Made by a program: the position numbers and the translations under genes. From Morinoia aosen (taxonomy: Eukaryota > Arthropoda > Malacostraca > Amphipoda > Talitridae), in contig CM059567.1 in NCBI GenBank assembly GCA_030386875.1, forward strand, positions 54,544,020 to 54,608,019: 64,000 nucleotides of DNA, given 5' to 3'. Every line of letters starts with the position of its first letter. Within the stretch, counting starts at the first letter, position 1. Below are positions 1-64,000 of this stretch, piece after piece. The notes beneath the pieces are model-generated. The model was not told where the DNA came from, ran no database searches, and saw only the letters and a list, made by a program, of their open reading frames with translations.

Positions 1-1983
1 TGTTGCAAGGTCCTTATCGAGTAATTTCCTCACTAAAGTTTGTAATGCACAACACTTGTTTATTTTTCGTTCAATAAGCTTGCAGCATTCCCCTTAGCCA
101 GATAGAAGAGAATGTTTAGCATAATTTCTGAATTCGAGTCTAGGGAGTTTCTGCAGACTTTAAACTTTGCGAGCAAGCGATTGAACATCCCTGATAATTT
201 TTTCACTCTGTATTAACTAGGCGTATTACTCATCGGAGAAACTGAGCCTAATGGAGGCTGTTCTAACTTTGGTATCGTCTGGAATATCGGCTTTGCCTTT
301 ATGAGTCGCGCCTTGAGACTAGCTTTGGAATTTGAGCTGAAGATATTCCCGCATTTGATAAGATGTTCATATGAAAGCACGAAGGTTTACAGGAAGATGA
401 GATGGAGGCTTCGGAAGTGCTACTCTCGCTTATTGCGCGTCAATAACGCAACAGTTCTCATCCAATATATTCATGGCTGTGGTTGATTACAGTAAGCAAA
501 GTCAGCACACAGCTTAGAAACCTCTCCAAATAAAACTTCTTGTACAAGAAATTCTGTAATATGACCAATTATTCTCATATTCGTGTTCAAGTTTTTGCGT
601 AACACAAATGAATAAATATTTTTTGTAATTCGAAAAACTTTTATTACAAAGTAAGAGTAACTCAGAGACGCTTAAGGGCTATTGCAGATTACAAATATAT
701 TTTGTGGGATCGTGTGTGAGCATATTAGCTGTCATTAAGAATATAGTTCACAGTATGAATTCATATCGCAATTAATTTTATTTGAATTTATTTGATGATC
801 TATCCAAGCAGCTACCATAGTTTCAAATGTTTGAGTGTAATCACAATTTAATTATATCCCAATTGATCTGTTGAAACAGTGTTGAATTCTTTCGAGCACT
901 CATCACTAACTACTGAGTAGATAGCCTGCACTCACAGATAAGTCTGTAACTCAGCGTTTCCAAGTTAAAAGTTTATGAACCTGTTCACAAATGAACAGAG
1001 GTCTGAAGGTTATATAAATAAATAGTGTTTACTTTCTGTGCAATTTTGCACCCAAGACATCTCATGAACATTATTGCATTGCAACATGCTTCAGAGATCT
1101 GAAGTTTAGAACTATGTTTTTGCAAAATCATTTGCATACCTGGATCGCCCGGAGTTTTGCGCCGCTGCTTTTTTATTCTTTATTTTGATACTTGCGCCGT
1201 TGCATCAGAGCACTCACCCGTGATGTCAAGACAGAGTAAGAGCCGTGCCTTCTCTGAACATGTAAGCTTCAAACACTGAGGTAGATAAAAGTTTCATCCG
1301 ATTGAAGTCTTCACTTTTAGGACTGATTAATTCAGGAGCAGGAACTACATTAAAGGCTCAGAAAAATTACGTAAAGACTCAGGGTGTGCGCTACGATGCT
1401 ACGATTCGACATGTTTTCTGTTAGCGTTTTTTTGCTTAACACCTACATAATGACAGAGGCGCTCAAACAATGGAAGGTTTATGTTGACGATCTGTCTTTA
1501 TTTCAGTTTTTTGTCACCCTATTTTTTACCCCCTTGCATCATAACACTGAGGTGCTCACTCGATACAATTTAAGGCTTGCGCCAAACGTTTGTGCTTTAT
1601 TTCAATTGTCTCGCAGCACGTTTTTGTATGCGCACACACGCTGCAAGACTCATGCCACGGTAGAAGAAGCAAGGTTAGGTCATTTCTATAGGAGAAAATA
1701 CACCTCTTGTTCGGCTAGCCAATAGAAAAGCCTTATTTCAAACATACTTTATGACGTCACCAAAACGCCATGTCGTGATGCCAATAATGGAGCCCGATTT
1801 GGGGGTATCAGTGCTACCAAATGCGATATGAGCGCTGGTATTGGTTCGTCGCCGTGACGTCAGCAAAACCACACCGTCAACGAAAAAAGACTGGTTTGAA
1901 CCTACCTTGTTTCCTCTACCGTGATTTATGCCGACCGTCTGTGCTTGATTTCAACACTTGCAGCTCAGCACCGAGATACTCAC
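1..1983 (-). other. Intron downstream of exon I, incomplete
   Basis: AT-rich sequence with no coding exon that I can support on either strand. A stretch from about 1380 to 1983 is less AT-rich and holds open frames of 113 and 129 codons on the plus strand. They resemble no family I know, and the second covers the antisense of exon I. The next exon, expected to encode the first part of Ig6 and to begin by completing a codon starting with T, is not in this segment. Confidence 0.6.
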
Positions 1984-2159
1984 ACGCGACGTCGAGCCTG
2001 GCCACGTCGGTCATGACTTTAGAGAGCGCAGGCCCTGACACCTCACACAGCACCGCCGCCCCGTTGTCCGACGCTCGAGCAGTGACGCGCGCCCTCGCTT
2101 CAGTCGCGCCGTTCCTGTGGATCGTCTCCGACGTAATTTCTTGCCCGCCCACTGAGATG
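1984..2159 (-). CDS. sns-like: Exon I: second half of Ig domain 5
   Basis: 176 bp, phase 2 at its start and phase 1 at its end. The acceptor is tttcctattccgtag|C and the donor GCGT|GTGAGTATC. Residues 471-528 read ISVGGQEITSETIHRNG, then VTARASDNGAAVLCEVSGP with the second Ig5 cysteine at 508, ending VARLDVA. The 'SDNxAxxxCE' pattern matches Sns Ig5 (SDNQAQYRCEAS). An alternative acceptor eight bases later (catctcag|TG) would be phase 1 and would not join exon H in frame, so the earlier one is preferred. The core Trp expected 13 residues after Cys 458 is Ile 471 here. The product continues beyond position 1 with a split codon starting in T. Confidence 0.86.
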
Positions 2160-3606
2160 CTACGGAATAGGAAACGAAAATTTTATCATGAATACACTGA
2201 AGCCTCCTGAGGGCCCTACTAAATTTAGTTTCTGTGGAAAATTAATGCAATAGACACTTGAAAGGTGACTTTGTGTTCCATGTGGAATAAATCCGAATGT
2301 ATTTCGCGAAATCTTTGATCACCTGAGTGCACTCGTACAAAATTCTTCAGCAGAGATTCTTCTGTGGTGTTTTTGATAATATCACTGTATGAAATTGCTG
2401 CTCCAATAATGTAAAGTGTTTTTAAGTTATAAGAATATATTTCAGCAGAATTTATCATTTTTGTCCTCACTCCTCTCTGTTTGTATAACAGAGAGAATAG
2501 CGACTAACTACTAAAACAGTCACTAGTTTGTGCTGTAGAATAATGAGCATTAAAACGGAAGATGAAGGAGCATATTTTTATAGTTTCCTCTCCGGCGCGC
2601 ATAATCAATGCAGCCTCCAATACTGCACTCGGCGCTGTAGAGACAGAAATGTTTCCACCTCACTCTCACCCATCTGAGGTGACATGTTTTTACTCACACG
2701 TCTCCTTACTGAAATAAATATGTATTTATGAGCTTTATCGTCCGTATTATTTATAACGTTCCAATCCATGTCGAATCCCTATTTTTAGGTCAGATTTTTA
2801 ATGAGAAAATTCCATTTAATATTCGATGCGCCCTGATAATACCGTGCAATTGTACTCGGTTATTTTAACCACGAGGGAAATTTCCCACAAGCTTGTAGCC
2901 GATAATTGGACGACGCACAGCAAAGAGGATTTGGCAAGCGAAAGCAAAGACTTTGATCGGAGGCAATGGAAATCGATTAAATCTTAGTGATATTGCAGGG
3001 GAGGTGCGGAATGATGTCGAACAACCAGGAAATTTGAGGCAATGGCTCGGCAGCAGAGCTCCAGAGCGTGGCAAATCTACATTTTTCGTGTTTGGCATTC
3101 CTAAAAAATGTAATTTTTTCATGTTCAGTGTTCCTCAAAAAATTAAAAAATTAGTTAATTAGCAATTTTTTTAATCGTTCAAAATATACGTTTCATTCAG
3201 AATGACTTCCAGGTATAGTAAACGCATGCGGTATATATTTGATGAAATATTTAAGCTTGTTGTAAAAGAGAGATTATTGAAATTATAAAGCCAGATTTAA
3301 AATATTTAGTAACTCTCTTTCGAAGGAAAATATTTGTCTTATATACATGGTAAAACTTTTCTCATTTGTTAACTTGAGGACTCTCGCTTTGTAAATCTGA
3401 AATGAGGTTTTCTATTCACTCAGTTGTTAAGAATTCGACTGCAATGGGATGCCTTTCATGAACGAGTCTCTTAGCAAACATTGCTTTTCATAATGAAAGT
3501 GCAGGGCCTAAAAACACAGCAATGACATTCACCTTCATTCAATCAAGTACGAGCAGCAGTGGGAAAATAAAAATCTACTCATGAAGTAAAATGAAAACAT
3601 TTTAAA

Positions 3607-3750
3607 CACGTAAAACTAAGAATGAATCTCCGCACGTTACTCTGAAAATGGCATTCTGAACGTAATGCTAAAAATCGCATTCTACTCGTAAAACTAAAAA
3701 TTGCACTCGGCACGTGAAACTAAAAATGAAATTCTTCGCGTAAAACATTG
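3607..3750. repeat. Degenerate 26-bp tandem repeat
   Basis: Five to six units of the form cgtaaaactaaaaat followed by a variable gcattct-like tail, mostly 26 bp apart with one 28-bp unit. It does not include an exon edge. Confidence 0.7.
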
Positions 3751-4045
3751 AATAATCTGTTTTTTTTTTCATTTCATTGCTCCCAGCGTAGCACCTTCCA
3801 CAGCTTGAGCTGCAAAAAGTCTCGTGGATAAAATGTGAAAACACTCTCCCTAGCTGCTCGCGTCTAGCTCGACTCAAAACATAGCCAAGAAACTGAGGGC
3901 TCTGGCATAAACAAGGGCAGCTGACTCTGCTCAGCTCAGTGTTCTCACACTCTGGTATTAGCCCTGTCCCATTTTCACGATGGGACTGCACCTATTATCA
4001 CGCTATCTGAAATTTTTAATATAATAGCTGATATCTCTGCTCCTT

Positions 4046-4190
4046 CTCACACGATGGTATTCACCCTGCCCCACTCACACAATGGGATCCCCCCCGCCCC
4101 ACTCACACAATGGTATTCACCTTGCCCCACTCACATAATGGTATTCACCCTGCCCCACTCAGATAATGATATTCACCCCGCCCCACTCAC
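4046..4190 (-). repeat. 28-bp minisatellite copied from the exon H splice donor
   Basis: Exact 28-bp periodicity: on the plus strand the pentamer ctcac (or ctcag) starts at 4046, 4074, 4102, 4130 and 4158, then at 4186 where it is the genuine donor. On the coding strand each unit repeats the exon edge CCATTGT|GTGAGTGGGG. Units at 4130, 4102 and 4074 keep GTGAGT, the 4046 unit has GTGAGA, and the 4158 unit has lost the GT (CTGAGT). The array therefore begins exactly at the exon-intron boundary and runs into the intron, providing four copied donors. All lie downstream of the stop (TGA) that overlaps the real donor. Confidence 0.93.
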
Positions 4191-4302
4191 ACAATGGAGG
4201 GCGGTGGGTTGCCCCCCACGCTGGTGCAGATCACGGGAACGATGGAACCCTCAGGCACGGTTTGCTGGATGGCCTTGGCCAGCAGCGGTGGCCCAGGAGG
4301 TT
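4191..4302 (-). CDS. sns-like: Exon H: first half of Ig domain 5
   Basis: 112 bp, phase 1 at its start and phase 2 at its end. The acceptor is ttttccag|AA and the donor ATTGT|GTGAGTGG. Residues 434-469 read PPGPPLLAKAIQQTVPEGSIVPVICTSVGGNPPPSI with the first Ig5 cysteine at 458. The PPxPPL opening and GGNPP motif are those of Sns Ig5 (PPAPPLISGY ... SGGNPLATLTW). The exon is too short to stand out as an open frame and was found by reading upstream of the donor. Its last bases and the donor form the unit of a 28-bp tandem repeat continuing to 4046. The next codon after the donor would be TGA, so the exon cannot be extended. Confidence 0.9.
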
Positions 4303-6374
4303 CTGGAAAATATCACGCGTCTCTTTGCAAACTTCTTCTTCGATCGGTCCAAGAGTGCCTCTAAATTGCCTTTATTGAATTTGCGAACAGACTTTCTCGA
4401 ATGTTACTGGCAAGAGGAAGTATTGAAATAGGCTACACGTTCTGGAATTTTTTGGACAACGAAAAGTATTTTCTGATGTCTTGATGATTTTGGACCTTAT
4501 TTTTCCTGTATTCTCCACGCGCGAGAAATTTCCCCTTAAGTTTCGAAAGCCCTGGCATGGGAATCAGTAAAAGCAACGGTGGTTTCACCCGAAAGAGACT
4601 CCAAAGGATTATCTCCCAATTTCAAAGTATTTAAAAATTTTACCGGAGTAGAACGAGCCTCCTTCAACGTCGGTCTTTTTGAGCAACAACCTGTAAAAGA
4701 AGCTTTTCAAGCAATCACTACTGCTGAATGAAGTCTTTTAGTCCCATTAAAAGCTGATTGGATGAGTCTTTCATTGACCTCTCTGAGGTTTGTTGAAGAG
4801 AAACGGGCTGTTGGTTGGAGAGGAGCCTAATTATGGACTCGTGGCAGATTAGGGAAGGAAGTTCGAGGTAGTTTCGGGCCTTTTCTTTATAAATGTAACC
4901 TGAAACCATTGGCTCAAACTACCAAGAAATTCTCTTTTTCTTATATCAGGAAAATTACTTTCAATTTTCAGACTGGTAGGCTGAGGAAGCCAATGAAAAT
5001 TTTGGATTTTAAAAGCCAAGCCACCAATATTTACAAAAGGTAGATATTAAAAAATATTTAAAAACATGTTTTTGGCTAGCACTCATGAGACAGGTTTCAC
5101 ATACCTTTACCTACAAGTTGGATTTAAAATGGTCATGCTAAATTTGAGCTTGCAATGGTTTTACGTTGGAACTATCGTTTTTCAAGTATTGTGCTATGTT
5201 CTGAAGAAATCGGGCACCTCTTTTATGAGTTGGTATAAACCATCTTGGGTCACTAAACGCGGCCAATAATTTGTTTCATTATTATCGTGCTGTAACAAAC
5301 TTCTTTCCTCAACTCTATAACGAACGTGTCTGAAACACTTATGCTAGCTAAAGAAGACTTAGCATTATTATTAAGCATTATTTTTAAGCATGTAGTGTTG
5401 TTAAGTTAGTAATATTTTTAAGCAAGTAGTATATATTGCTAAGCAATTATTATTGTTAAGCATGTTCATAGTAATGTTAAGCAAGTAGTATTGCTAAGCA
5501 TGTAGTATTTTTAAGTATGTAGCATTTGCCTTTCCCGACTGCATCGATCTCGGGTTGCCATAATCTGAAATAAGGTGATGTCATTTACATCGACTCAATA
5601 GTTCTACTGGTGAAGATTGAACTTTTTTCTTAAGCCGTAGTTGAGAATTTCAAGAAATTGCAGAGATTCTTTACATGGAAATAGTTTAGTTTTAAGTAAC
5701 TTACGCAGCGTTCACATTGTATTCTTGAATTTCCGTCATATCCTATTATTTTTATATAATATTGCTTATGTAATACCTTTAGAAAGTTTCCCAACTTTTT
5801 TATTTAAACACGAGCTTTAATACCGCAACGTTCTTTTCCAATATCGAGTGTTGAACAGTTACAATCGATGTAAATTTCCATCGTTGGAAAATCTACATTT
5901 TTAAAGTTTGGATGATCCTCTAATCGTAATTATTCTCCCATCTATTAATGAAAAATTCGAAACTCGCCAGATGTGAGTGAAATGTTTCAATTTAACGCAA
6001 AAAATAATGATGAATGACAGCAACGATGTTCTCTGGCTGTACCTAGAATCATCCTTCGTTACAGTGACAGCACCCCAAACTAAATTAGTATTTAAAGGAC
6101 CCTCTACTGTTGAGTAGAGGCTCTGTGCATTGCGTTAGCTTCTGCCACGCAGCCTAAGAGCTCTGAGAAGAATTCGGTCACCAAAAAGTCCTAGTTTCGC
6201 AAAATAAAAGTTTGTTGCAAGTTTGGGAATCGCAAGTTTAGAATGAAGAAGGAAATACTCCATGAAGACAGTCGCAAATTGAGAAACTTGAGTTCTCTAC
6301 GAAGGAAAGAATGATTCACTGACGATAGTTATGCATTTAAACGACCAACCGAGAGAGAAGGGAATAGTACTTAC
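4303..6374 (-). other. Intron between exons G and H
   Basis: 2072 bp, phase 1. It contains a loose tandem repeat around 5340-5530 built on ttaagca(t/a)gtagtat, with variable spacing near 20 bp. Nothing else was recognised; the short open frames at 4718-4909 and 5066-5269 resemble no known protein. Confidence 0.85.
5340..5530. repeat. Degenerate ttaagcatgtagtatt-type repeat
   Basis: Around ten occurrences of (t/c)taagca with interspersed gtagtat, spaced irregularly. The unit boundaries are blurred, so this is an old or slippage-derived array. Confidence 0.6.
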
Positions 6375-6563
6375 TGACAATGGTCACGAGATGAGAGGCG
6401 AACGTTGCCTTGTCGAGCTCCTTGCTGAAAGCCTTGCACTCGACGATCACTTCAGACACTCCGTACCGACCGAGGCGCGCGCCCTTCAGAGGCAGGGAAG
6501 ATATCCACCCTCCAGTGGGACTCTTCGCTACCTTCACTGCCTCTTTGGACGCTACTTCTTCGC
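6375..6563 (-). CDS. sns-like: Exon G: second half of Ig domain 4
   Basis: 189 bp, phase 1/1. The acceptor is acattcctcag|GC and the donor GTCA|GTAAGTAC. Residues 371-432 read EEVASKEAVKVAKSPTGGWISSLPL, then SEVIVECKAFSKELDK with the second Ig4 cysteine at 412, ending FASHLVTIV. The SP(x)GGW motif followed by a hydrophobic E strand is also found in Sns Ig4 (VSPEGGWTTTSN), which supports the assignment of this exon to domain 4 rather than 5. The split codon at the 3' edge completes a Lys that leads into PPGPP of exon H. No tandem repeat touches either edge of this exon. Confidence 0.92.
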
Positions 6564-7959
6564 CTGAGGAATGTTAATGTAGTCTTTTAAATATGAGACT
6601 CAATAAAATAAATGTTTTTTAAATTTTCTGGAAACTAGTTTCTGTGGAACAACATTTGTAATATTACTCTCTTTCTGGAAAATATGTTTCCAGCTGGAAG
6701 GCTCTACGACGATTTCCAAACGTATCAATTAGCGCGAGAATAAACAATTTTATCTATATTTGTTCCATGTCTAATTCACCGGTAAGAACAAAACAATTTT
6801 TACGTGTGAAAAATAAAACAAAACGTCTTTAATGGATGATTCTGAATCATGACCATTAATATAACAAAATAATGATGTGGGAGCGTAGATCTAGACGTAT
6901 TTAGGCTTACTTTCATCGTCTGTTTCTTGTGCTAACTTTAACTCCACAGAGGTATTGCGCTGCCCTTCTACCCCGCGATTGGCAAGCTTTTATTCTGAAT
7001 TTATATTAGTTTATTTGCTCATAATTCAGTTTACGTCTTTGTTCGATTTTTAAGTCCAACGTACACCAAACCCGATAGATAGTACAACTCAGTTTTTCTT
7101 AATTTCCTTACGACAGATATTAGGAATTTCATGATCATATAGAACTTGTTTATCTTTGTTTCCATTAAATTTCATAACTTTCCATGAATGTTTTAGTTAT
7201 GCATACCATTAATTAACTGTGATTTCCCTCAAATGAAGCGTCTGTTTTACTAAAATTTGTTTTCAAGCGTCTTATACGCCCAAATAGGCACTGCGAGCTG
7301 ACGGCAAGATTTATGCCCTGGCAAATACAACGCGTGAAATGGAGAAATATTGTGGTTACTCACGACCACCTACATATTTGGTTACCTAGAAACAACGCAA
7401 ACACTGCGAGAGATGAAAGTGTTTGACCCACGTATCTCCCCATTATTCCTCGATTAGAACCAAATAAAATCTTGACTCGTGTGTTAATATTCTCCTTAAA
7501 CGACGAAGTACCTGGACTATCTTCTCTAAAATCCTTCAGATGATCTTTTACGACATGAATATCTACTACTAAAATTCACTCGCTCCAAAACAGAAGGAAT
7601 TATTCTCATTCCTTTTTTTAACATCGATGTCCAAGTTTTTGAGGATATTTTGAGACGTCCGTATAAGCTTCGTTTGATCTTAGTTGCAAGCGCAGCTTCT
7701 CCGGCCTCTACTGTACACACCTTTCTTCAATAGTAATTTATTCTTGAACAGTACTTGAACAGTACAGTATTCTTGAAAAAGATAGTAAGGATCTTTCATA
7801 TGAAACATATTATACGTAGCACGGGTGCAATTTGAAAAATTTGATTAAACATTCCAGTAGATTTTTGTTGCTTGTAACGCCGCGAGAGGAGCGTATGTTA
7901 GCAGCAGTCATGCGAGGCTTAGAGTGGACTACCCTCAGTTGAGTCCAAGTGCGCAGCAG

Positions 7960-8067
7960 CCCAGTCAAACTTTTTCGCCGGAGCATACATGTTTTCGCCG
8001 CCTAAGCGATCTAATTACTTAAGCGGCGAAAAACATGCATGCAGGCGTGAAAAAAAGTTAGACTGGG
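7960..8067. mobile_element. Palindromic MITE, copy 1
   Basis: About 108 bp that folds almost end to end. It opens cccagtcaaactttttcgcc and closes with the near reverse complement (aaaaaagttagactggg). Inner arms carry catgttttcgccgc and gcggcgaaaaacatg around a loop containing taattac. A second copy at 51248-51354 shares ends, arms and loop. Short length, imperfect whole-element palindrome and repetition in the same locus are typical of miniature inverted-repeat transposable elements. No clear target-site duplication is visible and no transposase is present. Confidence 0.8.
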
Positions 8068-10329
8068 GAGTTGACATCAGAGGGCGCACTAAGCGCGTCT
8101 TCGTGATGTGCGTCTGTCAAGGCGTGCTACTACGACGATAAAGTTTCAATATCGAAGACTCAGTCTTGCTAACAACATTTTTTCTCACTCATGACCAATA
8201 AACTGGGCGGTCGTTGGAGTACATCTCTAAATATTACGCATTCGCTCCAATCATCGAACAGTTGATTGAAATAGCATCGCAATTATGAGTGGAGTCGCGC
8301 TCTGTGAATCCTCAATAGCCAGAACATTTCGATACAAACTTTCATAGTGGCGACAATATGAAGATTACCACTTAGATCTCGCACATCACTGATGATCCTC
8401 AGTATCTGTGGAGCGCATTAAGTGACCTGCCCATATAAGATAAGTGTTCCAACTGCATTAAGAGATAAAAATGTGTTCTCTTTAAACAACTTTGCGGTAG
8501 TGTATGGTAGCAGTTTCTCTTTGTGATAAATCGCATTGTCTTTTCCCGATTGTCTTTATTGCCTGTTTGTTACGGGAAGGACAGATGCATGTTCAACACC
8601 ATCAATTAGAGCTATTTGAAGGCAAGATCTGATGAAGGAACGCTGTCAAAAAGTAAATTAAAACACCTCCCCGTATTTGCTGAAATTGCTTGTTTCCAGA
8701 AATTAATATTGAGCGACCAAAAAAGGTAAAATGGGGTTTGGTGTAATTAGCAACTTACATCAATGATAAAAGTCAAATTACGACAACTGATACAACAGCA
8801 GAAAAACAAAGACATAGAAGTCGGAACCCTAACAGTGAGTGGGGAAAAAATCACAAAGAGAAACCATCATAAGAGAAATAAACTTCTGTAGCGTTGTGAC
8901 GTTCTCAAACGATATAAAGTGATATTGTTTAGTAAAAATGGTGAACGAATTCATGCAGCAACAGATGCACATGTATTCATTTTGAAATAATTGTATCTTT
9001 CTTGTCTTGCCAACTTGCCTGTGACAAGCACATTATTTGCAGTAGGTCCCTCCTGGGCAGGGCAAGTCATTCAGTGCGACAAACGTAAGGAGAGAAAGTG
9101 ATCTTTTGTAAATGTCATTGACAATAATAGAGGAAGTTATCGGACCGTGACACTATACTAACTTGTCACGAAGTTGTATGGTCATGTAAGGCTCTCTCTT
9201 CAGTGTTGTCATCAGCTTCCTGATAAGACAACTCAGGCAGGCTCAAACTTTAGTCAGAAAGCGAAGTTATGTTAGTTGTCTGTTGGGATCACAATACTGG
9301 CCCGATATTGCACTTCACCAACTCCAATATGTGACTGGAAACGAGTCTTAGTTCGGCAGCTTCCTTGGCTGCACGGACTTTGCAGTCAGAGTGCGTTAAC
9401 GAGAGCTGTTTGGACGAACTTAAGGCAATTCTGCATCAGGAAAAGATACTCGCGCAATGATGCGGGCACGAGAATCCTGGATGACATTCGGAATGGTTGG
9501 TATAAAGTGCAAGAGGTTTCCATGTTACTTGTTACTTTTCAGAGGTTACTGTTGTTTTTTTTCTGGCTGAAATCTTGTTAACTACGTAAACCAGAACCTA
9601 ATTACTTTCAGCAAATACAACGCAATCAACTAGCACATCAACAACTGTGTGAAACATCTGAAAAACAATGTTTAAAGTATGCACACGCAAAAAAATAAAA
9701 AATTTCCAGGTTGAATGTAAACTCAAACTTTGTTGTGTGAATGTTTTAAATAAATTGAGTGAGCGTACACTCGACAGTGCCCAGCATGCGTCAAAGAACG
9801 CAGAAGCTACTTGCCGAGACTGCATCAGTGGCATAATGTATTATAAATCTGAGCTTCCATTGTTCCCCTCGACGGACCGCAAATAGGAGAACTGGATGCA
9901 CGAATCCTGAGTTTCCCATTGGATTCCAATAATAAGTAGAGGACTATTGACCACGTGGGCCTAAAATGAAGGCCTGAGGGAGCTGCCTCGTCATCGAAAG
10001 CTACTCGAGAGAATATCACTCTTGATTGGAGGGCCGTTAGGATTCGGCTCACGAACTGATGCTGCATGCAGTTCGACTATAGCAAGGTGTTCCTGCAGCC
10101 AGTCTCTTGAATCACTTGAAATTCAATTTAATGTGCAGGTACGCATATTAATTTCATTGGGTTATTTTTGGTATCCGTATGTCGGTGCGTAAAAGTTGAC
10201 TCTGAGATTTCACTTCTCATAACACATGTTTTGCTGAAAAATTTAGTAAAATTTTCTTCTATTTCAACTAGATAAGTGCCGATACGGGCATTTAGCATAA
10301 CTATATTCTAACATGAAAATCAAAGTGGC

Positions 10330-11340
10330 CTTTCCCACTTTGCTTGGCGATGCACTATAAGATCTACGGACAATTAGCTATGGAGTTCCACCAGGATCTG
10401 TCCTTGGACCTCTTCTATTTTCAATCTTCATCAACGAAATAGTTAAATCTACTTCATTTTTTAAATTCATACTTTGTGCCGACGACAGCAAGCCCTCTAC
10501 TGCTCTTCCTAATGAAAATTTTATCTTAAATACGGAGACTAAACATAAGCTGCAAAAATTTCAATGTGGCTCTAAGCTAATGAAATAAGCTTCAGTATCT
10601 CTAATACAAAATACATTACAATCTCATTCAAGCGGAATGCGGCTCTTTTACGCAATAAGATTAGTAATGGTGAAATTGAAGAAAATATTTCCTGTACGCT
10701 CGTGGGCTTCATAATAGATGAACATCTGACCATCAAAGAGCATATTGCACATCTGATTACTAAATTATCAAAATCCGCAGGAATCCTCAATAAAGTAATA
10801 CTCGTAAATTAGTTACCTCAATAAACTTTAAAAATAACGTATTGAAGGCTTATTTCACCAATTTAAAACAACGGAATAGAAGCATGACACGGAACTGATA
10901 CAAAAAATGCTGATTTTTACGGCAAAAATAAAAATTATTGGAGAGGTAAGAAAATTAGAATATACGAATAACACTCACACAAATGATTCATTCAAAAGTT
11001 TAAAAGTACTTGAGCTTATGTGTCTCTAGAAGCACTCTACCTGTAATTTCATCTATAATACATTAACTCATGATCGTGACAAACACTCACAACAATTATT
11101 AACTGCACAAACAGGCCATCATGACCATATAACCAGAAATAGAAGTCAGTTCGTACTTCCTTATTATTCAAAAGCTCCGTCATAGCACAATATCCTCTTC
11201 ATTGGAATCAAGACTTGGAATTCAATCCCTGCTGAGATCCGTGAAAAGAGTTCTTCCAAAGCTTTCAAAACGAATCTAGAATCCGTATTTCTATCGAAAT
11301 ATTCATCCCATAAGGTAATCAAGTCAAATATTTTCTGCTA
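10330..11340 (+). mobile_element. Decayed non-LTR retrotransposon (CR1/Jockey-like reverse transcriptase 3' part)
   Basis: On the plus strand, 10367 onwards reads LRTISYGVPPGSVLGPLL in one frame, the G(V)P(Q)GS motif of non-LTR reverse transcriptases. FKFILCADDSK follows at about 10465-10497, where CADD stands for the usual F/YADD catalytic motif. After a stop and a frame change, 10600-10800 gives KYITISFKRNAALL, then IIDEHLTIKEHI and KLSKSAGILNKV, as in the connection region of these proteins. At about 11090-11280 come ITRNRSQFVLP and IKTWNSIPAEI, which match the usual C-terminal TRNR and WN(S/T)IP motifs. Several stops and frameshifts make it a non-functional fragment. The 5' part (endonuclease) and a 3' tail are not visible. 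Confidence 0.85.
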
Positions 11341-14300
11341 TATTATTTATCTTGATAGGGCAATTTACCATGATTGATGATATAGATCTTAAGTCTGATC
11401 TCATGTCTTTTCTGAAATATACTGTCCTCATCTAGCCAATATAAACTATTGTTGTAAAAATTAGGCCCCGTCTCTTGAGCTAACCCATGCGTTAATTAAA
11501 ATATCGTTGAAGATAGGATGCCCTATAGCAGTCGCTGCACTTGTTCGGGCCCACTAGTAGCTATACTTAAATCTGTCCATTGTGATAGTCTTGAGAAACA
11601 ATCTTCTGATGTATGTCTTGTGATGAATAAATTTCTCAAAAATGTTTCTTTAAAAATTTACTCTAGCAACAACAACAATAAAAAATCTTTCATAAAATTA
11701 ACATTGGTTGCAGACCACATCCACAATCTAGTATGTGATTAATATGATTAGCTTTGCCGAAGAAAGCATTAATTTTTCCCTACCTTGAAATATATGGGTT
11801 TAATTTTCTGCAATAAGAATACGACGTCGAATTTTCTCCTTCCTTTTTACTAACAACGAGTTGATGAATATTCTCTATTCTAATTACTGAAATTAAAGGG
11901 TAAATGACAAAAGGCACGCAGCCATGCAAATATACAAACAAAGAAACAACATTGTCAGAGTTCTGTTGGTATATCTGTAGATAAATATAAATTTTGTTTA
12001 ACAAGAACATTTCCAAAAAGTCTGCAATATTAGGTTTAAACTTCATTTCCTACGGCTTTCAAATTCATGGACTCTTCCAGCAGCTTTTCCATGGCTGCCT
12101 AACTCACATTTGCCTTAAGTCAATAACATTGCACCTAAGGTAAGGCCTCGTATTCCAGTTTATATGATCAGGTTGATAGATGAGGGGTATTTCTGCAAAG
12201 TAGTAGTTAGTTAGTTTTGTCCTCATTTTTAAAGCACTGAATAAGCCAAATTTTGAATACACACAACTGCACTAAAGCAAAACAACGTACAGCTTTCGTT
12301 AGCCAGCTTCGGTGTTTAGTTTGAGAATTATTTGATGTTTAGATATCCGTCCGTATTGATTTTTTCCCTCAGTTGTTCATATTAATAACTAAGTGAAACA
12401 CATAGTAGATAACAATAAATAAATTAAAGGTAGATTTAGACTGATGAATAAGTTATTAGTATCGATATTTCAATGTTTTCTTACCGTATCTGCGACATAG
12501 ACGATATAATAGTGTTACTGGGTATGGGAGGAACAAGTAGTTACGAAGAGTACAGTGAAGGAAGTGGTGAAGCCCCCTGGCCACGTCAAGATATCAAAGT
12601 ATGTCGAAGTTAAAAAATGAATTCTTAAATTTAAGGTAAATAAGTTTTCAGAGGAGAAAATGGCGGAAACGAGTACGCATTTCAAAGTCTGTGTTTGTCG
12701 AAAGGATTGATGTTGACGAAATGCGAAAGCCTCTCAGCAGGATGAGCCTCTCAGTATAATTCAGGTCAGTGTTGTGCTTAGGTTCCCACACCATTAATTA
12801 AAAAAGGAACAGGGATGCCGCAATTATATCTATATAATTAGCTCGCTCACGCTCCGCCAACGCCTCAATTTTCAAAACTAATTCGCACACACGCAAAAAA
12901 ACTTTAATTACCGTCCTTCTGAAGACTTTGTTCAAGGAAACTTTTAAAAACAAATTTTTAAGTGAGCTCTTCATTACCTTGAAGACGAAAGCCTTAATTC
13001 AAAGGACCCTTTATGAGAAAAGCAATATTAAGGAACAGTTTTCCATCCCGCAGAGCTCACCAGAGGATCTTCTAACTGATATTAAAGGTGATATACAATG
13101 AGAGGGACAAACGTTCGGTAGACAAAAGTCATGTTTTTTTTGAGGTTTGGGGGACGGATGTATGCATGAGGCTTTTTTCACGTAATAACTTACTGTAGAA
13201 TTCTAACGGTAACATTCTATAGAATTCAAACAAACTGTGGAACATAGCATGATAATATCTTCACTGAACTGAAAATCTATGGAATTTTTTAGTACAATTC
13301 ACTATGTAATTTTTATGTACACCAATAGCATAAACGTTTTATATGAAAATATACTAAGGTATTCAATGGCCGCAAAAAGTTGAGGAATGATGTACCTGCG
13401 CATGAGAGATTGTTTGACTCGATTGAAGACAATATTTTTGCTAATAATCAAAATCTGGTTCGGAATTAGTCAAAATAAGCTCAGAATTTTTAGCACCGGT
13501 TACATGAACGTCGAACTCGGCTCTCACGCTGAAGTTTTGCGCTGGTTGTCAAAAACTGCGATCATTATCAGTACTCGTGGTTTGAGGAATGTAAACTCGC
13601 TTAAGCTAAGGTTATTGGGACAGAAATAAAGTATTTTTAAGCATTTTTCAATATGTTAGAATGAATCCTGGCTTTTCTCCTTTGTAAATTATGAGCTTAC
13701 GAGCAGTTCCAGAATTTGAATATCTAGTAAATTTCTGGAACGTCACCTCCAAATTTTTTCGAGGATGTTATTTCAAGACAATTTTCGTTGTATTATTTTT
13801 TTACTTCATCGTAAATGTATCTTCAAAAATCTCTTGTGAACAAGTTCTGGGGCCGAACAGAATCAGCTACATTTGAGGGAAAATTTTTTTTTTAAACCGC
13901 ACTGTCGCCATTATTTGATGCAGCATCCGAACGAGCATAGTGTACTTATATCTAAGTGACATGGGATGCCATTGCTGATGGAAATTAAGCTCAAATTTAC
14001 ATGCATAATGTGGTGATGATTATATCGCATGGTGCTCCCATGATCCTAATTTTTTTCCTCATTCTATGTACCTGGAAATAAAAGTTCTCCATAGGAATAG
14101 ATCACAAATTAGTATATTCATGCTTAGGTCCAACTGGTTCAGATTCATAAGACAGTCTTCTTATCACTTTCGAACCTTTCTTGCAGTTATGACTTTGCTA
14201 ATCTGCAAGAGCTGAATTCATAAATTATTAGTAAATTACTTTTTGCTCTCAGATTAAAACGACACCCAAAGTTTTCCGGCAAACTTTTCTTACGATTTGC

Positions 14301-14555
14301 CTGCACGTTCAAACTATATCTAACTTTCGATGGGGCGGTGAATTTTGCGCGTTTTTTTATTCAAGTAAGGACTTCATTAAAGTACTTATCCTTAAAGGAC
14401 AATGCATTGTATGTGCTATTTACATTACTTCTGCAGGAAATGGGAAGTAAGAAGAAAATTTAGCGCTCAGTGGAGTAATGGACAAAACGGTATTGATGCA
14501 ACGCGTTTAATTTTTTACATTATTAACGCCGTGAGTGCTGTAAGCTCCAATTGAC

Positions 14556-14770
14556 TTAGCCTTACGTCGTAGCCGAGTGGCTAAAAAACCCGCCCTTCTG
14601 TAGAGGTGTCGAGGATTCGAATCCCAGCGCTGTGCGGCGAATTTCCCCGTTGGGTATAAGGGAAAACTCAAATTTAAACACAATACCCCTCTCTACCCAG
14701 GTGTCTGAAATGGGTTCTGGCTTGACCGGGAGTAACCGTCATGGGGTCCTGGTGTTAGTTACAATGCATT
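14556..14770 (+). repeat. tRNA-derived SINE-like copy
   Basis: From 14568 the sequence gtagccgagtggctaa resembles a tRNA A box and, about 45 bp later, ggattcgaatccc is a near-perfect B box (GGTTCGAATCC type). The spacing fits an internal Pol III promoter. The 5' acceptor-stem and 3' acceptor-stem segments do not pair well and there is no clear CCA-adjacent stem, so a functional tRNA is unlikely. The following ~130 bp (gtgtctgaaatgggttctgg, then atggggtcctggtg) could be the SINE body. Boundaries are approximate. Confidence 0.55.
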
Positions 14771-15579
14771 TGAAAAACCAATGTACAAGGTGATATGTAT
14801 CAGGCTTGAATTGGAATAAAACATTATTTTTATGCTGAGTTACGCCTCTCTGTGAAGCACAAAATCGTGTTGCTGTAAGCCTGCGCTGTGGAGCGAGTAA
14901 ATTTCCAATTCTAGCATTCATCTAGGTTCAAATCTAGAAAAACACTCGTCACATCGAAGTGAAACGCTCATGTTTCAAGCACCAAGGCTCGATTTTTGAC
15001 AATGACCTTCATATGAATGGGTCTGGCGGTGAAATTAATATCATGAAATAATATAGGAAAGAGCAATGCAATATTTATAATTATTTTGATGAAACTGTCC
15101 TGCACAGCTGGACTGAGAGAGGCAAGACTAACGATATCAGATTTGTTGCATTCGCATGAAAACTCAACACTCGTGTTTCATGTATGTTGTGCAAACTTTT
15201 TGCTAAAAATTTTCTTGAAATTATGAGGATTTAAACCGTAAGAAGGGTATCACCCCTCCAAATTAAAAATTTATCTTATTTTTTCATTAAAACGATCCCA
15301 CCTGGGAATTAATAGAAACAATTTCACTAGATGAAACATAAATAACCAAGATGAGTTTGTCAAAATGCTTGGGAGGCTTTACCAGTTAATGGACACGTTG
15401 GACAGATATAATCTTCTGAGGAAACAAAGCTGCTTTACAGCTTCTTTCCTAGGTCGAGAGCGAACGATACTTTTCTGGACTGGCAACTTGGTCGTCTTAG
15501 CATCAATTCTGACTGATTTATCGAAGCCGGTGTCTTTTGTAGCTGGAGATGAAGACCTCATGATGCGTAACTGAGGACA

Positions 15580-15885
15580 GTCAGGCTGACAAGGCTGTTC
15601 GATGCACAACTGAATTCAGTGAGGTACATAAAATTGTGCAATGCGCACATTTCCAGCAGTTAAATTAGACTGATTTTTTCACTGTTCGTCTATAGGTTTA
15701 CAAGATTACGATTCCCTGATTGTTGAGCACTTAATCTGACAAGATTGTACAATGCACGACTGGAAACAGTCATCCTGGACGAGACTCCAATGGAAGACTT
15801 TTAAGCAATCAGGTTGACGAGACTGAGTAACGTCTATCTAAGACTGTGCAATACGCATGTGAAAGCAGTCTCTTTGCCTGGAGGC
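15580..15885. repeat. Degenerate ~60-bp tandem repeat
   Basis: Four to five diverged copies sharing ctgacaag(a/g)(c/t)tg, then caatgc(a/g)cac, then g(a/c)agcagt. Copies differ by many substitutions and indels, so the array is old. Confidence 0.55.
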
Positions 15886-18199
15886 GGTAGCTTCAACACA
15901 GAAAAAATTGGGATAATTTTTGACACACTTAAGTGTGTCCTACATTTGTCGCAAAACCGGCACACAATTTTGTGCCATGGAGGTGTTGTGACACACTTTT
16001 GTATATCACATGACGCACTTACGATAGCCATGACGCACTTAGCAGAACTCTAGAACTTTCAAGACTCGCTGCTAAGGATTACAGCTTCAAGCGACATCGG
16101 TCGGTTTGGGATGTCTTAAACTCATTGATCCTAAAAATAAATTTTGTAAAAGGTCGAGGAATATTTCATGCTGTTTTCCAAGTTTTAGCTTCCCTAAATT
16201 GTTTCCTCATTTTCTTGTACCGTGGTAGTCTGCAAAAGCTGCGTTCATAAATGAGTCCTCTTTTGGTTCCAGTTTAAATGAAAACAAGAAGTTAGAGAAA
16301 TGAAAGTAGGAGAGAAATTTAGAAAAATGACTGTTCAATTGTGAGTCACGCTGCACATTTTCAAGATTTCATCCGCATTTGAACAACTGAGTCTAAACCG
16401 CTGTTCTCCTGCTTAATGCTATCGCAAAACATATATGCAACATACATATCCATTTCTTCATACGTATTAATGCAATGCCAGAAAATAGTCAGATCCATTA
16501 AAATCGAACTCAGTCTAACACTTCCCCTGGGACACTTAAGATTTTATTTTTTATATAGACTATACTTGAGGGGCTAAAATCATTGATGCACCAACGAAAA
16601 AGTTAGACTGAAAATACGTACAACGAAGGACAGTTTTCCAGCTTACTTTATACATACATAGAGTTAAAAGTATGAGCTTTCCATACAGCATATCTTCAGT
16701 TCGATATATTTTGCACCAGTAAAATACCTTAGATGATTGCTGGAAGTGATATATTGACGCCGTCCTCATTTAAAAGAACTCTTTTGAAGAACTCGTAATT
16801 GCCCGCCTGAAAAGGTTGATTGGGTCACCTTTACACCAGTTTACCTTCTGAAAAAATTCTTCAAGCACCAGGTGTTTTTTCAGCTCTATAGATAATTAGT
16901 GTTTAAAAGAAAGGCTAGTGGTTTAACAAAATAGATCTGTGCAGCTATTCTGACTTCAGCCAGCAGCTTGCCTGAATCGTACCTAAACCAGGACTTTCCC
17001 GCTTACTCATGGCGAACATCAAAGACTAGAACAACATAATAAAAATGCTTTTCAAAATAATGCGGTCATTTTACTCGATCGGAGGCAAGCAAGCTTGAAG
17101 CAATAAAATCTCAATAGAATACATTTTACTCGCCGTAGAATGGCTCTTTACGACTGCGTTCCACGTATTAAAGTGACGGTTAACTGAACATCAACATGCC
17201 GGGTAGAACAGCCCGCTCCCACAAACTTGTTCGTATTCGCTCTTCTGGTGAAAGCTGTTACGATTATTGCCCTTTCACGACATTGCTTCGTTAGGGCTTG
17301 AGAGCACTACGCTTATCCTCCGCGATGCTCTTTCATGTTCTAGCACAGCTATCATATTGGGATGCTCGCGGGCATTCAAACCGAAACAAATGGAATTGAA
17401 GTTTTCGAAGCGCCTTTTGGAGCTTTTATCTCATAAGCGACTGTGAGTTAGATTTCGATTTCTAATGTGTATTTTAGAATGTAGCACAAAGTAATATTCA
17501 GTTTTTATGGACCCATGAAATTTAATTCATGTTTTTTTATCTCACGAATACCATGGTCTGAATTCATGGCGTATATACTTGTATATTTTTCTCCGCTCTA
17601 AAATGATTTCATAAGTTTTCTCCCTAGGATTTTTTCTTTTGCTTTATTAACGACATTCTCTAGTCAACTCTAAACACAATTTAGCAGCAGTGGCCCTTTG
17701 TGATGAAGGTTTTTAATAAAAAACTTAGAATACCAATACGATGATCACCCAACCACAGTGCAGTGTCATCGACTTGGCTGCCATTTCGTTGTTTTGAATC
17801 ATTCGTGACCCAAAGGGCTGATGTTTTTCTTCTTGTATTGCTAAGAAGCTGTTGAAACTTGCAGTGATTTCAAGAGAACTTTAGAATTTGATGATTTTTT
17901 CAAGTGAGATGGCATCAAACACGAGCGCGAGGAAGAATTTTCAATGCTGAAACTATACTCCTACCGAGAGATGTAATGCATGTGTACGCATATAACTTGA
18001 CTTTTGAAATTCATGCAACATTATGACAAAACTTAATCTAAAAAGCTTAAGTTTTGGGAAAAAATATTTTGATTTCTAGCAAGAGCTTCCACTAATCCTC
18101 GCAGTACTGCTTGGAATACTGCTCATGATAAATGATTGAGGCCTTAAATTAATACAATGTTTATGCAGGGACTCGGCCTCTTATCACTAAAACCAAACA

Positions 18200-19140
18200 C
18201 TTCGTATCAACTCACCACTCCGCGCGGATTGGTGAGCTTGAAGCTATCCTCGAGCCTGGCGCTTGCTATGTAGGCCGAAGCACCAGCTTTTCAAACGAAT
18301 GTCATGTATCGAGACGTCACCTTAGAACCTGCCAACGGTTGGACAATGGACAGCTTGCCCTGTCACCAATTCCGCAGCGAGGCCAGTATCAGAAACATTC
18401 TCTGCCGAGCTACTTCAGTGATCCCTCGACTTTCTTTCGTACAACAATGCAATGCCAAGACTTCGCAGAATACTCACTCAACAACCCCATTCAATTGTCT
18501 CGGACTCAGAGATAATGTAGTTTCACCTCACTGGATGAAGACAACAGTTTGCTCTATTCTAAGGAGCATGGCGAGCATTCTTTCTACAAGGCATAGCCAA
18601 AGGTAACTTCAAAACGCCATGTTTGGGCATTCTGAGGCATAGATCTAGCGAGAGTAAACAACCTCGTTGCTCGCTAGTTCACTCGCCCTTGCTCTACGAA
18701 GTACGATAAATCCCATCCCTTCCAATGCTCCTCCGGCGAACGATCCCGCATCGTGTTCCTTCAAAAGTGCTTCTTACTAGTGCAATAGCAGCCAAGCGCT
18801 CCTACAACAGCGATTCCTGAGCAAACTCTTCTTCGCACCAACCTACATGACGTGCCGACAGTTTAGGTCTACGGTCCCTGCACTCTCTTCTCGATGCCTA
18901 GTACCTCACAATCTGGTGTGCGCCGCAGCTCACCCTCGCTAACCGCGCTACAGCCAACGGTTACCGTCGAGATCCTGGCCGGCAACGCAGCCGGCATAGC
19001 TATCACTTCGAGTTCTCTCTACACGATGACTAGTCGCCCAACCGAAAGTTACGCTAACGCGTCCACTCTGGCTAGCATCACCTCGAGGCTTTCGTGGTAC
19101 AGGATACCAAGCCTCTCACAAAAACTGAGCTTGGAAATCG
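18200..19140. other. Less AT-rich patch of unknown origin
   Basis: Base composition is near even here, against strongly AT-rich flanks. The plus strand has open frames of 100 codons (18304-18606) and 146 codons (18894-19334), and the minus strand has short interrupted frames. I recognise no motif in any of the six frames. It may be a remnant of a mobile element or a conserved noncoding block. Confidence 0.35.
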
Positions 19141-19655
19141 TTATACCAATAACCATATCCGTAGTTTTAAAACTAATTAATTCTCAAACTGAATTGTCCT
19201 TGTCGTTATTCCTCAGTCGCTTACAACTCAAACAAACTCAAACGTTTGAACGCTTGCAGTGGAAAGATGCAATTATTATAACTTTGAAATTTCAATTCAA
19301 TTTTTTTACCTTACAGAAATGCAATATACTGTAGCTATTGATTGGATACATACGTTCATTTTTGAGGGAATTACAAATTCGAGTTTACGACAGCACTTTA
19401 CGGTGTTGCCAATTGTGGTCATTTGTTGACGAAACCTTGTTTTTTTGTTTCAACTTCCTCACTCTGGCTCATAATAGGTGGCTGCTCATGGTCTCTAATT
19501 TTGAAAACCTCAAGAATTATGCGTTGGAAACTATCCTATTTTAACTTTTATTTTATTCATTTCCCTTCACAACAATGGCTTGAGGCTAAATCACACGCTA
19601 GAAACGTGGTAAACACACAAACCTGAGTATTTCTGCTCCCCACCATTCAGCCTAC

Positions 19656-20205
19656 TACGCTGCCACTCGCCGCTCACAGTTTACTTCTATCGCGCGTTCA
19701 TTCACAGCCCACTTCCACAACTTGAATGCTGACCGTTTACAGTCCACCTCCACTGTCCGCATACTAAACTTTCACAGTCCACTTCCACTGTCCGCACACT
19801 CACAGTTCACAGTCCACTTTCAGAACTTGAATACTGACCGAATACAGTCCACTTCTACTGCCCGCACACTTTCCATTCACAGTCCACTTCCACTGTCCGC
19901 ATGCGCACAGTTCACAGTCCACTTCCACTCTCCGTACATTCACCGTTCACAGTCCACTTCCACTCTCCGTACACTCACCGTTCACAGTCCACTTTCACTC
20001 TCCGTACACTCACCGTTCACAGTCCACTACTACTCTCCGTACACTCACCGTTCACAGTCCACTTCCACTGTCCACACACTCAAAGTTCTCAGTCCACTTC
20101 CACTCTCTGCACACTCACCGTTCACAGTCCGGTTCCACTGTCCGCACACTCACCGTTCACAGTCCACTTCTACTGTCCGCATCCTCACCGTTCACAGTCC
20201 ACTTC
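19656..20205 (-). repeat. 35-bp minisatellite copied from the exon F splice donor
   Basis: About 15 units of 35 bp, in register from 19656 to the exon. The last unit (20181-20205) straddles the exon edge, so its first 17 exonic bases on the coding strand (GAAGTGGACTGTGAACG) are coding and GTGAGG is the genuine donor. Units starting at 20146, 20111, 20041, 20006 and 19971 keep the junction as GAACG|GTGAGTGT. That matches the donor consensus (GTRAGT) better than the genuine GTGAGGAT. The unit at 20076 has lost it, the one at 19936 reads GTGAAT, and the one at 19796 reads AACT|GTGAGT. Units farther from the exon are more diverged. The 224-codon open frame on the plus strand is a by-product. Confidence 0.95.
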
Positions 20206-20308
20206 AAGGCCACAGAAGGGTTGGCGGCGGAGCTGCGGCAGATGAAGTCCACGGCCTGGTCCTCCGTGATGGACGACGGCCCGGAGATGTGCACGGCTCG
20301 AGCCGCGT
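20189..20308 (-). CDS. sns-like: Exon F: first half of Ig domain 4
   Basis: 120 bp, phase 1/1. The acceptor is ttttttgtggcaag|AC and the donor GAACG|GTGAGGAT. Residues 331-369 read AARAVHISGP, then AVDFICRSSAANPSVALKWTVN, with Cys 353 and core Trp 366. The shape is that of Sns Ig4 (APTHVTVMGP ... SNPPAEIKWMVGG). I chose this donor because it is the only one that joins in frame to exon G (KWTVNGEEV) and because reading on meets TGA before the next donor. The last 17 bases of the exon plus the donor are the seed of a 35-bp tandem repeat that continues for ~530 bp into the intron, so donor choice here is unusually crowded. Confidence 0.92.
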
Positions 20309-23300
20309 CTTGCCACAAAAAAACAAACATAATGTCATCTCACGCGGAAGACGAGCACAAAACTTTGATGTGCCAAGCCCAATGTTACACAAGTGAGCAT
20401 TTATTAACGTAACTGGAACTAAAAGAATGTGGAAGTATTTTAGTGATGTCAGAGTTACTGAGAGTTGCGTGCGTACCGTTTAGATGACTCATGTTTTTAC
20501 CCGCTAGCGGGTGCTTGTTTTCACATGTTTATTTAAGTTAAAATAGCGTTAGCTTGCTTTCACAATTGATGCATCCACTACAAACAGTTTTGTCAAAATG
20601 TGCGTGCTGAGTTAGGTAAATTATTAGTTTTCTGTCAACGGATAAGTTATACTTTCACAAAAGATCTTCAAACTATGGATTTTGAGCCCAACAAAACACA
20701 TGAAAATGACCAGCGTCTCCGTCAATTCGTCAACGTACAATGGAAATAAGAATTTTATTGAAATTGCTACCGTTTTCTACCTGTCACCCCGGGTAAAACT
20801 TCAACGTATGAAAAATTTGACTAATCATTCAGTTGATACAATGTAGGCATATTTCTCAGTCAGGGGAAAAACTGTAGGAACTTTTAAAAGTTCATGAAAT
20901 GAGTTGATTACCGTGATCGCAATCCAAAAGACGTCGGATGAAGATTTGAACGCACCATTCAATAAAATTTCTGAAGCGTGGCCGAGCTATGAAAGTTATT
21001 CTTCACCTCTGCTCGCAGAAGCAACAGAATAGCTCGTAAAAGTGGCAAATGGAGCCAGCAGTGCCGACAGCAGAACGTGTGCCTTTTTAAATTCCCCTAG
21101 TTTTCAAGAATATAAATCGTAGGAAAATTCAATTTTTTGGAAGAAAAAAATTAAATCAAGAAAATGAGGCATCGAAAATAGATTGGCAGTTTGACATACC
21201 ATCTTTAAAGATTACTTTTACTTTTAAAATGATAAGATCGTTCTCCTTCTACTTTCGGCCGATAATATCCCTAAACATTTAACTGAAAATATGACAAATG
21301 CAGCTCAATTTCGTACAAATTGAATTTACGCAATATTTTCCCCCTGGTTATAAGATTCCCAGTCTACACCTACGTTGAAACTTTGTGTAGCGCATGGACG
21401 AAGCCGGATATTTATTAGAGAATTTCCCTCATTCGCGTTATAGAATAAAAAATTACGTCTCCTTGAATTCAGGTGCGACGCGCTAGAAATATTTTTATTT
21501 ATTCAGCGTGAGCGAGCAAACAACCTTGAGAGAAGCCCGACTTGAGTAGACACAAAATTGCGACTTGAATTTCACAGACAGAAAACAAAAAACTGCTCGT
21601 ACAGACGCCGAGAGTTTGTGATGGTGGAGCGAATATTTTAAGCTCACATAACTTATGCGCCTGCGTGAACGTCAACCTGGAGGAGAATGTACTTATAATT
21701 TGACAGTCTTCAGTGAGTGCGGTCTCCGAATGCTACAATTTCTTCAAAAATCTTTAATTAATCGTTCGCAGAATCATTTCGTATTTATGAACTACGGCCA
21801 AGATTTGTGCGCATAATAACGATAACCGTTGACCTAAAGTAAGATGCAGATAATTAATTTCTTCTCAATTTAACGTTAGTGTATTTTGGCCTATTTCAGA
21901 AACAGACCTATTACAGGAATAGCTTCCAACGCATTTATTGATCTTTAGATATTTTTATTTACTTTTTCGATTTAAATGCTGAATTTGAATAATCGTTATC
22001 AAGAATTGTTTTCATTTGGATAAGGGTGTTTAATCATTACTACGACAGAGAACATTTACACTGAAGTGATTGGTCTTTATGAACTGATAACTATTAATAA
22101 TCATTTTCATTACATTATAAAGAAATGGTGCCTCAATGAACACAAGTGCAATTGTAAAAGTCTTGAGTGAGAAATTGTAGGTATAAAAATTGAAGTATAA
22201 TTGAATCGTGCTCATAAAAATTGAATTGAAACATTGGATAGTATAAAATTGTGAAAAGAACAGTCTAGCACTCATGGATCTAAAAAAAAACTCACACTCG
22301 GCCGTAAATAGATCCGACCCGAAGTCTGACAGGAAACTCATCTGATAAAAACATTAAAAGTCGGGAAAATTCATCCAATAAAAAACTTAACTTATGACGG
22401 GGAACACGAGTCACATTTTTAACAAGTTTTTGCCTTCAATCTCGATCCGTGTCATTCCCATTCTTCTTCCGCTCGAAAAAATTTTGAGAGTAGATTCGTG
22501 CAGAGACTGCGTCAGATTTAAAGTCGGAAAAAGAGTCGTGAGATTTATAGGCGATGTGAACAGTAGGAGCATCTTATCTTAAACGCCTTCTATTGGTTCC
22601 ATGAAGACGAATGCGATCCTCCTTACGGAGAATAACTTTCCCAAATAAAAGTTTAAACTGGCGCGCTGGCCGAAACAGTTTCCGAAGTCATTGCTCGAAT
22701 GCAGTGGCACAATATGGTGGAACGCAGGGTGGAGTTATGGAACAGGTGCACAAGTTTGGTAGCAATAAATTTACGCTCCTGAGAGGACTACGCAACAAGA
22801 CATTCAGAAGTGTTCTGAGCTTGCTGGGAAAAAGATCCATGAACTGGAAATACATAATGTTTCATGAAATTAATGATGGGAAGACTGATTGAAATTTACC
22901 TAACGAGACGGTTGGGTATATTCCAATAGTGTGTAAATCAAATACAGTTATGAATAAAATTCAGGGGCTCAATTTGAATGAAGAATTTGTGCCTATAACC
23001 GAGTACCGTGAAAAAGCACAAAAATATTCAAGTGAACAATCGTGTCAAATATTATTTACATGCATTGATATGCCAGGAATCTTGGGCGCTATAACGATTC
23101 AAAAAGACTAATGGGCATTTTAATTTGGAAGATGACACTCGTTCACATCTCTTTGAAATATAAACCATTTTTAGTACCTTTTAAAACTAGGCGACAAAAT
23201 TCGTAAATACTGTTTTAGTTCGAATACTAAAAAATGAACACATTGAAAGAAATGCATTACGTATCATAATGAAAGCATCCGTGGTTAACCCATATACTAA

Positions 23301-23374
23301 ACAATGACTTCAAGCAAGACAATATTCCAGGAACTAAGTGTAAACAACATAGGCGAAGCTAAAACATCACTCAC
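20309..23374 (-). other. Intron between exons E and F
   Basis: 3066 bp, phase 1. AT-rich, with no tandem array and no recognised mobile element. Several short open frames on both strands (for example 22611-22892) match nothing I know. The stretch 21360-21620 is somewhat richer in CG dinucleotides. Confidence 0.85.
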
Positions 23375-23716
23375 ACATGACAGAGAGCGTGACGTTATCA
23401 ATGAGCGGCCTGTCGAGCATATCGCTGTTAGCATGACACTCGACCGCAGCTCCATCGTCGTCTCCATCCAACTCAAACTCAACTTCACTCTTAATCTTGC
23501 GCGTGAGATGTCCCACCGGCAGCGGACGCTTGGGTGTCGAGATCCGATTACCATCACTCGCGGAAGACGGAGTGGCGAGTGCAATTCCTCGGCGGAACCA
23601 AGAAATGGTGGGCTGGGGGTTGCCTCCCGTCACGCGGCATGTGAGGTGCACCTTGTGGCCTGCCTTGCCGATGTCGTTCTTGGACCAGCCGCTCAGGGAT
23701 ATGGACACGGGTGGGT
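23375..23716 (-). CDS. sns-like: Exon E: complete Ig domain 3
   Basis: 342 bp, phase 1/1, the only Ig domain here in one exon. The acceptor is ctgtttgcag|AC and the donor ATGT|GTGAGT. It encodes residues 217-329: PPVSISLSGW linker and A strand, VHLTCRVTGGNPQPTISWF with Cys 242 and Trp 255, then a Ser/Pro/Lys-rich loop (about residues 263-285), then VEFELDGDDDGAAVECHA with the second cysteine at 309, ending NVTLSVM. An NVT glycosylation sequon sits at residue 323. GGNPxPxxxW is the common C-strand motif in this family (GGNPPAQLIWYKNG in Sns Ig3). An antisense open frame of similar extent is only a shadow of this exon. Confidence 0.92.
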
Positions 23717-24449
23717 CTGCAAACAGTGGAGAGCTATTCTTTAGTAAAAATCGAATGCAGTTCATTGAATGATTGCTTTTCGCTTTTGTTTCTGGCGGTA
23801 CTGCATGTTCAGCACATTCAGTGATGAGGCTTCAAATTATAATTTTGACAAATAATTATTTTTTAAAATTCTTTCCTCCTAACATGGTATACGAATGCGG
23901 GAAGTCTCGATTTTTTCACACTAGGCCATCTGGATTTGAGGAGACAATGTTTAGTGAAAAAAGTTATTCATAAAACACCTAGTAAATTCGGGAGTACATT
24001 CCTAGTCATAAATCTTACTACTTATACTAAAAATTTTACTGGAAAATACTACATATTTTAGTGATTTGAATTCAAGACATTGAGATTGACATTATCATTA
24101 ACTATATGAAAACAAAAAATACTTTATACCCGTTGAAATTATTTCTATAATTTCTGCATGAATTAGAATGAGGATCCCATTTCCCTATAGTAAAAACATT
24201 GTTCCTCGCACGTGCTCCAGAGAGCATGTACGATCAAGAGCAGCGATGGACAGACAGTCTGAGCTCAAGTAGAAACAACGACCTTCACATCTCCGAGCTA
24301 TCTAATGAAGAGCGACTCTCCAGGTTGCATTTCTGGTGAAAGTATACGGAACGTTACTCGCCCGGTGGTGCCTGTTCCCTCACGTGCTACTGCTGCCTGA
24401 AGCAACGCTCTTTGCTCGGTGGTCGTTACTCAGAAGCTGAGAGCTAACC

Positions 24450-24600
24450 GAAGAATAAAGTATAGAATAAAGTAACAAAGAATAAAGTAACAAAGAGAAA
24501 GTAATAAGGAATAAGTTAATATAGAATAAAGTAATAAGGAATAAATTAATAAATAATAAAACAATAAAGAATAAAGAAATAAAGAATAAAGTAAAGAATT
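24450..24600. repeat. A-rich simple repeat
   Basis: Runs of agaataaagtaa(t/c)aa and aggaataa-type motifs with a loose 15-20 bp period. Confidence 0.85.
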
Positions 24601-26704
24601 AAGTTTGTCCAAGGCTACACCGTTTTGTTTCCCCTACAGACCCATTTTCTAAGCGGAATTCAAATTTTTATTTGTAATGTTCGTTTAAACATTTATTAGA
24701 TTCTAAGAGGGAGTTCCTTTGTTCGAATTTTATCTTTGAAGAAAATTTTAAACTTGCAGAATTGCAGGCTGAGACTAAAATAGATGTCTTGTTCTTACGA
24801 AGACGTAATTGCTGACTCAGACTCTATATAAGTTTAAACCTGTCGAGAGGATTCATGGTTGGCAAGTTGTTTCTCTAAGTCTGATTGCTTGGAACAGTTC
24901 AAAATAATAGCATAAAAGTTGAATAATCAACGTTGATGTTGGTCGATAACTGGTACGAATGAATTTCGATTAGGAGTATAACCAAACTTGATTCACTTGC
25001 ACGCAACGAATTATTTCAAAAACACTTTTAAAGAATTTGAAACAAAAATATATTTTAGTTACATATGCACCGTTGAACTGGTGAGAGGAAGTAGTTACAT
25101 ATGCTGAATTGAGATACGCATACTAAAAATTTCATAAAAAAAATTATTAAAATGGCGATAAAGCCAGCGACAAAAGTCAAAAAGACCTAAAAGTTCAGTT
25201 ATAAACATACCGTGTCTTGTTTTAAGGTGTTTTTTTTCTTAAATTGCGGTAAAAATTGACTCAATAGTGAATAGAAAAACTATCATCCTGTCTGAAGCAA
25301 CATAGTTTCCTTCAGCCAAACGAGTACACAAGGCGCCAAACACGCTCGTATTTTCAGTCACACTTGTTGCGAGTACTAGCCAAGCTTGTAGTTGCCCAAG
25401 GGAACAATCTCTTCATAGTTTACGGTACTTTTATTTCTGTCATTTGAGAGAACTGTAAATAGAGAAAGGTGAAAAGTGCGTATCACTAACGGAAGTGCTT
25501 TCTGGTATTATTCTCAATTTAAATTATTAACCACCTTTCGACTTGAATCTAAAATGACTTGAGAGTAGAAATGTAACATAGTGGACAAATGAAACGAAGG
25601 CGGATTATGAAATATTAATCGATTGTACGAGGTAATGAAATTTCATGCACATATGATGACGAAAAATTAGAATATGATACTAATGAAAACTACCGCTAAA
25701 CAAATAAAGAAAGCTGAAGATAACTGCAACGGCAACACTAGCTTCATCTTTTTGCAGCCGTTTCAGCATTCAGTTTTCCGTCAAGACTTTTGTGCATAAC
25801 CGAGCGTTTTAAATCTGGCCCGAGGAATATTTCATTCAAAAACTTGCCAGTCCAATTATTGATTGGACCCTTTAGTCGATTGAGGGTCGCCGGAATCTAT
25901 TTGACGAATAAAATTCTTGCAATGATAGGATTCGGTCACGGAATCCGCTTATTCGATAGAATTCCATTATAAACATGCAAATTCTCTAACGTTCTTCTTG
26001 AAGAGAATGAATTGAATCTCTGAAATTCCGATAGAAATTTATATAAATTTTGCTTTGAGCAAACATATTACCGAGCCCCTCAGAATCAGTGGGAAAAATC
26101 GGAAACGTCAAAAATTTGTCGTTTTTGATCACCTTATTGGACACGGCTACTTTTTGCTCAGTTGTGTTCCATGCGTTGTCGACTGTTAGGCAGCCTGATT
26201 TTAGTTGTCCCGTCTGCAAAAATGTGTTGTTATTTCAATACTCGGGGTTATTCTATTTATCAACGTCTTTCGTCCTAAACGTGAAATTAATGAAATGAAA
26301 TAAATAAACTTAGACCTGGGAATAATCATACTACAATGACAGAAGTAAAAGAAAAGTAACGAAGAATCACAATAAATACCAAGGAAGTAAGTGCAGAAGT
26401 ATGAGTAGGACACTTATATAACATAGTTCTGCTGCGGCCTGACACTAGAAAGTTCAATTCTCACTCTTTATACGCCATTTCAGGAACACATATCCACAAA
26501 TTCTGCCACACTGAGTTGTAGAGAGATATTAACTGGGCGATATTCTAATAGAAGAATTGAGGAAGAATTATAAACGCAAATGAAAAATTTATTACAAGTT
26601 TTTCTGCTCAGTACATACTCGTGAATGCAATAAATTTATTTACTATTACTGCTCAATTTACTGGTGACAGCTTACGACCTAATGAAGCAAGTCTGAAAAT
26701 ATAA

Positions 26705-29700
26705 GAGAGCGGTCGTGTTATTGCGTGGGAGCTGTCATGTTATTGTGTGGGAGCTGTCATGTTATTGTGAGGGAGCTGTCGTGTTATTGTGTGGGGGCTG
26801 TTGTGTTATTGTGTGGGAGCTGTCGTGTTATTGCGTGGGGGCTGTTGTGTTATTGTGTGGGAGCTGTCGTGTTATTGTGTGGGGGCTGTTGTGTTATTGT
26901 GTGGGAGCTGTCGTGTTATTGTGTGTGAGCAGTCATGTTATTGTGTGGGAGCTGTCGTGTTATTGTGTGGGGGCTGTTGTGATATTGTGTGGGAGCTGTC
27001 GTGTTATTGTGTGGGAGCTGTCGTGTTATTGTGTGGGAGCTGTCGTGTTATTGTGTGGGGGCTGTTGTGTTATTGTGTGTGAGCTGTCGTGTTATTGTGT
27101 GTGAGCTGTCGTGTTATTGTGTGGGAGCTGACGTGTTGTGTGGGAGCTGTCATGTTATTGTGTGGGAGCTGTTGTGTTATTGTGTGGGAGCTGTCATGTT
27201 ATTATGTGGGGGCTGTCGTGTTATTGTGTGGGAGCTGTCGTGTTATTGTGTGGGGGCTGTCATGTTATTGCGTGGGAGCTGTCGTGCTATTGTGCGGAGG
27301 CTGTCGTGTTATTGCGTGGGAGCTGTCATGTTATTGTGTGGGAGCTGTCGTGGTATTGTGCGGAGGCTGTCGTGTTATTGTGTGGGAGCTGTCGTGTTAT
27401 TGCGTGGGAGCTGTCATGTTATTGTGTGGGGGCTGTCGTGTTATTGTGTGGGAGCTGTCGTGTTATTGCGTGGGAGCTGCCATGTTATTGTGTGGGGGCT
27501 GTCGTGTTATTGTGTGGGAGCTGTCGTGTTATTGCGTGGGAGCTGTCATGTTATTGTGTGGGGGCTGTCATGTTATTGTGTGGGGGCTGTCATGTTATTG
27601 CGTGGGAGCTGTCATGTTATTGTGTGGGAGCTGTCGTGTTATTGTGTGGGAGCTGTCGTGTTATTGTGTGTGAGCTGTCATGTTATTGTGTGAGAGCTGT
27701 TGTGTTGTGGTGTGGGAGCTGTTGTGTTATTGTGTGGGAGCTGTCGTGTTATTGTGTGGGAGCTGTCATGTTATTGTGTGGGAGCTGTCGTGTAATTGTG
27801 TGTGAGCTGTCATGTTATTGTGTGGGAGCTGTCGTGTTATTGTGTGGGAGCTGTTGTGTTATTGTGTGGGAGCTGTTGTGTTGTGTGGGAGCTGTCGTGT
27901 CATTGTGTGGGAGCTGTCGTGTTATTGTGTGGGAGCTGTCGTGTTATTGTGTGGGAGCTGTCATGTTATTGTGTGGGGGCTGTCGTTTTATTGTTTGGGA
28001 GCTGTCGTGTTATTGTGGGGGGCTGTTGTGTTATTGCGTGGGAGCTGTCATGTTATTGTGTGGGAGCTGTCGTTTTATTGTTTGGGAGCTGTCGTGTTAT
28101 TGTGTGGGGGCTGTCGTGTTATTGTGTGGGAGCTGTCGTGTTATTGTGTGGGAGCTGTCATGTTATTGTGTGGGGGCTGTTGTGTTATTGTGTGGGGGCT
28201 GTCGTGTTATTGCGTGGGCGCTGTCATGTTATTGTGTGGGAGCTGTCGTTTTATTGTTTGGGGCTGTCATGTTATTGTGTGGGAGCTGTCGTGTTATTGT
28301 GTGGGAGCTGTCGTGTTATTGTGTGGGAGCTGTCATGTTATTGTGTGGGAGCTGTCGTTTTATTGTTTGGGAGCTGTCGTGTTATTGTGTGGGAGCTGTC
28401 GTGTTATTGTGTGGGAGCTGTCGTTTTATTGTTTGGGAGCTGTCGTTTTATTTTTTGGGAGCTGTCGTGTTATTGTGTGGGAGCTGTCGTGTTATTGTGT
28501 GGGAGCTGTCGTTTTATTGTTTGGGAGCTGTCATGTTATTGTGTGGGAGCTGTCGTGTTATGGCGTGGGAGCTGTCATGTTATTGTGTGGGAGCTGTCGT
28601 TTTATTGTGTGGGAGCTGTCGTGTTATGGCGTGGGAGCTGTCATGTTATTGTGTGGGAGCTGTCATGTTATTGTGTGGGAGCTGTCGTTTTATTGTTTGG
28701 GAGCTGTCGTGTTATGGCGTGGGAGCTGTCATGTTATTGTGTGGGAGCTGTCGTTTTATTGTTTGGGAGCTGTCGTGTTATGGCGTGGGAGCTGTCATAA
28801 TATTGTGTGGGAGCTGTCGTTTTATTGTTTGGGAGCTGTCGTGTTATGGCGTGGGAGCTGTCATGTTATTGTGTGGGAGCTGTCGTTTTATTGTTTGGGG
28901 GCTGTCATGTTATTGTGTGGGAGCTGTCGTGTTATTGTGTGGGAGCTGTCGTGTTATTGTGTGGGAGCTGTCATGTTATTGTGTGGGAGCTGTCGTTTTA
29001 TTGTTTGGGAGCTGTCGTGTTATTGTGTGGGAGCTGTCGTGTTATTGTGTGGGAGCTGTCGTTTTATTGTTTGGGAGCTGTCGTTTTATTTTTTGGGAGC
29101 TGTCGTGTTATTGTGTGGGAGCTGTCGTGTTATTGTGTGGGAGCTGTCGTTTTATTGTTTGGGAGCTGTCATGTTATTGTGTGGAAGCTGTCGTGTTATG
29201 GCGTGGGAGCTGTCATGTTATTGTGTGGGAGCTGTCGTTTTATTGTGTGGGAGCTGTCGTGTTATGGCGTGGGAGCTGTCATGTTATTGTGTGGGAGCTG
29301 TCATGCTATTGTGTGGGAGCTGTCGTTTTATTGTTTGGGAGCTGTCGTGTTATGGCGTGGGAGCTGTCATGTTATTGTGTGGGAGCTGTCGTTTTATTGT
29401 TTGGGAGCTGTCGTGTTATGGCGTGGGAGCTGTCATAATATTGTGTGGGAGCTGTCGTTTTATTGTTTGGGAGCTGTCGTGTTATGGCGTGGGAGCTGTC
29501 ATGTTATTGTGTGGGAGCTGTCGTTTTATTGTTTGGGAGCTGTCGTGTTATGGCGTGAGAGCTGTCATGTTATTGTGTGGGAGCTGTCGTGTTATTGTGT
29601 GGGAGCTGTCATGTTATTGTGTGGGAGCTGTCGTTTTATTGTTTGGGAGCTGTCGTGTTATGGCGTTGGAGCTGTCATGTTATTGTGTGGGAGCTGTCGT

Positions 29701-30660
29701 TTTATTGTGTGGGAGCTGTCGTGTTATGGCGTGGGAGCTGTCATGTTATTGTGTGGGAGCTGTCGTTTTATTGTTTGGGAGCTGTCGTGTTATGGCGTGG
29801 GAGCTGTCATGTTATTGTGTGGGGGCTGTTGTGTTATTGTGTGGGGGCTGTTGTGTTATTGTGTGGGGGCTGTTGTGTTATTGTGTGGGGGCTGTTGTGT
29901 TATTGTGTGGGGGCTGTTGTGTTATTGTGTGGGGGCTGTCATGTTATTGTGTGGGGGCTGTCATTTTATTGTGTGGGAGCTGTCATGTTATTGTGTGGGG
30001 GCTGTTGTGTTGTTGTGTGGGGGCTGTTGTGTTATTGTGTGGGAGCTGTAATGTTATTGTGTGGGGGCTGTTGTGTTATTGTGTGGGAGCTGTCGTGTTA
30101 TTGTGTGGGAGCTGTCATGTTATTGTGTGGGGGCTGTTGTGTTGTTGTGTGGGGACTGTTGTGTTATTACGTGGGAGCTGTCATGTTATTGTGTGGGGGC
30201 TGTTGTGTTATTGTGTAGGGGCTGTTGTGTTATTGTGTGAGGACTGTTGTGTTATTGCGTGGGAGCTGTCGTGTTATTGTGTGGGAGCTGTCGTGTTATT
30301 GCGTGGGAGCTGTCATGTTATTGCGTGGGAGTTGTCGTGTTATTGCGTGGGAGCTGTCATGTTATTGCGTGGGAGTTGTCGTGTTATTGCGTGGGAGCTG
30401 TCATGTTATTGCGTGGGAGCTGTCATGTTATTGCGTGGGAGCTGTCGTGTTATTGCGTGGGAGCTGTCATGTTATTGCGTGGGAGTTGTCGTGTTATTGC
30501 GTGGGAGCTGTCATGTTATTGCGTGGGAGCTGTCGTGTTATTGTGTGGGAGCTGTCATGTTATTGCGTTTGAGTTGTCGTGTTATTGCGTGAAGGCTGTC
30601 GTGTTGTTGCGTGGGAGCTGTCGTGTTATAATGGGGAGCTGTCATGTTATTGTGTATGAG
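26705..30660. repeat. 4-kb minisatellite of a 22-bp unit, about 180 copies
   Basis: The unit consists of tgtgggagctg followed by tcgtgttattg, with few indels over ~3.95 kb. Variants are in the minority and recur in order: gggagctg/gggggctg, tcgtg/tcatg/ttgtg/tcgtt, and ttattgtg/ttattgcg/ttatggcg. A higher-order duplication is visible: two rare marks, tcgttttattttttggg (28443 and 29081) and tcataatattg (28795 and 29433), recur at an offset of exactly 638 bp, which is 29 units. The unit has no stop in any plus-strand frame and 22 is not a multiple of three, so all three plus frames stay open for hundreds of codons with one peptide repeating every 22 residues. The minus strand meets TAA regularly. 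The open frames (up to 926 codons) are therefore not evidence of a gene. Confidence 0.97.
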
Positions 30661-33600
30661 GTGCTAATTTACCACTAATCACTTAAATTCTAAGAGCTAA
30701 TGGAAAACAACTGCACTATGCTTGAAATCCAAGACTTAATATCTCAGATGCACCTAAGGCTTCACTCATTTTGTTATGAAATAAACTTTCTTAGTAGAAA
30801 CTGTGTCCATGTCATTCCACTGAAATGACGCCATCTCATCACGTTATCTCACTGATCGCACCCAAGCTTTCAGCGCAATGAAGTTTTTTTAATCATTTTG
30901 TAAAAGCGGAAAACAATTCACCTATAACTTTAGACTTTATCGAAATTGTAATTATGTATCTATTAAGATGTGCTTATGGCTTGTTTCAAGAAAATTTCAT
31001 AATACTTCCGGTAGGAAACTTCGTTTTTCATCTTGCGATGGAGAAGAAAATACGCTTGCAGAGAGCAATCCAATGACTTCTAAAATCCCCTAAAATGAAT
31101 TCAAAACTATAAGAAGTGAGGATGGAAATATTTGTGTAATTCAGAGCAAGCCTGTTTGGCTCCCACTTTCAGTACTCGTATTAGAAAATTAAAATGTTTG
31201 GTTTTTAATATCAAAAATTATTTAGCGAAAAATATACAGCCACTTGTGTTAATTGAGAACTCGCAGGGAAATTTTTCAAGGTTTTTGTAAGAAAAAAAAT
31301 TAGCACTTTTCTATGAAAGCATTTGTTTACTGGAAATGAACTATTTCAGTCTTTCAAATTCGGTACTGTATTCGTATTCGGTATCCGTGCTTAACAATGA
31401 ATAATTTTGAAAATCCTCTCTAATTTACGCGAAAACGAGTAGGCGTCACTCGTCTCGCTGCCCTCTTTATGCGTTAACTCCAGGGCCTCACTAAAAAATT
31501 AATAAAAGAATAATTTAATTGTTATTAAAAATTATCAAAAATTAAAATATTATTGATTAATCAAAAAAATAATTAATTCTATACTCTTTGACTACTCAGG
31601 ACTCATATATTTTGTTTTGATGTACGTGCTTCTTAACAAAGATACAAGTCTAATGAGTTCAATGAAAGTCAAGATCATCAAATTTGAGATAATTAAATGT
31701 CATGAAAGAAATCTCAGTTCCCATTTATACATGGGTAAAAATCATCAGTCAAAGAATGAGTACTTTTTTGATACATCCTGTGTATGAACGTGTGTTGTCA
31801 GGCCTTTGTAGCTGCCGGCGGCGATCAAAACAGCAGTCTTGTTCACAGCAAATTGTTAATTTCAAGTCTCTATAACTCAAAACCTGCTGTAAAGGAAGTT
31901 CTAGTGTGTCTGTGTGGCAAAATCTTTGAGACATCATTTCTTACTTTATTTTTTCATTTATATTCTTTAACAGATTAGACGGCAGGATAAATTATTTTGA
32001 ATTGTTTGCTGCAAACTTTAAGGAAATTATCGCGCCAGTTTTCAGCTTCAATGCTTCAATGAATGTAAATTTACGTTAAATCATTTCAATCCTTTAAAAA
32101 GAAAAGGATCAGCTGCTATGTGGACCTGAGCTACTCCAAGTTCGCTTTAACTCTACTCGTTAGCTTTCGCTCGGACTGGGCCTTACAAATTCTGCACTCT
32201 GTAACCTCATTTCCATAGTCAAAGAGATCATGCTTTGGTTGGAATTGGTAGGCCTGGATGCCTGCTTCCATGCCTGTGTCGCTTCAGTGTCGTTATTTGC
32301 ATACATTTTGCTCGGTACGTTTCCACCATTTTCAGTACGTTAATCGATGAGAATTTCTGAATACGTTGAACAAATGTATAGATAGTACATCAATAGTCAG
32401 ACCATTCTGGCGAAAATCTACAAAGTGTCTGTGTTTGGGAAGAAATGTCACGTTTAAGTCGCCCCAAAAAATCAAGGAATCTCTGAATACTTCCGCTTTT
32501 TCAGTATTCATGTTTCAATCAGAGGATTTCGGGCATAAGGGACTATGACATTTTTATCTTATTTATTTTGCAAGTAGCCGCGTGCAGGCGACCGCAGGGA
32601 CGCTCCATATGACCTTTTCTGAGACGCGTCCTGCATTCTCCCAAACCATGATTCTGGACCAGGAGCAGCAGGTCTCTCATGGGAAGACTTGAAATTTCAT
32701 AGAGAAACTTCACAAGAAAATACTGCGGAGCTACGCTCAAAATTCCAAAATCTAATCAAGCATCCCGTGCTGGATAATACGAGCACGAACAAAAGGTTAC
32801 GGCTGATAACTTTTCGTGCATCATCTTGTTAACTTTCAACTCGGATGTAAACTACGACATCGCGTGGACTGTACAGGCTAATTGAGTCAAAATTTTAATG
32901 TAAAAGTCAAAAATAACTGATATTATGAAGTCCAAAACGATTGATATCATGAAGAAAATGCACAATGCGGCTAAATAACTTCAGTAGAAAGCTTTTCAGC
33001 TCATTTGACAATTATTATGTAGAATTTTTATTGCAAGTTCAAACGTTTCAATTATATAAATGTGTTGTGAACACGCGAGGTTTACTATAATCCACAGATA
33101 TTTTTGGAAACGGATGCAAATGTTTATTTATTTTCATTGCTCTCAGAATATGACATTGCTATTTTCATGAAAATATATCATCATTTGTTATTTCAGACTC
33201 AGTGCCAAATATTGCAAAATATTATTATTATTATTATTTCAGTGCAAAATATCAAGAACAAACTACTGTTTTGAAATTATTTCCGCGCAGTAAGCTCTCC
33301 AGCAAACTGAACTGACAAGTTTTCTCGACGCAACAAAGAGTTCTGGCTTTGAAGCCCTTCGGCAGTTTTTCAAAGTATTCCTTTTGTAACAAAAGCCAAT
33401 ACATTTTTTCCGTTAGTTAGTTGTCTGAAAATGCTGGAAGTAGCATTCACTTTATATTTAGAGAAAATATTTAATTGAGATTTTCCAGGAGTGAACACAA
33501 GTAGCAAAGGCCCGAAAAATAATAGCCACAGATTGTTAGTTCGATGTTTCATTATTATTGAGTCTCATAAAAATATGGACCAAGTATACTTCAATTGACT

Positions 33601-36429
33601 CCAAATTTGCAAACTCAGCCCCAGGTGTACTTTACGGACACCAGTGTTAATATAAGTGTAGTTTAAGGAAACCAGCGGATTTTTAAATGTATGTATCCAA
33701 CGGTGTTCTGCATATCTTGTCTGCAACCAAAATGAAATAATTCTTTTCTATAATACGAAGACACCCGATGAAGCTGTTGTCCTTAAAGTATACTTGATCC
33801 CAAAATATTAATATTCTTGTTACAGATTGTATTGTATTCAGCTGCTCGTGCGTCAGTCTTTTATTTACTCATTTTCACTGATACTCATTTGCTCATTTTT
33901 TATTAAAATCCCAATGAAAAAAATATGCCATCTTGTTTACCGACTGTTTGTACTGTATATATTGTAACTCAGTACATGGTGGTAGTTGAAAGTCCTTATG
34001 CGGAGAGATTCTTTTGCTTAAGAATTCCTATTTCACATTTGTTTTCATCATTGAGAAATCTGTTTTCAAAATTTCTAAAGTAGCATTTCATTTTCAAATT
34101 CTTATAAATATATTTTTATCCATTGTGCGGTATCCAGAAAAATATTCTCCACTCTTCCTCACTGTTATCAAAAAGAACTGTCCCACATTTATTCATTCAA
34201 GGACCTTTGTTTGAAGCGAACATAACGTATATCGTTCTCAGACGATACGAATGAGAAATTCTTCAGATCTATTGAAAATATGACACCATTACCTCAATTG
34301 AAAGCTGCTCTCAGGATTTTTCTTAAGAATATACTCATAAATAATGATAGTTATGCCGCTTGAGTGAGACATGAATGCAGTACAACATCCCAACAGCGCT
34401 ACAGAGTTAACATATATTGGTGGCACGTCGTGCGTTACAGTGGCTGTTGTAGAAGGATATTGTGCGCAGGATGTTGGCGAGATAAATATTCCTGCGTTGC
34501 ACAAAAGCTCCCAGTAATGAAGGTCATTATGCACAGAAAGCGCCAGCCCTGCGCTGCCTCTCCACTTTTGAAGACTATCAAAAGCTGCAATAAATTTCAG
34601 ATCTGGGCAGAATCGCTGAAATCGAACGGTGTGCAAATGAAGAGAATACTTACTGAACAAAATAACCTAAAGTGAAGCAATGTTTTATCCAAGAAAGCCA
34701 AAATAATACTATGTAAGAGAGTTAGGACGATCGTAAAAACTTTTTGTAAACATGGATAGTAAAATAGCAGGGCTTCTGATAGTTGTTACATGAAGACTAT
34801 TCAAATACTACCATCCCGAGTACTGAATTTCAACGAGAATTTAATAGCCTAAACTTTCTTATATCATAACATTAAATTTTCAAAATTTTCTGAACAGTAA
34901 TGAAAAATCTGAGCAGGAACGCGATCACGGTGTGGGTGGCCAAGTTTCCATTCGCCCACCATCGCTTGTTGTATTTTTTTAAGATACTTCATCAGCTTCG
35001 TGCGTTTTGTTACCATTTTTCATATAATCGTGTTACCGAGTTTATTTTGTGTATCTGAGCAGCAGCTACGTATGAACAATATTGCAGCATGCTGATACGA
35101 AAAATTCCTAGTAGTTAATGAATTAACTGTCAGATATAAATAATACATAATACTCATTATGGCCCCCCTCTTACACCGTGACAACGCTGAACTCTGATAA
35201 TTTCGGAACCGTATCTTCTGAAAAATGACTTATCTTTACAGACAACTAGCACATAGTGAATCAAGCTCTGGTAGCGCGTTAGAGGGTCTCAAACTTTAGC
35301 GTAACTTTACAGACACAAGCTGAGCGTATGGTGCAAGGAGAGACACGTGCGTCCTGGTCGTAACACAGCTATTATACACAACAAATTGAATAGTATTTGC
35401 TCTCCAACTTATCACAATTGGAGTGCCCAAACGTTGGTTTGGCTTAGCTACAACTTATTATGTATGTACATGAAAATTGATCAAATTTATGTTCAATACA
35501 AGCTAATAACCTAGAACTAACGAAGGAACTATGCACTGTCTTGATACTGCATGCATAAAGCAAATATTTCTCATATCTTTGCTGATGATGGCTTGTGCGA
35601 TGTTCGAAAGAACATTTTCTCTGTACTGAACTTATTCAAAACTCTGACGCACCTCTGACTTTTAGTACAAAGATTTTTGTGTTACTTCCGTGTTTTTTGT
35701 GCTTCAAATTCAATTTCTAGAAGAGCTGCTCCGTTCATTGCAGCGCTGAAACTCAGCTAAATCCAGCAGAATTTGTTAGATTACTGTGAAGTTCAGGATT
35801 GATGAGTTAGTCCAAATGTTGGCGTGTTTGTGTTTAACACTGTAAATCAATAAGAAAATTTGCGTGTTCGTATTTAACATCGCGAATCGATAAGAAAATT
35901 TAATAACATGGTAATCAAAAATAAAATTTATTAACATGGTAATCAATGACAGCATCCTTATGCACAGAAGTCAGATACTCATTACGGCCATGTAATTCGC
36001 ATGTCTTCGCCCCGCTATAAGAGTGATGGACATTATCAAGGTACAATACGCGAGTAAAATTATTGTCAGGTTGCGTAAGATTGGAAGCTCATTCCCACGG
36101 GAAATGTTGTAGGTGTTTCTGAAGACCAGCCATAGCATTGCAGCGGAGTTGTAAGATGTGCGCTCGTATTCAGTCTTGCTACAGAAATGCACTCATTTCT
36201 TAGTCTTTTATAAGCCTATTGGGAACATGAGATCCTCTTCCTCCGTGCTAGGGAGAAGAGAAACTACAGAAAACTTTTTAGCATTCAGTGTCCCGGGAAT
36301 ACAATGATGGCAACAATTTGCTTGACATCGGACAAGTATGCAACGTAGTTCTCAAAGGTATGAAGTGTAAGATATGGAGGTTACAGGGATGCTACGCAAT
36401 GCGGCGCTCACAGTTTCCTTTTTTGGGGC

Positions 36430-37240
36430 TGAAGTATAACCGTACATCACTAGTATAGCAGTACATCACGGGTATAGCAGTACATCACGGGTATAGCAGT
36501 ACATCACGAGTATAGCAGTACATCACGAGTATAGCAGTACATCACGAGTACACCAGTACATCACGAGTATAACCGTATATAACAAGTATAGCAGTACATC
36601 ACTTGTATAGCAGTACATCACGTGTATAGCAGTACATCACTAGTATAGCAGTACATCACTAGTATAGCAGTACATCACTAGTATAGCAGTACATCACGAG
36701 TATAGCAGTACATCACGGTATAGCAGTACATCACGAGTATAGCAGTACATCACGGTATAGCAGTACATCACGAGTATAGCAGTACATCACGGTATAGCAG
36801 TACATCACGAGTATAGCAGTACATCACTAGTATAGCAGTACATCACGGGTATAGCAGTACATCACGGTATAGCAGTACATCACGAGTATAGCAGTACATC
36901 ACGAGTACACCAGTACATCACGAGTATAACCGTATATAACAAGTATAGCAGTACATCACTTGTATAGCAGTACATCACGGGTATAGCAGTACATCACTAG
37001 TATAGCAGTACATCACTAGTATAGCAGTACATCACGGGTATAGCAGTACATCACGGTATAGCAGTACATCACGAGTATAGCAGTACATCACGAGTACACC
37101 AGTACATCACGAGTATAACCGTATATAACAAGTATAGCAGTTCATCACTAGTATAGCAGTCCATCACGACTCGATTCACGAGTATAGCAGTCCATCACGA
37201 CTCGATTCACGAGTATAGCAGTACATCACGAATACAACAT
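36430..37240. repeat. 18/19-bp minisatellite with higher-order structure
   Basis: About 43 copies of gtatagcagtacatcac plus one or two bases (g, gg, ga or ta). A variant block, ccagtacatcacgagtataa followed by ccgtatataacaag, recurs at 36553, 36910 and 37099 (offsets 357 and 189), showing multi-unit duplications. The last units are interrupted by copies of gactcgattcac. Confidence 0.95.
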
Positions 37241-37469
37241 GAAATACTAGCTCTGCTATGAAATACTCAAGGCCCCATTATACTTTCAATAATTTTTATG
37301 CTTCCATGCATAAATTGAATACTGCGGTCTGATAAGAATTTTTCACTTACTACAAGTTTGAAAAAGTATTAGATCTTAACTGAACTGAACTGATACGCAT
37401 TTAACAAAGCCTAAAATTAAATTTTTAAACTCTACAAGAAGCAGATCCGTATTCAGGGCCAAGATCTCA

Positions 37470-38950
37470 TTTAGAGCCGAACGCATGGCATTGGGGAGCG
37501 CCAGCACGCTGTAGTTAAGACTTAACTCAGCGGAAATTTGCGAGTGAACAGCTGCTGAAGTTTCTCACCCTAGGCCTTGAGTGTCCGATGAGGTTTGCAA
37601 TATTCTGGGTGACTCTAATTTGAGGTGGCGCCGAATAGATTGGGTCTACTGTGATCCAAATTGAGTTGTGCCGAGTTACGCCGACGACCAAAGTTTTAGG
37701 TGCCCCGAGAATCTCTTAATTCTAGAGAGGGAGGAAGCTGTCATCGCAATTCCCTGACGTGTGGCTCAAGGTAAAGCGAGCTATTAAGACTCTTCCTAAG
37801 TCCAAACGACACTGGTAACGCTTTCTCGAGCCCTCCATTACGCGAGTTGTGCTGCTCTTGCAGACTCTCAATTCAGCTCTTTGCCAAGTATGGGATCAGG
37901 GGCGGGCGTCCGCAGCCCCCAACTGCTTCGGCGCTGATCGAAATACTTTGGACAACTTTAAAGTGTGCTGCGAAAATACAAGAATTACTTTCGGTGCCCC
38001 GCTCCCAGGATTTACGTGTGATGATGACGCGCATCCCTGGTGTCGACCGGGCATCGCTGCCTGATGGTTTTCATCAAATATCGGACACAGTTCACTTGTT
38101 CTTATTGGTTAAAGGGGACCAAACTGTCAGCTCGGTGTTCGCAGCGTAATGAATTTACGGCGCGGTGCGAGAGAAGCGATGCAGTTCTAAATACATAGAG
38201 GAAGCGGCAGGACGCCATGTTGAATCAGTGCAATAATTATTGTTAGTCGAGCCATGTTTTATTGTTCTAAACACTTACGGAAAATTTACATTACTACATA
38301 AGTCTTCTACAAAACAGTAAATTATAAGTTCTCAAAGTGTAGCTTAAAAACGGAAATTTTCAGTAGAACGAAAGCAATAAAACCATTTTAATTTTTGAAC
38401 ACATGCATCTGATAATTTTCACTATTAAATGTATTTGATTTACTGGCATTTCCTTACAGTATATCCCAGCCTCAAAACGATGCTGGGTTACTCTAAAGTT
38501 TTTGAAATTAGCTAGATGAGAGATCACCTCGAACTATCATCGCATAGTATTCGAAATTATTCCCCACCGTGGATTGACTGGAGCATGTCAGGGCATATGC
38601 GCTCCGTCTTGCCTAGGATGATATGGCAGTGTTTGTTTCCCTTAAGGCCAATGCTGTCACGGCTCCGCAGTATCATTTATCTTTGGAAGGTCGGCAAGCA
38701 GAGACATCAGTCTCCAGAGATCGGGTTCGTGTCTATGCAATGTTTACAGAGGGTATCGCCGAGTGCAGCTTATCCTCCTTCTCCTCCTCCTCGGCGCCCT
38801 ACATTTCTGATCAAGGGACTACTGTACTGTTCAGTTCAGTTTGCTTCCACCGCAACGTAGGCGTGCAACTTGAGCTCAATGTCACTAGATGTGCTCCTTT
38901 TTTGTCTCCGAGAAGTTACGATCCAAGAATTGCTCCTTAGCCGCCACAAT
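37470..38950. other. Less AT-rich patch of unknown origin
   Basis: Near-even base composition. Plus-strand frames of 71-114 codons at 37847-38149 and 38516-38940 have protein-like composition (for example CCENTRITFGAPLPGF, and EGIAECSLSSFSSSSAPYI), but overlapping frames look equally plausible and I recognise no family. It could be an unidentified mobile-element remnant. No exon with good splice sites on the minus strand was found. Confidence 0.35.
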
Positions 38951-39494
38951 TTAGAGCCGCTGCACCCTGCGTAGCTGCTCTAATTTCCGAACGATGCATT
39001 ATTTCAAAATAAAGCGAAAATACGACGCAAGATATTCGGCAAAGCTCGAAGCGCTCGGTGAATTAGGCGGACGATGGTGCGTGCTTCTGAATTATGGATG
39101 AAGCTACTTAATATTCAACCAGCCATTTAGGCATGCAAAGCGAAATGGAGGACGAGTTCCCTTCAATATATTCTTGAGAGAATTTATTTTTACATTCGCG
39201 TTTAGCTTATGTGTACTAATTGGTAATCGCTCTCGGCACACGGAAGCCCTGTTCTCAGCCATCGAATCCTCTCATGTAACGACTCGATTAGACAGGTTAA
39301 ATATATACAAAAAATTTTCGGTTTTCATGAGCATATAACCGAGAAATATAAATAGCCTAAAAATAGATACTAGGACTGAAAACGCTCAAATGATCAATTC
39401 TTCTTGATAAAATGGTATTCTTAGGTATCAGAAATGAAAGCATGTTCGAATGTCGAGGAAATTTTTCGTATATTTTTAAATTGTTTTCAAATCA

Positions 39495-39680
39495 ACTCTA
39501 GGTGAAATATTGTATAGATGTTTAGGTGATTTTCTAACCACCCATAGCTAATATATTGTATAGATATTCAAGTTATTTACTAATCATCCATTCCTAAAAT
39601 GTTGTATTGTTGTTCAAGTTATTTCCTAATAAGCCATTTAAAAAATGTTGCGTTGATGTTCAAGTTATTTCAAAATCAGC
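39495..39680. repeat. ~46-bp tandem repeat, four diverged copies
   Basis: Copies begin at(a/g)ttgta or atgttgcg and share ttcaagttatttcctaat(c/a)a(t/g)cca. The first copies have tataga where the later ones have ttgttg. Confidence 0.75.
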
Positions 39681-41519
39681 CTTTGTTGATTTGGAAATAT
39701 CCTAATCTGTACCCTAAGCATTCTTCAGAGTACCCTAAGTGAGTTAGGTAGGTAGGCCCTGTGACTCAATTCCGCCTTTTGGGAGGGCTGCATTTCATTA
39801 GCTGTGGAAGCAGGCAGTACAATTTTGCGTGAATTTTAAGTCTTTCCCTTATGTATCGAGAGTTCAAAGTCTAGTCACCTTTAGAAACAGTTAATGAATC
39901 TGGTACGGGAAGCTACTGTTCCACAGTGTGCTGGCGCGGTAGTTTCTAGTCCTGAGTTCGAGTCTCGCAAACTCTTCGTACATTTATTTTTTTTAAGTCT
40001 TTTCCCAAAACTTCCTTTAAAAATATCAATCTGCAAGACTGCAGGTATATAATGACAAACATCGTGCTTGAAAGTTAGAGTTCATTGCGTCGAGCGTAAA
40101 CACTCGTCAAGAGTAGGTATCGAGGTTTCAAATCGGACTAATGAATGGACATAAAATATGTGAATATTTGTTACTGATTGGAATGAAATTAAGGTGCCTA
40201 ATAGGCAAATTATTCTAAAATGAAAATGACCAATAAACCGTTATTTATGCGTATGCAAAACTTTCTAATACATTTAAAGATAACAATTTTGCTAGAAATT
40301 TTTTCAGTGTCCTTTAAAATGTTTAAAAGCACTGAAAACGTCCATTAATTTAACTCTATTTGCAGTAAACTCAGTTGCAACCTCAATTTAAGGAAATAAA
40401 CATCCCTTCACCTTAACATCATGACAGGCTGACTTACGAACACTCTACCTAAAGTTGATTTCTAAAATGTCTATCTGATCTTAAACTTCCAGATCACGTA
40501 CATGTTTATACCGTTATAAAAGGTTGAAGTCTTGGAACTACTGCATGAATGTGCAAATTGAAGCGTCCAATTTGTAAATAACCATCGGAAAAAAAGACGT
40601 ACTAAAATGTGTAATGTACAAGAGTGCATTGAAAAGTCCCAATGATCATTATAAACAAGTTAAACAATTTAATTTAATTATCGATTTCAATCATCATCAT
40701 AGTATTCCTGAAATGAAGATGTTAGTGAATTTTGAGCTATATTTGTTGTACCTGATTTTTTATCCCCATCGCAAAAACTTGTTCCACCATAAAGAACCTA
40801 TGGCAGATTCCTTAACACTTGACTACGTAGACGTTTGAGTCTAAAGAAAGGCATCCTCATTGAACAAAAATATCAGCTGCACGATAGTGGACCGAGAAAC
40901 TGGCAGAAGATAGAAAGAGGACAAAAATGTTTTCTTGGAAAAAATACACTGTCCGGCTCATTAGTAAACGAAACCTTTAAAGAAAATCGACTGAGTTTTT
41001 AAATTGTTTTTGAACTATTAGAATAAGTTAATGATTTAAATTTGAACTTCAGTTATAAAATTACGCCGATGCCAGTTAGAATTTGTCTAATATAAATATT
41101 GTTAGAATTATTTCTTATAAAGGACATGGTGGGAACAGGAAAAGAGCCCCATTAATTAATTGACGGCAGAAAAATGTATTTCTTCGACAACTGTAATTAG
41201 TTAGGCTGAAATAGTAATTATTAAAAATTTTCTCAGCAACAACAATAAAGTAAAATAATTCGAACGTTTTAATAATGTGTCAATTAAAATAGAATGATGC
41301 AGCTCGTTAAACTAAAATAGAATAAAAAAGCTTTTAAGCTGGAGATTGAAATAAATCTGCAGAGTTGTGACTGGCTGAGATGAGCGGAGCAAGAGCGACT
41401 GATGCTGATCGATAGGGAATTTTAGTAAGCTTTGGGAATAATGACGATTATCGCTAGATGAATTATAATGTGAAGGGAATGGATATGCTAAGATACGTTA
41501 AAGGCCTATAATTAGTTTA

Positions 41520-41662
<143 letters not shown>

Positions 41663-42629
41663 TAACACTATATAAGATACTTAAAAAGTACAGTATACAT
41701 TCATGAAGCTTTCAGTTCCATTAGACGCTGACATCGAGGCACGAAGCTGCAATCATGATAGGTATCAGGGATATAAATTTGTAATTAACCTGTCAACCTT
41801 CAACTGAAGGTAAAAATTGAGTTCCAGAGCCTGTGGCACTGAATCAGATAAAGTTCAATATCGAATTAAGGCTTGCGATTACGACACCAACACTTTCATT
41901 AAAGTTCGAGGTCGAAGGAAATCGTGGAATCAAACTTGGAGTAAGAATACGCTTACATGAACAAGCACAAAGAAGACAATTCGATTACTGAGGTGTAAAG
42001 GTGACTGAGGGAAGGAACATTCGCTGTATCTATGCTTGTTTAAACAATATAAAACTCTCCCTCCTGTGCAGCGTACACGTACACAGGAAAATTGTTCATC
42101 CACTTTTGAAAAGCTTGAATAGAGAGTCGCCTTCGATGCGTAGAACACAAGACTGATATAGCTGGATTTAAGGGACTCTTCCAGAGATAATAGCAGAATG
42201 ACTACAAAGGCGAACGTAGCGCTGGTAATTAAAGATTAAACGAAAAATTCACGAGTTCTCTCACTTGAGAAAATCTTACGAAGGTGAGAATTTATTTTCA
42301 ATGATAATGTGCAGGATTGACACTTAGCTGAGGAACTATTGATATCGTAGTGCTTGGATTCATCTAAAAACGGCTGTTGCTGAAACAGCAACAAAACGTT
42401 CTCAAAACATCAAATACAAAAGGTACGCCGAAAAAAATTCACAACGAAATTTTCAAGGCTTAAAAAGAAAATATATGAATAACCATGGCAATAGAATCAC
42501 AAACACATTTTTCATGAGACGTTCATAGACTAGGCATTTCAATACAAAATACCCGCTGAACAACGAGCGTCGTATCAAAACTAAAACTCATCAAGTAGAT
42601 ACTTTGAGGCACTTTCAAGCTTGAGACTG

Positions 42630-42990
42630 AATACAGAGCAAATAACTAACGGCACACAGAGCCAATAAGTGACCAGAGAAGCATAGCAAATAACCAACTG
42701 AACACAGAGCAAAATGTACCTGAACACCTAGCGAATGACTAATTGAAACAGAGCGACTAACTAATTGAAACAGAGCCACTAACTAATTGAAACAGAGCGA
42801 ATAAGTGAACGCAGAGCACATAAGTGACCAGAGAAGCAGAGCAAATAACTAACTGAACACAGAGCAAATAAGTACCTGAACACCTAGCAAACAAGTAACT
42901 GAACACAGAGCAAATCAGTACCTGAACACCTAGCTAACAACAACTGAACGCAGAACCAATTAGTGAGCACAGAATCAAAAGCTACCAGAA
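42630..42990. repeat. Degenerate acagagcaaata repeat next to the exon D donor
   Basis: About fifteen occurrences of gaacacagagcaaataa-type motifs alternating with agtacctgaacacctagc and agtgaccagagaagc, with spacing near 23-25 bp and some multi-unit duplications. The array ends about 20-40 bp from the exon D donor, but the donor sequence itself is not part of the unit. Confidence 0.8.
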
Positions 42991-43008
42991 AAGCAGCGCG
43001 GGACTCAC

Positions 43009-43188
43009 GCAGCACGGAGAGAGTGACGGAGGCGACGAGGGCGGTGGTGGCGTCCCTCAGCGCGGGATGGCCGCCCCTGCACGAGTACTGCTGGCCGTCG
43101 TCCTCAGCGCGCGCCGTCACGTGCAGGCGGCTCGCCAGCGTCACCAGCCGCCGCTTGCTGCCTGTCTCCTCGTGGTCCTCCTGCTGGC
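43009..43188 (-). CDS. sns-like: Exon D: second half of Ig domain 2
   Basis: 180 bp, phase 1/1. The acceptor is ccccacaccgcag|GC, with a poor pyrimidine tract, and the donor CTGC|GTGAGT. It encodes residues 157-215: a charged loop (QQEDHEETGSKRR), then TLASRLHVTARAEDDGQQYSC with the second Ig2 cysteine at 192, ending VASVTLSVL. GC content is much higher than in the flanking introns. The acceptor region (GCAG with the preceding CCCCAC) is duplicated 89 bp upstream at 43279, inside a tandem duplication of about 90 bp; 89 is not a multiple of three, so use of the copied acceptor would shift frame. The split codon at the 3' end joins exon E to give His-Pro-Pro, the usual inter-domain linker. Confidence 0.9.
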
Positions 43189-43385
43189 CTGCGGTGTGGG
43201 GTCGCGAGTGGTTCTCACTTGATGTGTATACGAACAAACATCATATTTGTGACATGATTTATACACAAAACGCTGACCTGCGGTGGGGTTGCGAGCAGTG
43301 GTTCTTACATGATTTATATACGAACAAAGAGATTAACCATGATTTATATACGAACTGAAGAGCATATTAATGAAATGATTTATAC
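43182..43385 (-). repeat. Tandem duplication carrying a copy of the exon D acceptor
   Basis: The segment from the first bases of exon D into the intron (plus strand gctggcctgcggtgtgggg ... ggttctcact ... tatacgaacaaa ... gatttatacacaaaac) is followed by a second, slightly diverged copy (gctgacctgcggtggggtt ... ggttcttacat ... tatatacgaacaaa ... gatttatacacaaaac). On the coding strand both give CCCCAC(AC)CGCAG|G(C/T)CAGC: the genuine acceptor AG is at 43190-43189 and the copy at 43279-43278. The gatttatatacgaac core is itself repeated further in the second copy. Confidence 0.88.
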
Positions 43386-43642
43386 ACAAAACAAGTTTTT
43401 TCATTAACCGTTTCTATACCTTGTTACAGGTACTGAACCCCGTAAATTTCAAACGTGTAACCCTTCACCGTCGGAAAAAAATGTGTTTTTTTCTTCAAAT
43501 TTAAGACGTATGTATATAACTGAATACTGTATTAGTGCACAAACTGTGCCATTTTGAACCCAGAGTTCCAACTCACCGAACACCTGGGGTTCGATCGAAC
43601 CCAGGTTAAGAACCTCTGGTTTATAGGATGTCTTACGTATTT

Positions 43643-43727
43643 TACTGTTGAGGGTGTCCCACTGTTGAGGGTGTCTTACTGTTGAGGGTGACTTACTGTT
43701 GAGGGTGTCTTACTGTTGAGGGTGACT
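43643..43727. repeat. 17-bp minisatellite, five copies
   Basis: Units of tactgttgagggtg followed by tct, tcc or act, exactly 17 bp apart. The last four alternate tct/act, suggesting duplication of a 34-bp dimer. Confidence 0.92.
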
Positions 43728-45810
43728 TACTTTAGTCTTTTGAACTTCTCAATTTTAGCCCTGGGGAAAACGTACTCGCGCGAACATTTTAGTTCATTTC
43801 AAAGAGGAGTAGTGGAAAAACCTGGCAGAAGGAAGTAATATTATTTACAGAATATAGTTTACTGTGGGGCTAAATTTGGTGAGATTGGAAACGAACTAAT
43901 TTAATAAGAAATGAGGTTTAAATTGAGAGATTAGACGATGGGAATCCAACCTCGAGGAACAAATAATTACATTTAATTTCAGACCGGATCTAAAATATTG
44001 GCCTGCAGTAGGGAAAAGTTTTAGCAGTTTTCTAAGCTGATGTGTAGTAAATACATATGCGTCAAGAATATTTCCACACTTCAACGAAAAATAATTTCTT
44101 GAGTCACTGCAGAACAAAATTTGAATAAGTTTTCGTCGCTGATGGAAGCCAAATGAAAATTTGCGAGAGGCAGCAGAACTTCAAATAAAACTTCGCAAGA
44201 AAAGAGCTCACCAAAGAAGACTTCAGACCATCACCAAAAAGTCATGAATATTTGCCGCCCAAAAACTGGGCGTACGAAAAATTCTCTGAATATTTCTTCC
44301 ACCATTTTTTTAAATACCGTGTTACCACTACGGAAGATATGCCACCACAAAACATCTTGTGAGCATGCTCGAATTGTATGCATAAGTTAGCTGAAACCAT
44401 GAAAAAGTTAAAGAGTTTTATATGAGATGTTTAACATCAGACCGATTCAGAATTTCAAGATATTTCCTCGACCCCTACGGTGTATCTAAAATGCTAACAA
44501 AAAACTTTTCTAGCGCAGCAAGTTGAGCAAAAATATTTCTGAAATATCCAGAGATAAAAAGTATCAGTGAAGTTAAAGTACATGGTATAATGACCCTCAC
44601 GAATATCTTACGTTTCAGAGGTGGGGTAGTTGAATAGCAAACCCTGTTATATTCGCTCACTTGTGAAGTGAAATACTTTAGCACAGATCTGATAATATTT
44701 TGGCACTTTATAAATTCAGATATAAGTTTTATTCAAATAATCACTGAAATCGGTTCTCCTGTCGAGCTTTCTCCTAAGTTCTGTTTGCGTTCGATGCCAA
44801 ATTTCTTGCCCTAACACGCTCATATCTTTGCTTAGGCACTCCAGCGACAGACGAGCGTTACGAGACAAGAAAAGCATGAAGTAAGAGCGCCGACATCTTG
44901 GCTGGAGTTAAACAGGCCTCGTAATGAAGTTACACAGTTTGGAAAGACCTTCCGTAGTCAACGTGAGTGAATAGAATGACGCCATTTTCGCTAAATTACG
45001 TCCCAGAATTAGCTCTGAAGCGCCGCTGCAGAGGCCAATATTGAAATTAAAAGTCGTTGCTGGCGAGCTCAGTTCCAACGAACATAGAGCTGTTCGAAAG
45101 GAAGTTAATATTAACGGTTGAGGCGGTGCTCTAACGCCTGCCAACAGGATAATCAGGGCGGAAGCTCGTGCCGAGGCTGCCAATGAACCTTGATGGGTTT
45201 CAGAAGAGCGAGTTTGAACTCGTAAAATTAGAAAAATTACTCCCACACTAGACTTTAAAATCCTTTCTTCGAACCCTGGTAGCAGACAATTAGTTTGCTA
45301 CCGGAGGAGTAGGAAATTAAAGTTGAGCTCAAACAGTAAATCTTGAAGCCGCGAATGGTGCACGAGAATGAAACTTGCAGCGCACAGTTGAAAATTTGCG
45401 GAAATTGCCTCAGGCGTTAGCATGAGAACGACGCTGCTCCTCGTGTGGGTTAGCATATTGATTGATCGGAATCAACTATACATACCAGTTGTATTAATGA
45501 CATCATTATTAACTTCATTAGAACAAAACAGCTGGCACTAAAAGTTCACAGGTCGATTTGGATACTCTGTGGGTTGTTTTTTCTGCTTAAACATGCTCAT
45601 GTTTCTGGGCTGTTGCTTAAATTGCACATTTGGCCACCCTGTAGGGAGATGAAACTTAATTCGAAAAAAGCTGAAAATAGAAGATTTTTGGCTGGTAACC
45701 AAGTTGACAGGTGAACTTTTACTGCTGTATTCACTGCTGCAACAAAGCGAAATGTTTGAAACTCCGGCCCTTGGACCTAATCCAGCTTAATGAGCCCGTG
45801 GCTGCTCTGG

Positions 45811-46175
45811 GCCATCATTATTGTCCGGTTCTAGGCCAGCATTTTGTTGTTCGCTTTTGGATTATCATTATTTTCCGGTTCTAGACCTGCATTATGGTTC
45901 GTGTTTGGGCCATCATTATTGTTCGGTTCTGGGCCATCATTATTTTTCGGTTCTGGACCATCGTTATTGTCCGGTTCAAGGCCAGCATTATGGTTCGGTT
46001 CTGGGCCATCATTATTGTTCGGTTCTGGGCCATCATTATTGTTGTTCGCTTCTGGATCATCATTATAATCCGGTTCTAGACCAGCACCATAGTTCGATTC
46101 TGGGTCATCATTGTTGTTCTGTTCTGGGCCATCGTTAGTGTCTAGTTCTAGGCCAGCGTTATTGTTCTGTTCTGC
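45811..46175. repeat. 24-bp minisatellite, about 15 copies
   Basis: Unit built from ggttctgggccatc and attattgttc, 24 bp long, with a variant ctaggccagc. Because 24 is a multiple of three, open frames run through it on both strands. The one on the gene's strand (45831-46253, 140 codons) encodes an eight-residue repeat of the type NNNDGPEP. It has no matching splice sites that I can defend and no known homologue in my recollection, so I treat it as a repeat rather than a gene. Confidence 0.92.
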
Positions 46176-46649
46176 CCTGTAACGGGATGGTCTGAGGGTA
46201 GGGGTAGGGGGTAAACTAATTAAAAACTTTTGTTGATCTAAAAATAGATCCATTGATTGGGAGAATAATATCTGTTCTCATACTAGTATTAATCCTAAAA
46301 GTTTTTTCTGAATATATGAAAATAAATAATAGTAATAATGTGTTACTAAATTACAGATTCATACCAAGACACTGTGTTTATTTTGAGTGAAATGAAAAGT
46401 AAAATAGAGTGATGAGAAAATCGGTACGTCGAGTATATACGATTTAAATGCCTCCTCTTCTTACATCCTAGCCTCCTTGCCCATTCATAAACCCTAATAA
46501 ATAAGATGGAGCTTTGCTGAACGATTTCACCTTTAAAAAAATAAAAATTTGTTCATTTCATCATTGGAAACACAGCTGCATATCATCAAACATATTGTTA
46601 TTTCTGAGTTTCTTTTTCTACCGTTTCTCCACCAATAAAATCATTAAGA

Positions 46650-47070
46650 TTTTGAATGCCTTTTCCCCATGAGCGTTAGCATCGAGTCTCTGCAGTTACA
46701 CCGCCGTCTGGAAATGCATCGTCTTCGCCAGGGATAGCGCTGACATGTGCATTTTTGTTGAAACCAATCCCGGGCATCATTACCTGTTGACGGCTCGAAA
46801 TTTCGAACGTATTTTGAACGTCACTTCAAGGACAAACTCGCGCAGTACAATTGCTCGGCGAGCAAGGAAGATTTAATGAGCGTGTGCCGGCCGATGTCCT
46901 GGGAGCTGAATGTAATTACGCTCAGCTAAGCGGAAATGCTCGCTCGATTTGATGAGGCGAGCAAAAGCCCACAGCCGAGGCAAATATGGAACGACGGAGC
47001 AATTTATTTCCTAATTTGACATGTCCATCACGCTGGAGCGTGTTAGCGGCCGTGACATCAGCATCGTTTA
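46650..47070. other. Less AT-rich block, possible conserved noncoding element
   Basis: Near-even base composition with many CG dinucleotides, contrasting with its flanks, and no coding potential that I can support. It includes gtaattacgctcagct and tgtgccggccgatgtcctgg. A regulatory role is only a guess. Confidence 0.3.
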
Positions 47071-47148
47071 GTGCACTGACACTAGAGTATTAAATATCAA
47101 AGTCTACGGATTTTTAAATCCACATTTTGATAACCTTGCTCCTGGAGT

Positions 47149-47238
47149 CCTGACACAAGCATGGCCTTCATATATATTATTTATCATAACCAATATATAT
47201 ATTAAAATCATTGCTTTTTGAAACATGCTTGTGTCAGG
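47149..47238. repeat. Short inverted repeat (hairpin-type element)
   Basis: cctgacacaagcatg at 47149-47163 is perfectly complementary to catgcttgtgtcagg at 47224-47238, with an AT-rich 60-bp loop containing two tatatata runs. With one mismatch the arms extend to about 18 bp. It could be a small MITE or a solo hairpin. Confidence 0.85.
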
Positions 47239-49710
47239 GCTTTTAAACAACTATTAATGTTCATGTTTCCTATCAATTCTATATTATCATTGTGCTAATA
47301 ACAGTGAGGGGAATGACTGACATTTACGGATACATCCTTGGTGGGTGAAGCTTCATGTTCTTACTATTAATGTTTCCAAACCTGCAATTTGTAAGCCAGG
47401 TATTTTTCCTGTACAAGTGATAATTCAATTCTCCAAAGGGGTTTTGACGTCTTTTGTGATGATGTTTTTCGCATTATTCACGCGCATTAACAGTCAGAGC
47501 TGTACACTAATTTGTTTTTGTTACCATACAGGAAACTGAAGTCTTGAATTTGGGATTCAGAGAGAAGAGTCATGTTTTTTTACAATCTAGACTAAGGAAT
47601 GCTAGCTCGGCTTAATAATTTTGCAATTCAAGTGAGAACATCTATTCCATTGAAGTGAAAGAGTGAATTTATACAATTATCATACATGAAAGTTCTTGTA
47701 AAGTACAGTGGGACTCATACCTCAGAAAAGAGGGAACATTTTAATATTCACTCCATTCTTTTGTTGGAAAAAACGGAAGGGTTATAAATTTTACGTTTTA
47801 AAACGTATGAAAACATTTTCCCTTCGTTATCAGAATGTTCTGCTGGGGAATGTGTAAACAAAAATCCTTTTCTTGTCCGGAATTTTGCCAGTTGCTGCAC
47901 AACCTGCAGAACACGCTCCCAATTTATAGCAGCAAGGTAGCAACTTGTTCTATGGAAAGTGGGCGGAATGATTGAAAGATGCTTAGCGTTGCGCTCTTCG
48001 AAATTTTTCTCACTGAAGTACTGCAACATCGATCGCTATCTGTCTCATTCGAGTGTGTGAAGCATCTTCTTCAGGTACGAGTAAAATAGAACACATGTAA
48101 CTGTTGATCATTTTACAACAATTTGCGTCATTTGGTGGCTTTTTGAGTGGGAAATTCATTAATTGATTTTGACGGTTTGCAATAAATGACAAATAAAATG
48201 ATCAATGTTCGCATTTCAGGCTGCAAGGCTGTTTCACGGCAGTATTATTTCAGGAAACATCATTTCCACGAAGGAAAGTTAAGGGTCAGAAAATTAAATA
48301 GCTTTGTTGTTCATCAAATTTCAGAAAGGAGGGACAGTGTTTAGGGAAGAGGGACGGGTTCCCTCTCAAAAATCAGCGACGGCGCGCGATGCGCCATTCT
48401 TTGCAGCCCAAATTGTGTTATATTTTTCTCTCGTATTCGAGTGTCAGGTTCTCGGTCTACTGCCTCATTCAATATGTGCTGGCAGCAGTTCATGTTTCAG
48501 TTATTGGCGTCATGGACAATGGTGCTTTATGAAGTCCTCTGGATATCTGAATATCACTGCCGACAGAATGATAGGACTGCCGCGGGTGCAATATTGAAGT
48601 CACTGCTGCCTGGACACGGCTGCGTTGTAGCAGAACACGATGTCTCATTTTTATTATTTTTCAAACGCTTTATTTGCTTGAGAAGTCATGCTAATATGTT
48701 CATGAATAACTCGATCATTTTTCCTGCTCCAATCCGAACAGAAGCAGCGAGGCAAACGGGATACGCTGGATTACCTACAATTCAGCAATTAATGAGCTCA
48801 TACTTTGCTACTGTATATTTTCACATATTTTGATGAGAAACATGAATTAATACTGGGTATTAATTTAAATTTATCAGAATTAGGACTTCATTATTGGCCT
48901 ATACCAAAGCGAAAGAGTTATCTACTAATTGCAACTTGGTGTAACATTTAAAAAATCAATTCAACACATATACATCACACATTATCAATACATTTTAGCT
49001 AAGGACGACACACCAGTAGGTTGTCCCGTGAACATCAATTTTATAAACTCATGATCATTATCTCCTAACTATGACCTGCAGCGAATGTCTGTTTGGTTTC
49101 ATTGAGGCACTCACTGAAGTGTTGAGTTGCTCGCGATGTTCAAAGTTGTTTATTCTATTGTCATTAATGCCATGGAAACATTAATCAATTAATGAATCAC
49201 AATGATGTATATTTATTGAAGTCTGGAGGTTATGAGCGAAAATTATGCAGAATTAAGCGATAAATTTATGATTTTTACAACCAATCAATTGCCTCCAATA
49301 AACTGATAACTTAATTTTACTGTACATCAGTGTAACTCGAACTCGTTTAGTTTTGAAGAGACTTTACTCAATTTATAATTTTGTTCACTTTTCTATCTGA
49401 CGTGAATTGCCTATATCCAAAGACCGACTCTCACTGGGTATTGCAACCGGCTCTTACTTCTGTCTTATTTGTTTTATGAACTGCCTCCCATTTCAACCCC
49501 TGAAAAGTAGCCAAATGTATGAAAATAGTGCACTTAGTGTATAAGTACTCACTGAACAATGTTACGAACAAGAGAAAAATATCCAGTAAAATATTGCAGC
49601 TTCTTTTATATGCATGCCCGTCACACGCAGGGAGCTGCAGCTAATAAATTGCAATCAATCAAATAAAGTTACTAGCATCCACAAAACAATAATGGATGGC
49701 AAATAATCAA

Positions 49711-50158
49711 AGTGTCCTAACCCACAAATCAGAGGTCAAAACTGTCAGAGTGGATTAAGTGATAATTTCACCTCATAGCGGCGTAGACGTTTTTCAGGCT
49801 GAGTGGCCTAGCACGTTAGTTGCGATGGGTTAAACCGAAGTTCAATATTCAACTTGAATTTAAAGTCAAAAGTGATAGGCAAATTTGTAAATATCAAACA
49901 TTAACTGGGCCTGTTAAATACCACTAATTTAGAAAGGTTGTTAGAATTTTTCAAAACGACCCATCGATGGGTCGTTTCGCAGCAGGAAAAACCTAAGCAC
50001 GACCCACCGGTGGGTCGTGTCGCAGTCAACGTGCTAGTTCCTAGTTCAGTTCCTAGTCAGTAACTTGGCTAGAAAAAGCCAGTTTGGCAACCCTGCGATG
50101 AAAACTCCGCCTCTAACTTGAGCGTCCCAAAATTCTGTGTTTTGTGGGTTAGGACACT
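49711..50158. mobile_element. 448-bp non-autonomous DNA element with 18-bp terminal inverted repeats
   Basis: The left end agtgtcctaacccacaaa (49711-49728) is the exact reverse complement of the right end tttgtgggttaggacact (50141-50158). Inside are two perfect palindromes in direct repeat (49954-49977 and 49998-50019), each with the core CGACCCA...TGGGTCG and each followed by TCGCAG. No open frame of any length lies inside, so it would depend on a transposase encoded elsewhere. No target-site duplication was evident, so I do not assign a superfamily. A stretch at 49797-49860 faintly resembles a tRNA A/B-box region. Confidence 0.82.
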
Positions 50159-50319
50159 CTGCATATTTGCCCTTCAATTACAATCGCTCTGTAATTGCTG
50201 CAATCAAATCGAGTTATAAGTATCTACAGAGCAATTATAATTGCGGTAATTCCATTTGATTGCTTGCGATAACTCAGATAATTATCTTTAGTAACATCGC
50301 TTTACGTGCCGCTTACTGA

Positions 50320-50613
50320 TTCGACACTAGTAACGCAGATATATTGTGCAGGTATGAAGTGTTAGATATCCCTACCCACGCAGCTACAAAAGAAAAACTC
50401 TCTCTACAATGACGTGGTTCACCCACTGGAGTCAATGCGCAGTCCGTCTCTGTACCATTGACGAGGTTCGACACCAATAACGCAGCTACATATATTGTAC
50501 TGGTATTAGGAGTTAGATATCTCTACCACTCAGTAACAAAAGAAAAACTCTCTCCACAGAAACGTGGTGCACCCACTGGAGTCAATGCGCAGTCCGTCTC
50601 TGTACCAGGTGAC
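50320..50613 (-). repeat. ~150-bp tandem duplication including the exon C donor
   Basis: The two copies share ttcgacac(t/c)a(g/a)taacgcag, then gttagatatc, then acaaaagaaaaactctct, then acccactggagtcaatgcgc. The offset grows from 147 to 150 bp because of small indels. The exonic part shared by both is 31 bp (WYRDGLRIDS plus one base), with the donor CCA|GTGGGT identical. The exon-like copy sits at 50427-50457, with its donor GT at 50426-50425. Confidence 0.92.
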
Positions 50614-50729
50614 AGAGGGAGCAGGCCGCGCGTCCACCACCCGACACTCCAGCGACAGCGACGAGCCTTGGATGAGCTCCACCACGGCGTCGTCCCGCCA
50701 CCCCACGATGCTGATGCCGCTCGGGGGCA
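50577..50729 (-). CDS. sns-like: Exon C: first half of Ig domain 2
   Basis: 153 bp, phase 1/1. The acceptor is ctcttgttgaag|TG. The donor is TCCA|GTGGGT, weaker than its neighbours but the one that fits phase 1 at exon D. It encodes residues 106-155: PPSGISIVGW, then LSLECRV with the first Ig2 cysteine at 133, then SVTWYRDGLRIDS with the core Trp at 146. VPPSxIxI is how Ig2 opens in Sns. The last ~31 exonic bases and the donor are repeated 150 bp further into the intron (exon-like copy at 50427-50457). Reading past the genuine donor meets a stop after 16 codons, before the copied donor, so an isoform using the copy would be truncated within Ig2. Confidence 0.9.
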
Positions 50730-50759
50730 CTTCAACAAGAGAACAGTGTTTTTCATTTA

Positions 50760-51030
50760 AGGCACTGGAGATTAATTTAGTCAAGAGACTGTTTCTTGTG
50801 TAAAAAAACGGAATTTGTCAGAGTAAAGTCCTTAGTGATTTATTTGGCCAAGAGACTGTTTTGTCATTGTAAAGTCACTGGTGATGTATTTAGTCATATG
50901 AGACTGGGTATTCATCATAGTAAACTTCCTAGTAAATTATTTAGTCAAGAGACTGTTTCTTGTACCACTGACCGGTATTTGTCATTGCAAAGTCATTAGT
51001 GATTTTTGTTAGTCACGAAACTATTTCTTC
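50760..51030. repeat. Degenerate gtcattagtgatttatttagtcaagaga repeat
   Basis: Five units of 45-67 bp sharing (a/g)gt(c)(a/c)(t/c)t(a/g)gtgat, then attta(g)tcaagagactgttt, then tttgtcattgtaaa. Length differences come from insertions such as cttgtaccactgaccgg. It starts about 30 bp upstream of the exon C acceptor. Confidence 0.75.
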
Positions 51031-51247
51031 TGAATAAGTCCGTTATTTTAATAGCAGTTCAGTCATTGGGAACTAAGAAATACTGCTTTTATTATTTTTA
51101 TAGAACCGGCAGTTCTCACAGTTGAAAGATCGATCGGTCTCGTTGTTAAGAAACTGGTATTTTAAGGTAACAACACTCCAAGCCTAGCTGACTTGTAGGT
51201 ATTTCATGCAGGGCTGTTCATAGTTGATGAACTAAGCTTCGACCTAA

Positions 51248-51354
51248 CCCAGTCTAACTTTTTTGCCGAAGTATGCATATTTTTCGTCGCCCACGCAATT
51301 TAATTACTTTGGCGGCAAAAACATGCATGCGAGCGGCGAAAAAGTTAGACTAGG
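51248..51354. mobile_element. Palindromic MITE, copy 2
   Basis: 107 bp, opening cccagtctaacttttttgcc and closing ggcgaaaaagttagactagg, with inner arms catatttttcgtcgcc and ggcggcaaaaacatgcatg around a loop with taattac. It is the same family as 7960-8067, with about one difference in every five to eight bases, so the two copies are not a recent duplication of each other. Confidence 0.82.
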
Positions 51355-54300
51355 AAGAGTTAAACGGACAAAACGTGCTTCACTGTTCGGGAAAACTGTG
51401 TGTGAGTGATCAGGTTAGGATGTTTAAGTGTACCAATTAATCTATCGTTGCGTGAAAATTAAATGGTAGTTCATTCTAATTTTAAAATATGTCAAAAAGC
51501 AAAAAGTACATAAAAGTACATGTTCATCTTCAAATCCAAGATGAAATTTAATAAAACCTTTTATGGGTATTTACATGCGGTATTACCCTTTCAATTTGGT
51601 TAAGCGCTGATTATTAATTAATTCATTCTGTAATTTTTTTTTAGCATGAAAGAAACTAGTGAAAACTATATACAACTACACGCTTATGCGAGGTCGAAGG
51701 TTCATTTGTAATATCAAGTGCTTAGCAATGATATTTCATTTGAAAGCAATGGCACTACATAATTTGTTGCAAGCATATGTACGTACCGTAGACATTGTTG
51801 AAATCTTGGGGGTCAGAAGAAAAAATATACCTGAGGAATTTTTCGCTGAAAATAACAGTGCCAAAGACAAAATGAGCCAAAAATGAATGCGCATTGAATG
51901 CGCTTATCAAAAAAATCCTACGCAATTAGTCCCTCCATTATCTATAACGCTAGGTAGAGACCCAGTTAGTATTTACATAGAAGTAACAATGACTTGTGTA
52001 TTCGTAATTTCACGCTCAAATACTCACTGGAGGTTTTCATATCTATTGCTACCTACGTAGATGATTTATTCATAGAAGTGGGCTATTTCCTCTCGTGTGT
52101 CACGCCATCACATCTTACCATCACAATACTTGTTTACCTCAAGAGGTGGCTGATAGAATCTTTCTCATCTCTTTCGTATTATTCCTACTGTGAAGTACGG
52201 AATTGAATTTGCTCGATTTTCGTAAGTTAATGTCATGAACGAGTAGTTTTCTCAGCGTAATTGGCACGAATCGTTGAATAGATATGATAACGTTGTTTAC
52301 AAGACCTGTCTGAGAAATAGAGCTCATTCAATGGCACAAACATGTTCTACAATTGTGGCCAAAAACGCCAGGTCAAGACATAACAACGCGTACGTACTTA
52401 AAGCTCATGAAGAGCGCACTTAGCATCAAAATCTTTTACAGACCATAACGCACTTGAGCTGGCCATAATCGCGTGACCTCTCCATAAATGATCGTCAGTC
52501 TTGTTCATGGTAGAAAAAAGAATTGAAGTCGGTACCTGACATCCTTGCCCCGCGCTCCTACCCGGCCTCTCCTCCCCTCTGTTTTCATCTCTGAAAGAGC
52601 TGGGGTAAATTTGACTCAAATGACTGAGGATTCCTATGTGTCAAATCTAGAAGTTGCGGGAGCCTCGTCCGATATAAAGATGTTAGAAATACTCACGAAA
52701 CAACAATTTCCTACAAACACATATATCCTGAATATAAATTTAGTTTAATATTTCATTATTCATGAATATTTCTTAAAGATTCGAGCTTCCACAAGTGTGG
52801 AGTCAACACCAGTTGCAGCCCAGCATCGGCATATATTATTAATAACCGTCATAACTGCATGCAAGCCATCCTTTCAAATTCATTTCCAAAACCTGCAACC
52901 CTTGGCGGGAATTAAGCATCCAGATAAACTAATGGTAGCTGTTTTTAATAGAGAACAATTATTAATTTGGTTACTTCAATAACATAGCACATTAGCATCG
53001 CGACAGTAGAACACAAACTAGAACACAGCAACTGTTATAATTTATTTGAATTACATTGAATAAAAAAAAATCGTTGTTCTGCAATACTCATTTCGTAGAA
53101 CAAACAAGCCTATTCAGATCAGTCAAAAAAGAGATTAGCCAATTATTCACTAAATACAAACTCTGTAAAAAATCACACAGAGTATCAACCGATATTGAAT
53201 TAAATTGAACTATTGCCGAGCCCTAATGCCTAGCGCCTTCCATGCAGTGCCGTGAACAAGTTTTCATTTCTGGTAATTTTCGAGCGGTTCCAGCGCTGCA
53301 ATATTCCGTCCATTTGAGAACGTCTTTCTCAGCGTGATTATAATTAGCGTAGCGCCGAGCCTGAGCTCCTGCTCAGTTAATTAGAGGCTAGCGCTCCCCA
53401 GACTACGGATTTAGCGGTCATGTTTTTTGCGTTCTCTTCATTACAGAGTTCTGATCGCAAAGCTCGTGTGGTGTGCTACTGGTCCCTCACCAAGTTTGTT
53501 TTTATAACGCGTGTGCAAACAGCGGCCAACCAAAATAACCAAGACTGCAACACGGGATGAATTGAGCAGCTAAGCTGAACGTGTGTTTTTGGAAAAATTT
53601 GCTATTTTTCTAATGACCTACATTGATTTTCTGTTTATTTAGACACTGTGAACGGTGTACTTTCCATTTATTGGCGTTTAGATGGAAGTGAAACACATTC
53701 AAAATGATATGTATGATTGTTAGCTTTGTCTTGTAGCAAAAAATATTAAACAGTTAAAAATAAAAGGCGTTGCAATATCGACATGTTTTGTGTAAGCTTT
53801 TGAACTTGGTCTTCTTTCCATACAGCACGTCATTTTTAGGTTTTTATTACATTACTGAAGCTATATAATATCTGTGGAGTTACTTGTACATTCATCTCCA
53901 TGAGAGCTTTTCGTTCTTGGAATAAGCATCAAAACGCTGTGCAGCTGTTTGTTAGTAGAGCTAGTAGAGCTGAACCTATGATAAACCATAATTAACTCTC
54001 ATTAACGTCCATCTAATCCTTGCTGTTTCAAACCTCAGTTCATTAAATACTGTTCATTTTAGTGAAATGTTTCTGAAATTCTTTACTTCCTCTTTGCTCT
54101 AATTTAATCCAAGGTTCTCAAACATATAAGCTCGACTTGACGCACGAGCGACGTGTATTACTTGCTTCTCCTAATCCAGTGGCTGAAATATTAATCAATT
54201 TTTAACAACAGAAAATTTTCGTTCATGTTAAGGAAACAACATTTTTTGAATTCTGGGCTAGACTGCATTGCACTAGTTCATTGTTCTGTAAAGTCAGAAC

Positions 54301-54555
54301 TAAATCCATCTAGACATGTTGAAGCCTATTAAAACAAACTGAAACATTTTTTCAGGACGGAATACTAATTATTTTCATTTTTTCACCAACCAGAAAAGCA
54401 GTTTTGGGATCATGAACTAGCATCATCATTAACATAGATCAAACGTCACATGATTTATGATTAAAATTTAAACGCATTATTGTTTCTTTTTCACGTTCGA
54501 TCTAATAGTTTTCTATTTATTTTATCGATTGTATTCAGAAATAAAGTTTGCCTAC

Positions 54556-54735
54556 CAAGCACAGTGACGGTGGCGGAAGCCCAAATGGGCGTAGCAACGG
54601 CCGTAGGTCCCACTTGGCACTGGTACTCGCCGTCGTCCTGCAGCGTGACGCCGGTGATGACCAAGTAGTGCTCCCCGATGCTGGAGTCTCCAGTGTACCT
54701 GTAGCGCGGGTAGCCCGGCACTCCTCGCTCGAACC
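54556..54735 (-). CDS. sns-like: Exon B: second half of Ig domain 1
   Basis: 180 bp, phase 1/1. The acceptor is tttctctag|GG and the donor CTTG|GTAGGC. Joined to exon A it reads FALG-FERGVPGYPRY, with the same spacing as Drosophila Sns between FALG and PG(F/Y)PRY. Residues 46-104 contain LVITGVTLQDDGEYQCQVGP, the F-strand signature with the second Ig1 cysteine at residue 84, and end in ASATVTVL, the G strand. This is the best single stretch for family assignment. The first split codon completes a Gly and the last begins a Val that continues as VPPSG in exon C. The intron side of the acceptor (54750 upward) holds two to three diverged copies of a ~115-bp tandem repeat. Confidence 0.92.
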
Positions 54736-54749
54736 CTAGAGAAATTATT

Positions 54750-55110
54750 GAGATTCTAAACGTAAGTATCGTACGCGACCATGGGATTGGCTGTAAACGG
54801 AACTTAAGGGAGAAAATTTCATAATTTGAGTCAAAGATGACGTTAGCAACCGAGTAAATGTTTAAGTTCTAAACGCAAATATTTCACGTGACCATGTAAA
54901 TGGTGTAAACAGAACTAAAGGGCGAAAATTTCATTATTTGAGCTGAAGATAATGCTAATAACCCCTTAAAATGTTGAAGTTTTTAAAAGAAAATGAAAAT
55001 ATTTGGATTTTGAGAGGAAATTGACGTCAGTGACCCCCTGGAAGATTGAAAACTTTGGAAAGAGCTGAAATCGATAAAAATTAGAGAGACGATAAACGGT
55101 GGTGACGAAG
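54750..55110. repeat. ~115-bp tandem repeat next to the exon B acceptor
   Basis: Two clear copies (about 54750-54865 and 54866-54975) share ttctaaacg(t/c)aa, then cg(c/t)gaccatg, then gtaaac(g/a)gaact, then gaaaatttcat(a/t)atttgag. A third, more diverged copy may follow to about 55110. Confidence 0.75.
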
Positions 55111-58081
55111 TAGAAAAGTCTAAAAGTTTGTCTGTCGCATTGAACGGTGATAACACGTCCGGGGCATTTCATGTGAGCAAGAATGTGTTTGTTAGACTGG
55201 ATAGTCAGACTAAATATCCTTTTTCATTTTTTTATGCGTCAAATCTTAAAATTTTAAAGATGACGTTTCTGAGCAAAACTCTTGACTCAAACATGCACAA
55301 ATTACTTTTTCGAAAACTCACGTACAACTTTCACGTCACCAGCTTTCATGTAATTTCAGTCCCGTGAAATTTTATTTGATCTTAGATGAAATGATGTACG
55401 AAAAAACCTGTAAAATTCAATATTAAACGACTTTTACCAAGCAGGGATAGATTAACACAATCGACTGCATACTTACAACTTAGTTTTCAACCTTTGAGGT
55501 ATCTTGTAGTGCATAAAAATTCCCAAATTGAAATTTCGCTGTGTGCCATTAAAATTGCTTTCAAGTTACAGTCGAGACGTGTAATTGTGCAGCTTTCTGG
55601 TTCGTTTGAAGATGTTGCCTTAGGTTAGTTCCATCGTCAATTATGAACCCATGAATTTTATAAATTTCATGGTGCCCGTTGCTTGTTCATGGATACCAAT
55701 AGACCAAAAAACTTCTCCCCGTTTAAAAATTTGAGGTTGTCTCAAAATGATGATCTATATCATTGTGTATTGTGTGACCCGATGTATAAGTAAGCGATTC
55801 GTGAGTATTGCTGTAAGGAATGATATTGAATCAAGTTTCCCATTTCAATGCTCAGGAATAGAGAACCTTTCTAGTGTACGAAAACGTGATGGAAGACTTT
55901 TCCTCTGGTTATATAGGAATATAATTTCGCTACAAGTTGTGCCACAAAAATTATGAAACTAATAAAAAAAGGAAATCTGTGAAATGATATTTCTCAAAAA
56001 TGGACGAATATTTTGAAATTTATGTATTTAAAACCACCTTTTACATGCAGACAGCTTTTACTCACTGCGCACAAACATAGCCTACTGGTTAAGAAACTAG
56101 TGTTTAGTGATTAGGAAATTAATGCTTTCTATTAAAAGAAAGATGAAAAATATTTTTATTAATGCTTTCTATTAAAATGCATATGAATTATTTTATTAAT
56201 CACCAGATATTTTCATATTTAGTTCGCATTAACCGTATGATTCGGAGCGCTTGATGATTTAAGTATATTTATTTCTTTATCTTGCTCCTCCAAAATTGAA
56301 ATATAAAAAAGGATACTCATACCGATAATAACGCTACGGTTGATAGATTAAAATGACAATGAACAGGTATATCGAATAGGAGGATTCAGGACAGCTATAT
56401 CGATTATGTCGTGAACGATGTGACTCACCTTTAACCTAATACTTATCCCAAACATTCATATATGCACAGCTGAGGTTGTGTTGCTCTGTATTTCTGCCTT
56501 TATTGGAACACATTGGCTCCGTGTTATTGAGCTGCATCAAATTTTATTTTTTGGTTCCGGTTCAAGTGAACTCATAAAGTCTGTGCTTCACTTGTTTCAC
56601 AACTTCGTACAAGTGATTGGACACTGCATGAGCACAAGTCTCAAAACACTGCGTTCTCGGAAGCGAGGCCGGGATTGCGTAGCGCTGGTTTTTCAACGGA
56701 GGTGAATTATAACTCCTCTTGAATAGCTGCATATCGCCCGGAAATAAGTAGCTCAGAAGTTGAGCTCCCTATAAAGTTGCGGGCCTGAACCCTCCACGGA
56801 GAAACTCTCGCATGGAAATGCTATTGGCACGGCGTTGCATATAGGTCGCTATTGCAGAGGAAATAGCGAGCAGTTCACCAGGCGACTGTAGTGGGGCCCT
56901 AAAAATATACGACTCTCTCAGTGGAGCTTAATGTGCAGTGTTTTAGTTTTATTGCCGTATCTTATCGTACGGGGCACATACCACAACAACAACGCCTCGC
57001 TGTTCTTGTCTATTTTTGAAGAGACCGTCTTAGCTGAAGCGCACACATTGTCACGGAGCTAGCGCTGCTCAAGCTGCTGCGCCATGTGCCTATGGGGCGC
57101 CAAATCAGCCTTGTTTATGCTAGAGGTCGTCCAGAGGAACAATTTAATAAAGGTTTGAGAATAACACGCGGCTCTGTAAGCTCCGGGAGACAGAAAAGGG
57201 AGACCGTTTTCCCAAGGTTGTCTTGAATAAGAGCTTCTTGAGCGTTGGCACAATGGAGTTGTTTGTTGTGTCGTTGAAATTGGGCATGTTTGCCTAACCT
57301 AATAAGGGAAACAACACAAAACATCCTTAAGTGAACGAGCTACCTCGAATGCGCTGCATGCTTTTCAAAACCAAGCATGTGCTCCTTTTGCTTTCAGCGA
57401 GACCGTGTTTCATGAGTGATGGAGGTTTGCCTGCACTTAACTGTTCTGAAAAATGTTTGAAGAATAAACAAACTCTACCAAAAAAACTGAAAAACCCTCA
57501 ATTCATCTTATAAAATTTACACCATGTGTTATTTTGCTCGAAATCGCTACTTTACAACGAATTTTCAAAATGTGAATCTTAAATTTAAAGAACTGTTATG
57601 TGGAGCAGCACTTATGTATATCCTCATTCAATCAAATGAAAAAAATAAAAAAATCACTATGATTCAACGAAAGTGACAAAAATAAAATGAAATCGGGAAT
57701 CTTCTGAGCAGAGTCCCCTAATTACATAGTCTCGCGGAAGCAGGTCCTTTCGTTTGAAGCTGCCGTGAAAGGGAGGTATTTACGCGTCACTAGATCTTAT
57801 TAATGAGCTGCAAGATTTGTTGATAAGACTCCGTTACGCTTATTACTCAAAAATCAGCATTGATTGACACTTAATGTGAACTTTTTATAATTTTAACCAA
57901 ATCAAATTCGTGATTCATGAGTATATATCATCAGCATCCTTTATTTTAAAGAGATGCATATAAAACAGAGATGCTTCCGGTTTAGTTCTCATCTCCGAGG
58001 TAATCTCTCACCACGCGAATGGAACGATGCATTTGGGTGCTTACTGAACGGCAGAAGGTGGTGTTAAGAAATTATTGAGCG

Positions 58082-58209
58082 CTAGACAAGTACTGTAGAT
58101 GTTTACTGTGTTCCTAGACAAGTACTGTAGATGTTTACTGTGTTCCTAGACAAGTACTGTATATGTTTACTGTGTTCCTAGACACGTACTGTAGATGTTT
58201 ACTGTGTTC
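58082..58209. repeat. 32-bp minisatellite, four copies
   Basis: Four nearly identical 32-bp units starting ctagacaagtactgtagatg and ending gtttactgtgttc, with one a/t and one a/c difference. Confidence 0.95.
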
Positions 58210-60914
58210 AAACATTAGCCAAACATATGAAAGTTCGGCAGCGAATTAAACAAAGTTGGTGGTCTTAAAACTCTAAATTAGCTGCCCTGAAATTTATTTT
58301 CACAATTGCGTTAATATGCGTTCGAAGGGTGGAAAATGGAGCGAGAACTGAATTATCCAGTCTGATAAGCTAGGGTGCGGATACGAGCAAGAGAATGCAA
58401 CGTAACTACCATCAATATTCAATGAAACTCAGATAGACTTTGACAGGCCATTTTAAGCAAGCGTGAAATTGCGCAGAAATTTTTTAATTGGCCATTAATA
58501 GTGTCATTACCTAGGCCGCATCTCATACAATACTCATTAAAGAATGAGACGAGCGCAAATTATTCTTCATTAGCGGGTTGCGCTCGTCGCAATGGACACA
58601 TTGGTCGTTTTTAGCGCAATTTGCGGCAATCATTGAACAGAACCGAATTCATGATTGACGTTTACGGTTTCTAACCTGCTCATGAATTCACATTTACTCA
58701 TAGTAAAAGTCTTGCAGTTTGCTCCTCTTTTCGGGAATATTTTGTCAGCGCACAATGGTTATTAGGTTAGCATTATGTTAAAAGAAGACTGTGCCTCACG
58801 CTACATTTTTTCCACGCTAGTGGTAATTTAAAGCGCTGAAGACAAATTGCATTATTTAGTGGAGCTGACAAAAGAAAGACGAGGAGAACGTCACGCGAAC
58901 CATCCGAAATTCAGACTGTGACGATTCTGCAGGATAAGATTCTTTATAGCGTCTGTAGAGCATAAAATGTTCTTCAGAAGTCATGATAATAGATGCCTTG
59001 CAAGCTTCAGTGAAGCTGATTCCTGACCCAATAAATCAGGGACGATAAATTAAGTCAGTTTTGGGAGTGACTCGTGATGAGGCCGAGCTTGGAATGGGGA
59101 AGTTTGTCATCGAGATCTGGTGCTGTGCTGGCGAGTGCATTGGAACCGGCAAAAGGCTGGGCTCTGCTAGAATGCCCTTTGTCATCGCCCTTACATTAGA
59201 GCGGAAATAAGGATTAGCATATTCTTTCTGTTAATTTTAGCACTGAATTAGATCAGACAAATAGCTTCTAGAGTACTAAAAACCGAGGACTTTGTTTCAT
59301 CATGACCATGTTTTCAAGCAGAAATTCAAAATAATAGATCAGATCAACATGCACAACTTCATCTTGACCCGAATGGTGCAACTCTGTGAACCATGCGTGA
59401 AGCGCTTATGAAATGAGGTTTGAGTATGCCGGCTCCTATTATTACTTGATTTACAGGTTTTAAATAAGAAGAAATTGAAGCTAATCTTTCTCTTGTGTTA
59501 GGGAAATTGAACAAATGACACCCAACACAGTACTGCTGTAAAATTAGGAAATGAAATGTGATGATTTTGAAAACTTTTGGTTTAGATGTCCGAAATTCAA
59601 AGACTATTCCTCTGGTCCATCACATGATACACCCTCAAAAAGTGGGATAAATTCTTAAACGACATTTTTTCGGTCATTGGACTACATTGTCTATCCTTTT
59701 ACATTAGTCCAAAGTAGGTTGATGTGCTTTATAAAATTTCTTTTGCAACAAAGTAGGACTACAAAGCTGTGAATAACACTTCTTTAATACAAAGCTTCTT
59801 GACGTGTTGTACGCCTAACGCTTCCTTGTATGTTAGTTAACCCCGCGTTCAAAACAAAACAAATTAAGTTGCTCTCCTTTTAATTTTAAATAATTTTTTT
59901 AACACCTTAATTGGATTCGAGCTACCTTAAGACAACTCATGAAAGCATACCCAAATTCCTATTTCTCGTGAGAACTTGACAGCTGCTAAAATTTTCGAAC
60001 AAAAGTAACAAACTCGAGAAACACGTCAATCTTCGAGCTTCGCTGCACAGGTTTCCGCCAGAAACTAAATCCGGACCCGTCAGGAAGTTAATAATACTTG
60101 GAAAAATATCCGAGTTCTCTCCCTGAGTTTACCTGCCATTGGCTGCCGCCGGAGGCTAACTTCTCACTGGGATTTTCGATACAGAGCTGCTTAGCCTACA
60201 CGCTTAAGCCACTGCGTCGTTTACCTCTTCGAGCTCGACTGGAAGCGCCTTTTGCTTTGAAGTCGCTTTACCTACGCTATTTTCTGCTGGGAATTATGCG
60301 GCTGGATGGCTTACCGCTTAGGTGGTCTTCAATTCTTCCCGTGTTTTTACGAGTGAAGCTTGCTGATAGAAGCTCACTAATGTTTATATTTTGAAAGTAG
60401 GTTAATTTGAGGGATTAGGTATGAATGAAAGAGATACGGTACGTTTAATTTTCCATGTTTTGACATTACTTACTAGATCATGACTGCAAAACTAAAAATC
60501 AATTACACAAATATATCATTCCAACCACAACCCTCTCCAACTGAGCGTTTCCCAGTTTCTCTACGATAGGTTTTCTGCCGATTTTTTGTGGGTAATTTGT
60601 ATTATCTATAGAATGACTGCAGCAAAGCGATAAAATTCTAAAAAGAGTTGTTAAGTCATGCACTCGACTTTAAAGCATGCATTAGAGTAATTTCGCCCTT
60701 GAAAATCAGAGTTTGATCAAACTCTGGATGCATTGTCTCCTTTTGTTTTATATCAAATACATGATCGAATTCTGTCAGAATCAAAAACGACGCTCGTTAA
60801 CCAGAAAAAAGCATCACTATCAACATATTTCACCATTTTGAACATAATTCTATTCCAGCATCAATTTTTTTTAAATTGTTTTGAGTTAAAATCTGATTTT
60901 ATAAGAGCACTTAC

Positions 60915-61046
60915 CAAGAGCAAAGCCGTCTTTGGTCCACTGAGCCTTGCCCTGCTGGTAGTCGACAGCGCAGCGCAGCGTGACACTGCTGCCCTCCGCC
61001 GCCAGCACGCTCTCCGGCACCTCTCTGAACTGCTGGCCCGGCTCCT
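60915..61046 (-). CDS. sns-like: Exon A: first half of Ig domain 1
   Basis: 132 bp, phase 1 at both ends. The acceptor follows a GT-rich tract (gtgtgcag) and the donor is CTTG|GTAAGT, a full consensus. It encodes residues 2-44 of the window product: EPGQQFREVPESV at the start, the first Ig cysteine at residue 26, the core Trp at 37, and QWTKDGFALG running to the exon edge. The QQF...P opening and the TKDGFALG stretch are typical of the membrane-distal, ligand-binding V-type domain of Sns/Hibris/Nephrin. The first codon is split (only its last two bases, AG, lie here), so an upstream exon encoding the signal peptide must exist; I found none up to position 64000. A 21-bp minisatellite starts about 20 bp upstream of the acceptor. 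Confidence 0.92.
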
Positions 61047-64000
61047 CTGCACACACACACGTGCTCGTCAGTGAGCTGCATGTCAGTGAGTGACTGCACA
61101 TCAGTGAGTGACGCGTGTACGTCAGTCAATGACGCGTGCACGCCAGTGAATAACGCGTACACGTTAGTGAGTGATGCATGTACGTCAGTGAATGACGCGT
61201 GTACGTCAGTGAATGACGCGTGTACGTCATTGAATGACGCGTGCACGTCAGTGAATGACGCGTGCACGTCAGTGAGTGACGCATACACGTTAGTGAATGA
61301 CTCGTGCACGTCAGTGAATGACTCCTGCACGTCAGTGAATGACGCATGCACGTCTGTGAATGACGCATGCACGTCAGTGAATGACTCGTGGACGTCAGTG
61401 AATGACTCGTGCATGTCGGTGAATGACGCGTGCACGTCAGTGAATGACACACGGTAGAGAATCAATTGCATGATACTGGCGCACGTACGTGAAGCGTGTG
61501 ATATTGGCGCCATTGATGACAGTATTCTTTAGAACCTTATCATCACAGAATGAGAGGATATGAAGAAGTGATAATTGTCCTGCCATTTAAACTTGTACGT
61601 TTGAGTGACTAATATTTTTATTTTTTTCTATTATTTCAACCCATTTTCAACTCGCGCTTATTGGCGGTAATAGAAGGTTATTATCAAATGAATGTCAACC
61701 AAACGCTAGCTTCAAAGCTTAGTTTTGTGTAACAATAATGTATGATATTTTTGTTTGATGTTTTCCGCTTGAAATAAATCCATCAAAATATTTTTTAACA
61801 GATTTTGTAAAGTCCTGCAGAAGAGTTTACAAAATAAATTGCTTTTGCAAATTTTCCTTTGTAAATACCAATCGAGAAAGGCTTCACTTTGAGCTAAGGT
61901 CGAATACTCACTGTTTTACATTCGATATGGCAAATGAAAATTTTTCTCTAGGAATACAGTTATGAAAGCAAATACATTATTGATCCGCATCAACGAGGAG
62001 CAGTATTAATTCAATAATTTGTGCTAGAATCTCAAATGAGCAATGAATAATTATTCTCGTAAAAGTCAGCCATGGATTTATTTTCTATAAGTCATTGCTA
62101 GAATCCTCATGAAAATGCTATCACACATTGACGAAGATTTACTGTACGCTTTAGCGGTGCTTTAATGCGTGTGAAGGCTTAACATCTCAAGCACCTCACG
62201 ATTACTGAAGATATTGCGCACTGAAAGACCTAATGAATTCCTCACTTTCCCCAAACATAAATTGTTAGGGAAAGTTAAAAATTATAGGCGACGTCATTTC
62301 AGTTGAGTTTGCAAGAAAATGACGTTTAAAATCCCGAACTTGTATAATGAGCGAAATTTAAAGCATGACAAAATAACAAACCGTTTCTCTCCCTAAATTG
62401 TCATTTTTACGATCGGCTGGAAATATTTACTCATTAGAAAACTTAAACTCGTAGAACTATTAATATCTGGTAGAGTCACAAAGTATATTCCTTTTTTAAC
62501 TACCTAATTCCAGAAAATTATCTCGATTTTGAAAAAATTTTCAATGCTGTGAAACATCATCAAGTGCTACACGATGCTGTCGCAAGGCCAGCCAGTGAAC
62601 AAGCAAAGATAGATGTCCGTGATGAACAGATACTGCCGAGGAGGAAGAAGATGAATGAAAACTATAGATCAGCTCTAAGAACTCATAAATCAAGTCAAAC
62701 AGGCTAAGTTGAAGCCCTTGAGTACATAAAAACATGTTTTTCTCTTCAGTCACCCATGTTGCCATTTGGTCTTAGCAAGCAAGAAGAGACACCTTCGTAT
62801 TAGCGTTAATCTAGTATCCAGTGCTATATATTTTTTGTGTATCGCCTTCACAAACTCTGTAAATAAAATTGCATCGGATGTGAAGTCTGTTAAATTAAAG
62901 CTGGACCCCACTCTCTTGAGCTTCATAGCACACACATGAAATGATTTTGCGTGAGATAAATTAGTAATCATAATATGAAGTTGAACATTTTAATATAAAT
63001 GCCACCAATTTGATGGGGCTGGAAAAAAAACATATCTTCAACAGTTAATCGTAAGAAATTCCTAGTTATTTTATTTCATTTAATTTCCTTTTTCTCGTAG
63101 ATGTATTTCCTTAGCCTAACAAAGCAGCTGTTAGCTGACAACTTCTATTTGAAGCAGGCTGCTTTATTTTATCATTCAGCGGCAAAGAGAATTCAAATGA
63201 TTCTCTCACTCGAAAGTAAAGTTTCTCAGAGCGACCACACTCCGGAAATCTAAGTAGCTTATTTAAATTATCGCGGTCCGTGCAAACAAACTAGAAAAGA
63301 AACAATTCCTGAGTAAAAGTCTCCGAAACTATGGCCTCTCTCACGTCCAGCTTATCAAGCATCGTACAAAGGAAAGATTCGAGAGACAGGGCCTACCCCT
63401 GAGCCTTGTACGGAGGCCTATCAAGTACACAAGGAAAGAAAAAGAATTCCAAGAGGCCGTGCAGTAAGCCATCGGGCGAGTCTTTTGTTAGAGCATAGCC
63501 GCTGCTGACGATAGCAAGGCTCCTTCTATCTCGCGACTGTGCCGCTGATATACAACCTCCGGTCCGGCGGTGGTTCACAGTTGGAGTCTACTGGATCGCT
63601 TGCTCTACGCCGCCTCCACGAGCTAAATTCTCAGACAATTTACAGTGTTGTCGTGGTACAGTCGACAGCGTAAGTTCTTCTGTTGACATGGCTATTCTAC
63701 GTGCTGTTTTTTTCTAGATAAAATCAGCATCTAGCAATTCTGATGGTCTGTCAGATGCTAACTGCTTGCTCTAATTTTTTGAGAAGCATCAAAGTTGGGG
63801 GCTTCAGTCTGAAAACGGCTAACGGCTTCTGTTTAACGGCTAAGTCAACAGAAAAACTTAATTTGCCAGTTCAAGCAGTGCAAATCACATTTTTTGAACA
63901 AACCGCATGACATGAAAATACAGTTTTTTAGATGCCTAAATATCATGATGGTATTTTGTATGCAGTTTCTTGTATCAACCTTGAAAAAACGGTCTCCGTT
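61047..64000 (-). other. Intron upstream of exon A, incomplete
   Basis: Phase 1. The 21-bp array lies next to the acceptor and AT-rich sequence follows. I looked for a signal-peptide exon ending in a donor after one codon base and found no convincing candidate. The 61- to 74-codon frames at 62541-62971 and 63393-63578 do not resemble one. 63380-63690 is less AT-rich, without recognised content. Confidence 0.7.
61066..61455. repeat. 21-bp minisatellite next to the exon A acceptor
   Basis: About 19 units of acgtcagtgaatgacgcgtg plus one base. Variants are gtgagtgacg, actcgtg and acgcatac. Since 21 is a multiple of three, a seven-residue repeat frame runs on both strands; these frames (128 and 200 codons) are not genes. 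The units nearest the exon become shorter and carry tgcag on the coding strand (atgtgcag and acatgcag), like the genuine acceptor gtgtgcag about 20 bp away. Confidence 0.93.

Follow-up and report, generated by a model that had tools for sequence, protein, structure and literature searches.

The window, that is, the whole stretch of 64,000 nucleotides of Morinoia aosen DNA that was analysed, holds a series of exons on its minus strand. Seven of them, all of phase 1-1, join into one open frame of 424 amino acids with four Ig domains. Their borders were placed by AG/GT and frame rather than by transcripts, and the model covers the exons up to the fourth Ig domain. In order of transcription they are:

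60915-61046, minus strand: exon Ig1a, from frame and splice sites
54556-54735, minus strand: exon Ig1b, from frame, splice sites and homology
50577-50729, minus strand: exon Ig2a, from frame and splice sites; it carries a duplicated donor junction
43009-43188, minus strand: exon Ig2b, from frame and splice sites; its acceptor region is partly duplicated
23375-23716, minus strand: exon Ig3, preceding Ig4a, from frame and homology; present three times in the genome (99-100%)
20189-20308, minus strand: exon Ig4a (exon F in the preliminary description of this DNA), 120 nt, phase 1-1, first half of the fourth Ig domain
1984-2151, minus strand: exon Ig4b, following Ig4a, phase 1-1, second half of the fourth Ig domain

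The host gene appears to be a cell-adhesion gene of the nephrin family (SYG-2/Hibris/Sns-like), judging from its consecutive Ig domains, which align best there. For Ig1-Ig2, the best match in the PDB is SYG-2 of C. elegans (4ofy; E 3.5e-25, n = 246 sequences), followed by KIRREL1 (5.2e-16), and for Ig2-Ig4 it is again SYG-2 (E 1.6e-21, n = 104 sequences), followed by Robo2 (6.2e-14). Members of the nephrin family have additional Ig domains, a fibronectin type III domain and a membrane segment. The exon that matters most here is Ig4a, with acceptor GGCAAG/AC and donor ACG/GTGAGGAT (the slash marks the splice site). Its 120 nt followed by the read-through tail matched no Pfam family by themselves. 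When Ig4a and Ig4b, which lie 18 kb apart, are joined, the product matches Pfam C2-set_2 (6.5e-07); therefore, Ig4a is taken to encode the first half of Ig domain 4. Moreover, the SYG-2 alignment extends to the C and W of Ig4a. Frame, phase and Ig homology all argue that this exon is genuine, as the preliminary description had supposed.

Across the donor of Ig4a lies a tandem array of 35-bp units, which on the minus strand runs from 20205 to 19716 and has a degenerate tail to about 19646. It consists of the following parts, given with the stop codon that lies among them:

20171-20205, minus strand: unit 0, formed by the 17 nt of the exon end and the genuine donor, with 18 intron bases in all
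20157-20159, minus strand: in-frame TGA met on read-through past the genuine donor, preceding every copied donor
19716-20170, minus strand: units 1-13, tandem copies of unit 0, from TRF, in-register cutting and U1 pairing
19646-19715, minus strand: units 14 and 15, the degenerate tail, in which 17/35 and 13/35 bases match

TRF calls the array at 19732-20205, with a period of 35, 13.5 copies, 81% matches and a score of 584. Of the extent given at first, 19656-20205, the 19656 end falls within the degenerate tail. Cutting in register from 20205 confirmed that the unit is composed of the last 17 bases of the exon plus its donor. The exon part of unit 0, GAAGTGGACTGTGAACG, lies within the codons for KWTVN plus the first base of the following codon, and is followed by GTGAGGAT; except for these first 17 bases, the array is intronic. 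The full motif GAACG/GTGAGTGT is found in five of the 13 further units (1, 2, 4, 5 and 6), with first intron bases at 20153, 20118, 20048, 20013 and 19978, exactly where the preliminary description had put them. Unit 7 has GTGAATGT as its donor, unit 11 has ACT/GTGAGTGT, and in the remaining six the donor is altered. Thus, the splice signals are kept in many copies of the array, not in all.

The strength of the donors was estimated as the pairing energy to the 5' end of U1, the sequence of which was taken from general knowledge. The genuine donor of the window gives -8.8 kcal/mol and the five intact copies -11.3, so that these are indeed closer to the consensus, as had been claimed. However, the idea that a weak donor must be chosen over a series of better ones could not be upheld. 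The other six mapped donors of the gene reach -5.8, -6.0, -6.3, -7.5, -7.7 and -10.2, which makes the -8.8 of the Ig4a donor the second strongest of the seven, and in another copy of the locus, described below, the genuine donor has the strong form. Within the 18,037-bp intron, the motif GTRAGT occurs six times in the array of about 490 bp compared with 16 times in the 17.5 kb outside it, an excess far beyond chance because the array repeats a donor. The frame that reads past the genuine donor runs through KWTVNGEDADSRSGL into a stop, encoding EDADSRSGL. The TGA (20159-20157) sits three bases ahead of the first copied donor, and thus every copied donor would lead to a truncated product, in agreement with the earlier prediction.

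It had also been proposed that preservation is best in the copies closest to the exon, which proved weaker than stated. Identity to the consensus falls with rank from the exon over the 14 copies (Spearman -0.58, p 0.03), but this depends on the degenerate far end, and the trend is not clear in the first nine copies alone (-0.44, p 0.23). Nor is there a clear trend in identity to the exon unit itself, neither over the 14 copies (-0.37, p 0.19) nor over the first 12 (-0.02).

The whole assembly (1.99 Gb in 29 contigs) was searched with a query of two units, and the array was found in at least three locations, namely, the window itself, C24:12.225 Mb and C12:53.020 Mb. Markers at a distance of 20 kb on one side and of 83 kb on the opposite side match these three locations in unchanged order, and therefore the loci are collinear across 100 kb or more. 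After masking of tandem repeats, the flanks of the window are 99.4-100% identical to both other copies. The comparison with C24 covered the window from about -13 to 5.4 kb and from 33 to 60 kb, whereas that with the C12:53.0 Mb copy ended at 43 kb. Between them, a block at 5528-32901, which contains the exons Ig3 and Ig4a, the 35-bp array and a large 22-bp array, is 95-98% identical between the window and the other two copies, while those two are 97.9-99.6% alike. The C12:53.0 Mb copy is again only 97-98% identical at the two distant markers. As for the exons, Ig4a is the same in all three copies (120/120 bases), Ig3 differs at 1, 3 and 2 of its 342 bases in the three pairs, and the protein encoded by Ig4b is 100% identical in both other copies. 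The three loci are alleles or recent duplicates. Their arrays have 14, 14 and 13 units in identical order, the C12:53.0 Mb copy being without unit 9, a change in unit number that is typical of minisatellites.

The three copies also differ in the genuine donor itself. In the window and in the C24 copy it is GTGAGGAT (GTGAGG), whereas in the C12:53.0 Mb copy it is ACG/GTGAGTAT (GTGAGT), with a U1 energy of -11.3 that equals that of the array copies. T is found at +6 in each of the five intact array copies, and A at +7 is common to the three genuine donors; the simplest view of these sequences is accordingly that the strong donor would be the ancestral state and that one later change to G gave the form of the window and C24. 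The weaker genuine donor, stated earlier as a feature of the array, is thus found in two of the three locus copies. Because the third has GTGAGT, the weakness is a one-base variation between haplotypes or recent duplicates and not a fixed design, and the superiority of the copies over the original is either polymorphic or a mark that sets recent duplicates apart, rather than part of the ground plan.

The divergence of the array was also considered as a sign of selection. The number of differing sites in the three locus pairs is 3/455, 6/420 and 6/420 by local alignment, and 3/455, 5/385 and 5/385 by block alignment. The comparison of the window with C24 gives the appearance of a low divergence (3/455 versus 101/4237 in the flanks). 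However, when 274 windows of equal size were taken from the block beyond the array, 29%, 40% and 75% of them proved as low or lower in the three pairs, and the selection reading was therefore dropped. The divergence of the array is unremarkable, within the range of the surrounding intron, and no constraint is seen. Hence, nothing points to selection for a switch, and the suggestion that the ladder of donors had evolved as one is not supported. Within the unit, the mean frequency of the consensus base among the 13 copies is 0.93 in the exon-like columns, 0.86 in the donor and 0.80 in the rest, and the seven sites that vary among the locus copies are distributed as two, zero and five, respectively. 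With numbers this small, the pattern could hint at constraint, but conversion from the exon or chance could produce it as well.

Repeats of this kind have been met before. A human study of 1995, to judge by its title, reportedly deals with a minisatellite that supplies several splice donors to a transcript; the gene is said to be 6-16/IFI6, and a later paper cites this minisatellite as one that interferes with splicing. Going by the title, the human minisatellite resembles the present array in supplying donors, but it provides several of them to the transcript, whereas all the copied donors of the array lie behind a stop. In DOK7 there are two close donors, and the stronger, intron-proximal one makes the main transcript. 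The nearest relatives that we found are the "mirages" of amphioxus, minisatellite-like tandem duplications of exon-intron boundaries that are described for the globins BflGb6 and BflGb9 and for Adh3 (PMC3087553). According to that report, they occur at 5' and 3' boundaries, their edge units escape homogenisation, haplotypes differ in unit number, and boundary-spanning repeats are proposed as a route to new introns; moreover, the RT-PCR of the globins and the data on Adh3 suggest that regular splicing is undisturbed by them (PMC3087553). Many but not all units of the mirages hold splice signals, as in the array, and unit number varies between haplotypes, as it does here between locus copies. 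Both donor and acceptor boundaries are affected there, and the same is true of our host gene. The systems belong to different animals and differ in unit length (35 bp in the array versus 10-72 bp in Adh3 and 150-160 bp in the globins); splicing at the amphioxus mirages was examined by RT-PCR, whereas that at the array is predicted. In recent human segmental duplicates, internal tandem repeats were reported, some of them at exon-intron boundaries and with possible new splice forms (PMC2812944). The passages considered describe repeats that are, like the array, of minisatellite size; half of them are in coding exons, and a ladder of donors does not figure in these passages (PMC2812944).

The array shows the anatomical features of a mirage: it is tandem and minisatellite-like, its unit spans an exon-intron boundary, the exon concerned is backed by frame, phase and homology, and splice signals are retained in part of its copies. 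For this reason we class it as a mirage. In our opinion, with a probability of roughly 0.77, the array is a by-product of this kind and regular splicing is most likely kept at the genuine donor. A 35-bp stretch over the boundary, with 17 nt of Ig4a and 18 nt of intron including the donor, would have been duplicated in tandem, and the array would have grown to about 14 units through slippage or unequal exchange, its copies being absorbed by the intron. The copied donors would then simply result from the position at which the repeat arose. Most likely, the spliceosome keeps to the first donor, probably because it closes the real exon, while any use of a copied donor would yield transcripts ending in EDADSRSGL and a stop, for which nonsense-mediated decay is expected. 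In favour of this reading are the array, with its order and donors, in all three locus copies, the strong donor as the simplest ancestral state, the further boundary duplications of the gene (see below), and the amphioxus mirages, which match in anatomy and seem to be spliced regularly. Some points speak against the by-product reading. By the example of DOK7 the copied donors could win, by the human precedent they may be used, and the better preservation of the exon-like and donor columns could hint at constraint, although conversion from the exon gives the same picture.

The first two of these points lead to a serious rival, namely, a constant, low to moderate use of the copies as unregulated splicing noise. 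It overlaps with the by-product reading and differs from it in extent. The strong U1 pairing of the copies, the human precedent as known from its title, and above all the success of the stronger intron-proximal donor in DOK7 make it worth considering; as regular splicing seems to be undisturbed in the amphioxus globins and Adh3, we regard it as possible but rather unlikely. A regulated use of the copied donors, which would lower the output of the gene by way of transcripts with a stop or yield a truncated secreted form ending in Ig4, might be suggested by the fact that all of them lie behind the TGA, that five surpass the genuine donor of the window in U1 pairing, and that the array has been retained in three locus copies. 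Nevertheless, a stop shortly past a skipped donor is expected by chance, the strength of the genuine donor varies between the locus copies, and the comparison with same-size windows shows so ordinary a divergence of the array that no constraint can be read from it; we give little credence to such a regulation.

The abundance of U1 sites near the start of this 18-kb intron allows for another function, in which the copies would not be spliced at all. U1 acts against early polyadenylation, and a cluster of its sites might recruit it and block premature polyadenylation or else aid exon definition. Besides the concentration of GTRAGT in the array, this is consistent with the fact that AATAAA first occurs in the intron, with two motifs (19557 and 19552), directly past the array. 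However, AATAAA or ATTAAA occurs 23 times in the intron (1.28 per kb), so that their position by the array is unremarkable, and the lack of any sign of constraint applies here too; we think that this function is very unlikely. Finally, the array or the extra copies of the locus could come from collapse, expansion or unpurged haplotypes in the assembly. The presence of the locus three times, collinear over such a distance, would agree with this, and so would the behaviour of several other Ig loci, which come in pairs of equal score lying 0.4-3 Mb apart on one contig (e.g., C15:68911358 and C15:69762040), as unpurged haplotypes would; such haplotypes are therefore likely in this assembly. Yet the objection touches the number of loci and not the array. 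The three copies share the unit order, apart from the single missing unit, and each has its own substitutions. A misassembled array, which the preliminary description had named as grounds for doubt, is thus unlikely, and as an explanation of the array itself we find an artefact scarcely credible.

As a mirage-like by-product, the array belongs to a kind already known and is a new case of boundary-spanning repeats, joining the amphioxus and human cases found in the literature surveyed (bioRxiv and most subscription papers excepted). We think that its value lies in offering a natural test of donor choice among near-identical neighbours, since the genuine donor differs by only one base, GTGAGG versus GTGAGT.

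The array is not the only duplication at an exon boundary in this gene: among the seven mapped exons, two donors and, in part, one acceptor are affected. The second donor is that of Ig2a:

50320-50607, minus strand: two-copy duplication across the Ig2a donor, with the copied donor at 50426

There, 31 exon bases plus GTGGGTG recur 150 bp downstream (38/38 identical), inside a repeat that is 85% identical and present in all three locus copies. The acceptor region of Ig2b (43183-43238) is duplicated about 90 bp upstream, at 43272-43328, and the duplicate takes in the acceptor CAG together with 6 exon nt (5/6 identical). A general tendency for tandem features to lie near exon edges was also assessed by a test that was chosen after the data had been seen and provides a lead only: six of 20 features are no more than 30 bp away from an exon edge, with 1.42 expected (P 5e-4), when two array ends are extended by hand (42954 to 42999 and 19732 to 19716), and five of 20 when the TRF ends are left unaltered (P 0.003). 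For the 16 TRF arrays alone there is no enrichment (2/16 versus 1.21 expected, P 0.32), and therefore the edge signal stems from the four two-copy duplications; features that overlap an exon edge number three of 20 (P 0.09). One might imagine from these cases that tandem duplications start preferentially at exon-intron boundaries here, so that genes gather spare donors and the ladder serves as a reservoir for the replacement of a damaged genuine donor or as a U1 platform that allows a donor weakened by one base to survive. This idea was doubtful from the beginning, and the recount of exon edges lowered its odds slightly further, to a small chance.

In order to look beyond this gene, 18 other stretches of the genome, each 2.4 kb long and with an Ig-domain exon inside, were picked by hand among the 150 matches listed, no two of them being alike at E 1e-10. 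In 15 of the 18, no repeat overlaps the Ig domain. One stretch (L046, at C10:16.43 Mb) has at 1997-2242 a 40-bp array of 6.2 copies with ACG/GTGAGT in each of six units, which begins 26 nt before a donor-like site closing an Ig-bearing open frame. The frame across this first donor reads MPRR and a stop, which possibly marks where the protein ends rather than a junction between exons; L046 may accordingly be a second mirage or an array behind the terminal stop of a protein. In the two others (L053, 1391-1682, and L054, 509-1066), arrays begin about 11-16 nt past a donor that was judged by eye. A search of the genome for 7tm_6, intended as a test for a winged insect, gave no match, but neither did its controls, so that it carries little weight.

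Several other arrays of the window deserve mention. A 21-bp array (61070-61448) ends 24 bp from the acceptor of Ig1a, and a 23-bp array (42626-42954) ends 55 bp from the donor of Ig2b by TRF, or 10 bp from it when extended by self-match to 42999; in both cases the splice site is outside the array. In the same intron as the 35-bp array, a 28-bp array (4046-4197) has GTGAGT in its minus-strand unit, with no known exon adjoining. The large 22-bp array (26707-30655) has about 180 units in the window and 478 in the C24 copy; in the C12:53.0 Mb copy it corresponds to two arrays, one with 575 units and one with 201. On the plus strand, an open frame at 10361-10588 resembles what we take to be a piece of a retrotransposon reverse transcriptase.
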